Below are positions 1 to 64,000 of a DNA stretch of 64,000 nt, piece by piece. Made by a program: the position numbers and the translations under genes. How positions within the stretch are numbered: position 1 is the stretch's first letter; every line of letters begins with the position of its first letter. Location: positions 1-64,000 of the forward strand of contig LADT01000013.1 of assembly GCA_000961765.1 (NCBI GenBank), written 5' to 3'. This DNA comes from Clostridiaceae bacterium BRH_c20a (GTDB lineage Bacteria; Bacillota; Peptococcia; Peptococcales; BICA1-8). The notes beneath the pieces are model-generated. The model was given only the letters and a program-made list of their open reading frames with translations, searched no databases and had not been told where the DNA came from.

Positions 1-140
1 AAACTATCTGGAAGTATGGTCTAAGTATTGGCGATGCTATGGTTGATATCGCAGTTGGTGAGCATGTCCACATTCACAATATTGAGCCTGTAAGGGGTCG
101 TGGTGACCTCCATGCTGACAAGAAAGGAAGTGCATTCTAA
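1..140 (+). CDS. Small SAF-domain subunit of a UxaA/SuyA-type lyase (3' end only)
   Basis: Frame 3 is open from the window edge to a TAA at 138-140. The peptide contains IAVGEHVHIHNIEPVRGRGD, typical of the SAF domain that precedes UxaA-type lyases (altronate dehydratase N-terminal part, sulfolactate sulfo-lyase SuyA). The true start lies outside the window. The stop is followed after one base by the ATG of the large-subunit gene, so the two are probably translationally coupled and form one enzyme. In altronate dehydratase both parts are fused; here they are separate, as in SuyA/SuyB. Substrate cannot be settled from this fragment. Confidence 0.8.
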   Translation, partial: TIWKYGLSIGDAMVDIAVGEHVHIHNIEPVRGRGDLHADKKGSAF

Positions 141-141
141 G

Positions 142-1311
142 ATGGGTAAATGGTATGGTTACCGTCGTCCCGACGGTCAAGTTGGTTGTCGTAATTACAC
201 TTTAATTCTTTCTGCTACTGTTTATGCTAATAGTACAGTAGAAAGGGTTGCAAACACTATTTATGGTGCTATTCCCATAACACACCATTTAGGCCGCTGC
301 CAAACTAAGTCTGACTTAAAAATGACCTTTGATGTACTTTGCGGTATGGCGAAAAACCCTAATGTCGGTGGTGTTGTAATTGTTGACCATTTCCGTGAAG
401 ATTTATGTAATATTGACGAAATGGCTGAAGAAATCTCCAAATCCGGCAAGCTAATCGAAACTGTTAACATCAGAGATGTTGGTGGTGCTATCAATGGTAC
501 TGCTGAAGCTACTAGAAAAGCTATGTATATGACAAGAGAATTATCCACTTATCAAAGGGAAGAAGTAGATATTAGTGAATTCCTCTTTGGCTTAAACTGT
601 GGTACTTCGGATACTACCTCCGGTATTGCTTCCAACCCTGCTTTGGGCTTCTGTTCTGACAGAATTGTCAAAGAGGGCGGCCGCTCAATTTTAGCAGAAT
701 TTCCTGAGTTAATGGGTGCCGAGCCTTGGTTGAAAGCTAAAGCTATCAATGAAGAAGTAGCTAGAAAAATTGATTCTGAAATTGATGCTTATGAGCAAAG
801 AATTTATGCTACCGGCGAAGATATCCGTGGTTCACAGCCAACTGGTGATAATATTGCAGGTGGTATCAGTACTATTGAAGAGAAATCTTTGGGTGGAGCT
901 AAAAAGAGTGGCTCCGCACCTATTCAGGACGTAATAGGTTATGCTCGTATTCCTGGTAAGGCACCTGGTGTGTATATGATGAATACTCCTGGTCATGGCG
1001 CAGAGTCCATTACAGGTATCGCTGCAGCAGGTTCACAGTTAATGGTATTCTCCACCGGCGGCGGACATACTATCAGCCATCCTATCATGCCTACAATTAA
1101 AATTACCGGTAACATTAACTCTTGGCAGCGAATGAACGATACTGTTGACCTGGATCTTTCTGGTATCTTAGCTGGAACAATGAGCTTAGAAGAAGCTGGT
1201 GATGTAATCTACAATGAAGTCGTAGCTACCTTAAACGGCAAAATGACTAAAGCTGATATTCTTTTAGAAAGAACTGGTTTTGCTATCCACAGAGTTGGTT
1301 TAAGTATCTAA
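142..1311 (+). CDS. UxaA-family lyase, large subunit (SuyB-like)
   Basis: The 389-residue protein carries the UxaA family signature: GYRRPDGQVGCRN at the start, LNCGTSDTTSGIASNPALG near 155-175, DNIAGGISTIEEKSLGGAKK near 235-255, and TPGHGAESITG followed by FSTGGGHTISHPIMP. A longer reading from 100 is possible, but the ATG at 142 fits the family start and follows AAGAAAGGAAG. The family members are metal-dependent lyases acting on 2-hydroxy acids: altronate dehydratase, galactarate dehydratase or (2R)-sulfolactate sulfo-lyase, which gives pyruvate and sulfite. The split two-gene layout, an Ldh2-type dehydrogenase directly downstream and a tripartite tricarboxylate transporter in the same locus recall sulfolactate clusters (suyAB, comC, slcHFG). 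That assignment is inference; a sugar-acid substrate remains possible. Confidence 0.85.
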   Translation: MGKWYGYRRPDGQVGCRNYTLILSATVYANSTVERVANTIYGAIPITHHLGRCQTKSDLKMTFDVLCGMAKNPNVGGVVIVDHFREDLCNIDEMAEEISKSGKLIETVNIRDVGGAINGTAEATRKAMYMTRELSTYQREEVDISEFLFGLNCGTSDTTSGIASNPALGFCSDRIVKEGGRSILAEFPELMGAEPWLKAKAINEEVARKIDSEIDAYEQRIYATGEDIRGSQPTGDNIAGGISTIEEKSLGGAKKSGSAPIQDVIGYARIPGKAPGVYMMNTPGHGAESITGIAAAGSQLMVFSTGGGHTISHPIMPTIKITGNINSWQRMNDTVDLDLSGILAGTMSLEEAGDVIYNEVVATLNGKMTKADILLERTGFAIHRVGLSI

Positions 1312-1318
1312 GGCATCT

Positions 1319-1358
1319 TAGGCTTCCGTCTTAAATGGCGGAAGCCTATTTTTTTATT
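1319..1358 (+). terminator. Intrinsic terminator after the lyase gene
   Basis: A perfect 9-bp stem, AGGCTTCCG with CGGAAGCCT, has a 10-base loop and is followed by TATTTTTTTATTT. It lies 8 bases after the lyase stop and should separate the lyase transcript from the dehydrogenase-TRAP unit. Confidence 0.85.
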
Positions 1359-1421
1359 TAAAAATTTTCGGGAATTTTTTCACTATTTAAGCAGGAAAAC
1401 AGTAAAATAAGGAGAATATAT

Positions 1422-1470
1422 ATTACACGCTGGTAGGACCTCCAAGGACCTGTCACAATTCAGCGTAATA
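1422..1470 (+). promoter_or_regulatory. Candidate FadR-type operator and inverted repeat before the dehydrogenase gene
   Basis: TGGTAGGACCT at 1431-1441 resembles the TGGTNNGACCA half-symmetric box bound by FadR-like GntR regulators. A second GGACCT follows at 1446-1451. The segment is bounded by TTACACGCTG and CAGCGTAA, an imperfect inverted repeat. A similar box, TGGTTAGACCA, occurs before tctC, and a FadR-type gene lies between the two, so this is the best candidate binding site for that regulator. Binding is inferred. Confidence 0.5.
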
Positions 1471-1541
1471 CGACAAATTATGCTAATTATCTTAAACTTA
1501 CTAAATTTTCTAAATTAAGTAATAAGAAGGGTGAGAAAAAG

Positions 1542-2585
1542 ATGACTTCTGTAAAACAATTAGTGGACTTAACTGAACAAATAATAAAAAAAGCTGGCTT
1601 CACGGAAAATGATGCCTACATCATTGCTGATTCATTAATCCAGGCAGATTTAAATGGTGTAAGTACCCATGGACTAGCCCGCCTTAACCTTTACATTGAG
1701 AGGGCAGAAAACAATGCTTTAAATAAGACACCGGAGTTAAAAATTCTCAATGAAACTCCCTCTACAGTATTAATTGATGCTGACAACGGCATGGGGATTG
1801 TTGCTGCTAAAAAGGCCATGGATATGATAATTGAAAAAGCGAAAAATACCGGTATTGCCCTTGCTAGTATCAGAAACAGTAATCATTTGGGTGCTCTAGC
1901 TTACGTAACAAATTATATTCAAGAACAAGGCTTTATTGGCTATGCCTGTACCAATACCAGCCCTATTATGGCTCCCTTTGGTGGTAGCTCTCCTATTTTA
2001 GGAAATAACCCGTTTAGTGTAGCTATTCCTTATGAACCGCCTATTATTTTTGATACAGCCCTTAGTGTTACAGCTAGAGGAAATATAATCTTAGCTGATC
2101 GGGAAGGTAAACCCATCCCCGAGGGCTGGGCTGTTAATGATAAAGGGCAAGCAACCACTAATGCCAAAGAAGCCTTGTTAGGTGCTGTCCTACCTATGGC
2201 TCTGCATAAAGGCTATGGTATGGCCTTTATGGTTGAGGTATTAGCAGGAGTATTAACAGGTGCCCAATACGGTATTAATCTTGGTTCCTTCGTACCACCG
2301 GACTATTCTAAACCATTAGGCTTTGGACATGTAATAATGGCTATTAATATTGAAAGCTTTATGGATAAAACTGAATTTGAGACACGCTTAAATGATCTTG
2401 TAAAAATGGTTAAGGAAAGTCCCAAAGCCGAAGGAGTCAATGAAATATTTGTCCCTGGTGAAATTGAGTACAGAAGAAATGCCAAGGCACAAGCAGAGGG
2501 GGTGAATTTGAAAGTCAGTACTGTTCAGCTCTTAAAAGAACTTTGTCAAAAATATAATTTAGAGGGGGATATTTTAAATGCGTAA
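1542..2585 (+). CDS. Ldh2/MDH2-family NAD(P)-dependent 2-hydroxyacid dehydrogenase
   Basis: The 347-residue protein is a full-length member of the malate/L-lactate dehydrogenase (Ldh2, PF02615) family, which is unrelated to classical LDH. Visible family blocks are VSTHGLARL near 40, RNSNHLGAL near 107 with the catalytic histidine, NPFSVAIP near 155, REGKPIPEGWA near 190 and HKGYGMAFMVEVLAGVLTG near 225. The family oxidises or reduces 2-oxo/2-hydroxy acids such as malate, lactate, ureidoglycolate and (R)-sulfolactate (ComC). The start follows AAGGGTGAGAAAAAG. Its 3' end overlaps dctP by 8 bases, so it is co-translated with the TRAP transporter. Beside a SuyAB-like lyase a ComC role is attractive but unproven. 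Confidence 0.88.
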   Translation: MTSVKQLVDLTEQIIKKAGFTENDAYIIADSLIQADLNGVSTHGLARLNLYIERAENNALNKTPELKILNETPSTVLIDADNGMGIVAAKKAMDMIIEKAKNTGIALASIRNSNHLGALAYVTNYIQEQGFIGYACTNTSPIMAPFGGSSPILGNNPFSVAIPYEPPIIFDTALSVTARGNIILADREGKPIPEGWAVNDKGQATTNAKEALLGAVLPMALHKGYGMAFMVEVLAGVLTGAQYGINLGSFVPPDYSKPLGFGHVIMAINIESFMDKTEFETRLNDLVKMVKESPKAEGVNEIFVPGEIEYRRNAKAQAEGVNLKVSTVQLLKELCQKYNLEGDILNA

Positions 2586-3588
2586 ATTAAGTTTATTAGT
2601 AATTATCTTGATTTTGGCCGTAGCTTTAGTAGGCTGCGGAGGTAAAACCGAACCTGGTGATAAGCCAGCTGCTGAACCCAAACAGGAAAAAATAGTTCTA
2701 AAAGTTGGCCACGCTATGCCGGAATCCCACCATTTCCAAAAGGGTTTAGAAAAATTTAAAGAATTAGTGGCAGCAAAAAGTAACGGTCAAGTAGATGTAG
2801 AGGTTTTTGCCAGTGGAGTTTTAGGCGGAACTAGAGATAGAGTTGAGGCAGTTAAATTGGGTACTGCTGATATGGAACTAGTAGGTAGTCCTGACTTAGC
2901 AAGATGGGTTGATCAAGCATTAATTTTTGATATGCCTTATCTAATTACAACTTATGAACAAGCCGACGCTATTATGGATGGTGAAATTGGCCAAACAATT
3001 AAAAAATTGTCTGAAGATAAAGGCTTTAAACTACTTGAATTCGGAGAAAACGGATTCCGTAATGCTTTTAATAAATACAGACCAATCAATACTCTTAAGG
3101 ATATTGAAGGCTTAAAATTAAGAGTTTATCCAAGTGCTGCTTATACTGATACTTTCACTGCTTTAAAAGCTTTACCTATGAGTACTGACTGGGGTGAGTT
3201 ATATACAGCTTTATCACAAGGTGCTGTTGATGGTGCCGAAGCTACAGAGGCTCATTTTATTTCCAATAAATTTTACGAAGCAGACCAAAAATACTTTTCA
3301 AATACCCGTCATATGTATGTACCTGTAGTTTTCATAATGAATAAAGCAAAGTTTGATAAGTACTCCACTGAAATTCAAACAGCTATCCAAGATGCTGCAG
3401 TTGAAGCCATGAAATACCAACGTCAAGTATCCAGAGATGACACAGCAAACTTAGTAAAAGAAATGCAGGCTAAGGGTGTAGAAGTAAATGATGTAGCTGA
3501 ATTAGATAGTTTTAAAGCTGCGACCATCCATATTTGGGATAAATATGCAGACAAAATTGGTAAAGACCTCTTAGAAAAAGCTAAATAA
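2578..3588 (+). CDS. dctP: TRAP transporter solute-binding lipoprotein DctP
   Basis: The 336-residue protein has a lipoprotein signal ending in LVGCGG (lipid-modified Cys20) and then the DctP fold. KVGHAMPESHHFQKGLEKFKE is the usual start of a TRAP receptor, and LRVYPSAAYTDTFTALKALPM with SQGAVDGAEATEAHF contain the conserved carboxylate-binding arginine region and the GAVDGAE motif. It captures a carboxylate-type anion outside the membrane and delivers it to DctQM. It starts inside the end of the dehydrogenase gene and is followed by an intercistronic stem-loop before dctQ. The substrate is most likely an organic acid acted on by the neighbouring enzymes (inference). Confidence 0.95.
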   Translation: MRKLSLLVIILILAVALVGCGGKTEPGDKPAAEPKQEKIVLKVGHAMPESHHFQKGLEKFKELVAAKSNGQVDVEVFASGVLGGTRDRVEAVKLGTADMELVGSPDLARWVDQALIFDMPYLITTYEQADAIMDGEIGQTIKKLSEDKGFKLLEFGENGFRNAFNKYRPINTLKDIEGLKLRVYPSAAYTDTFTALKALPMSTDWGELYTALSQGAVDGAEATEAHFISNKFYEADQKYFSNTRHMYVPVVFIMNKAKFDKYSTEIQTAIQDAAVEAMKYQRQVSRDDTANLVKEMQAKGVEVNDVAELDSFKAATIHIWDKYADKIGKDLLEKAK

Positions 3589-3605
3589 TAAAATGCAATA
3601 ATTTT

Positions 3606-3634
3606 AGTAAGTGGTGTATACTACACCACTTACT
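3606..3634 (+). terminator. Intercistronic stem-loop between dctP and dctQ
   Basis: Perfect 13-bp stem, AGTAAGTGGTGTA with TACACCACTTACT, and a 3-base loop. No long T-run follows, so it is more likely an mRNA-stabilising or attenuating hairpin than a full terminator. Such hairpins allow more binding protein than membrane subunits. The tctC-tctA gap has an analogous hairpin. Confidence 0.75.
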
Positions 3635-3672
3635 TCTCCATCTATCAACTAAAGTATTATAGGAGGGTTAGT

Positions 3673-4143
3673 GTGAAAGCTATTTCCGACAAACTATTCT
3701 ATTTTGTGAAAATTTTAACCCTTATTGTTATAACAGTTATGACCCTATCAGCCTTTTTACAGGTAATATTCAGATATGTTCTGGAATATCCTCTTATCTG
3801 GACTGAGGAGATTGCTAGATTCATGTTTGTTTGGTTAACCTTTTTAGGTAGTGCCGCAGCAATTAGAACAAAAAATCATATCGCTATGGATCTTCTTGTT
3901 AATAAGTTCCCAAAAAAAATGCAGAAATCCGTTAATATGCTAGCCTTAGTTATTTTTCTCGGATTTTGTTTATTATTAATCAAGCAGGGAATATTCCTGA
4001 CTGCAACAAATATGGAGCAAACCTCCGATGCTTTAGGGATCCCCATGGGCTTTCCGTATTTAGCCATCCCGGTAGGTAGTGCATTGATGGCATTTTTTAT
4101 CTTAGAGGATATGCTTAACCTCTACAGAAAGGAGGCCAAATAA
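3673..4143 (+). CDS. dctQ: TRAP transporter small membrane subunit DctQ
   Basis: The 156-residue protein has four predicted membrane spans and the DctQ signature WTEEIARFMFVWLTFLGSAAA near 45-65, followed by the charged H-A-D-L segment (NHIAMDLL). The GTG start at 3673 follows a strong AGGAGGG. DctQ forms the membrane complex with DctM and is needed for sodium-coupled anion uptake. Its stop overlaps the dctM start (TAATG), which implies translational coupling. Confidence 0.95.
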   Translation: MKAISDKLFYFVKILTLIVITVMTLSAFLQVIFRYVLEYPLIWTEEIARFMFVWLTFLGSAAAIRTKNHIAMDLLVNKFPKKMQKSVNMLALVIFLGFCLLLIKQGIFLTATNMEQTSDALGIPMGFPYLAIPVGSALMAFFILEDMLNLYRKEAK

Positions 4144-5414
4144 TGTTAGCGGTCTTATTATCAATATTTATTGGAACAATAGCAATCGGAGTTCCAATTG
4201 CAGTAGCCTTAATTCTTGGTGTTGCCGGTGGTCTATATGTTAGCGATATCCCCCTATTACTCATTGGACAGAAAATGTATACAGGTATAGATTCATATAC
4301 TCTCTTAGCTATCCCCTTCTTTATTTTAGCCGGTACCATCATGCAGCATGGCGGCATGGGCAAAAGATTGGTTCGATTAGCTAGTGTTATGGTAGGCCAT
4401 ATCTCTGGCGGCTTGGGTATGGTTTCTGTAGTTGCTTCGATGTTTTTTGGAGCTTTAACTGGATCAGCACCAGCTACTACTGCAGCCGTTGGCGGCATTA
4501 CCATCCCGGAAATGACCAAAAGAAATTATGACCCTAGATTTTCAGGGGCCCTATGTGCATCTTCGGGAATCTTAGGTGTTTTAATTCCTCCAAGTATTCC
4601 TCTTGTTTTATATGGTGTTGTAGCCAATGTTTCGATTATAGACTTATTTATGGGCGGGATTATGCCCGGTATTATTTTAGGGTTACTGCTCATGGTCACA
4701 ACTTATGTTATCTCTAAAAAAAGAGGCTATCGGGCAGAGCAGAAAGAAGGCATAAAGGAATTCTGGGCTGCTCTCAAAGATTCATTTCTTGCCCTCTTAG
4801 TACCGTTTATTATTTTAGGTGGTATCTATGGCGGTATTTTTACTCCTACCGAATCAGGGGTTGTAGCTAGTGTCTATGCCTTAATGATAGGTATGTTTTG
4901 GTATAAAGAAATTAACTTTAAGAAATTACTTGCAATTGCCTATGATGTAGCTGAAAATACAGCCACAATCATGTTGGTAGTAGGAGCAGCAACCTTGTTT
5001 GGCTGGATTTTGACTAATCAGGGTGTTCCTCAAAAAATAACCCAGCAAATCCTTACTCTATCAGATAATCCCATAATTATCTTGTTTGTCTTAAACATAA
5101 TCTTTTTAGTTGTCGGTATGTTTATGAACCAGGGTCCGGCGATACTAATTTTGGCACCTATTCTTATTCCCGTTATCAGTAAGCTGGGTATTGATGTTAC
5201 CTTTTATGGGGTAATAATGACTATGGTTTTATCCATCGGGCAAGTGACCCCTCCCGTTTCCCTGAATTTATTTGTAGCCAGTAGAATAACAGGATTAAAG
5301 CTTGAAGAACTAGTTCCGGATGTCATACCATTTTTATTAACCCTTATCGCCGGGGCACTAGCTTTAACTTATATGCCTGATGTAGTTATGTTTATTCCAA
5401 ATTTGATGAAATAA
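4143..5414 (+). CDS. dctM: TRAP transporter large membrane subunit DctM
   Basis: A 423-residue, highly hydrophobic protein of usual DctM length. Typical blocks are GVPIAVALILGVAGGLYV at the N-terminus, GSAPATTAAVGGITIPEM near 118, LGVLIPPSIPLVLYG near 147, FTPTESGVVASVYAL near 236 and VTPPVSLNLFVAS near 360. These are the pseudo-symmetric transport-domain motifs of the elevator-type TRAP transporter. Expressed with dctQ through a one-base overlap and followed directly by a hairpin, so it is the last gene of the dehydrogenase-TRAP operon. Confidence 0.96.
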   Translation: MLAVLLSIFIGTIAIGVPIAVALILGVAGGLYVSDIPLLLIGQKMYTGIDSYTLLAIPFFILAGTIMQHGGMGKRLVRLASVMVGHISGGLGMVSVVASMFFGALTGSAPATTAAVGGITIPEMTKRNYDPRFSGALCASSGILGVLIPPSIPLVLYGVVANVSIIDLFMGGIMPGIILGLLLMVTTYVISKKRGYRAEQKEGIKEFWAALKDSFLALLVPFIILGGIYGGIFTPTESGVVASVYALMIGMFWYKEINFKKLLAIAYDVAENTATIMLVVGAATLFGWILTNQGVPQKITQQILTLSDNPIIILFVLNIIFLVVGMFMNQGPAILILAPILIPVISKLGIDVTFYGVIMTMVLSIGQVTPPVSLNLFVASRITGLKLEELVPDVIPFLLTLIAGALALTYMPDVVMFIPNLMK

Positions 5415-5420
5415 CCGAAG

Positions 5421-5445
5421 AGGACACTATATCCTATAGTGTCCT
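5421..5445 (+). terminator. Hairpin after dctM
   Basis: Perfect 10-bp stem AGGACACTAT/ATAGTGTCCT with a 5-base loop, 6 bases after the dctM stop. Only a short T-rich tail (TCTGT) follows, so termination may be partial. Confidence 0.6.
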
Positions 5446-5495
5446 TCTGTACATCCCCCATAAATAAAGCAGGATTTTTCGATTACATCTAGAAT

Positions 5496-5504
5496 TGTTA
5501 TAAT
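5496..5504 (+). promoter_or_regulatory. Extended -10 promoter for the GntR gene
   Basis: TGTTATAAT is an exact extended -10 (TG-N-TATAAT), 33 bases upstream of the GTG start. No good -35 is seen at 17 bases, which is compatible with an extended -10 promoter. Confidence 0.5.
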
Positions 5505-5536
5505 ATGTCAACATGATATAAAGCAGGTGATTTGTA

Positions 5537-6289
5537 GTGGGTAATACTAAAATAATTTTTAACCCTATTAACCAGTATCATAATATCTCGGAAAAGATTG
5601 CATTAGTAATCAAGAACTTCATTACTGATGGCAAACTGAAGGCAGGAGATAGACTTCCTAGTGAAAGAGATTTAGCTCCCATGCTTGGTGTGAGCCGAAA
5701 TAGTTTAAGAGAAGCATTAAAAGTATTAGCAACATCAGGTATAGTTGAAATCAGACATGGCCAAGGAGTATTTATTAAAAGTCATGAGTCACAACACCTT
5801 TTTAAACAATATTTAGATGGCTTTAATATTGATAAAAGAAAACTTCATGACTTATACTGTGTGCGCCGTGTTTTAGAAACCCAAGCAGTAGAATGGGCTT
5901 GTGTATTTGCATCTACGGAAGAACTAGAAAAAATTAAGGAAACATTACTATTAACAAAAAAGGAATTATTGACATCCGAGGACCCTATGCTTCTCCTTGC
6001 TAAAAGTGATGAAAACTTTCACAATCTTATTATTAAAGCTTCTTATAACTCTATTTTGGAAAAAATGATGCCTAGCTTATTTGAATTTCTTATAGATGCG
6101 AGACTAGAATCAGCAAAAAAAGGCAGAGCCTTTAAGTCATTAGAGGAACATCTAGAAATAGCTGATACACTTTTAGATAGAGATATCTCCAAAGCCCGCC
6201 TATCCATGGAAAAGCATTTGACTGCAGTTGAACGGGATCTGGTAGAGGAGAAGAGACACCCCCTAGTACAGGAGGCAGGATTAGATTAA
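5537..6289 (+). CDS. FadR-subfamily GntR transcriptional regulator (FCD domain)
   Basis: The 250-residue protein has an N-terminal winged helix (KLKAGDRLPSERDLAPMLGVSRNSLREALKVLATSGIVEIRHGQGVFI, about 35-80) and an all-helical FCD ligand domain (about 95-235). The FCD domain contains the metal/ligand histidines in ENFHNLIIKAS and in the LEEHLEIADTLLDRD helix. FCD regulators usually bind an organic acid from the pathway they control. The GTG start follows AGGTGA at 6 bases. It lies between the dehydrogenase-TRAP and tctCAB units, and candidate TGGTNNGACC boxes lie in front of both, so it probably regulates both (inference). Confidence 0.92.
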   Translation: MGNTKIIFNPINQYHNISEKIALVIKNFITDGKLKAGDRLPSERDLAPMLGVSRNSLREALKVLATSGIVEIRHGQGVFIKSHESQHLFKQYLDGFNIDKRKLHDLYCVRRVLETQAVEWACVFASTEELEKIKETLLLTKKELLTSEDPMLLLAKSDENFHNLIIKASYNSILEKMMPSLFEFLIDARLESAKKGRAFKSLEEHLEIADTLLDRDISKARLSMEKHLTAVERDLVEEKRHPLVQEAGLD

Positions 6290-6410
6290 ATAAGTTATTC
6301 TACCTTTAATGCCTCTTTTTTTGTCGAATATTGTCGGAATTTTCTTTATATTAAGTGTCGCTTTAAGAAGGATTTAGTCAGTGATAGAAGAATAACAATT
6401 AATGTCATAC

Positions 6411-6421
6411 TGGTTAGACCA
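6411..6421 (+). promoter_or_regulatory. Candidate FadR-type operator upstream of tctC
   Basis: TGGTTAGACCA is a symmetric TGGT-N3-ACCA box of the type bound by FadR-like GntR proteins. It lies in the 331-base gap between the regulator and tctC, about 200 bases before tctC, and matches TGGTAGGACCT upstream of the dehydrogenase. The rest of the gap is AT-rich without a gene. Confidence 0.5.
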
Positions 6422-6555
6422 CGAAAAAAGTAAATGGACCCACCCCCTCATGCAAGACTAATAAAGGCTCATAGACTATATTCTATTGACCATTTACCAT
6501 AAGCTTATTTGTAATTTTCGGTACTTTTTTAAATGCAGCCGTAATATTACTTTAT

Positions 6556-6597
6556 TGTAGGTTTCACAGGGGTTATCCTTTAGGATAATCACCTACA
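6556..6597 (+). promoter_or_regulatory. Bulged stem-loop in the tctC leader
   Basis: TGTAGGT (6556-6562) pairs with ACCTACA (6591-6597), and GGTTATCC (6571-6578) pairs with GGATAATC (6583-6590) around a TTTA loop, leaving an 8-base bulge on one side. It ends about 10 bases before the AGGGGG ribosome binding site of tctC. It could be an mRNA stability element, a translation control element or an operator. No known riboswitch was recognised. Confidence 0.45.
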
Positions 6598-6620
6598 TTA
6601 TAATAAAAGGGGGAAAAAAA

Positions 6621-7619
6621 ATGAGAAGAAATTGGTCCTTAATTCTGCTGGTGGTTCTGTTAAGTGTCACCTTAATTGCAGGTTGCGGAGGTGCCAAGCA
6701 GGAAGAACCGAAGAAAGAAGAGCCGAAAGTAGAGGCTCCTAAATACCCAGAAAAGTCTATCACTTATGTAATACCCTTTGATGCCGGCGGACAGTCAGAT
6801 GTAGAAGCAAGAAGACAGCAGCCCCATCTAGAAAAGTCTTTGGGGCAAAAGGTATTAATCGAGTATAAGCCCGGTGCCGGTGGTGCAGTAGGCTGGACCG
6901 AATTAACAAGGGCAAAGCCCGATGGATATTATATGACCGGTATGAACATACCCCATATAATCTTACAGCCGGCCCAACGTTCTGATGCAGGATATAAAAC
7001 TGAAGATATTAATCCTGTTGCCATATTCCAAGCAACTCCTATCGGCTTGGCAGTACTTAATGACAGCCCATTCCAGACGATAGATGAATTTATCGCATAT
7101 GCTAAGGAGAACCCCGGTAAAATAACAATAGCAGGCTCCGGAACATTATCCGGTCATGATATTGCCCGACTGCAGTTAGAAAAATATGCGGGCATTAAAA
7201 CCGAGTACATACCTTTCACTGGTGCAGCACCGCAGTTACAAGCTTTTTTAGGAAAGCATACTATGGCTATATTAGCTAACTCTAACGACCTGGTCCAGCA
7301 TAAAGATAAAATCAGAGTTCTAGCCTTTGGTTCAACTGAGCGTTATGAAGTATTCCCCGATTCCCCAACATTCGTTGAAAAGGGATTTGATATGCTTCCT
7401 AGTATCGACAGGGGTGTTGCCGTTCCACCAGGTACACCCGCTGATGTTATTAAGACTTTAGAAGCTGCCTTTATGCAAATTGCAAACGACCCAGACATCA
7501 AAAAACAAATGATTGAGCAAGGCTTCGTTCCTAAAGCCATGGGTCAAGAAGAATCAAAAGCATATATCGAAAAAACCAAGAAACAGTACTTGGAAATATT
7601 GGCCGAGGTTAAAAAATAA
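6621..7619 (+). CDS. tctC: Tripartite tricarboxylate transporter binding lipoprotein TctC
   Basis: The 332-residue protein has a lipoprotein signal (LIAGCGG, Cys22), a charged Glu/Lys/Pro-rich linker, and the TctC (Bug) fold. The family start is YPEKSITYVIPFDAGGQSDVEAR; VLIEYKPGAGGAVGWTELTRAKPDGYYM and the GVAVPPGTPADVIKTLEAAF block follow. Unlike most Bug proteins the usual 'PGGGTD' block reads DAGGQSDV, keeping the Gly and Asp positions. It binds a carboxylate and passes it to TctAB. The start follows AAAGGGGGAAAAAAA. First gene of the tctCAB unit. Confidence 0.95.
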   Translation: MRRNWSLILLVVLLSVTLIAGCGGAKQEEPKKEEPKVEAPKYPEKSITYVIPFDAGGQSDVEARRQQPHLEKSLGQKVLIEYKPGAGGAVGWTELTRAKPDGYYMTGMNIPHIILQPAQRSDAGYKTEDINPVAIFQATPIGLAVLNDSPFQTIDEFIAYAKENPGKITIAGSGTLSGHDIARLQLEKYAGIKTEYIPFTGAAPQLQAFLGKHTMAILANSNDLVQHKDKIRVLAFGSTERYEVFPDSPTFVEKGFDMLPSIDRGVAVPPGTPADVIKTLEAAFMQIANDPDIKKQMIEQGFVPKAMGQEESKAYIEKTKKQYLEILAEVKK

Positions 7620-7630
7620 ATATTATAGAC

Positions 7631-7659
7631 TGATACCGGACCCCTTAGGTCCGGTATCA
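7631..7659 (+). terminator. Intercistronic stem-loop between tctC and tctA
   Basis: Perfect 12-bp GC-rich stem TGATACCGGACC/GGTCCGGTATCA with a 5-base loop, 11 bases after the tctC stop. It is followed by AATCTAAATTTT rather than a T-run. Probably partial termination or 3' protection that raises tctC over tctAB, as in the dctP-dctQ gap. Confidence 0.75.
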
Positions 7660-7684
7660 ATCTAAATTTTATGGAGGAATTTGT

Positions 7685-9211
7685 ATGGCAGAAATGTTTT
7701 TCACCGCATTGGTTCATATTTTTCAACCCTTTAATTTTCTTTTTATGACCGCAGGCGTAACCTTGGGTATTCTAGTAGGCTGTCTTCCCGGCTTAACAGC
7801 CACTATGGCTTTAGCAATCTTAGTTCCTTTTACTTTTACCATGGATGCCATTCCTGCTCTTATGACCCTAGGTGGTATTTATAGTGGTGCTATGTACGGT
7901 GGTTCTATCTCTGCTATCCTAGTTAATACCCCGGGAACACCCTCAGCTATTGCCACCACTTTTGACGGGTTTCCTTTAACCAAAAAGGGTATGGCAGAGC
8001 ATGCCCTGGTTACCTCTGCCTTTGGTTCTAGTATTGGAGGGGTTTTTGGCGCACTTTGCCTTCTAATTTTAACTCCCTTATTAGCCTCTGTAGCATTAAA
8101 ATTTGGCCCTCCGGAATATTTTTGGATGGCTATATTCGGTCTGACTATCATTGCCACCCTTTCCTCAAAAAATATGGTTAAAGGCCTTATCGGCGGTGCC
8201 CTAGGTTTAATGATCAGTACTATTGGACTTTCCCCCATAGGAGGTGATTCCCGTTTCACCTTTGGTTTTTACGGTCTAGCTGCAGGTATTAACTTGATTG
8301 TTGCACTTATTGGGTTTTTCTGTATTCCTGAAGTGTTGGCAATGGTAGAAAAGATCACAAAGGAACGCTATAAAATAGCGGAATACAAACCGAAAAAAGG
8401 TGTACCTTTACAGGTAATTAAAGAACTTTTAAAAAAACCCATCTTACTTTTGAGATCTTCCGTAATTGGTACCTTTGTGGGCATAGTTCCAGGTGCAGGG
8501 GGAAATATAGCAGCTCTAGTCTCATATAGCGAAGCCGTCCGTTGGTCAAAGAAACCAGAAGAGTTTGGTACTGGCGTTATTGAAGGCGTAGCCGCTGCTG
8601 AAACATCCAATAACGCCGAAGTAGGCGGTTCCCTAGTTCCCCTTTTGACTTTAGGTATTCCCGGGGCCCCTCCAGCAGCTGTCATTTTGGGGGCTATTAT
8701 GCTCCAGGGGATGGTTCCTGGACCAGAGCTGTTTACAAAATATGGTGAAATAACCTACACCTTTATCCTCTCTCTGGCTGTTGCAAATATCATTATGGGA
8801 TTTATCGGATTTTATGGCTCCAAGTTTTTTGCCCGCTTAATTAATATCCCAGTCAACTATTTAGCACCCTTAATTGTTTTTATGAGTGTCATCGGCTCCT
8901 ATAGTATCCGTAATAATATGATGGATGTACTAATTATGGTTGTTTTCGGTGTTATCGGTTATTTTTCCCGCAAACTAAATTTCCACCCAGGACCTATCGT
9001 CCTCGGCATGATTTTAGGACCTTTTGCTGAAAATGGATTAGTACAGTCAATGCTTATGGGTAGAGCATCCGGAAGCATCTGGGGAATTTTCTTTACTAGG
9101 CCGATATCTCTTATCTTAATCATTATGTCGGTTATTTCTGCTTTATGGCCCTTTATCGCTGCATGGCGAAAAAATAGAGCAAACAAAGGAGGCCTAGAAA
9201 CAAATGCGTAA
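7685..9211 (+). CDS. tctA: Tripartite tricarboxylate transporter large membrane protein TctA
   Basis: A 508-residue polytopic protein of normal TctA length. Family blocks: GILVGCLPGLTATMALAILVPFTF near 28-50, YGGSISAILVNTPGTPSAIATTFDGFPL near 77-105, GIVPGAGGNIAALVSYSEA near 265 and the second inverted-repeat motif LLTLGIPGAPPAAVILGA near 321. The duplicated G-P-G motifs are the hallmark of the family. It forms the channel and translocation unit with TctB. Its end overlaps tctB by 8 bases. Confidence 0.96.
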   Translation: MAEMFFTALVHIFQPFNFLFMTAGVTLGILVGCLPGLTATMALAILVPFTFTMDAIPALMTLGGIYSGAMYGGSISAILVNTPGTPSAIATTFDGFPLTKKGMAEHALVTSAFGSSIGGVFGALCLLILTPLLASVALKFGPPEYFWMAIFGLTIIATLSSKNMVKGLIGGALGLMISTIGLSPIGGDSRFTFGFYGLAAGINLIVALIGFFCIPEVLAMVEKITKERYKIAEYKPKKGVPLQVIKELLKKPILLLRSSVIGTFVGIVPGAGGNIAALVSYSEAVRWSKKPEEFGTGVIEGVAAAETSNNAEVGGSLVPLLTLGIPGAPPAAVILGAIMLQGMVPGPELFTKYGEITYTFILSLAVANIIMGFIGFYGSKFFARLINIPVNYLAPLIVFMSVIGSYSIRNNMMDVLIMVVFGVIGYFSRKLNFHPGPIVLGMILGPFAENGLVQSMLMGRASGSIWGIFFTRPISLILIIMSVISALWPFIAAWRKNRANKGGLETNA

Positions 9212-9653
9212 TAAGAACATCATCACATCTTTGCTTCTACTGGCCTTTAGTATCTATGCCTGGTTTGAAGTTAAGGATTTGCCTGATATAAGCAGCTTCT
9301 TCCCCAAGGTATGTATTGGACTTTTAGTTTTTTTATCTCTAATGCTTCTCGTGCAGGCCTTGCGTATGCAAGCTGTTCATAATGATGAGGAAAAGAAAAG
9401 TCTTAGATTTGTAAAAATTCTTACCGGAGGAATCTTTGGATATGTCCTAACAATTTTCATCATTGGGTTTAACATAAGTAGTGTTATTTTCCTAGGAATT
9501 TTAGGCTATGTTTTTAACCCAATGAAAACTAAAAAAAGTTTACTTTACTCCTTTGGCATTGGTATCCTGGCAACGACAATATTTTATGTAGTCTTTGGTA
9601 TTGTCTTCAACGTCCCTCTACCAGAAGGGATAATATTTGAAAAACTGAGCTAA
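9204..9653 (+). CDS. tctB: Tripartite tricarboxylate transporter small membrane protein TctB
   Basis: A 149-residue protein with four hydrophobic segments arranged as in TctB (one near the N-terminus with LPDISSFFPKVCIGLLVFLSLMLL, then three after a charged loop near 70). It starts within the tctA 3' end. TctB is poorly conserved in sequence; the assignment rests on size, topology and the tctC-A-B order. A bidirectional terminator follows. Confidence 0.9.
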   Translation: MRNKNIITSLLLLAFSIYAWFEVKDLPDISSFFPKVCIGLLVFLSLMLLVQALRMQAVHNDEEKKSLRFVKILTGGIFGYVLTIFIIGFNISSVIFLGILGYVFNPMKTKKSLLYSFGIGILATTIFYVVFGIVFNVPLPEGIIFEKLS

Positions 9654-9707
9654 GGACTATCATAGGAAGTCGTGCTACCGTGCTACCGATTAAGGGAATT
9701 AGTAATT

Positions 9708-9738
9708 AAAAATACGCCTTCAAAGTGAGGCGTATTTT
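9708..9738 (+). terminator. Bidirectional terminator after tctCAB
   Basis: AAAATACGCCT pairs perfectly with AGGCGTATTTT around an 8-base loop, with A-run and T-run flanks. It lies between tctB (plus) and the 47-aa gene (minus) and could serve both. A short duplicated octamer, GTGCTACC, lies at 9673-9688. Confidence 0.8.
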
Positions 9739-9756
9739 ATATTTTAACATTTCTAT

Positions 9757-9900
9757 TTATTTTTTCTCATACTTCTGCCCCGGTCCTTCATATTTCGGCT
9801 CATCTACCACCTGTTTTTTTCGAACTGGTTTCTTAATCTCTTCTGCATATTTTTGATTCATCGTTAACCGATTCATTCCTTTTGTTTCATCTTTTTTCAT
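9757..9900 (-). CDS. Small charged protein, 47 aa
   Basis: Reading leftward from the ATG at 9900 gives 47 residues, starting MKKDETKGMNRLTMNQKYAE and ending KYEGPGQKYEKK. It is preceded by an excellent AAAGGGGGT ribosome binding site (8 bases before ATG) and TATAATAGG upstream. It is hydrophilic, rich in Lys and Glu, with no membrane segment. I do not recognise the family; the size and composition recall small sporulation or cytosolic proteins of Firmicutes, but that is a guess. It stands alone, facing the tct operon. Confidence 0.6.
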   Translation of the reverse strand: MKKDETKGMNRLTMNQKYAEEIKKPVRKKQVVDEPKYEGPGQKYEKK

Positions 9901-9997
9901 TTAATTTTAACCCCCTTTATAATAGGATGGGTAAATAAACAAAAAAATACCCAAAGTCTAAAATTTTAAAGGGTTATTTTTTATATTTTCAGCGAGC

Positions 9998-10657
9998 TTA
10001 CCACCGAATAATTAGGTTTACTCGCAGCTCCTCGAAGCACAATCCTTCATCAATGCAATTATAGACATATTCTTTATTATCCATTGATTCTTTATTACAT
10101 AAATCTCCTTCAAAAGCAACACTAAATCCTGCCTTTTCTAATTTATCAATAATATCCACTAAATCCTCTAAAAGAAGAGATTTCTCGTTGGGAATATTCA
10201 AAGTAAGTTGATAGCTTAGATTCCTATTCCGTCTGGCACTTTCCCTGATTAGACCCTCGATTTCATCAATAACACTATCAATACCTGTAAAGGTTCGATA
10301 ATAATTTCTAACCTTAATAAATTTAAGTATATTTTCAGTGAAGGCATCCTTTTTTAACGTCTGTCTTTTTAGGTAGGTCAGCCAAATTTTTTGTTTTTCA
10401 TAGTCGGCTTTTACTTTAAAGCCTAGTTCTGAAAAATAGGCAATTATCTTTTGGAAGATATCCTGGATAAACTCATCGGAAGCATCCAAGTCAGTTGCTT
10501 TAATGTTGTTAACGAAATTAGGTAAATCAAAAACATAGAAAAACACATTTTCTTGATAAGTATATTGCAGTATTTTTTTCTTAATAAATTCAATATACCC
10601 CTGAGCCTTCTCACTAACTTCTCCCTCCCATATTTCCCTTGCTTCCTCAGCGTTCAT
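9998..10657 (-). CDS. Hypothetical protein, 219 aa
   Basis: The frame is open to 10705, but the ATG at 10657 follows GGAAGGAGGGACAGG, a near-perfect ribosome binding site inside the longer reading, so this start is chosen. The protein is soluble and rich in aromatic and charged residues, with no signal peptide or membrane span. The middle (NNIKATDLDASDEFIQDIFQ) and the C-terminal half (RNLSYQLTLNIPNEKSLLLE, then a helix DLVDIIDKLEKAGFSVAFEG) suggest mixed alpha/beta structure. No family recognised. It ends close to the small 47-aa gene but has its own A/T-rich spacer. Confidence 0.7.
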   Translation of the reverse strand: MNAEEAREIWEGEVSEKAQGYIEFIKKKILQYTYQENVFFYVFDLPNFVNNIKATDLDASDEFIQDIFQKIIAYFSELGFKVKADYEKQKIWLTYLKRQTLKKDAFTENILKFIKVRNYYRTFTGIDSVIDEIEGLIRESARRNRNLSYQLTLNIPNEKSLLLEDLVDIIDKLEKAGFSVAFEGDLCNKESMDNKEYVYNCIDEGLCFEELRVNLIIRW

Positions 10658-10794
10658 CCTGTCCCTCCTTCCCAAAACAATAAAATCTTTTAATAATTTA
10701 TTCACTATTTATCTTGAATGTGCGTGAATTATTAATTATTAGCGACTTAAATAATAATATTCACCTGTATTTCCATGAGCAGGGTGGGTCTTAT

Positions 10795-10968
10795 TTAACT
10801 TTTTAATGATTCTTCATATGAAGCATAGATCGGGAAAACTTTATTGAGCCTAGTTAGTCTAAAAACTTCATTAACGTTGGAGTTATTAATGGAGCAAAGC
10901 TTAAATTCTCCCCCTTTTTCAGTGCATTTATTATACACTGAAACCAAGACTCCTAAGCCTGAATAAAA
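10795..10968 (-). pseudogene. 3' remnant of a STAS-domain anti-sigma factor antagonist
   Basis: Reading leftward, a frame without start gives SGLGVLVSVYNKCTEKGGEF, then KLCSINNSNVNEVFRLTRLN, ending YASYEESLKS and TAA at 10795. This is the second half of a SpoIIAA/RsbV-like STAS domain, beginning at the SGLGVL block that follows the phosphorylatable serine. The first half is absent: upstream sequence is a terminator hairpin and contains an in-frame stop. It is therefore a truncated relic. The phosphoacceptor serine region is only partly left (FFYSGLG). Confidence 0.65.
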
Positions 10969-11005
10969 GAACTAAGCCCTCCAAAACGGAAGGCTTAGTT
11001 CTTTA
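10968..11005 (-). terminator. Terminator downstream of the papain-like gene
   Basis: AGAACTAAGCC pairs perfectly with GGCTTAGTTCT (13-base loop), with T-runs on both strands. It abuts the truncated STAS remnant and lies about 90 bases after the stop of the minus-strand peptidase-like gene. The intervening 11041-11080 holds a short duplicated GGGCACT motif. Confidence 0.75.
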
Positions 11006-11089
11006 AAATACAAAATCTATATTAACGGTAAAACGAAGCACCTTAATATCTGGGCACTGGGCACTAGAACGAAGCCCAAGTGCATATCT

Positions 11090-12103
11090 CTAGATATTAA
11101 TCTTAAGTGTCAGTATCTCCTGATCCCAGATTACTTTTGCCCTCGTACCAGTAATACTGTTAAATATTTTTTCTAAGATTCCTGTATTAATTAGGGGTTC
11201 ACCAATTTCGTTTATTAGGAATGGTGGAAGGTCAAAATTCTTTAATACCTTGCCATTTAGTTCAATTTTTACTGGGGATTTTTTATTTATCGTAAACTTA
11301 TCAGGCAGTCTTTCTACTTCATCGGGAATAAAATCTAAAACTGTATACGCCTCCATTAACATGGGAAAATCGGATTTGACATCATAAGTAAACCAATCAA
11401 AGGGAATATACATATAACCATTATCGGTCAGGCCACTTTTGCCCCAGCTTTGAGCTACTTTAATCAATCTGCTATCCTGATTATACCTTAGAGCAACCAT
11501 AGCATGGCCGCCTATATTATCTCCACCCACTTGTACAGGCACCCTACCCTTACGGGCCTTGTAAAAGTTAGAGAGCAAATACATAGAAAAAATTACGGGT
11601 TTCTTATCAGAAAGAGCTACTAATATATCATCAAGGTCCAAACATTTTGTGTAAGCAACAATTCTATTCTGGTAGGCGTTTCTCAAGATTTTTCCCATCT
11701 GCCTGCTATTAGGCAGAGGTTTTTCATAATTTTCTTTTGTGCTTGGAAATAAAATCTCCCTGCAAACACCATTTAAGCGCAGTGATTCAACAGTAGCCTT
11801 TACCGTACTACCTTCAGTATCAGGGGGAAGACCGTCCAACTGCTTATTCATTTTATAAAGAAAAATGGGGGAAAGATCTACCATCTGTCCGGTTTCAAAG
11901 TATTGATTGATCATCTGTAAATAAGAACCTGACTCTCCAGTACAGGTAGGGAGATTTCCCTGGTTGTGGATAATCAAAGGCACAGAATCTATCCCACCCT
12001 CAGTAGGGATCTCACTAATGGATCTCGTACTAACTGCTCTATATAACCAATCCCTAGTATCTTTAGGGCTTGGATATGCACCCGGATGCGGTATTTTGGT
12101 CAT
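11090..12103 (-). CDS. Papain-like (C1A) cysteine peptidase homologue with C-terminal stalk-type domain
   Basis: The 337-residue protein has a C1 peptidase core: HNQGNLPTCTGESGS near 47-61 supplies the oxyanion glutamine and nucleophile cysteine, and GGHAMVALRY near 195 supplies the histidine. The usual NSWG asparagine block reads AQSWGKSG, so the catalytic Asn position appears to be Gln. The last about 65 residues (KKSPVKIELNGKVLKNF ... AKVIWDQEILTLKI) resemble the copper-amine-oxidase N-terminal-like 'stalk' domain. No signal peptide is visible, so it may act in the cytoplasm or in the spore. The ATG follows TAGGAGTG. Function unknown beyond peptidase-like fold. Confidence 0.8.
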   Translation of the reverse strand: MTKIPHPGAYPSPKDTRDWLYRAVSTRSISEIPTEGGIDSVPLIIHNQGNLPTCTGESGSYLQMINQYFETGQMVDLSPIFLYKMNKQLDGLPPDTEGSTVKATVESLRLNGVCREILFPSTKENYEKPLPNSRQMGKILRNAYQNRIVAYTKCLDLDDILVALSDKKPVIFSMYLLSNFYKARKGRVPVQVGGDNIGGHAMVALRYNQDSRLIKVAQSWGKSGLTDNGYMYIPFDWFTYDVKSDFPMLMEAYTVLDFIPDEVERLPDKFTINKKSPVKIELNGKVLKNFDLPPFLINEIGEPLINTGILEKIFNSITGTRAKVIWDQEILTLKINI

Positions 12104-12185
12104 AATATCAACACTCCTAACTTTTAAACTTTTTAGCTAAAATTTGCCCTATTGCAGTATACTATAGTGCTGGTGGCTAGTTGCT

Positions 12186-12234
12186 GGTCTATGATCTATG
12201 GTCTATGGTCTATGGTCTATGGTCTATGGTCTAT
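12186..12234. repeat. Heptamer tandem repeat GGTCTAT x7
   Basis: Seven consecutive 7-base units, all GGTCTAT except one GATCTAT. Non-coding, between two minus-strand genes. Likely to vary in copy number between strains through slippage. Confidence 0.95.
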
Positions 12235-12274
12235 TATAATTTTGTCATTGGAACTATATTTATAAATAATTATT

Positions 12275-12314
12275 AACCGTGTATATCCGTGTGCCCCATA
12301 GGGGCCCGTGGTTA
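12275..12314. repeat. Dispersed repeat, CCGTG type, copy 1
   Basis: ACCGTGTATATCCGTG is followed by TGCCCCATAGGGGC and CCGTGGTTAA, forming a small hairpin. A second copy with almost the same sequence lies at 22778-22818. Both are intergenic. Confidence 0.85.
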
Positions 12315-12326
12315 AATAAACGGATT

Positions 12327-13949
12327 TTATATTTTAGTTTTCAAGGTAGACTCGGGGTAGGGTAGAGTAACGATAATACTTATGTCATGATCCACCATTT
12401 CAATTTCTACATTTTGAGCATCTTCCAGCGTAATATAACATAATCGCAAGTCGCCCCTAAAAAAGGAAAGCTGTACTCCTGGGAATAATTCTACTAACTC
12501 TACTGTGGAAGAGCGGTCAATATAACATCTGCTTATTTCTTGATAGTCAGGGAATCTTGTAGTTAATCTAACGTTTACAGAGTTTTCTAAATCTAAGCTG
12601 AAACAGGTAAACAGAGCAAAAATTGGATAAACAGCCTTGAAATTCAAATCCGAGGAAAAACGGATTTGCGCAGGAAATTGGTTATACAGGAAGTTTAAGT
12701 CCAATATTTTCCAGTGGTCTTCAACCTTTTGGAGCACCAGCCTATAAACTTGGCACGGCTTTGTTGCTTCTTGAGAATTGCAATTTCCGTAATAGGCAAA
12801 GAATAGCTTCTTGTCCTCACTTGAACTCTGTTCTTGCACCTGCAATGCTCTGTTTTCACTACAATTTTTACTGTAGTGGTCAATCATCCGCCTAATGTTC
12901 ATAGTTGGGTGCTTCACTGAGTATCCTAATCCCTCTTTTCCAAAAGCGAAACGTATATCTTTTGAACAATAGCTTAGTGCTTCTTCTTCTAAACTTAAAG
13001 AAATTGCTTCGCAAAAGCCGTAGACAACACTCTCAGCCCGTTTGAGGTCAACTTGGTTAGAATCAAACCAATAAAAGACCTCTTTTTTGTTTTCTACAAA
13101 CCTGCCTAAGTTCTCACTCCAAGAATATTTAACTTTGAAGCCGTGGTCTGCAGTATCATAAGAGCGGTATGTTATCTGAATTTCGCCATTTACTAATTCA
13201 CCATTGCCCGGCGGTTCAAATTTGTCAATGTTTATTAGGCGGCCTTTTACTAACGCAAAAAGATGAATAATTGTTATATGAACGCCACATGGAGTGATTA
13301 CAGCCAATGCTTTCTTTGCACCGATTTGTACTTCCCCCATGTCAAAAACATACATTCCCTGTAAAAAATCATCATAAAGCCAATCTCCCTCTAGGTTTAT
13401 CCCACTTAAGCTAAGCTTGCTATCATAATAATAGGCTACATACATTTCTTCTTTACCATCTGTATCAAGATCAATTAAAAACACCTGATTTATTTTGTCA
13501 ATGGAGCATTTAACTTGGTTAAAAACTAAATAGTAAGGTAGAGTTACTGAATCGGTAATGCTTAGGCTCTCCTCATCAACCCATTCTCCTTTTATACCAA
13601 ATACCTGAGTAAATATTTCCAATGGCACTTTAGTAATGGCATTCTCGGATAAAAGATTTGGAAAAGCTACTTCCTTATCATTAAAGAGGTATTTATCCTT
13701 CCGAAACTTTATTTCTTTATTGCCTCGTCTAACACAAAACCCTTCTCCATAATCAACATCCCATTTTAGAGTGAAGCCAAACATGGAAACCAGAAGCTGT
13801 ATAGGTACCATTGTGCAGTTGTCTTCCCAAAATGGCCAAAAGCCTTCCGCATCTTTCTCAGTATAATAAAGGCTCCCGTGGCTAGAGCGGAATAAGTCGA
13901 GAATAGATTTAACTTCTATGTTATTGATTATAATCCTACTAGCAAACAC
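12327..13949 (-). CDS. Large protein with N-terminal stalk-type domains, function unknown
   Basis: The 540-residue protein begins at GTG 13949 after GGGGAGGTAATACTG. Residues about 5-130 look like two halves of the copper-amine-oxidase N-terminal-like 'stalk' domain (IIINNIEVKSILDLF, MVPIQLLVSMFGFTLKWDVD, KVPLEIFTQVFGIKGEWVDE). Residues near 160-180 (FLIDLDTDGKEEMYVAYYYD) resemble a calcium-binding FG-GAP/dockerin-like loop. The rest is a beta-rich region without a recognised family. No clear signal peptide or membrane span. It precedes the papain-like gene, which also carries a stalk-type domain, so the two may act together (inference). Confidence 0.75.
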   Translation of the reverse strand: MFASRIIINNIEVKSILDLFRSSHGSLYYTEKDAEGFWPFWEDNCTMVPIQLLVSMFGFTLKWDVDYGEGFCVRRGNKEIKFRKDKYLFNDKEVAFPNLLSENAITKVPLEIFTQVFGIKGEWVDEESLSITDSVTLPYYLVFNQVKCSIDKINQVFLIDLDTDGKEEMYVAYYYDSKLSLSGINLEGDWLYDDFLQGMYVFDMGEVQIGAKKALAVITPCGVHITIIHLFALVKGRLINIDKFEPPGNGELVNGEIQITYRSYDTADHGFKVKYSWSENLGRFVENKKEVFYWFDSNQVDLKRAESVVYGFCEAISLSLEEEALSYCSKDIRFAFGKEGLGYSVKHPTMNIRRMIDHYSKNCSENRALQVQEQSSSEDKKLFFAYYGNCNSQEATKPCQVYRLVLQKVEDHWKILDLNFLYNQFPAQIRFSSDLNFKAVYPIFALFTCFSLDLENSVNVRLTTRFPDYQEISRCYIDRSSTVELVELFPGVQLSFFRGDLRLCYITLEDAQNVEIEMVDHDISIIVTLPYPESTLKTKI

Positions 13950-14128
13950 CAGTATTACCTCCCCAAAAATAAATTGCAGGATAATACATTATATGAAGAA
14001 TATGAAAAACTGCTAGACAGTTATGTAAAATATCAGCTAAGTATTTAGTGGCTAGCGGCTAGCGATTGTAAATAGAAGAGAAATAATGACGTGTTTTATT
14101 TCTCAAAAAACATAGTGAAATTTACTTG

Positions 14129-14156
14129 TTGATTTTCGGATAATAGGGTATATTAT
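14129..14156 (+). promoter_or_regulatory. Promoter of the tyrS T-box transcript
   Basis: TTGATT (14129-14134) and TATTAT (14151-14156) with a 16-base spacer lie just before the first T-box stem. The sequence between the 12327-13949 gene and this point (13950-14128) is AT-rich without features. Confidence 0.45.
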
Positions 14157-14159
14157 TCT

Positions 14160-14403
14160 AAAAGATAATATTAAAGGCTATGAAGGGACTCATAGCAGTT
14201 TATGGTTACAAATGCAGAGAGCAGGCTAGATGGTGCAAAGCCTGTAGAACATAGACTGCCAATTACACCCCGGAGCTCCAATGTAAAGCATTGCGTTTTT
14301 CACCCGTTATCGTGAATTGAGGCATCTACTTTTTTATAGATGCGAATTAAGGTGGTACCACGGATCTCTTCGTCCTTATAGGCGGAGGGACTCTTTTTTT
14401 TGC
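14160..14403 (+). promoter_or_regulatory. T-box riboswitch controlling tyrS
   Basis: The leader has the canonical T-box AAGGTGGTACCACGGA (14349-14364), an upstream Stem I beginning GCTATGAAGGGACTC, and AGAGAGCAGG in Stem I. The terminator GTCCTTATAGGCGGAGGGAC plus a T-run ends at 14401. Uncharged tRNA should stabilise the antiterminator and switch tyrS on. A UAC triplet occurs at 14264-14266, but I cannot assign the specifier loop with certainty; tyrosine specificity rests mainly on the downstream gene. Confidence 0.93.
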
Positions 14404-14435
14404 AGCACTAATGTTTTAAAAAAGGAGAGGATAAT

Positions 14436-15662
14436 ATGTCAAGTGTTTATGAAGTATTGGCGGAAAGAGGCTATATAGAACAGGCTACCCATGAAGAAGA
14501 GCTAAAAGCGCTTCTAGAAAAAGAGCAGGTTACCTTCTATATTGGTTTTGACCCAACAGCGGACAGCTTACATGTAGGGCATTTCATTCAGGTTATGGTG
14601 ATGATGCATATGCAAAGGCACGGTCACCGTCCTATTGCCATTCTAGGCGGGGGTACAGCAATGGTAGGTGACCCCTCAGGAAAAACTGATATGCGGAAAA
14701 TGCTTACTAAAGAAGATATAGAAAATAACGCCACTTCCTTTAAAAAACAGTTTGCAAGATTTATTGAATTCGGACCCGAAAAAGCCCTAATGGTAAATAA
14801 CGTTGACTGGCTTTTAGAATTAAATTATGTCGATTTCTTACGGGAAATCGGCCGCCACTTTTCAGTTAATAGAATGTTGACTGCAGATTGCTATAAAAGT
14901 CGTTTGGAGGAAGGCTTAACCTTCCTGGAATTCAACTATATGATTATGCAGTCCTATGATTTCTTAGAGCTTTTCCGTAGATATGACTGCAAGCTGCAAA
15001 TGGGCGGCAGCGACCAATGGTCTAATATTTTAGGTGGAGTAGAATTGATCAGAAGAGTAGAAGGTGCTCCAGCATTTGGGCTTACCTTTAAGCTTTTGAC
15101 TACTAGTGAAGGTAAAAAAATGGGTAAAACCGAATCAGGTGCTATCTGGTTAGACTCAACTAAAACTAGCCCTTATGAATTTTACCAGTACTGGCGTAAT
15201 GTGGATGATAGTGATGTAGAAAAATGCTTAGCATTATTAACCTTCCTGCCCATGGAGGAAGTGCGAAATTTAGGTTCCCTTGAGGGTTCAGAGATAAATA
15301 GAGCTAAGGAAGTTCTTGCCTACGAGGTAACAAAATTAGTCCACAATGAAGAAGAAGCCAATAATGCCCAAAAAGCTGCCCAAGCCCTATTCGGCGCAGG
15401 ACAGGAGGAAGGCTCCATTCCTACTACAGAAATTGAAGAAGCCAAACTGGATGAAGGTATGGAAATATTAGCTTTACTTCAAGAAGCAGCTTTAATCCCC
15501 TCTAAGAGTGAAGGCAGACGTCTAATCCAACAGGGCGGTATTTACTTAGGCGAAAATCGGGTAGATGATGTTAATCTGGTAGTCAAGAAGGATGCTTTTG
15601 TAGATGGAAAATTGATGATACGGAAGGGTAAGAAGGTATTTCATCTCATTAAAGTGATATAA
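14436..15662 (+). CDS. tyrS: Tyrosyl-tRNA synthetase
   Basis: The 408-residue protein is a class Ic synthetase. It has the HVGH form of the HIGH motif (residue about 47), [14 protein letters not shown] with [10 protein letters not shown] for tyrosine and tRNA binding (about 168-195), and KMGKT in place of KMSKS (about 230). A C-terminal S4 RNA-binding domain starts near [19 protein letters not shown]. It charges tRNA-Tyr in the cytoplasm. The ATG follows AAAAAAGGAGAGG. Controlled by the T-box directly upstream and ended by a perfect hairpin terminator. Confidence 0.98.
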
Positions 15663-15684
15663 AAAAGGCCACTTGGCCTTTTTT
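15661..15684 (+). terminator. tyrS terminator
   Basis: AAAAAAGGCC pairs with GGCCTTTTTT around ACTT, directly on the tyrS stop codon, ending in a T-run. Confidence 0.9.
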
Positions 15685-15688
15685 AGGT

Positions 15689-15740
15689 TTCACTTCGTTA
15701 GGTTGAGGTTTCGCTCCACTTTGTTCCGCTAGGTTAAGAT
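15689..15740. repeat. Dispersed repeat of the TTAACCTAGCGAAGCG family, copy 1
   Basis: TTTCACTTCGTTAGGTTGAG and CGCTCCACTTTGTTCCGCTA are reverse-orientation members of a family built from (T)TTAACCTAGCGAAGCGAAA words that recurs at 22876-22914, 29712-29782, 53425-53518 and 57846-57920. The rest of the gap to typA (15741-16012) holds the 31-bp repeat pair and GGGCACTGATCACTGAG-like short duplications, and no convincing gene. Confidence 0.7.
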
Positions 15741-15859
15741 ATATAAAATCGAACGGAACAACGCCCACGTAATTCTGTTTGCTGCTCACGGAAACGGTGA
15801 GGGCACCGTTCCCTACGGTCAGGGCTTCATTCTTGCCCAAAATATTCCACTAAAGCTTG

Positions 15860-15900
15860 TGTCAGACCCGTAATATTGACCAAACAGTAGTGTCAGACGC
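15860..15900. repeat. Two-unit array of the 31-bp GCGTCTGACA repeat (reverse)
   Basis: TGTCAGACGC at 15891-15900 and TGTCAGACCC at 15860-15869 are 31 bases apart. On the minus strand this reads GCGTCTGACA then GGGTCTGACACAAGC, matching the last two units of the arrays at 22563-22680 and 53308-53395. Confidence 0.8.
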
Positions 15901-16012
15901 AATAAATTAACCCCAAAGCAATTCCGGGCACTGATCACTGAGAACTGAGCACTGTTTTCACTGATCCCTGGGCACTGGTCCCCGATCCCGATACCCTAAA
16001 TCTACCCTCAAA

Positions 16013-17845
16013 TTACAGGTTTGCGTTTGCGTTTTTAAGGTTTTTTTCATATCTTTCCCGATCTGTCTTTTTCAAATACCTCTTCCTAAGACGGAGGGTT
16101 TGAGGGGTCACTTCAAGGAATTCATCATCCCCTAAGTAGGAAATGGATTGCTCTAAGCTTAAGTTTAATGGGACTTTTAATTTAACTGTTTCCTCCTTAC
16201 CGGAAGAGCGCATATTGCTCATTGCCTTTTCCTTACAAACATTTACCGTAATATCCTGATCCCTGTTGTTTTCCCCCACAACCATACCCTCATAGACCTT
16301 AACACCAGGGCTAACAAAAAGTGTACCTCGTTCTTCAGCAGCTAAAAGCCCATAAGTATTGGCTACCCCTGTTTCATGGGCAACTAATACTCCGTTTCTC
16401 CGACCGCTTATATCACCTTTATAAGGCTTATAGGCATCAAAATTATGATTTAAGATCCCATAACCTCTGGTATCAGTCAAAAACTCTGTCCTAAAGCCTA
16501 CCAACCCCCGGGCGGGGATTGAGTATTCTAGGCGAACTTGTCCATTATTATTAACCATATTCAATAGCTCACCTTTACGATAACCTAGCTTTTCCATAAC
16601 AGGTCCCATATATGCTTCTGGGATATCAATTGTTAAACGTTCAAAAGGCTCATGGCGAGAACCATTTATCTCTTTGAAAATTACTTGTGGCTTAGAGACC
16701 TGAAACTCTAAACCTTCTCTGCGCATATTTTCGATTAGGATAGCTAGGTGGAGTTCACCCCGCCCTGCAACCTCAAATATCTCTGGACTTTCTGTTTCAT
16801 TTACACGTAAAGAAACATCGGTCTCCAATTCTTTCATGAGTCTAGCTCCGAGCTTCCGAGCAGTTATGGGTTCTCCCTCTAATCCGGCAAAAGGAGAATT
16901 ATTTACTATAAAGCTCATTTGCAAGGTAGGCTCATCAATTTTTAATAAAGGTAACGCCTCTAGAGCATCGGTACTACAAACTGTTTCTCCGACATTAATT
17001 TCTCCCAATCCTGTGACAGCAACTATTTCCCCCACAGAACCTTCTTCAATCTCAACCTTTTTTAACCCTTGGAAACCAAAAAGTTTAGTGACCCGACAGT
17101 TTTCTTTACTTCCATCTCTTTTCATTACAGTTATTTGGGTTCCTGTTTTGATTTTACCCCTGTTAATACGGCCAATGGCAATCCTGCCGATATAGTCACT
17201 ATAATCCAGCAATGTAACCTGCATCTGTAAAGGGGCATCTAATTCTCCGCTAGGAGCAGGTATATTTTTTATAATCGCGTCAAAAAGAGGTTTCATGTCA
17301 TCCCCTAGGTTATCAGGGTCATCACCGGCTATACCTCTAATACCTGAAGCATATACTATAGGGAACTCTAGTTGTTCTTCTGAAGCTTCTAGGTCTATAA
17401 ATAAGTCTAATACCTCATCTACTGCCTCATGGGGACGAGCGGCTTCCCTATCCATCTTATTAACTACAACAACGGGATTAAGGTTTTGCTCAAGGGCTTT
17501 GCGTAAAACAAATCTGGTCTGAGGCATACAACCTTCAAAGGCATCTACAACAAGAAGGACACCATCAACCATCTTCATTATTCTTTCTACTTCTCCACCA
17601 AAATCAGCATGACCAGGAGTATCCACAATATTGATGGTATAACCCTGATAGCTGATAGAAGTATTTTTGGCAAGAATGGTAATACCCTTTTCTCTCTCTA
17701 AATCGTTAGAATCCATAACTCTTTCAACTACATGCTCATTGGTACGAAAAACACCGGATTGGGATAATAATTTATCAACAAGGGTTGTTTTTCCATGATC
17801 GACGTGAGCTATTATAGCTATATTTCTAATTAAATCGCGACTCAT
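16013..17845 (-). CDS. typA: Ribosome-associated translational GTPase TypA/BipA
   Basis: The 610-residue protein has normal TypA length and order: a G domain with GHVDHGKTTL (G1), DTPGHADFGGEVER (G3) and NKMDREAARP (G4), then an EF-Tu domain 2-like barrel (about 200-290), EF-G-like domains III and V (SEIFEVAGRGELHLAILIENM region), and the TypA-specific C-terminal domain (YKPYKGDISGRRNGVLVAHETG ... SPGVKVYEGMVVGENNRDQD). It acts on ribosomes in assembly and stress response. The ATG follows GGAGGAATT. Single gene on this strand, with a 315-base upstream spacer. Confidence 0.98.
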   Translation of the reverse strand: MSRDLIRNIAIIAHVDHGKTTLVDKLLSQSGVFRTNEHVVERVMDSNDLEREKGITILAKNTSISYQGYTINIVDTPGHADFGGEVERIMKMVDGVLLVVDAFEGCMPQTRFVLRKALEQNLNPVVVVNKMDREAARPHEAVDEVLDLFIDLEASEEQLEFPIVYASGIRGIAGDDPDNLGDDMKPLFDAIIKNIPAPSGELDAPLQMQVTLLDYSDYIGRIAIGRINRGKIKTGTQITVMKRDGSKENCRVTKLFGFQGLKKVEIEEGSVGEIVAVTGLGEINVGETVCSTDALEALPLLKIDEPTLQMSFIVNNSPFAGLEGEPITARKLGARLMKELETDVSLRVNETESPEIFEVAGRGELHLAILIENMRREGLEFQVSKPQVIFKEINGSRHEPFERLTIDIPEAYMGPVMEKLGYRKGELLNMVNNNGQVRLEYSIPARGLVGFRTEFLTDTRGYGILNHNFDAYKPYKGDISGRRNGVLVAHETGVANTYGLLAAEERGTLFVSPGVKVYEGMVVGENNRDQDITVNVCKEKAMSNMRSSGKEETVKLKVPLNLSLEQSISYLGDDEFLEVTPQTLRLRKRYLKKTDRERYEKNLKNANANL

Positions 17846-18160
17846 AATAATTCCTCCTTGGGTGTCCCGATAAAAACATCACTTGAGTATTTTATGCTTA
17901 ATTACAGTTAATTACAAGTATCTTTTAGAAAAACTGGTGAAACCAGTTTTTTCTCCCTACAGTTGAGTAAAAAAACCTAAAAAAAAGCCCGGGTACCCCA
18001 GACTTCAATAATATACTCTATTTTTTCTCACCACTAGCCACAGGACTAACAAGTCTTTTATTATTTTCTGTAGCACTGTAGCACTGTAGCACTGTAGCAC
18101 TGACATTCTGAATATCCCATGAGCTTAAACACTGTCATGCAGTAAGCCCCATAGCCAATG
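17846..18160. other. Spacer upstream of typA: hairpin and octamer repeat, no gene
   Basis: AAAAACTGGT (17929-17938) pairs perfectly with ACCAGTTTTT (17942-17951) and probably ends the holin-like transcript. GTAGCACT is repeated four times at 18070-18101. ATATCCCATGAGC and TGTCATGCAG at 18112-18140 resemble the words in the 33-bp period array at 21301-21620. No coding frame with a ribosome binding site was found. Confidence 0.7.
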
Positions 18161-18433
18161 TCATTTCCCTCGAGTTGCTCGAGCAGTATTTTTCAAGAAT
18201 TCATAAGCTCCCACTGTGAAAAGACCCATAGCAAATCCAGCAATCGCTCCTTTTAGGGATAATTCTAATAAAAGACATCCCATTGCCATTCCCAATAATC
18301 CTAACACCCAAGGAATATAATTATTATTAAGAGGTGTATGGTGCTTTAATAGCCAGCCAAGTCCATATAAAAATACAAAAGAGGCAACAAACGGGTTTTC
18401 CAATATCATTTTAAAGAAATCCAAGAACTCCAT
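18161..18433 (-). CDS. Holin-like small membrane protein (Hol44/phage_holin_5 type)
   Basis: The 90-residue protein has two or three hydrophobic segments: FVASFVFLYGLGWLLKH, IPWVLGLLGMAMGCLLLEL and GAIAGFAMGLFTVGAYEFLK. The short basic tail (KNTARATRGK) follows. Size, topology, the IPWVLG turn and the GA-rich last segment fit small phage-type holins that are also common on clostridial chromosomes. The ATG follows GGGAGGGATAGG. No lysin or phage gene is adjacent, so it is either a domesticated relic or a stand-alone membrane protein. Confidence 0.6.
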   Translation of the reverse strand: MEFLDFFKMILENPFVASFVFLYGLGWLLKHHTPLNNNYIPWVLGLLGMAMGCLLLELSLKGAIAGFAMGLFTVGAYEFLKNTARATRGK

Positions 18434-18496
18434 AAAACCTATCCCTCCCCAGCCTTTTTATTAATATTTATGTTAAACTGTTGAAAAATAGGCATA

Positions 18497-18525
18497 AAAA
18501 AAACGCCCACCAATGACGTTTTTTT
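18497..18525 (-). terminator. Weak terminator downstream of the 58-aa gene
   Basis: AAAAAAACG and CGTTTTTTT flank an 11-base loop 15 bases beyond the stop of the 58-aa gene. Mostly A-T pairs, so confidence is limited. Confidence 0.5.
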
Positions 18526-18539
18526 CGTAAACTATTAGA

Positions 18540-18716
18540 CTACAGACCATTGGTTATCAATTTACTCCCTTGTACTTCTACTTGTTTCATTAGCTCATTA
18601 TTATAGACGAGAACCTTTTTAATCTGCAGGTCAAGTTCTACAACCTCTTCAATAAGTTTTTGGTTATCCTTAGAAAGCTCACAAAAAAGTTCTTGTTCCA
18701 ATAACTTGTTTAACAT
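18540..18716 (-). CDS. Small helical protein, 58 aa
   Basis: An ATG at 18716 preceded by AAGGTGGAG (5 bases away) opens a 58-residue frame beginning MLNKLLEQELFCELSKDNQK and ending GSKLITNGL. The central part (KLIEEVVELDLQIKKVLVYN) has a regular hydrophobic heptad pattern, so an amphipathic or coiled-coil helix is likely. It is not a clear Spo0E phosphatase. Family unknown. It lies downstream of marR with its own ribosome binding site. Confidence 0.6.
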   Translation of the reverse strand: MLNKLLEQELFCELSKDNQKLIEEVVELDLQIKKVLVYNNELMKQVEVQGSKLITNGL

Positions 18717-18850
18717 AGGACTCCACCTTAAAAATGTTTTCCAAAGTTATTTTACACTACATCCTATGTCGAACAAACAAGCAACATGGTATTATTTTAC
18801 ATTTTTATTACTCCAATTTTCCCGTTATTTTGCAAACAACGGCACTTTCT

Positions 18851-19270
18851 CTACCCTACATGGTCATATATTTTATCCAAAAGTTTATTGAATTCCGCCA
18901 ATTCATCCTCATTATAGCATTCTAGCATTGTCGATAAAAACTGTTTATGAGGAAGCACCGTTTTATTATACAATTCCTTCCCATCTTGAGTTAAATCCAC
19001 TCTTACTACCCGCCTATCATTTTTATCCTGAACCCGTTTTACTAGACCTCTTTCTTCCATTCTCCCTATAATCGACGTTATATTAGAGTTAACACATGCT
19101 GATTGTTTACTCAATTCTGACATTGGTGTTGATTCCTCAACTGATAAATTCCAGAGAATGCTAAATTGGCTGGGAGTTGTACCATGCTTACGCAAGTCAT
19201 CTTCTGCAACCCGCTGCAGCTTGGCAAAAGTTTTCCTAAAAAGTGACCAGGTCGCCATTTGCTTGTCCAC
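18851..19270 (-). CDS. MarR-family transcriptional regulator
   Basis: A winged-helix MarR protein. RKHGTTPSQFSILWNLSVEE is helix 2, TPMSELSKQSACVNSNITSIIGRMEERGLVKRV is the recognition helix and wing, and DKNDRRVVRVDLTQDGKEL carries the DRR wing motif. The GTG at 19270 is preferred because AAAGGTGG lies 9 bases upstream; a TTG at 19291 would add seven residues but has a poorer site. MarR proteins are dimeric repressors, often for efflux or stress genes. The target is not evident: the neighbours on this strand are a ligase and the 58-aa gene. Confidence 0.88.
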   Translation of the reverse strand: MDKQMATWSLFRKTFAKLQRVAEDDLRKHGTTPSQFSILWNLSVEESTPMSELSKQSACVNSNITSIIGRMEERGLVKRVQDKNDRRVVRVDLTQDGKELYNKTVLPHKQFLSTMLECYNEDELAEFNKLLDKIYDHVG

Positions 19271-19374
19271 TTCATTAAACCACCTTTCCAATAAGTTTTA
19301 CTCTTATATATTTTCAACATGAATAATCTGATTCCTTCTATTTTTCAGAAAAGTATAATAATTATTTATTTTTT

Positions 19375-20319
19375 TTAAAATGTACAATTTTCAGGAGCAA
19401 CATTAGTAAAACCTTTAATCACCGGGGCTCTTAGTGCCATTTCCTCAGTCCACTCAGCATATTCCACTAATATTGTAAGTCTAGGCTCTAACCAAATATA
19501 TTCCATCTTTTCCCTGGGTGGATTAATTAGGGGAGACTTATCAATAATTAAATCCTTGCTTAGAGCTACAAGCTTATTAAAGTTCTCCCCTGTAAGGCCT
19601 GAGCCTGCCCTTCCTACAAAAACTAACTGTCCTCCATCATTAAATACTCCTAAAAGCAAGGCTGAAGGGCGGTGGTTTTTTAGAGTATATCCACAAACTA
19701 CGCAGTACTGTTTTCGGCGGTATTTAATTTTTATCCATCTGCCGGTTTTTTCCCCAATTTCATAGCTGCTATTAATATCTTTGGCTACTATGCCCTCCAT
19801 TTTTTTGACTTTTATTACTTCAAAAAGTTCTTGACCCTTTTTAAAGTTTTCCGTAAAGAAAATATTCTTATAAGTGGTTAAATCTTTCTTAACCTCCAAA
19901 AGAACCTCCTGTCTCTCCTGCCAGCTTTTTTGGATCAGGAATTGATTATTATAAAGGATAATATCAAAAATACAATATGTAATAGGCAAAGTTTTTTCTA
20001 GCTTTTTTATCTTGGAAGAATTACCGGCAAAATCCCTTCTTATTACAGAAGGGAAGCTAGGCAAAGCATTTTTCAATACTACTATCTCACCATCTAAAAT
20101 CAAATCATACTTGAGGTGTCCAAAAACCTGGAGCTCAGGATATTGCAGGGTTTTATCCTTCATTTTTTTGTTAAATACCTTAACCTCTCCTTGCGAGCTA
20201 TGGATAATACCCCTTATACCATCCCATTTGACCTCGTAAATATATTTAGGATTACTAAAAATTCGATCATTTTCCATTACCTTAGGTTCCATAGGACGAA
20301 AAGGTATAAAAAGCTCCAT
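19375..20319 (-). CDS. ATP-dependent DNA ligase, LigD ligase-domain type
   Basis: A 314-residue ligase. The adenylation motif is YEVKWDGIRG (KxDG lysine about residue 32). The other nucleotidyltransferase motifs are LDGEIV, FDIILYN, MEGIVAKD and the WIKIKYRR lysine-rich motif V. The last about 100 residues are the OB-fold (CGYTLKNHRPSALLLGVFND, WLEPRLTILVEYAEWT). Reading from 20370 would add 17 residues encoded by repeat-like sequence; the ATG at 20319 follows TTGGAGGCC. It is a ligase domain alone, without polymerase or nuclease parts, and no Ku gene is in the window. Such proteins act in end joining or spore DNA repair. Confidence 0.92.
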   Translation of the reverse strand: MELFIPFRPMEPKVMENDRIFSNPKYIYEVKWDGIRGIIHSSQGEVKVFNKKMKDKTLQYPELQVFGHLKYDLILDGEIVVLKNALPSFPSVIRRDFAGNSSKIKKLEKTLPITYCIFDIILYNNQFLIQKSWQERQEVLLEVKKDLTTYKNIFFTENFKKGQELFEVIKVKKMEGIVAKDINSSYEIGEKTGRWIKIKYRRKQYCVVCGYTLKNHRPSALLLGVFNDGGQLVFVGRAGSGLTGENFNKLVALSKDLIIDKSPLINPPREKMEYIWLEPRLTILVEYAEWTEEMALRAPVIKGFTNVAPENCTF

Positions 20320-20396
20320 AAGGGCCTCCAAAATAAAATAGTGGCTGGTTGTTAGTGGCTTATATTTCATTGCTATGAAAGCTATAATGTTGGTGT

Positions 20397-20474
20397 GTCA
20401 TCCTGAGAGAGGAACGAACGAAGGAACTTGATACTCTTCACTACGTAAGATCCTTCGCTATCGCTCAGGATGAA
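20397..20474. repeat. 78-bp hairpin element, GTCATCCTGAG type, copy 1
   Basis: Starts TGTCATCCTGAG and ends CTCAGGATGA, with inner inverted words GAAGGAACTTG and AAGATCCTTCGC. Related copies lie at 44441-44523, 51761-51838 and, reversed, 57730-57806. MITE-like and non-coding; here between the ligase and the ZIP gene. Confidence 0.88.
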
Positions 20475-20572
20475 GAGAATACTTACTTTAATTTCTCATT
20501 GATATTTTTTTGGTCTAAAAATTAAAGTAATATACTACTATGTAAAAGATAAATTTACTCTAGGAGAATGCC

Positions 20573-21310
20573 ATGTTTTCTATTTTGTTTTACAGTTTCC
20601 TAGCAGGGCTGGCCACGCTCTTGGGTTGCTTTCTAGTCTTGGCCTTTGGTAGGCCGGGAGAAAAACTCTTAGCCTGGATGCTGGGTCTAGCTGCAGGAAT
20701 AATGCTGACTGTTGTTATTATTGATTTATTCCCTTCTAGTTATGCCTACAGTAATTTTAAAATTGCCTTCTCCGGCTTTATTTTGGGAAACTTACTGCTT
20801 TTTATATTAGATATAGGCATTTCTCAGCTGCCACCTATTCAAAAAATGCAGCAATTTGATAAACGGGGGCACTTTTTAAAAATGGGCTATCTTATTGCTA
20901 TCGGTATAGCACTCCATGATCTACCAGAAGGGATAGCAATAGCTGTCGGCTATTCTGCTCAAGAAAAGTTAGGATTTATAATTGCCCTGGCCATCGGTCT
21001 TCATAATATTCCGGAAGGTATGGCAACAACAGCTCCATTAAAAATGGGCGGAATGAGTAATCTCTCTATCTTGATGCTCGTTACCCTAGTGAGCTTGATT
21101 ACCCCCTTGGGTGCTTATCTGGGTATGATTCTTGTCTCAATTTCTAGTTCACTTATCGGCTTATTACTTGCTTTAGCCGGTGGTGCCATGACTTATATTG
21201 TCAAAAGTGAATTATGGCCCGAGTCCCAAAGAAGACATCCTAATTATGCCCGTTTAGGCGCCTTAAGCGGGGTAGTAATTATGATAATGGCAAGTTTTGG
21301 GTCGGCATGA
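20573..21310 (+). CDS. ZIP-family metal transporter
   Basis: A 245-residue membrane protein with about eight spans. The two metal-binding ZIP motifs are present: HDLPEGIAIAVGYSA in span 4 and HNIPEGMATTAPL in span 5. GFILGNLLLFILD precedes a cytoplasmic loop, as in bacterial ZupT-type proteins. It imports divalent cations such as Zn2+, Fe2+ or Mn2+. The ATG follows CTAGGAGAATGCC. Its last codons and stop (GGG TCG GCA TGA) are the first unit of the 33-bp period repeat array, so its C-terminus FGSA is partly repeat-encoded. Confidence 0.93.
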   Translation: MFSILFYSFLAGLATLLGCFLVLAFGRPGEKLLAWMLGLAAGIMLTVVIIDLFPSSYAYSNFKIAFSGFILGNLLLFILDIGISQLPPIQKMQQFDKRGHFLKMGYLIAIGIALHDLPEGIAIAVGYSAQEKLGFIIALAIGLHNIPEGMATTAPLKMGGMSNLSILMLVTLVSLITPLGAYLGMILVSISSSLIGLLLALAGGAMTYIVKSELWPESQRRHPNYARLGALSGVVIMIMASFGSA

Positions 21311-21620
21311 CGGCTTAAGAGAATTGCTTTAGGGGACGGCATTACAGCTTACGGGTTAAAAATCTTTGGGACGGCATTACGTCTTGTGGGATAAATTTTT
21401 AGGTCCGCATGACGGCTTATAAGCTAAACTTCCAGGTCGGCATTATTACTTTCGGGTTAAATTTTGGGGTCAGCATGCTGTCATGCAGAATGGCCCTTTA
21501 GTCGTCATGCCGACATCTTTGAATATCCAATTAGACGTCATGCCGTCATACAGTATATCCCATGAGCCATCATGCCGACATCTTTGAATTTCCTAATAGC
21601 CATAATGCCATCATGCCTAA
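21301..21620. repeat. Ten-unit array with 32-35 bp period (GTCGGCATGACGGC type)
   Basis: Related words begin at 21301, 21335, 21370, 21403, 21436 and 21469 in one orientation (GTCGGCATGACGGCTT, GACGGCATTACAGCTT and so on). They begin at 21501, 21534, 21566 and 21599 in the other (GTCGTCATGCCGACATCTT, GACGTCATGCCGTCATAC). The pitch stays close to 33 bp across the orientation switch. It fills the gap between the ZIP and TauE genes. Units are divergent, with no fixed spacers and no cas genes, so it is not a CRISPR. Confidence 0.9.
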
Positions 21621-21678
21621 GTATATTTTCCTCCCTTCCCGCACAAACTTATGCTAGCACGAAAATGGAGGATATTCT

Positions 21679-22032
21679 ATGCAAAACATGGCCAAGTTGG
21701 GTTTTATAGGCTTAATTAGTGGGATGGTAAATGGTTTATTAGGTATTGGCGGAGGAACAATTTTAATCCCTGCCATGATTTTTTTATTAGGAGAGAAACA
21801 GCATAAAGCTCACGGCACATCCCTAGCAATTATTTTGCCTACTGCTTTAGTCAGTGCTTTGATTTACTATTTTCATAGTTACCTAGACCTAAATCTAACC
21901 TTAAAGGTAGTTTCCGGTGCTGTTATCGGAGGTTATATTGGGGCAAAACTTATGAGTAGAATACCTGCCAAAAGCTTAAAAAAGCTATTCGGAATTTTTA
22001 TGATTGTGGCTGGCCTAAGGATGGTGTTCTAG
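21679..22032 (+). CDS. TauE/SafE-family half-transporter, N-terminal-type
   Basis: A 117-residue protein with four membrane spans that equals one half of a normal TauE/SafE (about 250 aa) anion exporter. GLISGMVNGLLGIGGGTILIPAMIFLLG is the G-G-G signature loop, KAHGTSLAIILPTALVSALIYY the second conserved block, and GAVIGGYIGAKLMSRIPAKSLKKLFGIFMIVAG the third. The ATG follows AAAATGGAGG. The next gene encodes the second half, so the pair probably assembles into one transporter for sulfite, sulfonate or another anion. Confidence 0.88.
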   Translation: MQNMAKLGFIGLISGMVNGLLGIGGGTILIPAMIFLLGEKQHKAHGTSLAIILPTALVSALIYYFHSYLDLNLTLKVVSGAVIGGYIGAKLMSRIPAKSLKKLFGIFMIVAGLRMVF

Positions 22033-22033
22033 C

Positions 22034-22507
22034 TTGCTCATCTTTGTAATCGGCTTATTAATGGGGATTTTAAGCGGTCTGGCTATAGGAGGAGGAACCC
22101 TTTTAGTCCCTGCTCTTATTTATTTAGTAGGTACAGAACAGCACATTGCACAAGGTGTTTCTTTAGCTGCTTTTATTCCGACTGCAATTGTTGCTGTAAT
22201 TACTCACCACCATCAAGGCAATGTTAAATTTAGATTAGCCGGTTATCTTGCCATCGGGAGCATAGTAGGAGCTGTTTTTGGTTCTTTAATAGCCTCTAGC
22301 TTAGATGCTCAGGTATTAAAGAAGATCTTCGGTATCTTTCTTATTGGTATGGGCATATATGAATATGTAGGCAAAAGTAAGCTAGAGAGGTTAAAAGAAA
22401 AAGGCGGGCTTAAAGAGCCATCTTCACAACAGATGGGAAAAGTCATCCCTTTACATAAACCCCTCAGGACCAAGGCTAAGGCTGAGGTTAAGGTTAAAAA
22501 GAAATAA
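22034..22507 (+). CDS. TauE/SafE-family half-transporter, C-terminal-type
   Basis: The 157-residue protein repeats the same four-span module (GLLMGILSGLAIGGGTLLVPALIYLVG, AQGVSLAAFIPTAIVAVITHHH, LKKIFGIFLIGMGIYEYVG). The TTG start lies one base after the preceding stop, with AAGGATGG upstream, so translation is coupled. After residue 115 comes a non-membrane basic tail ending RTKAKAEVKVKKK. The DNA for KAKAEVKVK is AAGGCTAAGGCTGAGG..., a member of a dispersed intergenic repeat, so the tail is probably acquired. The protein may also be a duplicated separate half-transporter rather than a split gene. Confidence 0.88.
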   Translation: MLIFVIGLLMGILSGLAIGGGTLLVPALIYLVGTEQHIAQGVSLAAFIPTAIVAVITHHHQGNVKFRLAGYLAIGSIVGAVFGSLIASSLDAQVLKKIFGIFLIGMGIYEYVGKSKLERLKEKGGLKEPSSQQMGKVIPLHKPLRTKAKAEVKVKKK

Positions 22508-22562
22508 AGATTACACTCCACTTCCTTTCGTTAGATTTAGATTCTGCTACGGCTAGAATTCT

Positions 22563-22680
22563 GCATTTGACAATACTTTGAGGGCATTTTATTGCGTCTG
22601 ACAATTACTCAAGGGTAATCTGTTGCGTCTGACAACTACTACTGGGTTATACTTCTGCGTCTGACACAATCCTTGCATGT
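22563..22680. repeat. Four-unit 31-bp array (GCGTCTGACA core)
   Basis: Cores start at 22563 (GCATTTGACA), 22594, 22625 and 22657 (GCGTCTGACA), spaced 31, 31 and 32 bases. The final unit reads GCGTCTGACACAATCCTTGC, nearly identical to the final unit at 53372. It lies in the 407-base gap after the TauE pair; 22508-22562 holds TTCGTTAGATTTAG-like repeat words. Confidence 0.88.
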
Positions 22681-22777
22681 AAATTTTTATATAGATGTAA
22701 ACTTATTCAATTACGAACCGAGCTACCCGTATATCTTCAAAGGTAGATTTATAATTATTATAACCGGAACCATCTTT

Positions 22778-22818
22778 TACCGTGTTTATCCGTGTGCCCC
22801 GGAGGGGCCCGTGGTTAA
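22778..22818. repeat. Dispersed repeat, CCGTG type, copy 2
   Basis: TACCGTGTTTATCCGTG then TGCCCCGGAGGGGCCCGTGG; matches the copy at 12275-12314. Confidence 0.85.
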
Positions 22819-22914
22819 AGAAAAGCCCCAAGGGCTTCAACCCCAAGGGACTTCTTTTTATTCTCAACCTCAACCTCAGCCTTAGCCTTAACCTTTACCT
22901 AGCGAAGCGAAACC
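22818..22914. terminator. Hairpin and repeat words after the permease gene
   Basis: AAAGAAAAGCCCC ... GGGACTTCTTTTT forms an imperfect terminator for the minus-strand permease. It closely resembles the hairpin on the permease's other side (24390-24431). Then CTCAACCTCAGCCTTAGCC and CCTAGCGAAGCGAAACC, members of the dispersed AACCTTAACC/GCGAAGCG family, run up to the permease stop. Confidence 0.6.
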
Positions 22915-24294
22915 TCATCTGCGTTTTTTAGGCAACGGTTTTGTTGATGCTAAACTTATAACCTTTATTTTTTGCGGAGATCCTTTAAAAACTACATAGC
23001 TTAATGAATAAAAACCAACTAACAATAAGCCTGCAAAAAGACCGGAGCCTTGACCGGAAATCAGGGGCATTGAAACAATTACTACCACTAAACTAACAAC
23101 TGCTGCCCATGAAGTATAAGGAAAACCAAACAGCTGGCAGTGGCCGTGGGGTGGACAACCATTTTTGATCCTATATCGGTAATGTGTGAGCATAATAATT
23201 AGGTATGCAAAGAGTAAAGAAAAACCACCGGAACTGACTAGGAATATATATATCCCCCTGGGCAAAAAGTCCCCTAAACTTACTCCCGCCAGCATTGCAG
23301 CTCCTGAAAATAAAATTCCGCGAAAAGGTACATCAGTTTTTTCCTTTAATAAAGAAGGTGCATGCCCTGCATCTGCTAATGATCTTACCATCCTGCCTAG
23401 ACCAAAAGTAGCTGCTAACATTGTAGAAAGAATTGCCGTGACTAAGATTATATTAATGGGGTCAGCAGCCCATTCTAAACCTCTAGCGGTCAGAGCACTA
23501 ACCATGGGACTAATATTTTCATTGAGATTTGCTGTAGATACTAACGGAAGTAAAGTAGCTATAACCGCACAGTATAAACCAACTAAACCTACTACAGTAT
23601 ATATAATTGCTCTTGGAATTGTCCGATGAGGATCCTGGGCTTCTGATGCAGCTAGACCGATAATTTCAAAGCCGGCATAACTAAACAAAACTATTAACAT
23701 ACTGCCGGCAATACCTCCAATCCCCCCTGGAAATAAAAAAGCATTATTTAAAACACCTAACCCAATTTGTCCCTGTCTGGGAAAAAGTCCTACAATCAGG
23801 GAAATGGCCAAACCAATAAAAGCTACTAATGCGGCAAGCTTTATAGCAGCTAAACCGCTCTCCAGGCTGCTTAAAACCTTTGCCCCTAATAAGTTAAGAA
23901 GTGTGACACCAACTATAATTAATGAAGAAAGAGACCATAAGGAAAATTGTGGAAACCAAGATCGGAAGAAAATAGAAGCAGCCGTAGCCTCACTGGACAT
24001 TGCCAAAACCAACCCCGTCCAATATACCCAACCTACTACATAGCCGATCAAAGGACCAAAAGCTTCTTCTGAGTAAACACGAAAGGACCCTGCAACAGGC
24101 TTAGCTACTGTCATCTCCGATAGAGCAGTAAGAATTATATATACCAAAATCCCACCAATTATATATGCTAAAAGGATAGCAGGACCAGCTGCCCTAATGG
24201 CTGTTGCCGAACCTAAAAAGAAAGATCCCCCTACAACTGTTCCTAATGCCAGCATCGTTAGCTGCCAAACTGAAAGTCCATTTCCCTTTTCCAT
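22915..24294 (-). CDS. APC-family amino-acid permease
   Basis: A 459-residue protein with about 12 membrane spans of the APC superfamily. The first span has the unwound substrate motif GTVVGGSFFLGSATAIRAAGPAIL, and FSYAGFEIIGLAASEAQDPHRTIPRAI is the conserved span 6 and loop. VLVTAILSTMLAATFGLGRMVRSLADAGHAP is the span 8-9 loop typical of the family. It imports amino acids by cation symport or exchange. The ATG at 24294 follows TTAGGAGGATTT. Single-gene unit with similar hairpins on both sides. Substrate cannot be read from the sequence. Confidence 0.92.
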   Translation of the reverse strand: MEKGNGLSVWQLTMLALGTVVGGSFFLGSATAIRAAGPAILLAYIIGGILVYIILTALSEMTVAKPVAGSFRVYSEEAFGPLIGYVVGWVYWTGLVLAMSSEATAASIFFRSWFPQFSLWSLSSLIIVGVTLLNLLGAKVLSSLESGLAAIKLAALVAFIGLAISLIVGLFPRQGQIGLGVLNNAFLFPGGIGGIAGSMLIVLFSYAGFEIIGLAASEAQDPHRTIPRAIIYTVVGLVGLYCAVIATLLPLVSTANLNENISPMVSALTARGLEWAADPINIILVTAILSTMLAATFGLGRMVRSLADAGHAPSLLKEKTDVPFRGILFSGAAMLAGVSLGDFLPRGIYIFLVSSGGFSLLFAYLIIMLTHYRYRIKNGCPPHGHCQLFGFPYTSWAAVVSLVVVIVSMPLISGQGSGLFAGLLLVGFYSLSYVVFKGSPQKIKVISLASTKPLPKKRR

Positions 24295-24389
24295 AAATCC
24301 TCCTAAAATTAAAATTCGTTTTTAATCTTAGTTTCCCTTCTAAATTTTTTTCCATTCAAAATGACCTAAAATCCTTTTTAAATTAACTT

Positions 24390-24431
24390 AAAGAAAGTCC
24401 CAAGGGTTCTTGAACCCAAGGGACTTTCTTT
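24390..24431. terminator. Bidirectional hairpin between permease and lipoprotein genes
   Basis: AAAGAAAGTCCC pairs with GGGACTTTCTTT and GGGTTC pairs with GAACCC inside it, with an A-A mismatch. Terminates the minus-strand lipoprotein gene. The following 24432-24476 is CTCAACCTTAGCC repeat sequence. Confidence 0.8.
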
Positions 24432-24476
24432 ATTATCAACCTCAACCTTAGCCTTAGCCTTGAGGCGAAACCTCAC

Positions 24477-25346
24477 CTATGGAAGTGGCATTTCTTGGGC
24501 ATTCTTTGCCTCATCAGGAATTACTACTTGCTCAGCTTTGTTTACGTTATAAATCTCATAGGAAGCAGACATTTCCATCCCTGAGAAGATTTCTCCCATC
24601 TCCTTAGGAAACTGCCCCTGTTCAACTATTGCTTTGCCCATATTTTGGATATTTTCCGTCAAATCCATAGAGGTTTTGACCATATCTAAGGTAGCTTTGT
24701 CAATCCAGATAATATATTTCATGTCTCCCATTTTACCTAATATTTCTGGTCCGAAAGGCATATTTGCTTGGCCAAAATTCATTCCCGGCATCTGTTTCAT
24801 TATCTCATCATATATCTCACTAGAAGCAATCATTTCAATTTTTACTGTTTCCTTTTCACCAACTTTTTCTTCTCCTAAAATCTTAGCCTCTTTTAAATTA
24901 TCTAGAAATAAGCTCATATTTTTGGCAGGGTCCATATTCATCATCTCAGCGAGAGCAGGATCATTAATACTCATCTTAAACCACTGTCCCTCAACACTTT
25001 GATAAATAGTCATCCCACCTTCTGTTGACTCCATATACTGCTCAATACTTAGTGGCTCACCGGTCTCTGGATTTTTAGTTTCCATAACCATTTTCATCAG
25101 CATAGGTTTTTGAAAAATTGTTGCCTTGCCTGTCATTGTCATATCAATTGGGCCCTGATCAGGCACCTGCATTTTCATCAGCATTTCCAGATTCATATCA
25201 TAATTATCTATTTCCGCCATTTTTTCATATGCAGCTCCGATGATATCCTGAGCTGATTTACCTTTTGTTAAATCCTTTGTGCCACATGCAGTAACTAAAA
25301 AACTGACAATCAGAAGCAGATAGAGTAATTTGGATTTCTTAAACAT
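24477..25346 (-). CDS. DUF6612-type lipoprotein
   Basis: A 289-residue secreted lipoprotein: signal ends FLVTACG with Cys21. After a short linker comes a LolA/LppX-like beta-sheet fold with alternating patterns (DNYDMNLEMLMKMQVPDQG, MTMTGKATIFQKPMLMKMVME, EGQWFKMSIND, MKYIIWIDKATLDMVKTSMD). It is very rich in methionine (about 12 percent), which is typical of this family in Firmicutes. It is expected to sit on the outer face of the membrane and perhaps carry a hydrophobic ligand; its role is unknown. The ATG follows AAAAAGGAAAAGGAGC. It is encoded downstream of a YtrA-type regulator and a small membrane protein. Confidence 0.85.
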   Translation of the reverse strand: MFKKSKLLYLLLIVSFLVTACGTKDLTKGKSAQDIIGAAYEKMAEIDNYDMNLEMLMKMQVPDQGPIDMTMTGKATIFQKPMLMKMVMETKNPETGEPLSIEQYMESTEGGMTIYQSVEGQWFKMSINDPALAEMMNMDPAKNMSLFLDNLKEAKILGEEKVGEKETVKIEMIASSEIYDEIMKQMPGMNFGQANMPFGPEILGKMGDMKYIIWIDKATLDMVKTSMDLTENIQNMGKAIVEQGQFPKEMGEIFSGMEMSASYEIYNVNKAEQVVIPDEAKNAQEMPLP

Positions 25347-25397
25347 TTTTTCAAGCTCCTTTTCCTTTTTTATTTAGTCTGATATAAAATAAAATCT

Positions 25398-25646
25398 TTA
25401 GAATTCTTTGTTCATGTATATTCTCACTGACATTATATAGGAAAACAAGGCTAATACCAAGGCTATTGCTAATAAAGTACTGCCAATTATCCAAGTCGGT
25501 ATTGCTAATACTGTCTCGATAATCTGCTGGAGCAACGGGTCCCTTTTACCAACATTATTCATTAAATATCCTGTTAGCCAGCTGGGCATAAAGAATAGGA
25601 ATAAAAAGAAGATCATTTTAATTATTCTACCATATTTTTTACCCAA
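25398..25646 (-). CDS. Small two-span membrane protein
   Basis: An 82-residue protein with two hydrophobic segments (IIKMIFFLFLFFMPSWLTGYL and IGSTLLAIALVLALFSYIMSV), ending SVRIYMNKEF. That ending is like the end of many ABC-2 type permease subunits (S-x-R-I-Y-x-x-K/R-E-F). It lies directly downstream of the YtrA-type regulator, a position often held by ABC exporter genes, so it may be a reduced or accessory relative of such permeases. No ABC ATPase is nearby. The start follows GGAAGGATACC. Confidence 0.7.
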   Translation of the reverse strand: MGKKYGRIIKMIFFLFLFFMPSWLTGYLMNNVGKRDPLLQQIIETVLAIPTWIIGSTLLAIALVLALFSYIMSVRIYMNKEF

Positions 25647-25742
25647 CTTTAGGTATCCTTCCTTTCCCGATGCTCAAGGCTAAAAAAATCATGACTTCTT
25701 TTAACTCTCAATTCTCCATTATTCATTTTCAATTTTTTCACT

Positions 25743-26120
25743 TCATTTTACCTCCCCATACAAAAGCTCCAGCATCTCTTGAAGTACATGAAACTCGATA
25801 CCTAAAGCTTTACTTTCTAAAATAACCTCTGTAAGCTTTTCCTCCACCACCCGCAGCCTTCTTTCCTTGAGCAGTTCTTTGTTTTGCCCCGAAACAAAGG
25901 AGCCTTTACCAGCTACTGTTTCGATAAAACTTTCCTTTTCTAATTCCTCATAAGCCCTTTTGGTAGTAATCACACTGATATGCAGATCTTTCGCCAGCGT
26001 TCGAATGGAAGGCAGGCTCTCTCCCGGCTCCAGCACCCCCATTACTATCTGGTTTTTAATTTGCTTCACAATCTGCTCATATAAGGACTCTGCTGACGAA
26101 TTTGAAATTATAATATTCAT
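25743..26120 (-). CDS. YtrA-subfamily GntR regulator
   Basis: A 125-residue protein with a winged helix (SLYEQIVKQIKNQIVMGVLEPGESLPSIRTLAKDLHISVITTKRAYEELEKESFIETVAGKGSFV), split at KDLHIS-VITTKRAYEELE as in YtrA. A short dimerising tail of two helices follows instead of a large ligand domain. The ATG at 26120 has GGGGAG 6 bases upstream; upstream in-frame starts lie inside the repeat operator and are rejected. YtrA proteins repress their own operon, usually ABC exporters. Four direct 9-bp repeats lie just before the ribosome binding site. Confidence 0.9.
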   Translation of the reverse strand: MNIIISNSSAESLYEQIVKQIKNQIVMGVLEPGESLPSIRTLAKDLHISVITTKRAYEELEKESFIETVAGKGSFVSGQNKELLKERRLRVVEEKLTEVILESKALGIEFHVLQEMLELLYGEVK

Positions 26121-26135
26121 AAGCATCTCCCCGCT

Positions 26136-26171
26136 GTAAATACTGCATATACTGCGTATACCGTATATACC
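26136..26171 (-). promoter_or_regulatory. Four direct 9-bp repeats before the YtrA-type gene
   Basis: On the plus strand GTAAATACT, GCATATACT, GCGTATACC and GTATATACC follow each other without gaps. They lie between the likely promoter and the GGGGAG site, where a repressor would block initiation or elongation. Probable autoregulatory operator of the downstream regulator. CAGTATACAC further upstream (26191-26200) may be another half-site. Confidence 0.6.
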
Positions 26172-26335
26172 GTTAATGTTCAACATGCACAGTATACACA
26201 AAGCCAACCCTTAATGTCAACACTATATGAAAAAGTTTTTTAGTATATTTCCCATTGGATAGTACAAAAACTACTTAGGAAAAGTTTCTCTCGGAATATT
26301 CTTGAGGTTAAGGTTTAGTTATAGGGGGGTCTCAT

Positions 26336-26986
26336 ATGAAAACACTAGTTTTAGGTGCTGGGCGGATGGGCAGTTCCGTTATAAAATATCTGGCATCCAA
26401 AGATGAGATACTAGTCTATGACCGCAATGAGGATAAAATTGAGGTCTTAAAAAAAGAGTTTAGTTTACCTATTAGGCTTGCTAGCTTCGATGATTTATTT
26501 GATACTGACTATTTATTTATGGTCATTAGTGCTGATGGGGTTACTGGCTTTCTAGAGGAGCACATCAAAGAATTGAAGCCGGGAGCAACAGTAGTCAATA
26601 TGGCAACAGCCTTGCCTAATGAAAGCTTTTTTACCTTTAAAAGATATAATAAGCGGGTAAATTTAGTCCAGGCAAAAATCATAGGTCACTACAAGGAACT
26701 TGAACTTGAGCCTCTGGTGCTCTTTTTAGAGGGAGACAAGAAAGAGCAGGTAGCCGATATACTGAGAGACTGGGGAAAGATATATTTTATGGAAACTGAT
26801 ATAGTTCACCAAATTAATGGTGAGGCTGTAAAGCAGGCCATATCAGCAGTAGAACACATGAAGGGTCATATAGTTCATTTTCGGCTTCCCAAAGATGTAG
26901 AAACAGCACTTTTAAGAAACGTCCTAGCCGGCACCCTAAAAGCTTATGCAGTAAATGATGTAGGTCCCTATTTTAATAATGTATAA
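26336..26986 (+). CDS. NAD(P)-binding Rossmann protein related to pyrroline-5-carboxylate reductase
   Basis: The 216-residue protein starts with a Rossmann fold (LVLGAGRMGSSVIKYLASKDEILVYDRNEDKIEVLKKEF). The G-x-G-x-M-G motif and acidic residue ending beta-2 suggest NAD(H) preference. The C-terminal helical part (VHQINGEAVKQAISAVEHMKGH, LLRNVLAGTLKAY) resembles the dimerisation domain of ProC/F420-dependent NADP oxidoreductase-like proteins, but shorter (ProC is about 270). The substrate is unknown. The ATG follows ATAGGGGGGTCTC. It stands alone and its 3' end faces a perfect REP palindrome shared with cbiO. Confidence 0.8.
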   Translation: MKTLVLGAGRMGSSVIKYLASKDEILVYDRNEDKIEVLKKEFSLPIRLASFDDLFDTDYLFMVISADGVTGFLEEHIKELKPGATVVNMATALPNESFFTFKRYNKRVNLVQAKIIGHYKELELEPLVLFLEGDKKEQVADILRDWGKIYFMETDIVHQINGEAVKQAISAVEHMKGHIVHFRLPKDVETALLRNVLAGTLKAYAVNDVGPYFNNV

Positions 26987-26991
26987 AAATC

Positions 26992-27048
26992 GGGGTCAGG
27001 CTTTACATTGTGAAATTATAACAATTTCACAATGTAAAGCCTGACCCC
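26992..27048. repeat. Full REPIN: perfect 26-bp inverted REP pair
   Basis: GGGGTCAGGCTTTACATTG... and its exact reverse complement ...CAATGTAAAGCCTGACCCC form a 57-base palindrome with an ATAAC loop. It lies between two convergent genes and can act as a bidirectional terminator. Its right arm encodes the last residues and stop of cbiO. The same sequence forms the ends of the RAYT element at 54537-55526. Confidence 0.95.
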
Positions 27049-27782
27049 AAAGAGGACCCCAAAGAGTACGGCACCTCTAACCCATGCTTTTCCATTAGTT
27101 CCTTATTAGAAAGAATTTCCGCGGGCTTTCCGGTTTCTATTATAGTTCCGTTATCTAGTACAATTACTCTGTTACACGTTTCTAAAATGAATTCTAAATC
27201 ATGGGAAGCTATTAACATAGCTTCTTGGTCTGTTGCTCTTAAAAAATTTATAAGCTTCCGTCTATAACGAACGTCAAGGTTTGAGGTGGGTTCATCATAA
27301 ATAACTAATTTAGGCTCCATGGCCAAAACTCCGGCAAGTGCAACCAGCCTCTTTTCCCCTCCGGATAATTGATGGGGTGGACGGTTTTCTAAAGACTTTA
27401 TGTCTAGAATATCTAAAGATTTATTAACTCTTTCCCCTACTTCTTTATCCGATAAACCCATATTTTGGGGTCCAAAAGCAATATCATCATATACAGAAGG
27501 ACAAAACAATTGATCATCTTGATTTTGGAAAACCATCCCTAATTCCGGTCTAAATTCTCCTTTCTTAACCGGTTTATTAAATAATATAATTTCTCCACTG
27601 ATAGGCTTTTTAATTCCTGCAATTGTCAAAAAGAGCGTTGTTTTTCCCGCACCATTAGGACCGACAATACCTATCCTTTCTTCCGAAAAAATTGTTTCAT
27701 TTAGATCTTCCAATACCTTTCTACCACATGGATATTGGTAGAATAAATTTGTAATTTTTAATATCTCATTTTGCCGTTTCAT
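27027..27782 (-). CDS. cbiO: ECF cobalt/nickel transporter ATPase
   Basis: A 251-residue ABC ATPase with Walker A GPNGAGKTT (about residue 39), Q-loop VFQNQDDQLF typical of ECF A-components, signature LSGGEKRLVALAG, and Walker B KLVIYDEPTSNLD plus the ASHDLEF switch. It drives metal uptake with the T-component and S-component encoded upstream. Its last residues, PYSLGSSLGSGFTL, are partly encoded by the REP palindrome: GGGTCAGGCTTTACATTGTGA reads GSGFTL-stop. The ATG start follows GGAGGCCAATC. Last gene of the operon. Confidence 0.95.
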   Translation of the reverse strand: MKRQNEILKITNLFYQYPCGRKVLEDLNETIFSEERIGIVGPNGAGKTTLFLTIAGIKKPISGEIILFNKPVKKGEFRPELGMVFQNQDDQLFCPSVYDDIAFGPQNMGLSDKEVGERVNKSLDILDIKSLENRPPHQLSGGEKRLVALAGVLAMEPKLVIYDEPTSNLDVRYRRKLINFLRATDQEAMLIASHDLEFILETCNRVIVLDNGTIIETGKPAEILSNKELMEKHGLEVPYSLGSSLGSGFTL

Positions 27783-27800
27783 GATTGGCCTCCGATGGAT

Positions 27801-27825
27801 TAGTGACTAGTGACTGGTGACTAGT
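27801..27825. repeat. GACTAGTGACTGGTGACTAG repeat, copy 1
   Basis: TAGTGACTAGTGACTGGTGA followed by CTAGT, repeated at 44322-44347 and in shorter form at 56871-56893 and 61128-61143. The stop codon of cbiQ (TAG, minus) lies in this repeat. Confidence 0.75.
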
Positions 27826-28576
27826 TCTTTAAGTACAATTGGGCAAATATTAATGCTACGGAAAAGGCTAAAGCCATAAGTAAAAGGGCAATATCCCTGG
27901 GATATATTTTAGAATTGTTTTTAAAAGCTATGGCCTGACCGTATCCTCTTATTGTCATGGCAGAAAAAACCCGCTCCGACTGGTCAAAGCTTCGTACAAA
28001 TATTGTACCAGTCATCGAAGCAAGTGTAGAAATTCCCTTATAGCTCTTTGGCTTAAACCCGCGTAGGCTCATAGAATGAGACATATTTGACAGATCCTTA
28101 CTTATTTCAAAAAAATATCTATACGTAAATGTCATCATATCTGTAAATATTACTGGTAAACCTAAAGACCTCATCGCCTTAATATTTTCTGTAAAGGAGC
28201 TTGTACCAAACAATACAATAATCAATGTTAAAATACTTAAAAATCTGCCCCCAATTAACAAACTACTTAGCAAGCCTTCTTCTTTTACCGCTAAAGGTCC
28301 TAGCATAAAAAGCACTGTACCCTTGGAAACAAAAATTAATAATATTAGCATTGTAATAAGGAAAAAGCCTGGCAAGCGCAATCTGGATAATAAAAATGAA
28401 AATGGAAGCCCCGAGAGCAGATAAACGCTTATGCTAATTACCACAATAAAGGGTATCAACTTTAATGTACTTATAAATGCAAAGGTAAATATCAAGGTCA
28501 TTAATCCAATAATTTTCACCCTTGGCTCCCAATTATGAATAACAGAATCAAAATCACAATATTTATCTAGCCACAT
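27821..28576 (-). CDS. cbiQ: ECF cobalt/nickel transporter T-component
   Basis: A 251-residue membrane protein with about six spans. The conserved start is LDKYCDFDSVIHNWEPRVKIIGLM. The ATPase-coupling helices carry the two Ala-Arg-Gly signatures; here MRSLGLPVIFTDMMTFTYRYF, SMSLRGFKPKS and SAMTIRGYGQAIAF. It anchors CbiO and moves the S-component. The GTG/ATG overlap with cbiM (one base shared at 28576) shows tight coupling. Confidence 0.95.
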   Translation of the reverse strand: MWLDKYCDFDSVIHNWEPRVKIIGLMTLIFTFAFISTLKLIPFIVVISISVYLLSGLPFSFLLSRLRLPGFFLITMLILLIFVSKGTVLFMLGPLAVKEEGLLSSLLIGGRFLSILTLIIVLFGTSSFTENIKAMRSLGLPVIFTDMMTFTYRYFFEISKDLSNMSHSMSLRGFKPKSYKGISTLASMTGTIFVRSFDQSERVFSAMTIRGYGQAIAFKNNSKIYPRDIALLLMALAFSVALIFAQLYLKN

Positions 28577-29232
28577 TAATTGCTCACCTTTTCATTTAGA
28601 CCCATAAGCTTAGGCTGGACTTTTTTTAAATAAATAAATAAAAACGCTGTAAATATCCCCTCAATAATCACCAGAGGTATATGGGCTATACTAAGAGTGA
28701 AAATAGCCTGTTTTTCAGCGACTACATCAATATTCGCAGGGATAAAGTTCACTAAGATTAAGAAAAACATTAATACACTCAAGCCTAAGGCAAGGCCTCC
28801 TACTACAAAGCCTACAAATCCAAGCCTAAATCTATTGTGTTTAACAAAGCTCTTACTATTATTATATATAAAAAAGCTAACAAAAGCAGGTAATCCTAAA
28901 ATTACCGAATTTATCCCTAAAGTAGTCAAACCTCCATGTCCAAATAAAACTGCCTGAAAAAATAGGGATATAATAATGGCCGGGAAAGCATAAAAACCCA
29001 ATAATACCCCCATTATACCATTTAATGCTAGATGAACACTTACAGGGGGGATTGGTACATGTATTAGAGAAGCTACTAAAAAGGCAGCAGTCAGTATTGA
29101 GGCCTTGGGTATATCTTCTCTTGGGTTTTCTTTTTTATTAATATTTCTCAAGGAGAAATATGCCGCAAAACCGGTTACTGCATATCCGGAAATTACTATT
29201 GATCCCGGCAAAATACCATCAGGAACATGCAT
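28576..29232 (-). CDS. cbiM: ECF cobalt/nickel transporter S-component CbiM/NikM
   Basis: The 218-residue membrane protein starts MHVPDGILPGS. The N-terminal Met-His-x-Pro-Asp-Gly coordinates Co2+/Ni2+ directly in this family and must stay unprocessed. Further conserved blocks are IPVPPVSVHLALNGIMGVLLG (second metal histidine) and FGHGGLTTLGINSVILGLPAF. About seven spans are predicted. Specificity for Ni or Co cannot be read reliably; the partner upstream is of the NikL kind, which slightly favours nickel. It overlaps its neighbours by one base on both sides. Confidence 0.95.
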   Translation of the reverse strand: MHVPDGILPGSIVISGYAVTGFAAYFSLRNINKKENPREDIPKASILTAAFLVASLIHVPIPPVSVHLALNGIMGVLLGFYAFPAIIISLFFQAVLFGHGGLTTLGINSVILGLPAFVSFFIYNNSKSFVKHNRFRLGFVGFVVGGLALGLSVLMFFLILVNFIPANIDVVAEKQAIFTLSIAHIPLVIIEGIFTAFLFIYLKKVQPKLMGLNEKVSN

Positions 29233-29666
29233 TAATTCTTCCTCCTAGTATAAAATAAAGCAGTCCCAATCATTCCCCAAACAACCGATGCAGCCATAAT
29301 AAGCTTTTGAATCCAGGTGTAACCTGTACTTCCTGCTAAGGAGGCTTCCTCACCAATTTCTATATTTATATTTGCCCCATGGCCACCATACCTAGCTTGG
29401 ATAGCCCATATTCCCTTTTTCGAGAAATCAGGGGAAAAAATATAACGGCCATTTTCATCAGCTAACCCTTTAGTCCAAGGATTTGCTAGGTCATCTGGTG
29501 CATACACTATTATTTGAGCATTAGCCATAGGTTCACCACTATCATACTTGGCTACTAATTCATAAGACATGTTTGCATTATACTCTATTTTGGCCCCATG
29601 GGCATAGGCAATTATAGGACTAACTAAAATGACTAAAAATAATGCTAAAATTATTATCCTCTTCAT
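29232..29666 (-). CDS. NikL/CbiL-like extracytoplasmic component of the Ni/Co transporter
   Basis: A 144-residue protein with a signal peptide ending AYAHG, an extracellular Ig-like domain (SYELVAKYDSGEPMANAQIIVYAPDD, DENGRYIFSPDFSKKGIWAIQARYGGHG) and a C-terminal membrane span (LIMAASVVWGMIGTALFYTRRKN). The start of the mature chain (HGAKIEYNA) and GGHG offer histidines for metal. It matches the periplasmic-domain partner (NikL/DUF4198-like) found with NikM or CbiM. It is coupled to cbiM by a one-base overlap. Confidence 0.85.
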   Translation of the reverse strand: MKRIIILALFLVILVSPIIAYAHGAKIEYNANMSYELVAKYDSGEPMANAQIIVYAPDDLANPWTKGLADENGRYIFSPDFSKKGIWAIQARYGGHGANINIEIGEEASLAGSTGYTWIQKLIMAASVVWGMIGTALFYTRRKN

Positions 29667-29711
29667 GAGTAATCACCCCACTTGAAATTAGGTACTAAGT
29701 ATCTTGGTCCA

Positions 29712-29782
29712 CTTTGCTTCGCTAGATTAAGAATCTGTGTACCGGACCTAGCGAAGCGGAATCTTAATCTAACGCAGTGAAA
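29712..29782. repeat. GCGAAGCG-family inverted repeat
   Basis: TTCGCTAGATTAAGA and TCTTAATCTAACG flank a centre with CTAGCGAAGCGGAATC. Intergenic, abutting the stop of the lipoprotein gene upstream in the operon. Confidence 0.75.
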
Positions 29783-29784
29783 TC

Positions 29785-30594
29785 TTACCCTCGGATTTTT
29801 TCTACATAACAATGTCCTTCTCCTACATGGGGTAAAGAATAAAGAAGGTCTGATAGCTTTTCGTAGTCACTATTTGACAACTTAGTTTTCAAACCTTGGT
29901 TGTCAACATCGAGCTGACCATTCTCTGCTATGTTGGCAAAAGGTTCAAAGCCTAATGAACCTAGATTCAGGTCATCATCAGCAGGTGTTTCTATATCTCC
30001 AAAAATATGATCTAAATGGAAGGTCATTTCCAGTTCAGCTTCTTTTCCTCGTTGTACAATACCTTTTCTTTCATCACCAATGAATTCACCGGCTTTAATA
30101 AGTAATTCCTGATCAAATTTAATACTAAAATTTATAGTTTTATTCTCTTTTTTTGCGTCACCTATTAATACTAACACATTTCCTTCGGCAGGTCCTCCAT
30201 TACCTTTTACCATACTCCATGATATGGCGTTATAATGTCCTACAGGGGCATTCTCTACTTTTCCAACAACACTAGGCCCTTCGCCTTGGGCGATATCCAT
30301 AGTATATATTTTATCTAAGCTAACTTTACTGGAAGATTTTATTTCTCCACCCCCATAGGCATCATAGGGCGGATTAGCTTGATAACCAGTTATATCCGCT
30401 AAATTTACATAAACATGATCAAAACTTATTCGCCAATTATCCTTTGAAATAAAGCCCTCCCTTGCAAAATCTTCACCGTTAGCTACAAACTTTAAGGTAC
30501 CTACCTCTTTTACTTCTTTTTTACCCAAAGAGCACCCCGTTGGTACTAATACAAAAATTAACAATAAGGCTGTCAAAAAGCATATTTTTTTCAT
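29785..30594 (-). CDS. Lipoprotein of the Ni/Co uptake operon, function unknown
   Basis: A 269-residue lipoprotein (LVPTGCS, Cys21). The extracellular part is beta-rich with repeated strands (GTLKFVANGEDFAREGFISKD, WRISFDHVYVNLADITGY, NFSIKFDQELLIKAGEF). The C-terminal part AELEMTFHLDHIFGDIETPADDDLNLGSLGFEPF and HVGEGHCYVEK contains several acidic residues, His and Cys that could bind metal. It is first in a minus-strand series leading to nikL-like, cbiM, cbiQ and cbiO, so it is probably a metal-linked surface protein. No family name can be given securely. The start follows TAGGAGGAAAATAC. Confidence 0.75.
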   Translation of the reverse strand: MKKICFLTALLLIFVLVPTGCSLGKKEVKEVGTLKFVANGEDFAREGFISKDNWRISFDHVYVNLADITGYQANPPYDAYGGGEIKSSSKVSLDKIYTMDIAQGEGPSVVGKVENAPVGHYNAISWSMVKGNGGPAEGNVLVLIGDAKKENKTINFSIKFDQELLIKAGEFIGDERKGIVQRGKEAELEMTFHLDHIFGDIETPADDDLNLGSLGFEPFANIAENGQLDVDNQGLKTKLSNSDYEKLSDLLYSLPHVGEGHCYVEKIRG

Positions 30595-30622
30595 TGTATT
30601 TTCCTCCTAAAATTTTAATTTG

Positions 30623-30666
30623 AAAAGGCCATGGATACTACCCAAATTGGGCAGACCTCCATGGCC
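30623..30666 (-). terminator. Hairpin with T-run in the Ni/Co operon leader
   Basis: On the minus strand GGCCATGGA pairs with TCCATGGCC, with inner GCCCAATTTGGG, followed by TTTTC. It lies 30 bases before the lipoprotein gene and may be the terminator of the upstream PilZ gene or an attenuator for metal control. It does not match a NiCo or cobalamin riboswitch that I can recognise. Confidence 0.6.
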
Positions 30667-30699
30667 TGATTACAAATTGTACTGCTAAATTAATAGAAA

Positions 30700-30716
30700 A
30701 TACACTTCTTGTGTAT
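30700..30716. promoter_or_regulatory. Palindromic operator candidate before the Ni/Co operon
   Basis: ATACAC-TTCTT-GTGTAT. On the minus strand TTGATACAC provides a -35-like hexamer overlapping the palindrome, with TATTAAT downstream. A metal-responsive repressor site is plausible (inference). Confidence 0.4.
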
Positions 30717-30836
30717 CAATACTTTATACTAACTAATCCCGGTATCAAACAAAACTTGGTACTGTTTCATACAGCATTATTATTAAAAAATATTCGACTC
30801 TCTAAAAAGAATTCCTTCTTTTTTTTGGAAAACAAA

Positions 30837-31256
30837 TTATGACTTAGGGATAGACTTTACTTTTCCTAACCGGCGCTGTTTTATTTGATAAATATTTAAG
30901 CACCGAACAAGCTTCATTTGTTCACATTCCTTAAAGTGAATAAACTCTAGTCCATAATTTATTTTTACAGGGCTAAGTATTTTTTTCCATAATGCTTTTC
31001 CATATAACTTTATTGGTTCATTTTCTATCTTAAACTCAATTTGTAAAATTAAGTCAATATCACTAGGTAAGTCTAAAGCAGTTTCCATTTTCATTCCAGT
31101 ACTACTCAAGTCTAAAATTAACAAAGATATTGTTTTATCTAAATCCACCACTTGGCCATTAATAAATTTAAAATGAGCATCGGCACTAATCGCATAAGTA
31201 AAATATACTCGAAAGTTATTTCTCCGATCAGTTGATGTACTCATATTTTTCAACAA
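30837..31256 (-). CDS. PilZ-domain protein, copy B
   Basis: A 139-residue single PilZ domain. The c-di-GMP-binding RxxxR is RNNFR (about residue 12) and the DxSxxG motif is DLSSTG (about 50). TTG start (31256) follows AAGAGGTGAG. The protein is 75 percent or so similar to the neighbouring PilZ gene by eye, so this is a tandem duplication. It has no membrane span or partner domain, so it should work as a diffusible c-di-GMP receptor. It lies beside an exopolysaccharide operon. Confidence 0.88.
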   Translation of the reverse strand: MLKNMSTSTDRRNNFRVYFTYAISADAHFKFINGQVVDLDKTISLLILDLSSTGMKMETALDLPSDIDLILQIEFKIENEPIKLYGKALWKKILSPVKINYGLEFIHFKECEQMKLVRCLNIYQIKQRRLGKVKSIPKS

Positions 31257-31429
31257 AACTCACCTCTTATCCCTAACAAAGACTACTTATTTAATTATAT
31301 GCAACTAACATTAAAAAATTTGTTGAAATTTGCGGATTATGGCTTTACTTCGTTACTTTCTCTAATTCATATTGAATTAATAGTAACACATTTTGAAATG
31401 TATCACAAAGCGATACATCGTTATAAGCT

Positions 31430-31834
31430 TTAGTTACCTGAGCCCGATATTTTCTGCTGTTTTATTTGATGGATATTTAAGCACCGTACAAGCTTCTTTT
31501 GTTCACCTTCCTTTAGGCAAATAAACTCTACTCCATAATTAATTTTTACAGGGTTAAGTATTTCTTTCCATAATGTTTTTCCATATAATTTAATAACTTC
31601 ATTTTCCATAATAAATTCAATTTGTAAAATTAAGTCAATACCACTGGGTAGGTCTAAGGCTGTTTCCATTTTCATTCCAGTACTACTTAAGTCTAATATT
31701 AATAAGGGTATAATTTTATTTAAATCTACCATCCTACCACTAATAAATCTTATATGAGCCTTGGCATTAATACCATTATTAAAATATACTCTAAAGTTCT
31801 TTCTTCTTTCAGCTAATTTGCTCATACTTTTCAA
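31430..31834 (-). CDS. PilZ-domain protein, copy A
   Basis: A 134-residue PilZ protein with RKNFR and DLSSTGMKME, as in copy B, so both c-di-GMP-binding motifs are intact. The TTG start has GAGGAGTGAGG upstream. Both copies share long stretches (RVYF, SSTGMKMETALDLP, VKINYG.EFI). Upstream sequences are also similar (CAACTAACA...AATTTGTTG), so promoter and gene were duplicated together. Transcription is likely independent of the polysaccharide operon, which ends at a terminator upstream. Confidence 0.88.
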   Translation of the reverse strand: MKSMSKLAERRKNFRVYFNNGINAKAHIRFISGRMVDLNKIIPLLILDLSSTGMKMETALDLPSGIDLILQIEFIMENEVIKLYGKTLWKEILNPVKINYGVEFICLKEGEQKKLVRCLNIHQIKQQKISGSGN

Positions 31835-32146
31835 CGAACCTCACTCCTCAAATAATTTAGTTAGACTTCTGATATAAATAGGATAGCTTTAGGTTGTCCA
31901 ATTTCATTGTAAGCAACTAACAATAAATAATTTGTTGTAACGCGGATGATAAATACATTTATTTCCATCAAATAACTATTTTTTTTTACAATCTTTTATA
32001 TAATTCTCTCTTTTTCTATAGAAAAAAATGCAGGTTATAATTAACCTGCATTTTTACTATCTACTACCCTATAATCCCATTCCATTTAAAATCAATAGAT
32101 TCATGTATTCCCGCCTTTTGAGGATTAACTACACCCAATTTAACTA
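31835..32146. other. Spacer after the polysaccharide operon
   Basis: Contains the PilZ promoter region and a strong hairpin, AAAAATGCAGGTTA with TTAACCTGCATTTTT (about 32024-32056), which should end the leftward polysaccharide transcript. The part 32057-32146 has no coding frame with a ribosome binding site that I could find. Confidence 0.7.
32024..32056 (-). terminator. Terminator of the polysaccharide operon
   Basis: About 12-bp stem with A/T-run flanks on both sides, downstream of the 57-aa gene that ends the operon. Confidence 0.75.
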
Positions 32147-32320
32147 CTAGGAAAATTTTACCATTACATTTTCACATTGTAAAGCCTGACCCCTTATGCT
32201 TTTTACTGCATTAAATGGGGTTAAGTCCATTACTCCCAAATTGTTTCTTCTGCCTAATCCTTCTTCAATGTTTTTTTCTTTCTTTTTTTCCCGCAAAAGT
32301 TTTCTATTAGGATGTCCCAT
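32147..32320 (-). CDS. Small basic protein, 57 aa, end of the polysaccharide operon
   Basis: An ATG at 32320 with AGGAGGAAGG 7 bases upstream opens a 57-residue frame: MGHPNRKLLREKKKEKNIEE, then GLGRRNNLGVMDLTPFNAVK. It overlaps the end of the phosphatase gene by 14 bases, so translation is coupled. It is highly basic and hydrophilic. The C-terminal SIRGQALQCENVMVKFS is encoded by a REP element read in a third phase, so the original protein probably ended near NAVKSI. Family unknown; the block LGVMDLTPFNAV looks conserved-protein-like. Confidence 0.7.
   Translation of the reverse strand: MGHPNRKLLREKKKEKNIEEGLGRRNNLGVMDLTPFNAVKSIRGQALQCENVMVKFS
32171..32193. repeat. REP element copy within the 57-aa gene
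   Basis: TTCACATTGTAAAGCCTGACCCC at 23 bases shares GTAAAGCCTGACCCC with the RAYT ends; one base differs from the consensus (CATTG for CAATG). It is preceded by TTTTACCATTACAT, which also precedes the RAYT right end (TTACCATTATAT), so it may be a solo remnant of a full element. Confidence 0.9.
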
Positions 32321-33101
32321 AGAAATCCTTCCTCCTCTTACTTAGCTTATTTTTATACTTAAGTTCAATGGAATAAGGTTCTAATAAAACGCCTTCAATA
32401 ATCTTTAAAGGGTTAACTTCTTTTAACTCAATAATCCTCTCAGACCCTACTAGTCCTTCAATAACTTCCATTCCTAAGTTAAAATTCCGAAAAGCATTTT
32501 TAGGGGAATGAACATCTGAACCAAGCAAATGTATCATTCTTGACTTTAAAAATAATTCTGCTGTTTTTCTTATTTTTTCACCATATTCACCAGCGATGCT
32601 TCCAACATTAAGTTGGGATACAGCGCCCCTCTTAATCAATTCTATTAGTAACTCAGGTTCATCAGAAAAAGCTAAGTTCCTTTCAGGATGGGCAATTACA
32701 GGGGTTATCCCCTGGTTTTTTAAGATCGTAATTATTGACTCCACATTATTAGGGATATCTAACCTAGCAAACTCCACCATTAAATACTTGTTGCCATTAT
32801 TAATAGTTAAAATTCGTCCCTCTTTGAGACAAGGCAATAATTCCGGATCATAAAACACCTCACTGCCAGAGATTAAGCTTATTTTAAGGTCCTGCTCTTT
32901 TAACTTGTACACAGCCTTAGAAAGCAGCCTATAATAATTTTCAGGTTTAAATTCAACCTCCTTATAAATAAAATGGGGTGTGCATACCATGTGGGTGATT
33001 CCTGCAGCAGCAGCTAACTGAGCTATTTCTAAAAATTCGTCCCAATTTTTAGCTCCATCATCTATTCCCGGTAGAATATGGCTATGAAAATCTATAATCA
33101 T
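32307..33101 (-). CDS. CpsB/CapC-type tyrosine-protein phosphatase (PHP fold)
   Basis: A 264-residue PHP-family phosphatase. The metal ligands are visible: DFHSHILPGIDDGA at the start (HxH and Asp), CTPHF, GSEVFYD, IAHPERN and LGSDVHSP near the C-terminus. It dephosphorylates the tyrosine cluster of the BY-kinase next to it and so tunes chain length or export of polysaccharide. Its start overlaps the kinase stop by four bases (ATGA), and its 3' end overlaps the 57-aa gene. Confidence 0.94.
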   Translation of the reverse strand: MIIDFHSHILPGIDDGAKNWDEFLEIAQLAAAAGITHMVCTPHFIYKEVEFKPENYYRLLSKAVYKLKEQDLKISLISGSEVFYDPELLPCLKEGRILTINNGNKYLMVEFARLDIPNNVESIITILKNQGITPVIAHPERNLAFSDEPELLIELIKRGAVSQLNVGSIAGEYGEKIRKTAELFLKSRMIHLLGSDVHSPKNAFRNFNLGMEVIEGLVGSERIIELKEVNPLKIIEGVLLEPYSIELKYKNKLSKRRKDFYGTS

Positions 33102-34903
33102 TTCTTATCACCATAGTAATAATAATTTTTATAGAAATCTTTTTCATATTGAACATTATTAAATATAACACCAATAATCTCTGTTTTAGCATTTCTTAAC
33201 TTTTCTATAGTTTGTTGTGCCAAATCAATAGGTACCTTTTTACTATTAATAACAACTAATACGGCATCAACCTTTTCTGACAAAACTAACGCATCAGTGA
33301 AAGTACCAGCTGGAGGTGTATCAAATAAAATATAATCATAAGCTTCGACATCTTCAAACAATTCATCTATCTTACTAGAATTCAGCTCGGAGGGCTTGAG
33401 TGGAAAAAATCCGCTAGTAATAATATATAGATTTTCTATTTTTGTCTTTTGTACTACTTCCATAAGACTTAGTTTTTTCTCTAAACAGCTAGACAAACCC
33501 ACTAAGTTACCGGCATCAAAAATACTATGCAAAGTGGGCCTACGCAAATCAGCATCAACTAAAAGTACCTTCTTTCCTGTTTGCGCTAAGACAATAGCTA
33601 AGTTAGCTATAATAGTTGATTTGCCCTCAGCAGGTCCTGTGCTGGTCAGCATAACCTTTTTAAAACGGTGATCTAGATTATAATAATAGAGATTAGTTCT
33701 TATGGTTCGAAAAGCTTCAGCCTCAGGTGATTTAGGATCAGAATATGTTATCAGGTATTGACCCTTTTGCTTTTGATCTCTATCTTTAGCCTTAAAATCA
33801 ACAAAGGGAATTTTCCCAATAACCGTCAAACCCAAATAATGTATTACATCTTCCGTATCACTGATCATAGTATCAAATAGTTCCAATATAAAAGCTAAGG
33901 ATACCCCTAGCAGTAAAGTAACTCCAAAGGATATAGATACATTCATTTCTTTCTTTGGGCTCACTGGAATAGTAGGTTCCATGGCTGTAGCAACTATCAT
34001 TATGGATGATTTCCCCATGTCAACAGATTCGAAAATCTGAGTTTCGGAGATTTGATCTGCAAAAAGATTATAATTCCGCTCTAGTCTTTCTACTTCTTGT
34101 ATTAGCCTCCTATATTCCCATTGTTTTCCAACAATTTCCGATTGTAATTGTTCAATATCAATTTCTAATTGATTAATAATCGGAATATAAGCTGTCTCGT
34201 TTCCGGACTGGATTAATGCCTGCTGATTAATATTTAAACTTTCTTGTTTTACCCTTAACTCTTCCTCAAGATAGCTAATATTTCTTGTTTGACTATTAAA
34301 ATCACTTAGCATTTTTTTAGCTTGAACTAACTCTTTTTCAATGGAAACAATTTGTCCCTTAAATATTTGCCTTGATTGTTGCATTCGTTCTTTACTTTTT
34401 TCTGAAATATAATCTAGAAAATTATTACTTAATGTATTAGCAATTAAAGCAGCCAATACAGGGTCATTATCATTTACTTTGATTTCAAGTAAATTGGTAT
34501 CTTTAACAACATTGGTAGAAATATTTTTGTTTAAGTGTTTTATAGTATATTTTTCCTCATCCAGCTTCAAATCTTTTACAAGGGACTCTAGTAGTCTCTC
34601 GTTTTTTAGTTGTCCCTCATAAGTTTTTAGAGTCATCTGTGGCAAGGTTGCTAAAGTCCTAGCTAGTCCCTCTAATGTCTGCTCTTCTCTAGCTGGGTAA
34701 TACTGCTGCTCCGTTGGGTTAGTAACCATCAATACAACCTTTGTTTCATAAACCGGCGATAACACAATATAGTTTAAGATTACACTAATAACTAGGGTAA
34801 TTAATGTCAGAGCAAAAATTATCCATTTTCTTTTTAAGATAATTTTCAACAATCGTGTAAAATCCATCTCATCAAAAGCTTCGGAGTTTATCTTGCTTTC
34901 CAT
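33098..34903 (-). CDS. Wzz/BY-kinase fusion for polysaccharide chain control
   Basis: A 601-residue protein joining a Wzz domain (about 15-350, two membrane spans near 30-50 and 325-345, coiled coil in between) with a cytoplasmic BY-kinase (about 395-601). The kinase has Walker A GPAEGKST, Walker A' LLVDADLRRPTLH, Walker B YDYILFDTPPAG and a C-terminal tyrosine cluster FYKNYYYYGDKK. In most Firmicutes these two parts are separate proteins (CpsC/CpsD); the fused form is the Gram-negative-like type. It controls length and export of the exopolysaccharide and is antagonised by the phosphatase encoded downstream. Confidence 0.95.
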   Translation of the reverse strand: MESKINSEAFDEMDFTRLLKIILKRKWIIFALTLITLVISVILNYIVLSPVYETKVVLMVTNPTEQQYYPAREEQTLEGLARTLATLPQMTLKTYEGQLKNERLLESLVKDLKLDEEKYTIKHLNKNISTNVVKDTNLLEIKVNDNDPVLAALIANTLSNNFLDYISEKSKERMQQSRQIFKGQIVSIEKELVQAKKMLSDFNSQTRNISYLEEELRVKQESLNINQQALIQSGNETAYIPIINQLEIDIEQLQSEIVGKQWEYRRLIQEVERLERNYNLFADQISETQIFESVDMGKSSIMIVATAMEPTIPVSPKKEMNVSISFGVTLLLGVSLAFILELFDTMISDTEDVIHYLGLTVIGKIPFVDFKAKDRDQKQKGQYLITYSDPKSPEAEAFRTIRTNLYYYNLDHRFKKVMLTSTGPAEGKSTIIANLAIVLAQTGKKVLLVDADLRRPTLHSIFDAGNLVGLSSCLEKKLSLMEVVQKTKIENLYIITSGFFPLKPSELNSSKIDELFEDVEAYDYILFDTPPAGTFTDALVLSEKVDAVLVVINSKKVPIDLAQQTIEKLRNAKTEIIGVIFNNVQYEKDFYKNYYYYGDKK

Positions 34904-35037
34904 TAATCTCCCCCCCGAAATGTTTCATTTGGTTTTTTTCTATAAGCTTATAAGTTTTTAAAACTCCTCTTATAAATGTCCCCTTATTATACATATTCTG
35001 GAAATTAAAATATAGTATTTAAAAACCCACATCATAC

Positions 35038-35997
35038 CTAGATATTATATTTTATCTGCAAATATCTTCGTAAAAAAAGTTTGTAGCATATAATAAAAAT
35101 AGCTGTTATCACATTATATTTACTAAACTCAATTTTAAAATCATTTAAAATATCATCTTTTTCTATGTATTTTACTATAAACTCCCGTTCAGCCCCTTTT
35201 CTTATTACTTCTCTGAACAGATATACATAATGCATACATGTATAGTTTCTAATAACATAAGGTTCGATATCATATTTAAGATCTTCTTCTTTTCTTATAA
35301 GAGCTTCTACTTCACCCATTCTCCAAATATCCACTTTACGATTAATAGCAGACCCTGCTCTTCTAATATAATAAAAATATTCTTCAGCTGTGTAGTAAAT
35401 ATTTGTACATTTAGACATACATCTTAATTGGAAATCTTGATCTTCTGCATATTTTATATTTGTATCAAACAATATGGAATTTTCTGAAAAAACCTTTCGC
35501 TTTATTATAAAAGAACACATCCGTTGATTTATTTTTTTTCTTAAATATAGTTTTAAAAACTCCTTTCCACCAAAAATACATTTTTCATATCTTTTATAGG
35601 AATATATTTTAAGGATTTTCTGTGACTTCTCATCGACTATTTTATATCCGTATGAAAACATATCAATTTGCTGATTATTAAATACCTTTAGCGCATTTTC
35701 AAGAAGGTCTTCTTTAATTAAATCATCACCATCTAAAAATAAGATGTATTCCCCTGTTGACTTTTCTATGCCTGTATTCCTTGCAGCTGATACTCCCCCA
35801 TTTTGTTTAGCATAAACTTTCACTCTGTCATCTATATTTTCATAATATTCCAAAATATCTAGGGTTTGATCGGTTGACCCATCATCTATAATTATTAACT
35901 CATAATCTTTATAAGTTTGTCTTAATACACTATCTATTGTCCTGCTTATGAAACTTTCCATATTATAACAGGGTATAATAATACTCAATTTTTTCAA
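35038..35997 (-). CDS. Family 2 glycosyltransferase
   Basis: A 319-residue GT2 enzyme. SIIIPCYNMESFISRTIDSVLRQTYKDYELIIIDDGSTD is the nucleotide-sugar fold and YILFLDGDD is the metal-binding DxD motif near residue 95. The C-terminal half is variable (acceptor side) with basic residues and a hydrophobic end. It adds one sugar from a nucleotide donor to the lipid-linked repeat unit; donor not predictable, though UDP-xylose or UDP-glucuronate are made by neighbours. AT-rich compared with its neighbours. Confidence 0.92.
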   Translation of the reverse strand: MKKLSIIIPCYNMESFISRTIDSVLRQTYKDYELIIIDDGSTDQTLDILEYYENIDDRVKVYAKQNGGVSAARNTGIEKSTGEYILFLDGDDLIKEDLLENALKVFNNQQIDMFSYGYKIVDEKSQKILKIYSYKRYEKCIFGGKEFLKLYLRKKINQRMCSFIIKRKVFSENSILFDTNIKYAEDQDFQLRCMSKCTNIYYTAEEYFYYIRRAGSAINRKVDIWRMGEVEALIRKEEDLKYDIEPYVIRNYTCMHYVYLFREVIRKGAEREFIVKYIEKDDILNDFKIEFSKYNVITAIFIICYKLFLRRYLQIKYNI

Positions 35998-36018
35998 ATA
36001 GACCGACCATCCTTTTGC

Positions 36019-36792
36019 CTATTGTCCCGTCCTGCACCAATTTCTAAAAAATTCTCTACAAAACAATCTTAAGACAAACCAGGGCTCAATCAAATATCTC
36101 TTCCAGACACGTTTAGGCTCCGTTAATAGGCGATAAAACCAATCTAGCCCTATTCTCCCCATCCAACGTGGTGGCGTAGCAATTTCTCCTGCAACTAAAT
36201 CCATACATGCGCCAGCTGTTAATATAATATTTGCTTCGATATTATCTAAATTGTCGAAAATCCAATACTCTTGTCTTGGCATTCCCATGCCTACCATCAA
36301 AATATGGGGCTTATATTCTTTAATCCGCTGCAATACTTGTTTATTTTGTTCACAATCTGGTGTGGGGTCAAAATAACCGTGCATTGTTTCCAGTTCAAGG
36401 CTATCAATTTTTATTTTGAGAATACTTGCAGCCTTAGCTGCTATACCTGGTTTAGAACCTAAAAAAAGTACTCTATAATTCTTCTCAGCAGCTTCCTGCA
36501 TCAAAGGATATATCCAATCTATATAAGTTATTCTATTTTTTCTTTCAATATTAGCACCTAACAATTTGCCTAAAAAAACTAAGGACATTCCATCAATATG
36601 AGTATATTTTGATTTAGAGTAAAACTCACGCATCTTTAAACTTTTATGATAAATATACAAGCTGTGAAGGTTATGGTTAGCAATAATAGACCTATTATTA
36701 TCTTTGATTTCAACTTCAATATGTCTTTGAATACTTTTTATAGTTAATGCATGAATTGTTATCCCTAAAAAATTACAACTTAAGCAACTCAT
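36019..36792 (-). CDS. WecG/TagA/CpsF-family glycosyltransferase (GT26)
   Basis: A 257-residue GT26 enzyme. Family blocks: IIANHNLHSLY near 35, YTHIDGMSLVFLGKLLG near 63, VLFLGSKPGIAAKAASIL near 105, PHILMVGMGMPRQEYWI near 160, and GACMDLVAGEIATPPRWMGRIGLDWFYRLLTEP near 192-225, the last with the membrane-binding RxGL...R block. These enzymes transfer ManNAcA, ManNAc or glucose to an undecaprenyl-linked sugar. Likely the second sugar-adding step after the initiating transferase. Confidence 0.95.
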   Translation of the reverse strand: MSCLSCNFLGITIHALTIKSIQRHIEVEIKDNNRSIIANHNLHSLYIYHKSLKMREFYSKSKYTHIDGMSLVFLGKLLGANIERKNRITYIDWIYPLMQEAAEKNYRVLFLGSKPGIAAKAASILKIKIDSLELETMHGYFDPTPDCEQNKQVLQRIKEYKPHILMVGMGMPRQEYWIFDNLDNIEANIILTAGACMDLVAGEIATPPRWMGRIGLDWFYRLLTEPKRVWKRYLIEPWFVLRLFCREFFRNWCRTGQ

Positions 36793-36816
36793 AAAATCAC
36801 CCTTCTAATAAGTTAA

Positions 36817-37860
36817 CTAAGCCTTATTGCCATTTATTAAAGAATCAGCTAACTCTCCCATGTTCAAACTTTCCATTCCATACTTTTCTTGAAGATATAA
36901 GAAATGTTCAATAATTTTATTAAGAAACAACATATTTTCGTTCAAATTATGACCAAAGTCATAGGGATGCCACCATAAATGATATACTTGTTTATGTTTT
37001 GCAGCATAATTTAAATCTGCTTTAATCTTATGCAACTTTAACCAATTTAAAAATTTAAGCTTTTTTGAATATGGCCTTAAATGTCTGCTAGAAGATATAT
37101 CAAAGGGAAAACTATTAATTACTTCTTCAGTCGGATATGTATTATGTTCAAAAATATTTATATAATCATCAAGTACTCTTATAGCTTCGAAAACTATTGA
37201 CCACCTACTATCTTTTAAGCTTTTTGGACTATTGCTGCGAGATGTTAACCAAGTACTCCAAGACCGGACACAAGACCTGGTCCAAGCCCGTGCATTACCT
37301 CGATAACTAGTAAAGCCCATTTGTTCACAAATAAAAAGGTAGCCTTTATTAATCTGGTTTCTTGGAAAAACTAAACTTTTAAGCGTTATATTAGCTTTTT
37401 GTGCAACTTTTATTGCTGCTACTAAATCATCTTTAAAATCATCTTCCTTCTGCCCTTTTTCCAGACAATAATAGTGGGAAAAGGTGTGGCTTGCTATTTC
37501 CTGATTGGCATAAGTATCAATTTTTTTAATTAACGATAAGGCATAATGGTAAGGGTCTTCATCCTCATTTTCCCCAAGATTATTGAGCAGATAGTTATAC
37601 GGGGATAACTTTGCATTTAAATACTGAGGTTTTTTTGTGGGCAGCCCTTCAATTATGTCCCTATAAACTCCAAAAAAAAGTAACCCAACGGCCGCCCAGG
37701 TTGCATGAATATTATGCTTTTTAAATACCTCGAGAATTGACAAAACGGCTAAGCGTGCTCCAAGAGCCATTTCTTTAAATTCATTTAAAGGTTTTTTATC
37801 AATATTACCCCAGTAAAGCTCAAAGTCTAAAGAGATAATCAAAATTCCTCTTTTATCCAT
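36817..37860 (-). CDS. Polysaccharide deacetylase-family protein
   Basis: A 347-residue CE4-like protein. DFELYW near residue 13 and EIASHTFSHYYC near residue 117 provide the catalytic Asp and the metal-binding H-x-F-S-H pair, and WWHPYDFG near 290 provides a further conserved His. It lacks a signal peptide, so it probably acts in the cytoplasm on lipid-linked or nucleotide sugars. It sits between the polymerase and WecG-type genes of the polysaccharide operon. The substrate is unknown. Confidence 0.88.
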   Translation of the reverse strand: MDKRGILIISLDFELYWGNIDKKPLNEFKEMALGARLAVLSILEVFKKHNIHATWAAVGLLFFGVYRDIIEGLPTKKPQYLNAKLSPYNYLLNNLGENEDEDPYHYALSLIKKIDTYANQEIASHTFSHYYCLEKGQKEDDFKDDLVAAIKVAQKANITLKSLVFPRNQINKGYLFICEQMGFTSYRGNARAWTRSCVRSWSTWLTSRSNSPKSLKDSRWSIVFEAIRVLDDYINIFEHNTYPTEEVINSFPFDISSSRHLRPYSKKLKFLNWLKLHKIKADLNYAAKHKQVYHLWWHPYDFGHNLNENMLFLNKIIEHFLYLQEKYGMESLNMGELADSLINGNKA

Positions 37861-37910
37861 TTTAGGCTTTTCCCCTCTAAAAAATTTATCTGTAGTTTTT
37901 ATAATCTAAT

Positions 37911-39149
37911 TCAAGTGGATTCCAATTGCTTTGAATAATTATTGAGCTGGATAGAAAAAGCAACATAGGTAATCCAATAAATAGAATTTTGAACCATTAT
38001 AGTGCTCTCGCTGATATTTATAAAAGTAAAAAAAATAAAAAATACTAATGGAAATATATTTATATAATTTGGATATTTTCTCACCAGGAAAATTGCTCTA
38101 ATTATATTGCCTAATAAAGATATAAGGAATATTATCACTCCAACAATACCTACCTGTAGCCATAACTCCAGTAATCCGTTGTGGGCATTGGGAGTGTCCC
38201 ATTGAATATATTCCCATACATAGCTTGATGGCCCTTCATTACCTAACCAAAAAGCACCGTATCCGTAACCAGTCCAGAAACGCTCCTTTATCACATCCCA
38301 TACTGCTTGCCATAATATCGTTCGCCCAGTTAAAGTTATATCTTTACCTAGAAATAAGAATACAGAATCTATGTTTACCAACAGCCATGTTAATAGTAAA
38401 GAAAAACTCAAAATGATTAAAATAATACAGGGAAGCACTATAACTATATTCAAGTGGATTATTCTAAATATTGGTAATATTAACAAGAGTGCAAATAACA
38501 TCACTATTGCTGTAGTTGATTTAGCTAGAAATACTATACTTAAAAAAACCCCTATAAAAACCCATGGAGCTAAACTTTTCTTTTTCTTACTATTCATAGC
38601 TAGTACTAATGCACAAATTACACCTAAAACCATCAACCTACCCAGTGTATTTTTATGTAAATAAATGCCTCGCCAAGCTTGCTGATGGTCATCACTATGA
38701 AGTCCTAGATATGGTATTTCTATAGCAAAAATAATACTAAGCAGAGCACTGGTGGCAATAGTCCAAAGGAGTAGCCTTAAAATCTCTTTTCTATCAAACC
38801 TAACCGCTAAATAAACGCCAAATAGGGTAGTACCTAATAGGAAAATGCTTTGTCTAAAAGTAAACTCAGGCTGATTAGACCAGAATATGGATATAAATAC
38901 TAACCCTAATAAGAGGCCTATTAGTCTATTTTTTATTAAAGCTTTTAAACAGGCCTTAGTTTGAGATAAAAACAAGAAAAGGGCAATAAAGCTTAAACCA
39001 ACTGATACTACTAAATCTATATAATTGATTGTAACCGGATTAATATATTCTATAGTCTCTTTCCTTAGTAGTGGCATTAGTGCTGTTGTGGATCTGATAA
39101 GTATAAAAAATACACCTATACTCTCAAGGCTGCGTTTTTTAATCTTCAT
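37911..39149 (-). CDS. O-antigen ligase/Wzy-type polymerase
   Basis: A 412-residue membrane protein with about 11 spans and a large extracellular loop (about 255-300) holding the conserved WGYGYGAFWLGNEGP and WDTPNAHNGLLELWLQVGIVG block, in which the His/Asn/Gly residues are the family's catalytic signature. In a Wzx/Wzy system it would polymerise repeat units on the outer face. It overlaps the flippase gene by 11 bases. Confidence 0.92.
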   Translation of the reverse strand: MKIKKRSLESIGVFFILIRSTTALMPLLRKETIEYINPVTINYIDLVVSVGLSFIALFLFLSQTKACLKALIKNRLIGLLLGLVFISIFWSNQPEFTFRQSIFLLGTTLFGVYLAVRFDRKEILRLLLWTIATSALLSIIFAIEIPYLGLHSDDHQQAWRGIYLHKNTLGRLMVLGVICALVLAMNSKKKKSLAPWVFIGVFLSIVFLAKSTTAIVMLFALLLILPIFRIIHLNIVIVLPCIILIILSFSLLLTWLLVNIDSVFLFLGKDITLTGRTILWQAVWDVIKERFWTGYGYGAFWLGNEGPSSYVWEYIQWDTPNAHNGLLELWLQVGIVGVIIFLISLLGNIIRAIFLVRKYPNYINIFPLVFFIFFTFINISESTIMVQNSIYWITYVAFSIQLNNYSKQLEST

Positions 39150-40476
39150 TTTTACAAACCCCAGCTTTCATGTTCTTAAAACCTACTTTGTATCCTCTGG
39201 CATTTTGGCTTTTGATAAAATACATAACAGCTATCCCGAAAGTAATTATCAATACTCCATCAGTGGTTATGCTAGCCCATATTGCTCCTTTCCAAGAGTA
39301 TAGTGGTATTAGTAATAAATTTAGACATACATTGAGTAAGGCTGCACCCATCTGAATAGCACTCCGAACTTTTTGATATCCTGCTCCCGTTAAGGCATCA
39401 GCCAAAAAATAATAAATGCTTTGAAATAAGACTAATAAAGATAACCACCGGATAGCTTCTACTGATTGGTTGTAATCTTTACCTAGCAAAAAAGGTATAA
39501 TCGGTGCAAAAGCGATTAACACCAAAACAGCAACAATTCCATATGAAACCGAAAATGGCAATAACCTCTTGGCGAATTTAAAACTTTCTTTAATTCCTTG
39601 ATTGCCTTCTTTAAAGAAATGGGCATAGCATGAATTAAGTAATGCCATAACCGGTAGAAAAGCCATAGCAATAATACGATAGGCTATTGTATAAATTCCA
39701 GTAGCTTCAGAGGAAGAAAACTTCAGTAACATAGTTTTATCAATATCGTTATAAATACTATAAGAGGCTAATCCGAGAGCAAAATAAAATCCATCCTTAT
39801 AATTCCTTTTTAAAAGAATAAGACAAGGTCTTGGAGCACCAAACTTTAAGTGAACCATAAATAAGCCTATTAGTGCCGCTAAGATAGTAGATAACAAATA
39901 GCACCAGATCCATAAATAAAGGGTAGTTTGAGATGCAAAATTTATAAAAACAACAACGGCCCCAAAACGCAAGGCATTGATCAATATATTTAACTTAGCA
40001 GTCATAAGTAACAATTCATGGGCCTGAAAAACTTCTGTTGATATCTCATATAGTTTCCCGAAAAAAAACTCAGTTATAGCCATTAAAATTAAAATATTTA
40101 AAGACATATTAGGTAATATACTAGGCCCAATTAATAATATTATTAATGTAAAAATACACCCACTTACCCAAACCGCTATAAGGGCATTTCCCCAATAAAC
40201 AGGAAAACTTGCGGGATTACGCGCCACATGCATAATTAGTAGCTTTCCGCTACCCCAACCAGCAAATGGAGATAAAATAAATACCAGGGCTAATGCACCT
40301 GCATAAACTCCGAATTGTTCCACACCTAAAGTTCTAGCTAGTAAAATAATGTAAAGACCTTGCAAAAATACCCTTCCCCCATGACCCATCAGCATCCATA
40401 TAGTATTTCTACCAATTTTGTTTTGGTAAATGTTTTCCAAGAGAGACTTAGTATATATTTGCTTAAGCTTTATCAA
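39139..40476 (-). CDS. Wzx-type lipopolysaccharide flippase (MATE/MVF)
   Basis: A 445-residue membrane protein with 12-14 spans of the polysaccharide-export (Wzx/RfbX) family. The start is IGRNTIWMLMGHGGRVFLQGLYIILLARTLGVEQFGVYAGALA, the family's first two spans, and SSEATGIYTIAYRIIAMAFLPV is the span 7-8 loop. It moves undecaprenyl-linked repeat units across the membrane. It lies between the ugd-type and polymerase genes. Confidence 0.93.
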   Translation of the reverse strand: MIKLKQIYTKSLLENIYQNKIGRNTIWMLMGHGGRVFLQGLYIILLARTLGVEQFGVYAGALALVFILSPFAGWGSGKLLIMHVARNPASFPVYWGNALIAVWVSGCIFTLIILLIGPSILPNMSLNILILMAITEFFFGKLYEISTEVFQAHELLLMTAKLNILINALRFGAVVVFINFASQTTLYLWIWCYLLSTILAALIGLFMVHLKFGAPRPCLILLKRNYKDGFYFALGLASYSIYNDIDKTMLLKFSSSEATGIYTIAYRIIAMAFLPVMALLNSCYAHFFKEGNQGIKESFKFAKRLLPFSVSYGIVAVLVLIAFAPIIPFLLGKDYNQSVEAIRWLSLLVLFQSIYYFLADALTGAGYQKVRSAIQMGAALLNVCLNLLLIPLYSWKGAIWASITTDGVLIITFGIAVMYFIKSQNARGYKVGFKNMKAGVCKNED

Positions 40477-40478
40477 GG

Positions 40479-41861
40479 CTATGTACCTAATCCCTGATAA
40501 TAAAAACCAATCTCTTCTAAATATTGTTTATTTAAAAAATTCCTTGTATCCAAAATATATGGGAATCTGAGAGAGTTAACCATTTCATGCCAATTCAGAT
40601 TCTTAAATTCCTGCCAATGGGTTAATAAAAGAATACAATCAGCTCTTTGAGCTACATCTTCAGCCTTGTCACAATATTTAATATCCAAATCTGGATTAAA
40701 CTTCTTAAACATCTCCATTCCCTGGGGATCAAATGCCTGAATATTTGCACCTAAGCTTAATAAATGGGGAATAATAAATTCTGCTTGTGTCTTTCGAGCA
40801 TCGTCTGTATTAGGCTTAAAGGTTAACCCCAAAATACCGATTATTTTTCCATTTAAGCATCCTAAAAACCTGATAATTTTCTCAACCACATAGCGGTGCA
40901 TTGCAAAATTAGCATCAATAGCTGCTTTGACAATGCTTAATTCGCTTTCATATTTTTCACTTAGCAGATACAACTCAGAGGTATCCTTTGGGAAGCAGCT
41001 GCCCTGCCAACCACTGGAAACCTCAAGAAATCTGCTTCCAATCCTGCTGTCAAGACCCATTCCTTTAGCTACGTCTAAAACATTAGTACCAAGTTTTTCG
41101 CATAACTTGGCCATTTCATTGATATAGCTTATTTTTACCGCTAAGAAACCATTAGAGGCGTACTTAATCAGCTCAGCTGTTTTTACATCAGTTTCAAAGA
41201 AAACAGGAATCTTCTCGGGAGCTTCCCAATTTAAATTAGAGTATTGCTCACTTAATTTATGGTAATTTTCTCGTGTAACTACAGGCTTATATAATTTCCT
41301 CATTATTTCTTTTGCAATTTGGTTATTTGCTCCCACAACAATTCTATCTGGAAAAAATACATCCCAAATAGCACTTCCTTCCCTGAGAAATTCAGGGTTA
41401 CTAACAACAGAAAAATCCTTTTCTGGAATTAATCCCGATACTTCTGCAACTATTGAACTGACAACCTCCCCGGTTCCAGTAGGAATTGTAGATTTATTTA
41501 TAATGACTGTAAACTTATTTTTATTGATATTTTCTCCAATACTCATAGCAGCATTTTTTACACACTTTAGATCCGCACTGCCATCGGGTGCTGTAGGAGT
41601 TTCTACCCCAATAAATATTACATCCGCTTCTGCTATACAGTGATATTCTGTTGTAGCATAAAGTGATTTTCCTATAGTTTGCTGTATTAAAAACTCTAGG
41701 CCCGGTTCATAAATAGGACTTTTTCCGCAGTTTATCAAATCCACTTTTTCTTTGTTAATATCTATAACCGTAGTTTTATTCCCTAGAGCTGCAAAAGATA
41801 CTCCCGTAACACTACCCACATAACCCCCACCTACACAAACAACATTCATTGTATCTATCAT
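40479..41861 (-). CDS. UDP-glucose 6-dehydrogenase
   Basis: A 460-residue UDP-glucose/GDP-mannose dehydrogenase. VVCVGGGYVGSVTGVSFAALG is the NAD-binding Rossmann motif, STIPTGTGE the linker, and SGWQGSCFPKDTSEL carries the catalytic cysteine (about residue 278). Two domains of this fold are complete, including the C-terminal UDP-binding domain (GLTFKPNTDDARKT). It makes UDP-glucuronate for the downstream decarboxylase and for transferases. Confidence 0.95.
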   Translation of the reverse strand: MIDTMNVVCVGGGYVGSVTGVSFAALGNKTTVIDINKEKVDLINCGKSPIYEPGLEFLIQQTIGKSLYATTEYHCIAEADVIFIGVETPTAPDGSADLKCVKNAAMSIGENINKNKFTVIINKSTIPTGTGEVVSSIVAEVSGLIPEKDFSVVSNPEFLREGSAIWDVFFPDRIVVGANNQIAKEIMRKLYKPVVTRENYHKLSEQYSNLNWEAPEKIPVFFETDVKTAELIKYASNGFLAVKISYINEMAKLCEKLGTNVLDVAKGMGLDSRIGSRFLEVSSGWQGSCFPKDTSELYLLSEKYESELSIVKAAIDANFAMHRYVVEKIIRFLGCLNGKIIGILGLTFKPNTDDARKTQAEFIIPHLLSLGANIQAFDPQGMEMFKKFNPDLDIKYCDKAEDVAQRADCILLLTHWQEFKNLNWHEMVNSLRFPYILDTRNFLNKQYLEEIGFYYQGLGT

Positions 41862-41884
41862 TCCTCCCGCATAACTCTCAGTTC

Positions 41885-42877
41885 TCAGTTCTCAATTTTC
41901 AATTCTCCATTCATATCCAACCCCATTTTTCCCCTATAAACTCTGATGGTTTCTCTTAAGCCTTCTTCTAAATTAATTATTGGTTCCCAGCCTAAAAGCT
42001 CTTTCGCTTTATCAATAACAGGTCTTCGCACTTTAGGATCGTCCTCAGGTAATGGCTGAAAAAATATTTGGCTATAGGATAAAGTTAATTTCTTTATTAA
42101 ATGGGCTAATTCAATTATTTTATACTCTTGGGGATTTCCAATATTAATAATTTCACCAATAGCCTGATCTTTCTCCATCATTAATAGTAGACCACGTACT
42201 GTATCATCGACATAACAAAAGGAACGGGTTTGAGTGCCGTCCCCATATACAGTGATATTTTTATTTTGTATAGCCTGCGTAACAAAGTTAGATATTACTC
42301 TACCATCATCATTTCTTAAACCCGCCGAGTAGGTATTAAAAATACGGGCTACCTTTACTTGTATCTGATACCTCTGATTATATTCATAACAAAAAACTTC
42401 TCCTAACCGTTTTGACTCATCATAGCATGCCCTAGGACCCCACGTGTTTACACTTCCTCTATAATTTTCCGGTTGAGGGTTAATTTCCGGGTCACCATAT
42501 GCTTCACTTGTACTAGAATACACCATTCTGGCATTATTCCTTTTTGCTAACTCAAGCATATTTTGAGTTCCAACTGTATTAACAGCTATTGTTCTCAAGG
42601 GGTAAGCCTGATAAAATTTGGGGGATGCTGGCGATGCTAGATGATAAATCTCCTGCACATCCTGTAGTTGCTTATAGTCAATAATTTCCTTTTTGGAAAC
42701 ATCAGCTTGAATAAAACTAACATTATTTTTATCAATAATGTCTTTTAGATTATTTAATAATCCTGTACTAAGATTATCTACACCTATTACAAAATTATTT
42801 TCTTTTTCTACTAATTTTTTTGCAAGATGGGAACCTAAAAATCCCGCTGCACCTGTAATCAATATTTTCTTTTGCAT
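41885..42877 (-). CDS. UDP-glucuronate decarboxylase-like epimerase (UXS type)
   Basis: A 330-residue extended SDR: GAAGFLGSHLAKKL binds NAD, LASPASPKFYQAYPLRTIAVN and STSEAYGDPEINPQPENYRG are typical of UDP-xylose synthase, and CYDESKRLGE carries the catalytic Tyr-x-x-x-Lys. With the neighbouring UDP-glucose dehydrogenase it should give UDP-xylose. The C-terminus ...DMNGELKIEN is encoded by GAATGGAGAATTGAAAATTG, a dispersed repeat also found near 25710, so it is probably a repeat-derived tail. Confidence 0.92.
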   Translation of the reverse strand: MQKKILITGAAGFLGSHLAKKLVEKENNFVIGVDNLSTGLLNNLKDIIDKNNVSFIQADVSKKEIIDYKQLQDVQEIYHLASPASPKFYQAYPLRTIAVNTVGTQNMLELAKRNNARMVYSSTSEAYGDPEINPQPENYRGSVNTWGPRACYDESKRLGEVFCYEYNQRYQIQVKVARIFNTYSAGLRNDDGRVISNFVTQAIQNKNITVYGDGTQTRSFCYVDDTVRGLLLMMEKDQAIGEIINIGNPQEYKIIELAHLIKKLTLSYSQIFFQPLPEDDPKVRRPVIDKAKELLGWEPIINLEEGLRETIRVYRGKMGLDMNGELKIEN

Positions 42878-42901
42878 GGGTATTCCCCCTTGCCCCGTCT
42901 T

Positions 42902-43567
42902 TTAGTTAGCACCCTTACCCATCAGAACTGCCGGAAAAGTCAAAAATAAAATTTCCAAATCCAATCCTAGAGACCAATTATCAATATACTTCATATCCAT
43001 TTCCATCCACTCATAAAAATCAATATTGTTCCTGCCGGATATTTGCCAAATACAGGTTATTCCCGGTTTTACGCTCGACCTCTTTAGATAAATATCTTGC
43101 TTAATTTTGGACATTTCCTCCACTGGTAGAGGTCTAGGCCCTACTAAGCTCATATCACCTTTGATAACATTTATTAATTGAGGTAATTCGTCAATACTTG
43201 TTTTTCTGATAAGCCTGCCTAACCTAGTTATTCTAGGATCCTTCCTTATTTTAAAAACCGGGCCTGACATTTCATTCAGGTTTTGCAAAGAACTCTTTAG
43301 CTCTTCAGCTTCAGGTATCATGGATCTAAACTTATATAATATAAATACCCTTCCATTCAAACCTACACGGTTTTGTTTAAATATAATTGGTCCTCTTGGA
43401 GTATCAACCCCAATTAGAAATGCAATTAAAAACAAAAAAGGACTTAGAACTATTAATCCTAACCCCGAAATTACTATATCAATTATTCTTTTACTAATTC
43501 TTCCACATAACACTCCTTTACCCTCCTTTACCATATAAAACTTCATATTAAGCTTGTCTATTTCCAT
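42902..43567 (-). CDS. Initiating sugar-phosphate transferase (undecaprenyl)
   Basis: A 221-residue monotopic polyprenyl-phosphate hexose-1-phosphate transferase core. One re-entrant membrane helix (IIDIVISGLGLIVLSPFLFLIAFLI), then GPIIFKQNRVGLNGRVFILYKFRSM, TRLGRLIRKTSIDELPQLINVIKGDMSLVGPRP and WQISGRNNIDF are all family hallmarks. It lacks the N-terminal CoA-binding-like domain of the long WbaP type. It starts repeat-unit synthesis on undecaprenyl phosphate and is the promoter-proximal gene of the leftward operon. Confidence 0.96.
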   Translation of the reverse strand: MEIDKLNMKFYMVKEGKGVLCGRISKRIIDIVISGLGLIVLSPFLFLIAFLIGVDTPRGPIIFKQNRVGLNGRVFILYKFRSMIPEAEELKSSLQNLNEMSGPVFKIRKDPRITRLGRLIRKTSIDELPQLINVIKGDMSLVGPRPLPVEEMSKIKQDIYLKRSSVKPGITCIWQISGRNNIDFYEWMEMDMKYIDNWSLGLDLEILFLTFPAVLMGKGAN

Positions 43568-43714
43568 CCGGAAATTATTTTAAACACTACCGGAAAGCCT
43601 AAGCACATCAGTAGCAAGAAAAGGAATAAGATATCCCGCTCTACCCTTTAATTCTATGCTCTGAAGTCTATTTTATGTCTACTAGTTTTTAGTTTTTTAA
43701 TATGGTTATATATC

Positions 43715-44116
43715 TCACCAAGGCAATTTCACAATGTAAAGCCTGACCCCGATTGCTAATAAAACTCCGACACTTAAAGAGATACTTACTAAAAAAATAT
43801 ATTGCAGAATTATTTTAACTTTAAAGTTCTCCTTTTTTAACTTTAAATACATTATTAAAGATAATCCAATTATTAGATAAAATAACTTATTAAATTTTGC
43901 ACTTTGGCTAATGCTTTCGTTGGTTGTTAAATTGCTCTTATCATTAAATGAGGCATTACCCATTACTTCTAACTGGGAATTTACAATATTTAATTGTTTA
44001 TAAAGCTCGAAATTGCTTTCAATCTGAAAAGAGAATAATAATGAAATGCCAATAGTAAATATTAAAATTGCTATTATAATATTTTCAATAATCCTTAATC
44101 CACTCATTTTCAACAT
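43715..44116 (-). CDS. Three-span membrane protein, function unknown
   Basis: A 133-residue protein with spans near 8-30 (IIENIIIAILIFTIGISLLFSF), 77-92 and 100-125, and a soluble loop in between. An alternative start at the internal ATG (44107) has GGGAGA at 9 bases. The C-terminal GVRLYIVKLPW is encoded by a REP element (43725-43750) read in a second phase, so the original end was probably near VGVLLAI. It lies upstream of the initiating transferase on the same strand and could be part of the polysaccharide transcript. No family recognised. Confidence 0.65.
   Translation of the reverse strand: MLKMSGLRIIENIIIAILIFTIGISLLFSFQIESNFELYKQLNIVNSQLEVMGNASFNDKSNLTTNESISQSAKFNKLFYLIIGLSLIMYLKLKKENFKVKIILQYIFLVSISLSVGVLLAIGVRLYIVKLPW
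43725..43750. repeat. REP element copy at 3' end of the three-span gene
   Basis: AATTTCACAATGTAAAGC then CTGACCCC. Same word as the REPIN arm at 27023-27048. Confidence 0.93.
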
Positions 44117-44217
44117 TCTCCCAAATAAACCCTTTAAAGGGATATTCTAGGCCGATGCTTTATTTCCTCTTTTTGTAAATAGATATACTTAAAAATTGTT
44201 TGCTTGATTATTATTAA

Positions 44218-44254
44218 AAAAACACCCTGCATTTTAAATGCAGGGTTAAGTACA
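44218..44254. terminator. Hairpin upstream of the three-span gene
   Basis: CCCTGCATTT pairs with AAATGCAGGG, flanked by A/T runs. The 44117-44580 gap also has the GACTAGTGACTGGTGACTAG repeat at 44322-44347, the hairpin element at 44441-44523 and a REP at 44577-44602, and no gene. Confidence 0.75.
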
Positions 44255-44440
44255 GTCTATTATTTTTTTACTCTCCCAATAGCAGCCTTCACCTGTTTCA
44301 TAATAGTCAAAACTCCTAGTTAGTTACTAGTGACTGGTGACTAGAGTTTTTATAAACACTAGTAGTCGCAGTGTCTCCATGGCATCGTATCATCGAATAC
44401 TAGTATTTAATTGTTTTGAAAGCTATTTGATCGTTACCTT

Positions 44441-44523
44441 GTCATCCTGAGGGAGGAGCAACCGAAGGATCTTAAACTTCTTCACTAGGTGAGATCCCTC
44501 ACTATCGCCTATCGCTCAGGATG
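44441..44523. repeat. Hairpin element, GTCATCCTGAG type, copy 2
   Basis: GTCATCCTGAGGGAGGAGCA at the left and CTATCGCTCAGGATG at the right. Same family as the copy at 20397. Confidence 0.88.
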
Positions 44524-44576
44524 TCTATTGCTGTTTCACTTGTTTCCGCGCCGGGCATTTTAGATCATTCTTCTAC

Positions 44577-44602
44577 ATTTTCACAATGTAAAACCTGACC
44601 CC
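44577..44602. repeat. REP element at the 3' end of the DUF5305 gene
   Basis: TCACAATGTAAAACCTGACC, one base different from the consensus. Provides the last six codons and stop of the gene at 44581. Confidence 0.92.
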
Positions 44603-45732
44603 ATTGTCTCTGGCTCAGATGTGCTTTGCTGAAGAAATGCCAAACGGTAAGTGAAAATCCTGGGCTCATTGAGTACATAGAATACCTGTTCCTCATCGTG
44701 CTCTAGATTGCCTCGATACATAATGGGTTTTCCTAATTCGTCGGCAACTTTGACTATATCCTCAAAGGTCTTAACATTCAGTAAAGAGTCGCTGTTGATA
44801 GATAATTCATTTTCCAAAGCGACCAACCGCTCACCATGATCTTTGTGTATCTTTTTCCACTGTTTTTTAACAGGGTTGACGATAGTGTTTTCTGTTTTAA
44901 AGATAATTAAAATAATTCCTATTATAAATATAAATGCCAGCACACCATAAACTGTTAATTTAGTCTCATCCACAGGCAGGGTTGTTATCACAGTATTTTC
45001 AATTACGCCTTCCTTAGATTTACTGAGGTCCTCGGTTATTTGGAAATATTTAGTATTCAAAGGTATTGTTATACTAGGAGTAAGCTGCTCCTGGATCATA
45101 CCATTTTCTGTCTGAGCATTAATTCGAACATCCCAATTGAGACTTAAAATTACTTCTGTTTGAATTTCGTGGTCTTTAAAAAACTTTGCGACAAAATCAT
45201 TATATATCTTAAGATCAAGAGGAAGTTCTTTACTAAGCGCAATCTCTTTATCCTTTGCCTCAAAGGTTTCTTTGGCTGACAGTATGTAAGGTTTATTCCA
45301 AATTATAAATATCTTGTCAAGCTCTCTCCTAATTCCTTGCATGTAAGCTGTAACTTCATACTCGCCTGTTATGTCGGCAACTTTATCACCTAGAAACTGG
45401 TATTTAAAAGACGTATTAATATTCTTCACAAAAGGAGTAAGATAATATTGCCCCTTACCCAGGCTCTCTTCGGAAGTGATAGGGTTAGGGTGCAGGTTAA
45501 CCCTGTAATCTACTTCACCCTTATGCTTATAGGAATATATTTGAACCTTTTCCTCAACTGTACCGGGGCTTGTCCAAGCCTGGTACAGTAAAACAAACAC
45601 GAATACAGTAAACAAGCCCAGGACAGTTATCAGACTGATCCGAAGCATTTTTGCCATTCTCAGCTTAACCTTTATAAATATTATACTTTTCACCTTGAGA
45701 TTATTGAACTCCACGATGTCAACCCCCAACAT
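44581..45732 (-). CDS. DUF5305-type membrane-anchored protein
   Basis: A 383-residue protein with an N-terminal span (ISLITVLGLFTVFVFVLLYQAW), an extracellular domain (about 55-260) beginning with SYKHKGEVDYRVNLHPNPIT and FVKNINTSFKYQF, a second span (LTVYGVLAFIFIIGIILIIF, about 265-285) and a cytoplasmic tail. This is the DUF5305 layout, a family seen beside SipW-type signal peptidases. The start is uncertain: a GTG 18 bases downstream also has GGGGGT before it. The last residues GSGFTL come from a REP element. Last gene of the leftward surface operon. Confidence 0.85.
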   Translation of the reverse strand: MLGVDIVEFNNLKVKSIIFIKVKLRMAKMLRISLITVLGLFTVFVFVLLYQAWTSPGTVEEKVQIYSYKHKGEVDYRVNLHPNPITSEESLGKGQYYLTPFVKNINTSFKYQFLGDKVADITGEYEVTAYMQGIRRELDKIFIIWNKPYILSAKETFEAKDKEIALSKELPLDLKIYNDFVAKFFKDHEIQTEVILSLNWDVRINAQTENGMIQEQLTPSITIPLNTKYFQITEDLSKSKEGVIENTVITTLPVDETKLTVYGVLAFIFIIGIILIIFKTENTIVNPVKKQWKKIHKDHGERLVALENELSINSDSLLNVKTFEDIVKVADELGKPIMYRGNLEHDEEQVFYVLNEPRIFTYRLAFLQQSTSEPETMGSGFTL

Positions 45733-45737
45733 TTTTT

Positions 45738-46961
45738 TTATATCTCTACATTATCTGTATTCGGATCTCCTTCACTTCGTAGGTAAAGAGTAGGCCAGCC
45801 GATTTTAGGAATAACCTGAATGACCTTTCCTTTAATCTGCTGGGGCTCTACCAGCTTGGAATCAGCGGAAGAGTTATTGTCTCCTTGAGTTTGGAATAAC
45901 TGCCCTTTCCCTTTTTCCGTCTTAACATCAACTACACGGTGAACAATATATATCTTATTTTCAAGATGTCGAAAATGAATAATATCGCCCAGTTTGGCCT
46001 CCTGCCCCTTTATCTTCTTAGCCAGTACGACATCACCGGGTTTTATTAATGGCTCCATGCTTCCCGTAGCGATAACTTGAGGATAAATAGGAAATAAGCC
46101 TACTGCGAACCAGACTATTACTACAGCTGCTACACTTGTTAAAATCCATCCCAAAGTACTTTCTTTGTCCCGGCTATGTCTTTTCACTTCCCTAGATTCA
46201 TAGAGGTACAGATTCTGGACAATAATCAAACTGATAAAGGGAACAAATGTACCTAAAAATGTTTTGCTCATCCATCCCAGATTGGGCAGGATAGGGCAAA
46301 ACCACTGATAAGCCTGCAGAGTTCCCTTGTAAATAAGGGCAGTTACCGGTCCTCCCAGGTAAGCAAAATATGAAGTAAGGAGGTTTTCCGAAAACAGGGG
46401 GAATATGTTTTGGCCTGCCAATTTTGCCACCTCAGAAAGAGATTTAAATTGAAGAAGCTGTGCTGTCGTTATATTAATGAAAGTAAAAAAGAGACTTACT
46501 ATACTGATTATTAAGAAAGGTCGTTTTGCACTTAGGTTGTTTATTAGGTATGCCCTCGCTAATTCTTGCCCTCCCAGAGTAGAACCTACCAAAATGACAT
46601 TCATAATAATTGCAAAAGGAGTAAAGGAATATGGACTTTTACCAAAACCGTCCAAAAAACCACCCATAATCATGAGCAGAATATAAGAAACTGCACAGAC
46701 AAAAGCCAAAGAATTTAGGTAGCTTTTAAATCTCAGCTTCCCTACGGGCTTCACCTTTGCAAAGTATAAAACAATTAAAGCCAGACAGACCCAAAGAGCT
46801 GGCTTTAAGACATAACTAAAAAGAAAAGTACTTTCTACTATTTTTTTTAAAAAAGGTAGTCCATCAATTAGATAGATGGCGCTTAAAAGCACCACCAGCA
46901 GAAAGCATTTATAATGATTTTTCCTGGATAATATATGCTTAGCTATTACGGCCACCCCCAA
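45738..46961 (-). CDS. Signal peptidase I of SipW (ER/archaeal) type with extra membrane domain
   Basis: A 407-residue protein. The C-terminal third is a type I signal peptidase of the SipW/SEC11 class: ATGSMEPLIKPGDVVLAKK has the catalytic Ser, IVHRVVDV the catalytic His used by SipW-type enzymes in place of Lys, and TQGDNNSSADS the conserved G-D-N-N. The first about 265 residues form some eight membrane spans not found in short SipW proteins. One motif, GGQELARAYLINNL, vaguely recalls CPBP intramembrane protease motif 1. It should process the two or three TasA-like precursors encoded upstream. Start uncertain (TTG 46961). Confidence 0.9.
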   Translation of the reverse strand: MGVAVIAKHILSRKNHYKCFLLVVLLSAIYLIDGLPFLKKIVESTFLFSYVLKPALWVCLALIVLYFAKVKPVGKLRFKSYLNSLAFVCAVSYILLMIMGGFLDGFGKSPYSFTPFAIIMNVILVGSTLGGQELARAYLINNLSAKRPFLIISIVSLFFTFINITTAQLLQFKSLSEVAKLAGQNIFPLFSENLLTSYFAYLGGPVTALIYKGTLQAYQWFCPILPNLGWMSKTFLGTFVPFISLIIVQNLYLYESREVKRHSRDKESTLGWILTSVAAVVIVWFAVGLFPIYPQVIATGSMEPLIKPGDVVLAKKIKGQEAKLGDIIHFRHLENKIYIVHRVVDVKTEKGKGQLFQTQGDNNSSADSKLVEPQQIKGKVIQVIPKIGWPTLYLRSEGDPNTDNVEI

Positions 46962-46980
46962 GTTGTTTCAGAAAATTAAT

Positions 46981-47106
46981 CTATGGTGCAACAGTTGTAA
47001 TAGAGCCATTAACCGTAACATTCTGAGTCCAAGCAGCATACACCCCTGAAAAAGCTGTTAGAGTAAGGACCAATCCAAGTAAAATTATAATAACCTTCTT
47101 TTTCAT
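46981..47106 (-). CDS. 41-aa secreted mini-protein with SipW-type signal
   Basis: An ATG at 47106 with AAGGAGGTAACTATT upstream (a near-perfect ribosome binding site) opens a 41-residue frame: MKKKVIIILLGLVLTLTAFS then GVYAAWTQNVTVNGSITTVAP. The signal and the W-T-x-x-V-T-V-N-G-S motif equal the start of the two larger SipW-dependent proteins in this operon, but the protein ends just after it. Cleavage would release a peptide of about 15-20 residues. It lies between the 235-aa protein and the signal peptidase. Either a functional peptide or a gene broken at the 3' end. Confidence 0.7.
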   Translation of the reverse strand: MKKKVIIILLGLVLTLTAFSGVYAAWTQNVTVNGSITTVAP

Positions 47107-47134
47107 AATAGTTACCTCCTTAGGTATATGTAGG

Positions 47135-47171
47135 ATTAAGCAGGGTTTGTTTACAGCAAACCCTGCTTAAT
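47135..47171 (-). terminator. Intercistronic stem-loop after the 235-aa surface protein
   Basis: A perfect 15-bp stem, ATTAAGCAGGGTTTG with CAAACCCTGCTTAAT, loop TTTACAG. As in tctC-tctA, it separates an abundant secreted product from the genes for the processing machinery and could set their ratio. Confidence 0.7.
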
Positions 47172-47183
47172 ATTTAAATTCAA

Positions 47184-47891
47184 TTAGTTCTTAATCCACT
47201 GTTCGAAGTCAAAGTTCATAGTAATAACAAGTTCGGTTTCTTCAAACTGTTCTGCAGTTACTTCAGGAGCTAAGCCATTTACCTGATTTGCAAATTCGAA
47301 GGGAATTTCGATAAACATCCCTTGACCTGCGGCATTTCCTGCAGCATAGTTAACAGGGGCAAGAACAACAGCCTTCAAGCCAGCATCAGCCGATAGTGTC
47401 CCAGGCAGGCTATTGACAGGAATCCACTCAGTACCAGCACCGCCATTAATTTCAGTAAAGACTGCAACACCGTCATTCTTTTTATATCTAAATTTAGTTA
47501 CAAAAAAGTCGTTAAAATCAGAACCAGCACCATCCGCTGGGACTAAAGTAAAAGTAGCATCTTGGAATCTAGAAGGAACTGTACCATAGTTTTCCATGTA
47601 GAGTTTTATCGTCCCTGTAGCTCCCGGGAATAAGTTGCTGATAGTTACAGCTAACTCATCGGGATTAGCACCTACTTCTGCAACTGCAGTAGTTTGAGCT
47701 ACGTCAGCACCAAGATACTCATCGCTTGCCTCAAAATCCACAGAGCAGTCAGCTACCTTCCACTGAACATCAAATTCTCCCGTTTTTACTGTGGAAGTCA
47801 ACGTGATGGTGTCCTGCCAGTAGGCGTAGCCTACACCCATTATCATTAGTGCCATTACCATTGTGATTGCTAAAAACTTTACTCTTTTCAT
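47184..47891 (-). CDS. SipW-dependent secreted protein, TasA/camelysin-like
   Basis: A 235-residue secreted protein. The start MKRVKFLAITMVMALMIMGVGYAYWQDTITLTSTVKTGEFDVQW is the SipW-dependent signal signature (Y-x-Y-W-x-D ... T-V-K-T-G). The mature part is beta-rich, with the ISNLFPGATGTIKLYMENYGTVP block of TasA/CalY-type fibre proteins. It is expected to be cleaved by the co-encoded signal peptidase and exported to the surface, perhaps to form fibres. The ATG follows AAAGGAGAAAGAAGA. It is followed by an intercistronic hairpin. Confidence 0.88.
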   Translation of the reverse strand: MKRVKFLAITMVMALMIMGVGYAYWQDTITLTSTVKTGEFDVQWKVADCSVDFEASDEYLGADVAQTTAVAEVGANPDELAVTISNLFPGATGTIKLYMENYGTVPSRFQDATFTLVPADGAGSDFNDFFVTKFRYKKNDGVAVFTEINGGAGTEWIPVNSLPGTLSADAGLKAVVLAPVNYAAGNAAGQGMFIEIPFEFANQVNGLAPEVTAEQFEETELVITMNFDFEQWIKN

Positions 47892-47985
47892 TCTTCTTTC
47901 TCCTTTCGATTTTGGAATTTTTTTATTATTTGGGGAAAATTTATTCTTTTTTAATACTCACCTCCCTAAACTACTATTTGGCATG

Positions 47986-48468
47986 TTAAATGTTCCATTG
48001 TTCTATTTCAATTTTTGCGGCAAAAGTATATGTGTCACTGTATTTAAAGGTAGCTGCAGCTGGCATTTCAACTATCATGATATAATCATTACTTTCAGTT
48101 AATCCTAATGTCTGCCAGACAACAGGCTCAATGGTTGTTAAAATTCCATCTGCATCTAAAGTTTCAACAGCTCGGACTTTAATCGGGATAAATCCGCTAT
48201 TTTTAACATTGTAAACAACAGTAAAGGTATCTCCTGGTCCAGCAAGAGCAGCAGTAAAATTGATAGTATTTCCAACTACAGTTGCTGGCCCGCTTACGAT
48301 ACTTATATCTGCCTTCAATTCCCCTGTCTTGATTGTAGGTACAAAGCTAATACGGTCACTCCAATCGGAAAAACTTATCCCGAGAATACTTAAGGAGAAA
48401 AGGAGAGTAAGGGAGAGCAGAACTATGAAAATCTTCCTTTGGCTTTTTTTCTTTGCCATTCCTGACAC
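47986..48468 (-). CDS. SipW-dependent secreted protein, shorter paralogue
   Basis: About 160 residues. It has a basic start (AKKKSQRKIFIVLLSLTLLFSLSILGISFSDWSDRISFVPTIKTGELKADI) with the same W-S-D ... T-I-K-T-G signature as the larger protein. The beta-domain GDTFTVVYNVKNSGFIPIKVRAVE resembles the TasA-like fold. The start is uncertain: GTG 48468 has GGAG at 9 bases, and ATG or TTG three or four codons upstream are closer to it. Second gene of the surface operon. Confidence 0.82.
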   Translation of the reverse strand: MSGMAKKKSQRKIFIVLLSLTLLFSLSILGISFSDWSDRISFVPTIKTGELKADISIVSGPATVVGNTINFTAALAGPGDTFTVVYNVKNSGFIPIKVRAVETLDADGILTTIEPVVWQTLGLTESNDYIMIVEMPAAATFKYSDTYTFAAKIEIEQWNI

Positions 48469-48638
48469 GGGCATCAACTCCTTAACCGAGTTATTTCTAA
48501 ATTCTAAAAAAAATTTGTGTTTTTTTACTTATTTTCTATTATTTTACATTCAAGTTTAAAAAGATTATCTAACCCTGAAGCAAGATTAGATTAGAAAAAA
48601 CAAGTTGTTACATAATCTATTAAAATTCCGTCCTATTA

Positions 48639-49802
48639 TTATTCTGCCTGCGTTCTACAGATAATACTGAATGCTTCCGCCCTGGTCATAAAACTCCTAG
48701 GCTTAAAGGTATTATCAGGATAACCTCCCATAAGCTTGTGCTGAATGGCAGCTTTAACATCATCTAATGCCCAGTCAGAAATTTGGTCTCTATCAGTGTA
48801 ACCAAGAGTAATATCCATAGTTAGTTTTTTCTCAAAGGCTCTGACCAAAACACAGGCTAATTCCTCCCTGCTAATGTGATTATTGGGCATAAACCGCCAA
48901 CCTGGATAACCATGAAAAATACCTGCTTCGGAAACGGCAATTATATAACCTTTAACTTCATTGGATATTGACCCAAGATCAATGAAACCGGAGAATAGTT
49001 TGTTTACAGGTTCTAAACCTAGCGCCTTGGCTAATAATACTGCCACCTCGGCTCTAGTGATACTATCTTCGGGTCTGATTTTATTATCCGGCTCCAACTC
49101 AATTGTTTTATTCTTCAGTAATGTTTGTACACATTGATAGGCCCAGTGACTAGGCGGCATATCAGAAATTAGATAACTAGTAGTAATTGATGGCCCTCCA
49201 TCTCCACCTGATGAAGGAGCAGGAATTTCTCCTGTATTAATTAATAGTGAGAGTGTTGAATCTAGACCATGCATATTATCCTCGACAACTACACTACCGT
49301 CCATAGTGACAGTGTATTCAAAGTCGACATAACCCAGCCGGTCAATTTCAATAGACACATCTTTCCCTTTATACAGAGCGCTACCTGTCTGATAAAGAAT
49401 GCCTGTAAATGCACCATCATAAAGGGCCGCGGGGTCATTCACCTTTTTCAAAGTAAACTTCATTTTTTCTGCAAAAGTACCATACATGCCAGCAGCAATA
49501 CGATCTACTTGAAGAGCAATGTTGCTGATCTTTACTTTATAAAAGGCGCTGTTTTGGATACGGACTATACCCGTTTTAGCCAAGCCGGGGAACCAAGCAG
49601 CATTGTCAAAGGATGTTGGCACACCATTTACATCCAGTGTACTTTTCAAGACAAGTGTATCGGAAAAATGCCCCCCACCGTTGATATTAATAGTTTTATC
49701 CGGCCCTGCCGGGGCAGCCAAAGCAATACCGGGAACGCCTAACAGCCCGACTGCAATAAGGAGAATTAAGACCACTGATAATGTCCTTTTCCATTTTTTC
49801 AA
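48639..49802 (-). CDS. SLH-domain surface protein with TasA-like N-terminal region
   Basis: A roughly 387-residue secreted protein with a signal ending near PGIALAAP. Residues 35-195 form a beta domain (FDNAAWFPGLAKTGIVRIQNSAFYKVKISNIALQVD) like the TasA-like proteins downstream. A Gly/Ser linker (IPAPSSGGDGG) precedes three SLH repeats (SHWAYQCVQTLLKNK..., GYIIAVSEAGIFHGYPGWRF..., DWALDDVKAAIQHKLMGGYPDNTF...). The SLH repeats bind pyruvylated cell-wall polymer, so this should anchor the surface layer or fibre. TTG at 49802 is preferred (AGAGGGTGA 8 bases upstream) over GTG at 49814. Behind a possible riboswitch. Confidence 0.9.
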   Translation of the reverse strand: MKKWKRTLSVVLILLIAVGLLGVPGIALAAPAGPDKTININGGGHFSDTLVLKSTLDVNGVPTSFDNAAWFPGLAKTGIVRIQNSAFYKVKISNIALQVDRIAAGMYGTFAEKMKFTLKKVNDPAALYDGAFTGILYQTGSALYKGKDVSIEIDRLGYVDFEYTVTMDGSVVVEDNMHGLDSTLSLLINTGEIPAPSSGGDGGPSITTSYLISDMPPSHWAYQCVQTLLKNKTIELEPDNKIRPEDSITRAEVAVLLAKALGLEPVNKLFSGFIDLGSISNEVKGYIIAVSEAGIFHGYPGWRFMPNNHISREELACVLVRAFEKKLTMDITLGYTDRDQISDWALDDVKAAIQHKLMGGYPDNTFKPRSFMTRAEAFSIICRTQAE

Positions 49803-49841
49803 GATTTTAATCACCCTCTTTATTCAATATTTGGTAAAAAT

Positions 49842-49875
49842 AAAAATGCCCGACCAAAAAATAAATTGGACCGGG
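49842..49875 (-). terminator. Leader terminator of the SLH operon
   Basis: On the minus strand CCCG..CCAA pairs with TTGG..CGGG, then CATTTTTATTTTT. It overlaps the 3' strand of the P1 stem of the upstream element, so the two folds exclude each other. A switch that turns the operon on when P1 forms is the simple reading. Confidence 0.7.
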
Positions 49876-49945
49876 TCGGTTGCACCACTGACTCGGTATG
49901 TTCTAGGCGCCCAGTTACAGAACATACTTCATAGTCCCCCTTGGG
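49868..49945 (-). promoter_or_regulatory. Candidate c-di-GMP-II-like riboswitch before the SLH operon
   Basis: On the minus strand the leader has GGACTATGAAG, then AACTGGGCGCC, then GTGGTGCAACCGACC and CGGTCC. GTGCAACCGACC and TGGGC-C are the most conserved blocks I remember for class II c-di-GMP riboswitches. GGACT/GGUCC can form P1 and GCGCC/GGTGC a second helix. However, an 8-bp hairpin, TATGTTCT/AGAACATA, does not fit the textbook secondary structure. Treat as a strong candidate, not a certain family match. Confidence 0.45.
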
Positions 49946-50214
49946 AAAAATTAATTTCAATTTTTAAAAGCATTGTCCACTTACTTCCTAAGTATAAATC
50001 CCTCATTATGGGAAATATGTAATTTTTTGATGTCGATACCAATATATTTTCCATTATTATTCATTTTAATTCTACATTTTTCCACTTATATAAATAAATT
50101 ATTGTATTAACTTCTTTTAAAAGTAATTAATAACTACTATAAACCTAATTAGTTGTCACAATTTCTATCATTTTTAAAGAAAATCCACGATAATAAGTAT
50201 ATCCTACAGCATAA
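49946..50214. other. Upstream region of the SLH operon, no gene
   Basis: AT-rich, no ORF with a ribosome binding site. It must hold the SLH operon promoter; GTGACAACTAATTAGG followed by TTTATAGT at about 50140-50160 (minus strand) is a possible one, but weak. Confidence 0.4.
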
Positions 50215-50258
50215 AAAATAAGGTTCAGAATGCTATTAAGCAAACTAAACCTTATTTT
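50215..50258 (-). terminator. Terminator after argH
   Basis: AAAATAAGGTT pairs with AACCTTATTTT with a 22-base loop, 33 bases beyond the argH stop, T-run on the minus strand. Confidence 0.65.
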
Positions 50259-50290
50259 GGGCTTTAAACTGGCCCTTAACCTCGCATTAT

Positions 50291-51664
50291 TTATTTTACC
50301 ACTTTCCGCCCCGCTTCAATGGCAGTCTTCACCTGCTCGGATGCCGGTCCGCCAGGAGAATTCCTCTTTTCCACACAGGTGTATACCGAAATCTCCCGAT
50401 AAACATCTTCTTTAATTAAAGGACTAAAGCCTTGAAATTCCTCAACTGAGAGATCATCTAGACTTTTATCATTGCTTAAGCAATAAGCCACCAGCTTCCC
50501 TACTACTTCATGGGCATCCCGGAAGGGCATACCCTTCTTCACCAGATAATCTGCTAAATCTGTAGCATTGGTAAAGCCGCCTTTTGAAGCAGTTAGCATT
50601 TTTTCTCGGTTTACTTTCATGGTTGCTATCATTGGAGAGAAAACCAATAAGGATTTTTTCAGAGTATCAACCGTATCAAATAACCCCTCTTTATCCTCCT
50701 GCATGTCCTTATTATAAGCTAGAGGCAGTCCCTTCATCACAGTCAGCATAGCTATGAGATTGCCGTAGACTCTACCCGTCTTACCCCTTATCAGCTCAGC
50801 CACATCGGGGTTTTTCTTCTGGGGCATGATGCTGGAGCCGGTGCTATAGGCATCATCCATATCGACAAATTGCACCTCTTGAGAGGACCAGAAAATCAAT
50901 TCTTCACAGAAACGGCTTAAATGCATCATTATAATTGAAGCACAGGACATAAATTCTATCACATAATCTCGATCACTAACCCCATCAATACTGTTTAAAG
51001 TAATCCTAGAGAAACCCAGTTCCTCAGCCACCTGCTCCCGCTTTAGCGGAAAGGTTGTCCCGGCTAAAGCTCCCGAGCCTAAAGGAGAAATATTAACCCT
51101 CTTGTTACAATCTTCAAGACGTTCCTTATCCCTCACAAACATTTGAAAATAAGCCATAAGGTGATGGGCAAAGGTTACAGGCTGTGCCCTCTGCAAATGC
51201 GTATAGCCGGGCATGACAGTCTCTAGATGCTTTTCAGCTAAGTCGAGAATAGTAACGGATAATTCCTGCAATAAACCCTGAATTGTTTCTATCTCCGCCC
51301 TTAAATAAAGCCTGGTATCCAGAGCAACCTGGTCATTACGGCTCCTGCCGGTATGCAGTTTTTTCCCTGTATCTCCAATTTTTTTAATAAGCAGGACTTC
51401 AACATTCATATGGATATCTTCCGCAGAAAGGTCAAACTCTACCTTTCCTGAGTCAATTTCCGCCAATATCTCCTCTAAACCTATAATAATCTTCCGGGAA
51501 TCCTCCTGTGGAATAATCCCGGCATCACCTAACATCCGGGCATGGGCAATACTCCCCTTGATATCCCAATAATAGAGCCTTTTATCAAAAGAAATGGAGG
51601 AATGAAAATCCTCCACCAGCTTATCGGTATTTTTACTAAAACGTCCACCCCAGAGCTTTTTCAT
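50291..51664 (-). CDS. argH: Argininosuccinate lyase
   Basis: A 457-residue enzyme starting [16 protein letters not shown]. The fumarase/aspartase signature [20 protein letters not shown] (about 278-297) contains the catalytic Ser loop, and [19 protein letters not shown] and [16 protein letters not shown] are further conserved blocks. It splits argininosuccinate to arginine and fumarate. The frame stays open 291 bases upstream through a repeat, but that extension is rejected: ATG 51664 has GGAGT before it and gives the normal length. Last of argF-argG-argH. Confidence 0.97.
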
Positions 51665-51700
51665 AATAGTCAACTCCAATACTTTCAGTGTAAAAAAAAC

Positions 51701-51965
51701 GTGCCCAGTGTTCTGTGTCCAGTGACCAGAAAAACATATAAAGGCTAATGATTGTGTTATGTCATCCTGAAGGAGGTACGACTGAAGGATCTTAATATTC
51801 TTCACTACCAAAGATCCTTCGCTATCGCTCAGGATGATAAACAAAATTATACTTTCACTTATTTGGTGCACATGCAGTGCTCTTTCTGGGCACAGGTCAC
51901 AGGTCACTGAGCACCGGGCACCGGGCACCGGGCACCGGGCACCGGGCACCGGCATCTACCTGGCA
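51701..51965. repeat. Composite repeat: hairpin element, GGGCACT words and CACCGGG heptamers
   Basis: 51701-51751 carries CGTGCCCAGTGTTCTG and CAGTGACCAGAAAAAC, like one end of the inverted repeats at 56771 and 61134. 51761-51838 is a copy of the GTCATCCTGAG hairpin element. 51880-51965 has GGTCACAGGTCACTGAGCAC and then five to six units of CACCGGG. No gene in this 324-base gap, although a frame runs through it. Confidence 0.85.
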
Positions 51966-51988
51966 CTAGCAACGAAGGTGTCAACCAT

Positions 51989-53188
51989 TTACTTATGCTG
52001 CTTCATCATTAGTGCCCGAACCTTAAGCGGCAATCCATACAAATTAATAAACCCTTCGGCATCCTTTTGGTTATATACTTCGTCTTCTCCAAAGGTTACG
52101 AACTCTTCATTGTATAAGGAGAATGGTGATTTGGCACCGGCGGGCATACAGTTACCCTTGTAGAGCTTCATTTTTACAGTTCCTGTTACTGTTTCCTGAG
52201 TAGAATCTATAAATGCATCTAAGGCTTCCTTTAAGGGAGTATACCAAAGACCGTCATAAACCAATTGAGCGTATTTAATTCCGATAATATTCTTGTATTC
52301 CATAGTAGCTCTGTCTAAGGTTAATGCTTCTAGCTCTAAATGTGCCTTATGAATTAGGGTTCCCCCTGGGGTTTCATATACACCCCGGGATTTCATCCCT
52401 ACCAGACGATTTTCTACCATATCGACAATACCTACACCGTGGATAGCGGCTATCTCATTAGCTTTTTCCAGTAATTGAACCGGTGCTAGCTTTTCACCAT
52501 TAATGGCCACAGGAGTACCTTTTTCAAAGTCGATTACAACATATTCGGCTTTATCTGGTGCGTCCTCCGGATGATTACAGACCATATACAAATCCCTTAG
52601 AGGTTCATTCCAAGGATTCTCTAAGTCAGCGCCTTCATGGCTTAAGTGGAACATATTACGATCCATGCTGTAAGGACGTTTCTTGGTAACAGGTATTGGA
52701 ATCCCATGGGCTTCTGCATAATCTACGGCATCCTCCCGGGATTTTATACTCCATTCCCGCCAGGGAGCAATGATGCCTAGGTCAGGATTCAATGCCTTCA
52801 CAGTAAGCTCAAAGCGAACCTGGTCATTCCCTTTACCGGTTGCACCATGGGACACATATTGTGCACCTTCTTTTTCAGCTATCTCAACTAAACGCTTAGC
52901 AATCAAAGGGCGGGCAAAGGATGTTCCTAAAAGATATTTCCCTTCGTACTCACAGCCTGATTTTAAAACCGGGAAAACAAAGTCCCGAACAAACTCTTCC
53001 TTTAAATCCTCAATATATATCTTGCTGGCTCCGGACTTAATAGCCTTCTCATTTAAAGGTGATAATTCCTCCCCTTGTCCCAAATCCGCCGCCATGCATA
53101 TTACCTCACAGCCGTAATTTTCTTTTAGCCAAGGGATGATGATAGAGGTATCCAACCCTCCCGAATATGCCAAAACAACCTTTTTCAT
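51989..53188 (-). CDS. argG: Argininosuccinate synthase
   Basis: A 399-residue enzyme of usual length. [21 protein letters not shown] is the N-type ATP pyrophosphatase P-loop, [15 protein letters not shown] the conserved citrulline/ATP block, and [19 protein letters not shown] the central block. It joins citrulline and aspartate. The ATG follows AGGAGGAATC. It lies between argF and argH on the minus strand, with repeat-filled gaps of 324-341 bases on both sides, so these may no longer be tightly co-transcribed. Confidence 0.98.
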
Positions 53189-53210
53189 AACAGATTCCTC
53201 CTATTTTTAT

Positions 53211-53291
53211 GTAGGGGCGAACCCATGTGTCCGCCCTCCTTTCGGGTCTATTGTCTTACGATCACAGGGCAGACACGCAGGTCTGCCCCTA
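53211..53291. repeat. 81-bp palindromic element, GTAGGGGC ends
   Basis: Ends are GTAGGGGC and GCCCCTAC, with further inverted words (TGTCCGCCC and GGGCAGACA). It is non-coding and looks like a MITE-type element of a widely distributed kind. Only one copy is seen in the window. Confidence 0.8.
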
Positions 53292-53307
53292 CATTGGTTA
53301 ATATTTT

Positions 53308-53395
53308 GCGTCTGACAATTACTTATGGGTGAATATATCCCGTCTGACAATTACTCCTGTGTTAATTTATTGCGTCCGACACAATCTTTGCAAGC
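53308..53395. repeat. Three-unit 32-bp array (GCGTCTGACA core)
   Basis: Cores at 53308, 53340 (CCGTCTGACA) and 53372 (GCGTCCGACA), each 32 bases apart. The last unit, GCGTCCGACACAATCTTTGC, matches the last unit of the array at 22657. Confidence 0.88.
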
Positions 53396-53424
53396 ATATT
53401 TCTGTAGTTCTAGTTCTAATTCCT

Positions 53425-53518
53425 TAATCTAACGAAGTGAACTCTTAATCTAGCGAAGCGAAATCTTAACCTCAACTAATCTTTTCCTCAACCTTAACCT
53501 TAACCTTAACCTGCAATA
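53425..53518. repeat. TTAATCTAGCGAAGCG and CCTTAACCTTAACC repeats
   Basis: CTTAATCTAACGAAGTG and CTTAATCTAGCGAAGCGAAA are followed by telomere-like CCTTAACCTTAACCTTAACC. Immediately downstream of the argF stop. Confidence 0.8.
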
Positions 53519-53529
53519 TTGGCAGCTCC

Positions 53530-54462
53530 CTACAGCAAAGCTGCCAATATTGCCTTATGTGCATGCAACCGATTTTCCGCCTCATCAAAGATAACCGACT
53601 GGGGTCCTTCCATGACCTCATGGGTTATTTCCTCACCCCGATGGGCTGGTAAGCAGTGCATAACAATTGCCTTTTTATCTGCTAACTCCAACATTTTAGC
53701 ATTAATTTGGTAGCCCTGGAAATGTTTTTTTCGAATTTCTGTTTCTTCTTCTTGACCCATACTAGCCCAGACATCAGTATATAAAACATCTACACCCTGG
53801 ATAGCTGCTTCAGGATCATTAAAGAGTATTATTTTGCCACCGTTTTCTTGAGCAAACCCCTGAGCCATCTCAACAATTTCTTTTTGAGGCTCATAACCTA
53901 CAGGTGTTGCTACTCTAACCTCCATCCCCAGCTTCGCCCCAGCAACCATAAGGGAATGGACCACATTATTACCATCACCTATATAAGCCAGTTTAATTCC
54001 TTCTAGTTGATTTTTATGCTCATAGATAGTAAGCATATCAGCTAAAGCCTGGGTCGGATGATAAAGGTCTGTTAAACCGTTAATAACAGGAATATCTGCA
54101 TATTGAGCTAATTGCTCAACCTCCTGCTGGTCAAAAGTTCTAATTAGTATGCCATCTACATAGCGGGATAATACCCTTGCAGTATCACTTATGGGCTCCC
54201 CCCTACCGATCTGCAAATCCTGGGTACTTAAAAAGTGGGCTAGGCCCCCTAGCTGGTACATCCCTGCTTCAAAGGACACCCGAGTCCTAGTAGAGGATTT
54301 TTGAAAGATCATAGCCAAAGTTTTCCCCGCTAACATTTCCTTTCTTACACCTTGCTTATGGTAGCCTTTTAACTCTACCGCTAAATCTATCATTTCTTTA
54401 ATCTCTTCTTTTGAGAAATCTTTTAAACTAAGAAAGTCTCTACCCTTTAATTCCTGCAGCAA
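53530..54462 (-). CDS. argF: Ornithine carbamoyltransferase
   Basis: A 310-residue catabolic/biosynthetic-type OTCase. FQKSSTRTRVSFEAGMYQLGG has the S-T-R-T carbamoyl-phosphate site, HPTQALADMLTIYEH the H-P-x-Q block, and HCLPAHRGEEIT the ornithine-binding HCLP loop. It condenses ornithine and carbamoyl phosphate to citrulline. The anabolic role is supported by argG and argH next to it. The ATG has AAGGAGGCGG upstream. Confidence 0.98.
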   Translation of the reverse strand: MLQELKGRDFLSLKDFSKEEIKEMIDLAVELKGYHKQGVRKEMLAGKTLAMIFQKSSTRTRVSFEAGMYQLGGLAHFLSTQDLQIGRGEPISDTARVLSRYVDGILIRTFDQQEVEQLAQYADIPVINGLTDLYHPTQALADMLTIYEHKNQLEGIKLAYIGDGNNVVHSLMVAGAKLGMEVRVATPVGYEPQKEIVEMAQGFAQENGGKIILFNDPEAAIQGVDVLYTDVWASMGQEEETEIRKKHFQGYQINAKMLELADKKAIVMHCLPAHRGEEITHEVMEGPQSVIFDEAENRLHAHKAILAALL

Positions 54463-54540
54463 TATTTCCGCCTCCTTGAATCATTTATGTATAATTATAC
54501 ATCTCAAAGCATATTCATGCAATAAAAAAATAAATCGGGG

Positions 54541-55446
54541 TCAGGCTTTACTTTGTTCCATTCTTTCACTCAATTCACTTTGCAGCATTAATAAGGTATT
54601 TTTAAATTCCTCATTAAATAATGTATCATTAAAAGCTTTAGTTATTGTAGATTGACTTAACCCTAAATATTCGGCAGCCTGCGCCCTTGACAGCAACCCA
54701 TTGGTTATAGCTAAATGCAAAAAAAATCTTCGTGCTTGTACTACGTTGGGCTGTTTTGTTTTTGTTAAAATCAATTGATTATTAACCCCAAATTTATTTG
54801 CAATAAAACATAATAAGTCTTTTACAGGCATTTGTATATTATGTTCTACTAGGTTTTCTTCTTCAAACTCTAAAGGAGGATCAGCCACTGTAAGGGATAA
54901 ATCTTCTTCTCTCCCATCCTCCATAAATTCCATATAACGTTTTATTGCTACTTTTTGATTGGTATCAAACATATTTAAAATATAATCGGTTTCTACTAAT
55001 TTGCTGTTTCCTTTTAAATACTCCTTATGACTGCTCCATTTATAATCTATGCCGTCAAGTATTTCGGCTTTTTGAGGATTATGATGAATATATTTTACTA
55101 GTGTAAAGAGATATTCATCATTTCTACAGAGAATGGCCTTATATCGTTGCTGAAAAACATGACCGACATGTTCATATTTACTATTAAAATATTGTGTATA
55201 ACACAGCTGAAGTCCCTGCATAATCTTTGATAAGGGAGTTTCCTTTACTTGAATCAATATATGAATATGATTTTCCATTAAAACATAAGCTAATAAATTA
55301 AAATTATATTTACCTTTATATCTTTCTAATAATTCTAAGTATCTTGCCTTATCAGATGAATTTAAAAAAATTTTCTCTTTATTGTTACCTCGGGCAATTA
55401 CATGATATATAGCCCCATAATAATGTATTCGCGGTTTTCTAGCCAT
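54541..55446 (-). CDS. REP-associated tyrosine transposase (RAYT, Y1_Tnp family)
   Basis: A 301-residue member of the Y1/HUH family. ENHIHILIQV provides the metal-binding H-x-H motif, and NDEYLFTLVKYIHHNPQKAEIL carries the single catalytic Tyr (about residue 110). The last 100 residues hold a DnaA-like or LuxR-like helix-turn-helix (GLLSRAQAAEYLGLSQSTITKAFNDT). Long C-terminal extension of this kind is typical of Firmicute RAYTs. The family cuts and mobilises REP/REPIN palindromes. The protein ends EQSKA; the DNA for SKA and stop is GTAAAGCCTGA, part of the left REP. ATG start has weak ribosome binding site (GAAGGACTG). Confidence 0.93.
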   Translation of the reverse strand: MARKPRIHYYGAIYHVIARGNNKEKIFLNSSDKARYLELLERYKGKYNFNLLAYVLMENHIHILIQVKETPLSKIMQGLQLCYTQYFNSKYEHVGHVFQQRYKAILCRNDEYLFTLVKYIHHNPQKAEILDGIDYKWSSHKEYLKGNSKLVETDYILNMFDTNQKVAIKRYMEFMEDGREEDLSLTVADPPLEFEEENLVEHNIQMPVKDLLCFIANKFGVNNQLILTKTKQPNVVQARRFFLHLAITNGLLSRAQAAEYLGLSQSTITKAFNDTLFNEEFKNTLLMLQSELSERMEQSKA

Positions 55447-55500
55447 TCGACAATAACACCATCTTTCAGTCCTTCCCTATGAAGAAAATATTACCATTAT

Positions 55501-55526
55501 ATTTTCACAATGTAAAGCCTGACCCC
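55501..55526. repeat. REP element at the 3' end of the M20 gene
   Basis: ATTTTCACAATGTAAAGCCT then GACCCC. Right end of the RAYT element; encodes GSGFTL-stop of the M20 gene. Confidence 0.93.
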
Positions 55527-56665
55527 GCTTTTTCCTGCCAGATTTTTTCTACCAACTCCGGTTTTAATAGCAACTCTAATGCTGTCAAAGCTAACGCTTT
55601 GGTGGCAAGCTTCATGGTTTTCTCTCCTTCAGGGGATCCCGCCATTTTTTTAAATTCCTGGCTATGGGCAGAAAACTTTCCTTTTCCTAACGGCAAATAA
55701 GGATGAATAGCCGGAACAAGCCAGCTCACATTCCCCATATCCATAGAACCAATTATATACTGTTGCTGCATATCCATTTTTACGCCCAGGGTTTTTGCCT
55801 GCTCTTGAAAAACTTGGGCCAGGGCTGCATTAGTCTGCATCGGTAAATAACGGGGTTCAAACCTTTTAATTATGACTTGTGTACTATTTTGCTCAGCTAT
55901 TCTCTCAATCATTTTTCTAAAATCCTGCACCGTTTTCTTCAAGAGCTCAGTGGTAATTGCTCTAAGATAAAACTTGCCCACTGCTTTTTGGGGTATTAAA
56001 TTAGGGGTTATACCTCCTGAGGTTATTACACCGTCTATTTGCTGCTCAGGATAAAAGGCTTTCTTATAATTTAGGGCCTCCTGGTAAAAACTTACTAACG
56101 ATACTAGGGAGTTACCTCTTTCCCCTCGGGAACTGTGTCCATGGAAACCGCTAAAAATAACCTCTAAGGCTTCTAATGCCTGAGAGGATATATTAATCAC
56201 CGTCGACTGACCGGGGTGAAACATCAAAGCAGCATCACAGTCGGAAAAAGCGCCTTTATCCACTAAAGCTACTTTAGCCCCTGTTGTTTCCTCAGCTGGT
56301 GTACCCAAGACCACCAATGACCCCGACCAATACTCTTTTAAGGCAGCCAAAGATATTGCTGCACCAGCACTAGCTCCTGCAATCAAATGGTGACCGCAGC
56401 CATGACCTATCTCCGGTAAAGCATCATATTCGGCCAAGAAGAAAATTACAGGCTTTGTAGCACCAATCCGGGCTTTAAAGGATGTTTCAATATCCAAATA
56501 GGGTGAAATAACCTCAAAGCCATGCTTTTCCATAATCTTTCTTAAATAGGCTGCTGCCTGATACTCCTCCCCGCCTAATTCTGGATTATTGTAAATATAT
56601 AGAGCAGTATCCCAGATTTCCGGCCATAGATGATCAATCATTTTGAGAAGTTTGTCCTTGAGCAC
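55505..56665 (-). CDS. M20D-family amidohydrolase/peptidase
   Basis: A 386-residue zinc amidohydrolase. GHGCGHHLIAGASAGAA near residue 92 holds the metal-binding H-x-x-H, GTPAEETTGAKVALVDKGAF the catalytic Glu and metal Glu, and GNVSWLVPAIHPYL the late conserved block. It resembles AbgB/HipO-type enzymes that split N-acyl or peptide amides such as p-aminobenzoyl-glutamate. The GTG start at 56665 follows AAGGGGGGG. The last six residues GSGFTL are REP-encoded, and the native protein probably ended near IWQEKA. It has no visible link to arginine synthesis. Confidence 0.9.
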   Translation of the reverse strand: MLKDKLLKMIDHLWPEIWDTALYIYNNPELGGEEYQAAAYLRKIMEKHGFEVISPYLDIETSFKARIGATKPVIFFLAEYDALPEIGHGCGHHLIAGASAGAAISLAALKEYWSGSLVVLGTPAEETTGAKVALVDKGAFSDCDAALMFHPGQSTVINISSQALEALEVIFSGFHGHSSRGERGNSLVSLVSFYQEALNYKKAFYPEQQIDGVITSGGITPNLIPQKAVGKFYLRAITTELLKKTVQDFRKMIERIAEQNSTQVIIKRFEPRYLPMQTNAALAQVFQEQAKTLGVKMDMQQQYIIGSMDMGNVSWLVPAIHPYLPLGKGKFSAHSQEFKKMAGSPEGEKTMKLATKALALTALELLLKPELVEKIWQEKAGSGFTL

Positions 56666-56770
56666 AAGAAGGCCCCCCCTTACGAGAAAGTGACCTTAAA
56701 GAATATGTAACAAATTGGGATTTAGAACCACTCGCTGAAAATGGCATCCGATGAATGCCATTCTTCTGGG

Positions 56771-56879
56771 ATGCATCCCAGAATATTACTATTAGCATGC
56801 CCTTTCTGGTCACTGAACACCGGTCCCCGAACACTGGGCACGAAACCCAAGATGTTAACACAAAGATCTTACCAGTCAC
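56771..56879. repeat. Inverted repeat flanking nudix-carB, left copy
   Basis: On the reverse strand it reads GTGACTGGTAAG, TTTGTGTTAACATCTTGGGT and so on to GGGATGCAT. It matches 61134-61246 (direct) with two substitutions in the first about 74 bases and more divergence further on. Non-coding. Confidence 0.9.
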
Positions 56880-56940
56880 AGTCACCAGTCACTATTTTCT
56901 GCTATAATATAATTTAACACAGTTCATGAGGTGATTTCCT

Positions 56941-57552
56941 TTGGTAGACTTAACGAGGATTAAAAATCGGAGGGCTAAGATAATTGACCAGGAGAAGTAT
57001 CGGAAGTCGGCAGTTTTAGTACCCTTGGTTAATTATCAGGATGAAGAATGCTTGTTATTTGAAGTTCGTTCTCAAACGCTTAACATTCAACCGGGAGAGA
57101 TCTGCTTTCCGGGGGGTGGGGTAGAGCCTACAGATAAAAATGAAGAAGAAACTGCGGTTAGGGAAACCTGTGAAGAGTTAGGGCTTAGTACCTCTGAGAT
57201 TGAGGTTATTGGCCCTTTAGATATCCTTATTACACCATTTCAGTTTATGATTACTCCCTTTGCTGCCCGATTGGATGATTACCATAAAATCACTCTAAAT
57301 AAGAGTGAGGTTGAATCGGTATTTTATGTGCCGGTGGATTTTTTCTTAAACAATCCACCGGAAACCTATTTAACTAAAGTGACCATCTCGCCCCAGCCTG
57401 ATTTTCCTGCCCATTTATTACCCAACGGGAAAACCTATAATTGGCGCGCAGGCAGCTACCCGGTGCATTTTTACCAATATAAAGACCATACCATCTGGGG
57501 CATTACAGCTAGGATTGTTGAAAATTTTGTGAAAATAATTAAACAAACCTAG
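56941..57552 (+). CDS. Nudix hydrolase, CoA pyrophosphatase-type
   Basis: A 203-residue Nudix protein. The box GGGVEPTDKNEEETAVRETCEELGL is intact (G-x5-E-x7-REUxEExGU). LLFEVRSQTLNIQPGEICFPGGG just before it is the UPF0035/CoA signature, so it should hydrolyse CoA or a CoA derivative to phosphopantetheine and 3',5'-ADP. TTG start at 56941 has GAGGTGATTTCC in front. It is the only plus-strand gene in the arginine region and is enclosed by a 109-bp inverted repeat pair. Confidence 0.92.
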   Translation: MVDLTRIKNRRAKIIDQEKYRKSAVLVPLVNYQDEECLLFEVRSQTLNIQPGEICFPGGGVEPTDKNEEETAVRETCEELGLSTSEIEVIGPLDILITPFQFMITPFAARLDDYHKITLNKSEVESVFYVPVDFFLNNPPETYLTKVTISPQPDFPAHLLPNGKTYNWRAGSYPVHFYQYKDHTIWGITARIVENFVKIIKQT

Positions 57553-57577
57553 GTTTTTTAGAAAACCTAGGTTTGTT
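57542..57577 (+). terminator. Terminator of the nudix gene
   Basis: Perfect 16-bp stem AACAAACCTAGGTTTT with AAAACCTAGGTTTGTT, loop TTAG; the stop codon lies in the first arm. Confidence 0.85.
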
Positions 57578-57729
57578 GTGCTACAGTGCTACAGTTCTAC
57601 AGCTTTTAAAAATAGGCTTGCTCCATCTCTCTATAATGCTCTTAACAACATGTCCTTAATTAAGAGATTGCTTCACTTTGTTCGCAATTATCACGCTTTG
57701 CCCGCACCACGATAAACGAAAGCATACCC

Positions 57730-57806
57730 GTCATCCTGAGCGATAGCGAAGGAGCTTACGTAGCGAAGAATCTTAAGATCCTTCGGTCGTTCCTCCTCAG
57801 GATGAC
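57730..57806. repeat. Hairpin element, GTCATCCTGAG type, copy 4 (reversed)
   Basis: GTCATCCTGAGCGATAGCGA at the left and TCCTCCTCAGGATGAC at the right, the reverse orientation of the other three copies. Part of the 335-base gap between nudix and carB, which also has GTGCTACAGTGCTACAG (57579-57597) and TTAACC-type repeats (57846-57920). No gene. Confidence 0.88.
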
Positions 57807-57845
57807 ACAGCAACCACCAGTGGCTTTCGTAATAATGACAATCAT

Positions 57846-57920
57846 GCCAAAGCTAAAGTTAAGGCTAAGGAAAATCTTAACCTTAACCTAGCGAAACGAA
57901 GTGAGCGAAACCTTAACCTT
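57846..57920. repeat. AAGGCTAAGG and TTAACCTAGCGAAACG repeats reaching into carB
   Basis: AAGCTAAAGTTAAGGCTAAG and CTTAACCTTAACCTAGCGAA continue to 57920, past the carB stop at 57888. The last nine or ten residues of CarB are therefore repeat-encoded. Confidence 0.8.
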
Positions 57921-60900
57921 TAAATGTTCGGCTAGATAATCCTGAATAGCATTATAGTTAAGCTTGTCACTATCCCTAGCGGTTTCGAATGTACTCAAAA
58001 ACGCCTCCGCTGTATCTAATGAGGTAAAGCAGGGGATTCTGTACTCCGCAGCTAAACGGCGAATTTTAAAGCCTTTAGTACCGTGGCTTTTACCTTGACT
58101 GGGAGTATTAATGACTAGTTGGACTTGGTCCTTTTCCAAAAGCTGGTAGGGATCATCGGCGTTAAAAACTATGATTCCCTGGGATTTTAGATACTGGGCG
58201 GTAGAATTGGTCGCCATAATATTAAAACCAGCTTTATTAAACTCTTTGACAATTGATAAGGCTTCATCATAATCCTTAGGCGCCAAGGAAACCAACACAT
58301 TGCCTTGAAGCGGAAATTTATTACCGGCTCCCGTAATAGCCTTATATAGAGCACCGGAGAAGGTGTAGTCTATACCTAAAACCTCGCCTGTTGACTTCAT
58401 TTCTGGACCTAATGAGGTATCAACCTTGCTCAATTTTTCGAAGGAAAATACCGGGGCTTTAACTACAATATAATCAGGCTCCTGCCATAACCCGCTGGGA
58501 TAGCCCATATTCTTTAAAGTCCTGCCCAGCATTGCCCAGGTGGCAAGCTTTATCATTGGTACTCCGGTAATTTTTGATAAAATAGGTACCGTCCTGGAAG
58601 CCCGGGGATTTACCTCTAAGACATATGCTTCTTCATCAGCTACTACAAACTGAATATTAAATATTCCTTTTACCTTGAGAGCCTTACCAATCTTTTCAGT
58701 ATAATCTACTATCTTATCCTTAACCTTTTTACTGATAGTCTGAGTCGGGTATACTGCCATACTATCCCCGGAATGAACTCCTGCCCGCTCAATATGTTCC
58801 ATTATCCCCGGAATTAAAATTTCCTCTCCATCACCAATAGCATCTACTTCTACTTCTTTTCCTTTAATATACTTATCAATCAGGATGGGATGTTTAGAGG
58901 AGATATCGACTGCAGATTCTACATATTGAATTAATTGATCCATATTATAGACAACCCGCATAGCCCTCCCTCCCAAAACATAGGAAGGTCGTACTAAAAG
59001 GGGGAAACCCAACTCATGGGCAATAGCCTCGACCTGCTCAACCTTTTTAGCAGTTTTACCCTTAGTCTGGGGTATTTTTAATTCATTCATCAACCTTTCA
59101 AACTTTTCTCTATCTTCGGCGGCATCTATACAAGCAACTGGTGTACCTAAAATTTCAACGCCTAAACCAGAAAGCTCTTCAGCTAAGTTGATGGCTGTCT
59201 GCCCGCCAAACTGGACAACTAAACCTAAAGGTTTCTCCTCCTCCACTACATTCAGGACATCCTCTACGGTCAAAGGCTCAAAGTACAGGCGGTCAGAAGT
59301 ATCAAAGTCAGTACTTACCGTTTCCGGATTATTATTAATAATAACCGCATCATAACCCGCTTCCTGTAAAGCCCATACTGCATGGACAGAACAGTAATCA
59401 AATTCTATCCCCTGCCCAATCCTAATAGGACCTGAGCCTAATACAAGTACTTTTTGCTTCGGGTTAAATTGGACTTCCGTTTCCGCTTCATAAGTAGTGT
59501 AATAATAAGGCGTTTCCGCTTCAAACTCCCCAGCACAGGTATCAACTACTTTATAAACAGGCTTAATATTGCTATTATTTCTAAGCTTACGGACATCTAT
59601 TGCCTCAATTCCTTTAAGCTTAGCAATCTGCTCATCGCTAAAGCCAATTTTCTTAGCCTTTAGTAAGAGGTCCTGAGATAAATTATGTTCTTTAATTCTT
59701 CTTTCCATAGCTACAATGTTCTGAATCTTCACCAGAAAAAATGGATCCATTTGGGTTAAGACTTTAAGCTCTTTGACTGTCCAATTACGGCGAAAAGCCT
59801 CAGCTATTGCAAAGAGCCTCTCATCATCGGCATACTTGAGCTTATTTTCCAGCTCCATCTCAGTCCAACTGCCGCTGGCTTTAAGAGTCAGACCCACGAC
59901 CCCTGTTTCCAAAGAGCGTACCGCCTTTAATAGGGCTCCCTCAATGGTCCGCTCAATAGACATTACTTCCCCGGTAGCCTTCATTTGAGTGCCTAAAACC
60001 CTATTGGCAGTAGGGAATTTATCAAAGGGCCAGCGGGGAATTTTTGCAACGACATAGTCAATACTTGGTTCAAAGCAGGCACTTGTCTTACCCGTTACCG
60101 GGTTTAATATTTCATCAAGGGTGAAGCCAATGGCTATCTTAGTTGCTACCTTGGCAATAGGATATCCGGTAGCCTTAGAAGCCAAAGCACTGGACCGGGA
60201 AACCCGAGGATTGACCTCAATAACAACATAATTCAGACTGTTAGGGTCGAGGCCAAATTGGATATTACAGCCTCCCTCCACTTCTAGCTTCCTGATTATC
60301 TTTATAGCTGCAGACCTTAACATTTGAAACTCTTTATTAGTCAAGGTCTGCACTGGAGCAAATACTATACTATCACCGGTATGAATACCCATGGGGTCCA
60401 TATTTTCCATGCTGCAGATAATAATACAGTTATCAGCTTTATCCCGCATAACCTCAACTTCTATCTCTTTCCAGCCGGCTACACTTTGCTCAATTAATAC
60501 TTGACCAATTCGGCTGACCTTCAAGCCCAAAGAAACTATAGTATGAAGCTCATCAACATTATGGACAATGCCCCCGCCGGTTCCCCCAAGGGTATAAGCA
60601 GGGCGAACAATAACAGGAAAACCTACCTTGGTCGCAAACGCAAAAGCATCCTTGATATCGGTAATTATAGTGCTTTCCGGGATAGGCTCACCTAGCGCCT
60701 GCATAGTATCCTTAAATTCTTCCCGATCCTCTGATCTTTTAATAGCTTCTAGCTTGGTCCCTAATAATTCTACATCATATTCAGCCAAGACACCTTTTTC
60801 AGCCAGCTCCACAGCTAAATTAAGACCTGTTTGCCCCCCTAATCCGGGAATAATACCCTGGGGCCTTTCTTTAGCAATTATTTTAGCTATAGTTTCTATA

Positions 60901-61109
60901 TTCAAAGGCTCAATATAAATACGATCAGCAATGTTTTCATCAGTCATAATAGTAGCAGGATTACTGTTCACCAAAACAACCTCCAAGCCCTCTTCCTTTA
61001 AGGCTTTGCAGGCCTGGGTGCCGGCATAGTCAAACTCAGCCGCCTGCCCAATTATGATGGGCCCGGAACCAATAACCATTACTTTATGTAAATCTATCCG
61101 CTTAGGCAT
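57888..61109 (-). CDS. carB: Carbamoyl-phosphate synthase large subunit
   Basis: A 1073-residue enzyme of usual length with duplicated ATP-grasp halves ([25 protein letters not shown] at the start; [25 protein letters not shown] at about 545), both with [12 protein letters not shown]- and [11 protein letters not shown]-type nucleotide loops. A C-terminal MGS-like regulatory domain follows ([19 protein letters not shown], about 930-1073). It makes carbamoyl phosphate from bicarbonate, glutamine-derived ammonia and ATP. The end [11 protein letters not shown] is repeat-encoded. With carA and arg genes around it, it serves arginine synthesis. The ATG follows AGGAGGTAAAC. Confidence 0.98.
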
Positions 61110-61133
61110 GTTTACCTCCTAGGTAAGTTACTA

Positions 61134-61246
61134 GTGACTGGTAAGTTCTTTGTGTTAACATCTTGGGTTTCGTGACCAGTGTTCGGGGACCGGTGTTCAG
61201 TGACCAGAAAAGGGCATCTGCTAATGAGCAATATTGTGGGATGCAT
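61134..61246. repeat. Inverted repeat flanking nudix-carB, right copy
   Basis: GTGACTGGTAAG, TTGTGTTAACATCTTGGGTT, CGGGGACCGGTGTTCAGTGA, down to GGGATGCAT. Its inverted partner is 56771-56879, so nudix plus carB (4.3 kb) could invert by recombination. Separates carB from carA by 217 bases. Confidence 0.9.
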
Positions 61247-61326
61247 CATGTAGTATTTTACGGAAGATATGCATCCCCAAAATTAACAACCATCTAAAGC
61301 TATTTCGCGCCCACTCGCCCACTCGC

Positions 61327-62379
61327 TCATGCGCCCACTTTGATCATTTCGTAGAAATGATCAAAAAGATAAGCTGAGTCTTCCGGTCCTGGTGCTGCTT
61401 CAGGATGGTATTGAACGGAGGATATAGGCAGGTATTTATGCCCAATTCCTTCAATAGTACCGTCATTTAGATTCCTATGGGAGATAAATACATCACTGGG
61501 GAGGGTCTCCTCTTTCACAGCATAGCCGTGATTTTGGGAGGTTATATAGACCCTATTAGTTAATAGATCTTTAACCGAATGGTTAACTCCCCGGTGACCA
61601 AATTTCAGTTTGTAGGTATCTGCTCCCATTGCCAAGGCTAATAATTGATGTCCCAAACAAATACCGCAAATAGGCAGCTTACCTAGTAATGCTTTAATTG
61701 TAGCTATAGCCTGGGGAACATCCTTAGGGTCCCCAGGTCCATTGGATAAAAAGATTCCTTGGGGCATTAAGCTTAGTATTTCATCAGCCCCTATTCCGGC
61801 AGGAACCTGAATGATATCAAAGCCTTTGGATTGAAGGGCTGTTATGATACTTTTTTTAATACCAAAATCCATCGCTACAAGCCTAGGGCCAGTGCCGGGC
61901 AAATGCTTGATTTCTTTAATAGTAACCTGTTCAACTAAGCATTGGGCTGATCCTTGAAGTTCATCTTTGTTTAAGTTGGAATTAGTAGTAATAACCCCTT
62001 TCATGGTTCCCCGGGAGCGGAGATGCCTAGTTAGTGCCCGGGTATCAACACCTTCTAAACCCACAATTTTATGGGTTGCCAGGAAGTTCTCCAAGCTTTC
62101 ATCAGCCTGCCAGTTATTATGGTAGGTACAGTTCTCCCTAACAATAAATCCCTTAACATGGGGTCTTGATGACTCATTATCTTCTAAATTTACTCCATAA
62201 TTCCCGATTAAAGGATATGTCATGACAACTATCTGTCCCACATAAGAAGGATCGGTAATAACCTCTTGGTAGCCAACCATCCCTGTATTAAAAACTACTT
62301 CCCCCTGTGTATTGCCCCGAAAGCCAAACACCTTCCCGGGAAAGCAAGTACCATCTTCTAATATCAATACGCCAGCCAA
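61327..62379 (-). CDS. carA: Carbamoyl-phosphate synthase small subunit
   Basis: A 350-residue glutamine amidotransferase subunit. The N-terminal half has the CPSase small-chain fold (GYQEVITDPSYVGQIVVMTYPLIGNYG), and the C-terminal half is a class I GATase with SNGPGDP, CGICLGHQLLALA (catalytic Cys about residue 243) and YHPEAAPGPED (His and Glu). It channels ammonia to CarB. The start lies 4 bases after argD's stop, so they are one operon. It is followed by a repeat-rich 217-base gap before carB. Confidence 0.98.
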   Translation of the reverse strand: MAGVLILEDGTCFPGKVFGFRGNTQGEVVFNTGMVGYQEVITDPSYVGQIVVMTYPLIGNYGVNLEDNESSRPHVKGFIVRENCTYHNNWQADESLENFLATHKIVGLEGVDTRALTRHLRSRGTMKGVITTNSNLNKDELQGSAQCLVEQVTIKEIKHLPGTGPRLVAMDFGIKKSIITALQSKGFDIIQVPAGIGADEILSLMPQGIFLSNGPGDPKDVPQAIATIKALLGKLPICGICLGHQLLALAMGADTYKLKFGHRGVNHSVKDLLTNRVYITSQNHGYAVKEETLPSDVFISHRNLNDGTIEGIGHKYLPISSVQYHPEAAPGPEDSAYLFDHFYEMIKVGA

Positions 62380-62383
62380 TTAC

Positions 62384-63547
62384 TTAACCCCCTATTGCCT
62401 TTGCCAACACTTCAATAACCTGGTCAATTTCTCCTTCATCTACCGTCAGAGGAGGTACAAATCTCAATACACTGTTCCCTACCGCGTTAATTAAAACCCC
62501 ATTTTCCAGGCACTTTTCCACAATAGGCTGGGCATCAACTGACAAATCACAGCCAATCATCAAACCCATTCCTTTGACCTTAGTTATCTGGGGATACTCT
62601 TTTTGTAATTGACTTAATTTCTCCTTAAAATATTGTCCTTTTTTAACTACTGCTTCTAAAAACTCCGGATTAAGTAAGACTGAAGTAGCCGCTAAACCTG
62701 CAGCAGTGGCTAGAGGATTACCTCCAAAGGTAGCTGCGTGGTCACCGGGAACAAAAGCTTTAGCAACCTCGTCTTTAGCTAGCATAGCTCCAATAGGAAC
62801 ACCACCGCCTAAGGCTTTAGCCAAGGTTACAATATCAGGACTTAGACCAAAATTTTGGTAACCAAAAGCTTTTCCGGTTCTCCCTAAGCCAGTTTGTACT
62901 TCATCAATAATTAAGAGCACGTTATTTTTTCTGCAAATAGCTTCTACCCCTTGCAAATATTCCACGGAAGGGACATTTACGCCCCCTTCTCCCTGAATAG
63001 TTTCAAGCATCACTGCACAAGTTTTTTCAGTGACCGCATTAGAAAGAGCAGCTAAATCATCATAGGGTACATATTTGAAACCTTCCGGAAGTGGAGTAAA
63101 AGCTTTTCTGTATTTTTCCTGACCGGTAGCTGTCAATGATCCTATGGTGCGACCGTGGAAAGACTGCTCCATGGAAATAATTTCATAACGACCATTACCC
63201 CATTTTCTAGCCAGCTTAATTGCTGCTTCATTAGCCTCTGTCCCGCTATTGCAGAAAAAAGCCTTATCGCAGCAGGAATTTTCTACCAAAACTTTAGCTA
63301 GCTTTACCTGAGGCTCTATCCAATAAAGATTTGAACAATGAATAAGCTTTTCAGACTGTTCCTTTAAAGCGTCGCTAACCACCTTGGGGCAATGTCCCAA
63401 GGAATTAACAGCAATCCCAGCCACAAAGTCTAAATATTTATTACCTTCCGAATCCCAGACATAAGAGCCCTCACCTTTAACAAAAACCTTGGGTAAACGC
63501 TTATAGGTATTCATCACATACTTTAATCCTAATTCCACCATTTCCAT
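62384..63547 (-). CDS. argD: Acetylornithine aminotransferase
   Basis: A 387-residue class III aminotransferase of the ArgD group. DEVQTGLGRTGKAFGYQNFG holds the PLP-phosphate region and TLAKALGGGVPIGAMLA the PLP lysine. FCNSGTEANEAAIKLARKWG and MLETIQGEGGVN are further hallmarks. It converts N-acetylglutamate semialdehyde to acetylornithine. It lies 7 bases downstream of argB, and carA starts 4 bases further on, which supports one operon argB-argD-carA. Confidence 0.97.
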   Translation of the reverse strand: MEMVELGLKYVMNTYKRLPKVFVKGEGSYVWDSEGNKYLDFVAGIAVNSLGHCPKVVSDALKEQSEKLIHCSNLYWIEPQVKLAKVLVENSCCDKAFFCNSGTEANEAAIKLARKWGNGRYEIISMEQSFHGRTIGSLTATGQEKYRKAFTPLPEGFKYVPYDDLAALSNAVTEKTCAVMLETIQGEGGVNVPSVEYLQGVEAICRKNNVLLIIDEVQTGLGRTGKAFGYQNFGLSPDIVTLAKALGGGVPIGAMLAKDEVAKAFVPGDHAATFGGNPLATAAGLAATSVLLNPEFLEAVVKKGQYFKEKLSQLQKEYPQITKVKGMGLMIGCDLSVDAQPIVEKCLENGVLINAVGNSVLRFVPPLTVDEGEIDQVIEVLAKAIGG

Positions 63548-63554
63548 AGCTTCT

Positions 63555-64000
63555 TCACTCCTTTATTACCATAGTTCCGACACCTTTATCGGTAAAAACC
63601 TCTAAAAGAAGGGCATGGGGCAATCGTCCGTTAATTATATGAACTGTTTTGACCCCTCCCAATAAAGCCTCCATACAACACTCAATTTTGGGAATCATCC
63701 CACCATCTATTACTCCCGTTTCCATAAAGTGCCGTGCCTCTTTAAAGCTTAAAGCAGAAACAAGCTCCCCCTTACTATCCAAAACCCCTTCAACATCAGT
63801 CAGAAGAACAAGCTTATCAGCCTCTAGGGCACCTGCAATACTGCCAGCTACATAATCTGCGTTAATATTATAAACATCTCCATCCCCATTAGTACCTATA
63901 GGAGCTATTACTGGGATATGCCCCTGTTCTATAGCGCTGTAAATCAATTGGGGATTAATATGATCCACTTCGCCCACAAAACCTAAATCTATTTCTACCC
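63555..64000 (-). CDS. argB: Acetylglutamate kinase (5' part outside the window)
   Basis: The frame runs from the window edge and shows the C-terminal half of ArgB: DLGFVGEVDHINPQL, PIGTNGDGDVYNINADYVAGSIAGAL, KLVLLTDVEGVLD, and GGMIPKIECCMEALLGGVKTVHIINGR, all of the amino-acid kinase family. It phosphorylates N-acetylglutamate. The true start lies beyond 64000 (an internal ATG at 63977 is not the start). First gene of the visible argB-argD-carA-carB operon; argC and argJ are expected upstream but not visible. Confidence 0.96.
   Translation of the reverse strand, partial: VEIDLGFVGEVDHINPQLIYSAIEQGHIPVIAPIGTNGDGDVYNINADYVAGSIAGALEADKLVLLTDVEGVLDSKGELVSALSFKEARHFMETGVIDGGMIPKIECCMEALLGGVKTVHIINGRLPHALLLEVFTDKGVGTMVIKE

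Follow-up and report, generated by a model that had tools for sequence, protein, structure and literature searches.

The leader considered here lies on the minus strand of the 64,000-nucleotide stretch that was analysed (the window), between argH (end 50291) and the gene for an SLH-domain surface protein (ORF 49814-48639). Behind the SLH gene come genes for a small protein with a signal-like amino terminus, a TasA/AbpX-like protein, a short exported peptide, a SipW-like signal peptidase, and a DUF5305 protein; an intrinsic terminator closes the unit (Table 1). Two codons are candidate starts for the SLH gene: GTG 49814, which overlaps the SD-like sequence AGAGGGTG, and TTG 49802. The better-spaced codon, TTG in the window, is ATT and CTT, respectively, in two other genomes of the same taxonomic class, G045 (locus L053) and G034 (L051).

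No Pfam or NCBIfam model matches the product of 47184..47891 above cut-off. A fold search ranks the TasA fibre 8aur first among PDB entries (E 1.8e-5), with a low TM score of 0.35; the AlphaFold model has a pLDDT of 74. The mature amino-terminal part is related to the archaeal bundling protein AbpX (PDB 9sj2, 9rhp), including the motif WxxTLxxxxTxxTG; about 95 residues align, and the rest of the product is divergent. The protein is putatively fibre-forming. The hairpin directly 3′ of its gene is kept in three genera (the window, L051, and L053), and is perhaps an mRNA-stabilizing or processing element that would raise the level of subunit over that of the peptidase. The SipW-like peptidase scores 84 bits with TIGR02228 (cut-off 51.85) and 57.1 with the Bacillus SipW equivalog model, under the cut-off of 190. 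The GSMEP and HR motifs of its Ser and His boxes are invariant in four homologues.

Table 1. Leader elements and downstream genes in the window, in order along the minus strand
Feature	Position	Strand	Evidence or remark
c-di-GMP-II riboswitch aptamer, full length	49865..49948	-	cmscan 68.7 bits, GA 53.5
Long internal stem-loop GTATGTTC...GAACATAC	49896..49927	-	model columns 22-29/46-53
Pseudoknot 5′ strand GCGC, partner GTGC 49885-49882	49907..49910	-	pairing in 17 aligned sequences
GTGCAACCG core: pseudoknot 3′ strand and near-invariant junction	49877..49885	-	columns G64, G66, A68-G72
P1 3′ strand core CCC; bound form, pairs with GGG 49940-49938; free form, terminator base	49873..49875	-	
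Intrinsic terminator: stem 49875-49849, CA, then UUUUUAUUUUU	49836..49875	-	-11.2 kcal/mol
SLH-domain surface protein, operon gene 1	48639..49814	-	PF00395, three stretches
Small protein, signal-like N-terminus, distant relative of next gene	47986..48477	-	BLASTP to 47184-47891, E 2e-7
TasA/AbpX-like protein with signal peptide	47184..47891	-	AbpX profile, E 7.5e-16
Strong hairpin after TasA-like gene, without U-tract on minus strand	47135..47171	-	also in G034, G045
41-aa exported peptide, SipW-type signal	46981..47106	-	TIGR04088 17.7 bits, just below cut-off 19
SipW-like (ER/archaeal-type) signal peptidase, long membrane N-terminus	45738..46961	-	PF10502, TIGR02228
DUF5305 protein, last gene of unit	44581..45732	-	PF17231 124.9 bits
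Intrinsic terminator closing operon before exopolysaccharide genes	44224..44246	-	10-bp stem, then GTTTTTTT

The original prediction had invoked two PilZ genes and an exopolysaccharide operon nearby. Both PilZ genes (30837-31256 and 31430-31834) are real and adjoin the exopolysaccharide genes. The latter, however, are neighbours of the riboswitch unit rather than members: the intrinsic terminator at 44246-44224 intervenes, and their inclusion was rejected as unproven. Nor was any exopolysaccharide gene recognized, by eye in the ORF lists, behind the DUF5305 gene in G034 or G045.

Aptamer identity was computed by covariance search. The leader matches the c-di-GMP-II family (RF01786) at 49948-49865 of the minus strand, scoring 68.7 bits by cmscan against a gathering score of 53.5; the scan that the original prediction had proposed thus came out above the curated threshold. 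The alignment covers the whole model (1-84 of 84), E is 2.6e-13 for the 64-kb window searched against all 4227 Rfam families, and no other family matches the window at curated thresholds. Every motif cited earlier was found, all on the minus strand: ATGAAG at 49932-49927, TGGGCGCC at 49913-49906, and GTGCAACCGACC at 49885-49874. Of the span first proposed (49842-49945), the upper end falls three bases inside the aptamer and the lower end inside the terminator tail. The genome contains one class II and 13 class I c-di-GMP aptamers, along with 20 GGDEF matches.

Aligned to the family consensus, the leader has the conserved core elements AUGAAG, UGGGC, and GUGCAACCG, and it retains the columns that are invariant or nearly so (G64, G66, A68-G72). 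The pseudoknot, GCGC/GUGC with one G-U pair, links the apical loop (GGGCNC) to the 3′ junction GUGC. An 8-bp hairpin (TATGTTCT/AGAACATA) had been taken as foreign to the known fold. That view was wrong: alignment to RF01786 places it at model columns 22-29/46-53, the family's long internal stem. The leader is therefore no variant, and a new riboswitch class on account of this hairpin is ruled out. P1 is short and bulged in comparison with the family. In the model register it has three standard pairs adjoining the core (GGG 49940-49938/CCC 49875-49873); most outer pairs are nonstandard in the strict register, and further pairs need bulges. Shared with the family are the full-length match, the pseudoknot, the core, and a terminator built on the 3′ strand of P1. 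On the computational tests applied, the leader RNA is soundly predicted to be a canonical member of the known c-di-GMP-II class.

Related aptamers provide a further view of this structure. A search with RF01786 found matches in 12 of 46 genomes of the same taxonomic class, and 17 aptamers of the class were aligned with the structure written out. Standard pairs fill 92.1% of the pair cells, compared with 66.6% for shuffled sequences, no shuffle reaching the real value; controls in which the structure was slid along the alignment were just 27-43% paired. Both sides change at 16 of the 18 pairs. The long internal stem has compensatory change at all of its eight pairs; the pseudoknot pairs in 100% of the sequences, with both-side change at three of four pairs; and the three core P1 pairs are formed in 92%. 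The conserved pairing that the original prediction asked of related leaders is thus present, complete with compensatory changes. These sequences were collected with the family model, which favors its own structure, but the contrast between real and control pairing appears, in our judgement, to exceed what such collection alone could give. In one genome (G038, contig C18, locus L056), a pair of c-di-GMP-II matches share a strand at a spacing of about 200 bases (18477 and 18686), a possible tandem arrangement; the second scores under the gathering score.

The terminator hairpin, CCCGGTCCAATTTATTTTTTGGTCGGG (49875-49849), opens with the P1 3′ strand, and is followed by CA and a U-rich tail that extends to 49836. 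Its folding energy weakens from -11.2 kcal/mol to -2.7 without the three C-G pairs used by P1. The overlap between the terminator and P1, and hence the mutual exclusion of the two folds, had been noticed earlier and is borne out: the same bases (CCC) serve in both. In 17 of 18 c-di-GMP-II leaders of the taxonomic class, likewise, a terminator-like hairpin (at most -7 kcal/mol, with a U-tract) begins in the aptamer 3′ end; about 2.2 would be expected from shuffled downstream flanks. For the window leader by itself, a hairpin at least as good arose from two of 30 shuffled flanks, so the case for its terminator leans partly on conservation in the relatives. The two bases, CA, that separate the stem from the U-tract count against a terminator.

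These features suggest a model for control of the operon. At low c-di-GMP, the CCCGG segment would pair downstream to form the terminator, and transcription would end ahead of the SLH gene. Binding of c-di-GMP to the pseudoknotted core would hold P1 (GGG/CCC) together; the terminator, deprived of its three basal C-G pairs, would then allow polymerase to read through. Since P1 and the complete terminator exclude each other, the ligand should act as an ON signal. On paper, the short P1 with its three clean G-C pairs is a weak competitor unless ligand and pseudoknot contribute energy. Taken together, it is very probable that a c-di-GMP-II riboswitch governs, by transcription antitermination, an operon for an SLH protein, TasA-like exported proteins, and their own signal peptidase. 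High levels of c-di-GMP, a "settle down" signal, probably activate, through this riboswitch, the genes for a surface-anchored protein and for TasA-like fibre proteins.

Could the same aptamer be an OFF switch, in which ligand favors the terminator, or could the true control be exerted at translation start? The ON direction is a prediction, and class I switches in Clostridium difficile are OFF (PMC6200980). However, the P1 3′ strand is the terminator 5′ strand, making the two mutually exclusive; all four C. difficile class II switches act as ON switches, with targets that include adhesins and pili (PMC6200980, PMC6366702); and the SD-like sequence (around 49818) sits past the terminator. This reading is improbable. 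Somewhat less probable still is a degenerate or ligand-changed relative that has kept the fold and lost c-di-GMP sensing. The weak P1 would fit such a relative, a covariance score alone does not give ligand specificity, and just 11 of 16 c-di-GMP switches in C. difficile are functional (PMC6366702); yet the near-invariant columns are retained, as is the pseudoknot with its G-U pair, and the association with the operon across genera speaks for selection.

At the far end, a chance hairpin and terminator with no riboswitch at all would accord with the leader's MFE z-score of 0.03. Plain MFE folding alone is uninformative here, which is unsurprising given that the aptamer is pseudoknotted and in competition with a terminator. 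With an Rfam E-value of 2.6e-13 and covariation besides, the chance reading has a negligible probability, already refuted by the Rfam match. The antitermination model remains the preferred one.

The leader precedes an SLH/SipW operon, in agreement with the original assignment, and the arrangement of switch and operon recurs beyond the window. The five longer genes occur in the same order behind a class II switch in G034 (L051) and G045 (L053), two genera of two other families of the taxonomic class. In these genomes, the SLH orthologs are 57% and 45% identical to the window protein, and those of the small protein (47986..48477) 40% and 28%; identities are 55-56% for SipW and 37-51% for DUF5305. 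G002 (L045), from the window's own family, is a partial match: a kinase and regulator stand between the switch and the TasA-like genes, which SipW follows. In the taxonomic class, the SipW homologues preceded by a same-strand class II switch number four, and these have the four highest scores (more than 660 bits); no class II match occurs in the seven remaining genomes of that class with a SipW homologue.

The broader proposal that SipW operons generally are under c-di-GMP switches was rejected: 20 more distant SipW neighbourhoods, several of them short stretches, yielded one class I match and no class II match. Sixteen SipW loci gave only a single weak class I match (L037), which an ORF on the opposite strand separates from sipW. 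The class I match among the 20 neighbourhoods is in G142 (L092; 8630-8544, minus strand, 82.8 bits); the SipW homologue (962-2047), likewise on the minus strand, lies roughly 6-7 kb downstream of it. The intervening ORFs share that strand, and several look TasA-like by eye. This is possibly a swap of riboswitch class before a related operon. Four genera have a class II switch before the operon, and G142, another genome from the phylum, has the class I switch just described. From this comes the proposition that c-di-GMP turns on a TasA-like matrix directly through RNA in this taxonomic class, and that such control arose on more than one occasion. We consider that proposition evenly balanced.

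Comparison with characterized systems places the operon in context. The C. difficile switches upstream of pilA1 (Cdi-2-4) and of the adhesin genes CD630_28310 and CD630_32460 likewise have class II aptamers and turn surface structures on (PMC6366702, PMC6200980). Their targets are type IV pili and sortase-dependent surface proteins, whereas the window operon specifies SLH anchoring and TasA-like proteins. Two other operons, tapA-sipW-tasA of Bacillus subtilis and sipW-bsaABCRSD of Clostridium perfringens, also combine a SipW-type peptidase with dedicated, fibre-forming exported proteins. The window operon differs from both in having a riboswitch, an SLH protein first, and DUF5305 last.

The two operons also differ from it in regulation: the B. 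subtilis operon is reported to be under SinR (PMC9674648), and the C. perfringens operon to need the BsaRS two-component system (PMC7395162). In contrast, a matrix-type operon with an SLH protein would here respond to c-di-GMP directly, through its mRNA leader. This wiring matters a little, and the leader could serve as a simple and testable reporter for the output of c-di-GMP.

The open-licence literature yielded no paper that connects c-di-GMP-II with an S-layer. Similarly, a link between a c-di-GMP riboswitch and SipW, TasA, or camelysin is not described in the titles and opening abstract lines of open-licence papers or in passages of PMC7395162. As a riboswitch, the leader is unremarkable; of modest novelty is the conserved association of c-di-GMP-II with a TasA/SipW-type operon, undescribed in the open-licence papers searched.

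The 13 class I switches in the genome of the window (G000) include some before pilus-like and chemotaxis-like genes. Contig C65 (L072) has two, at 1515-1599 and 8464-8551 in contig coordinates; judged by eye from ORF sequences, the second precedes PilT/PilC-like genes. By the same means, the class I switch on contig C71 (L071) precedes a chemotaxis-like operon. Finally, two class I leaders (L064 and L065) are very similar in aptamer, flank, and small downstream ORF, and probably reflect a recent duplication.
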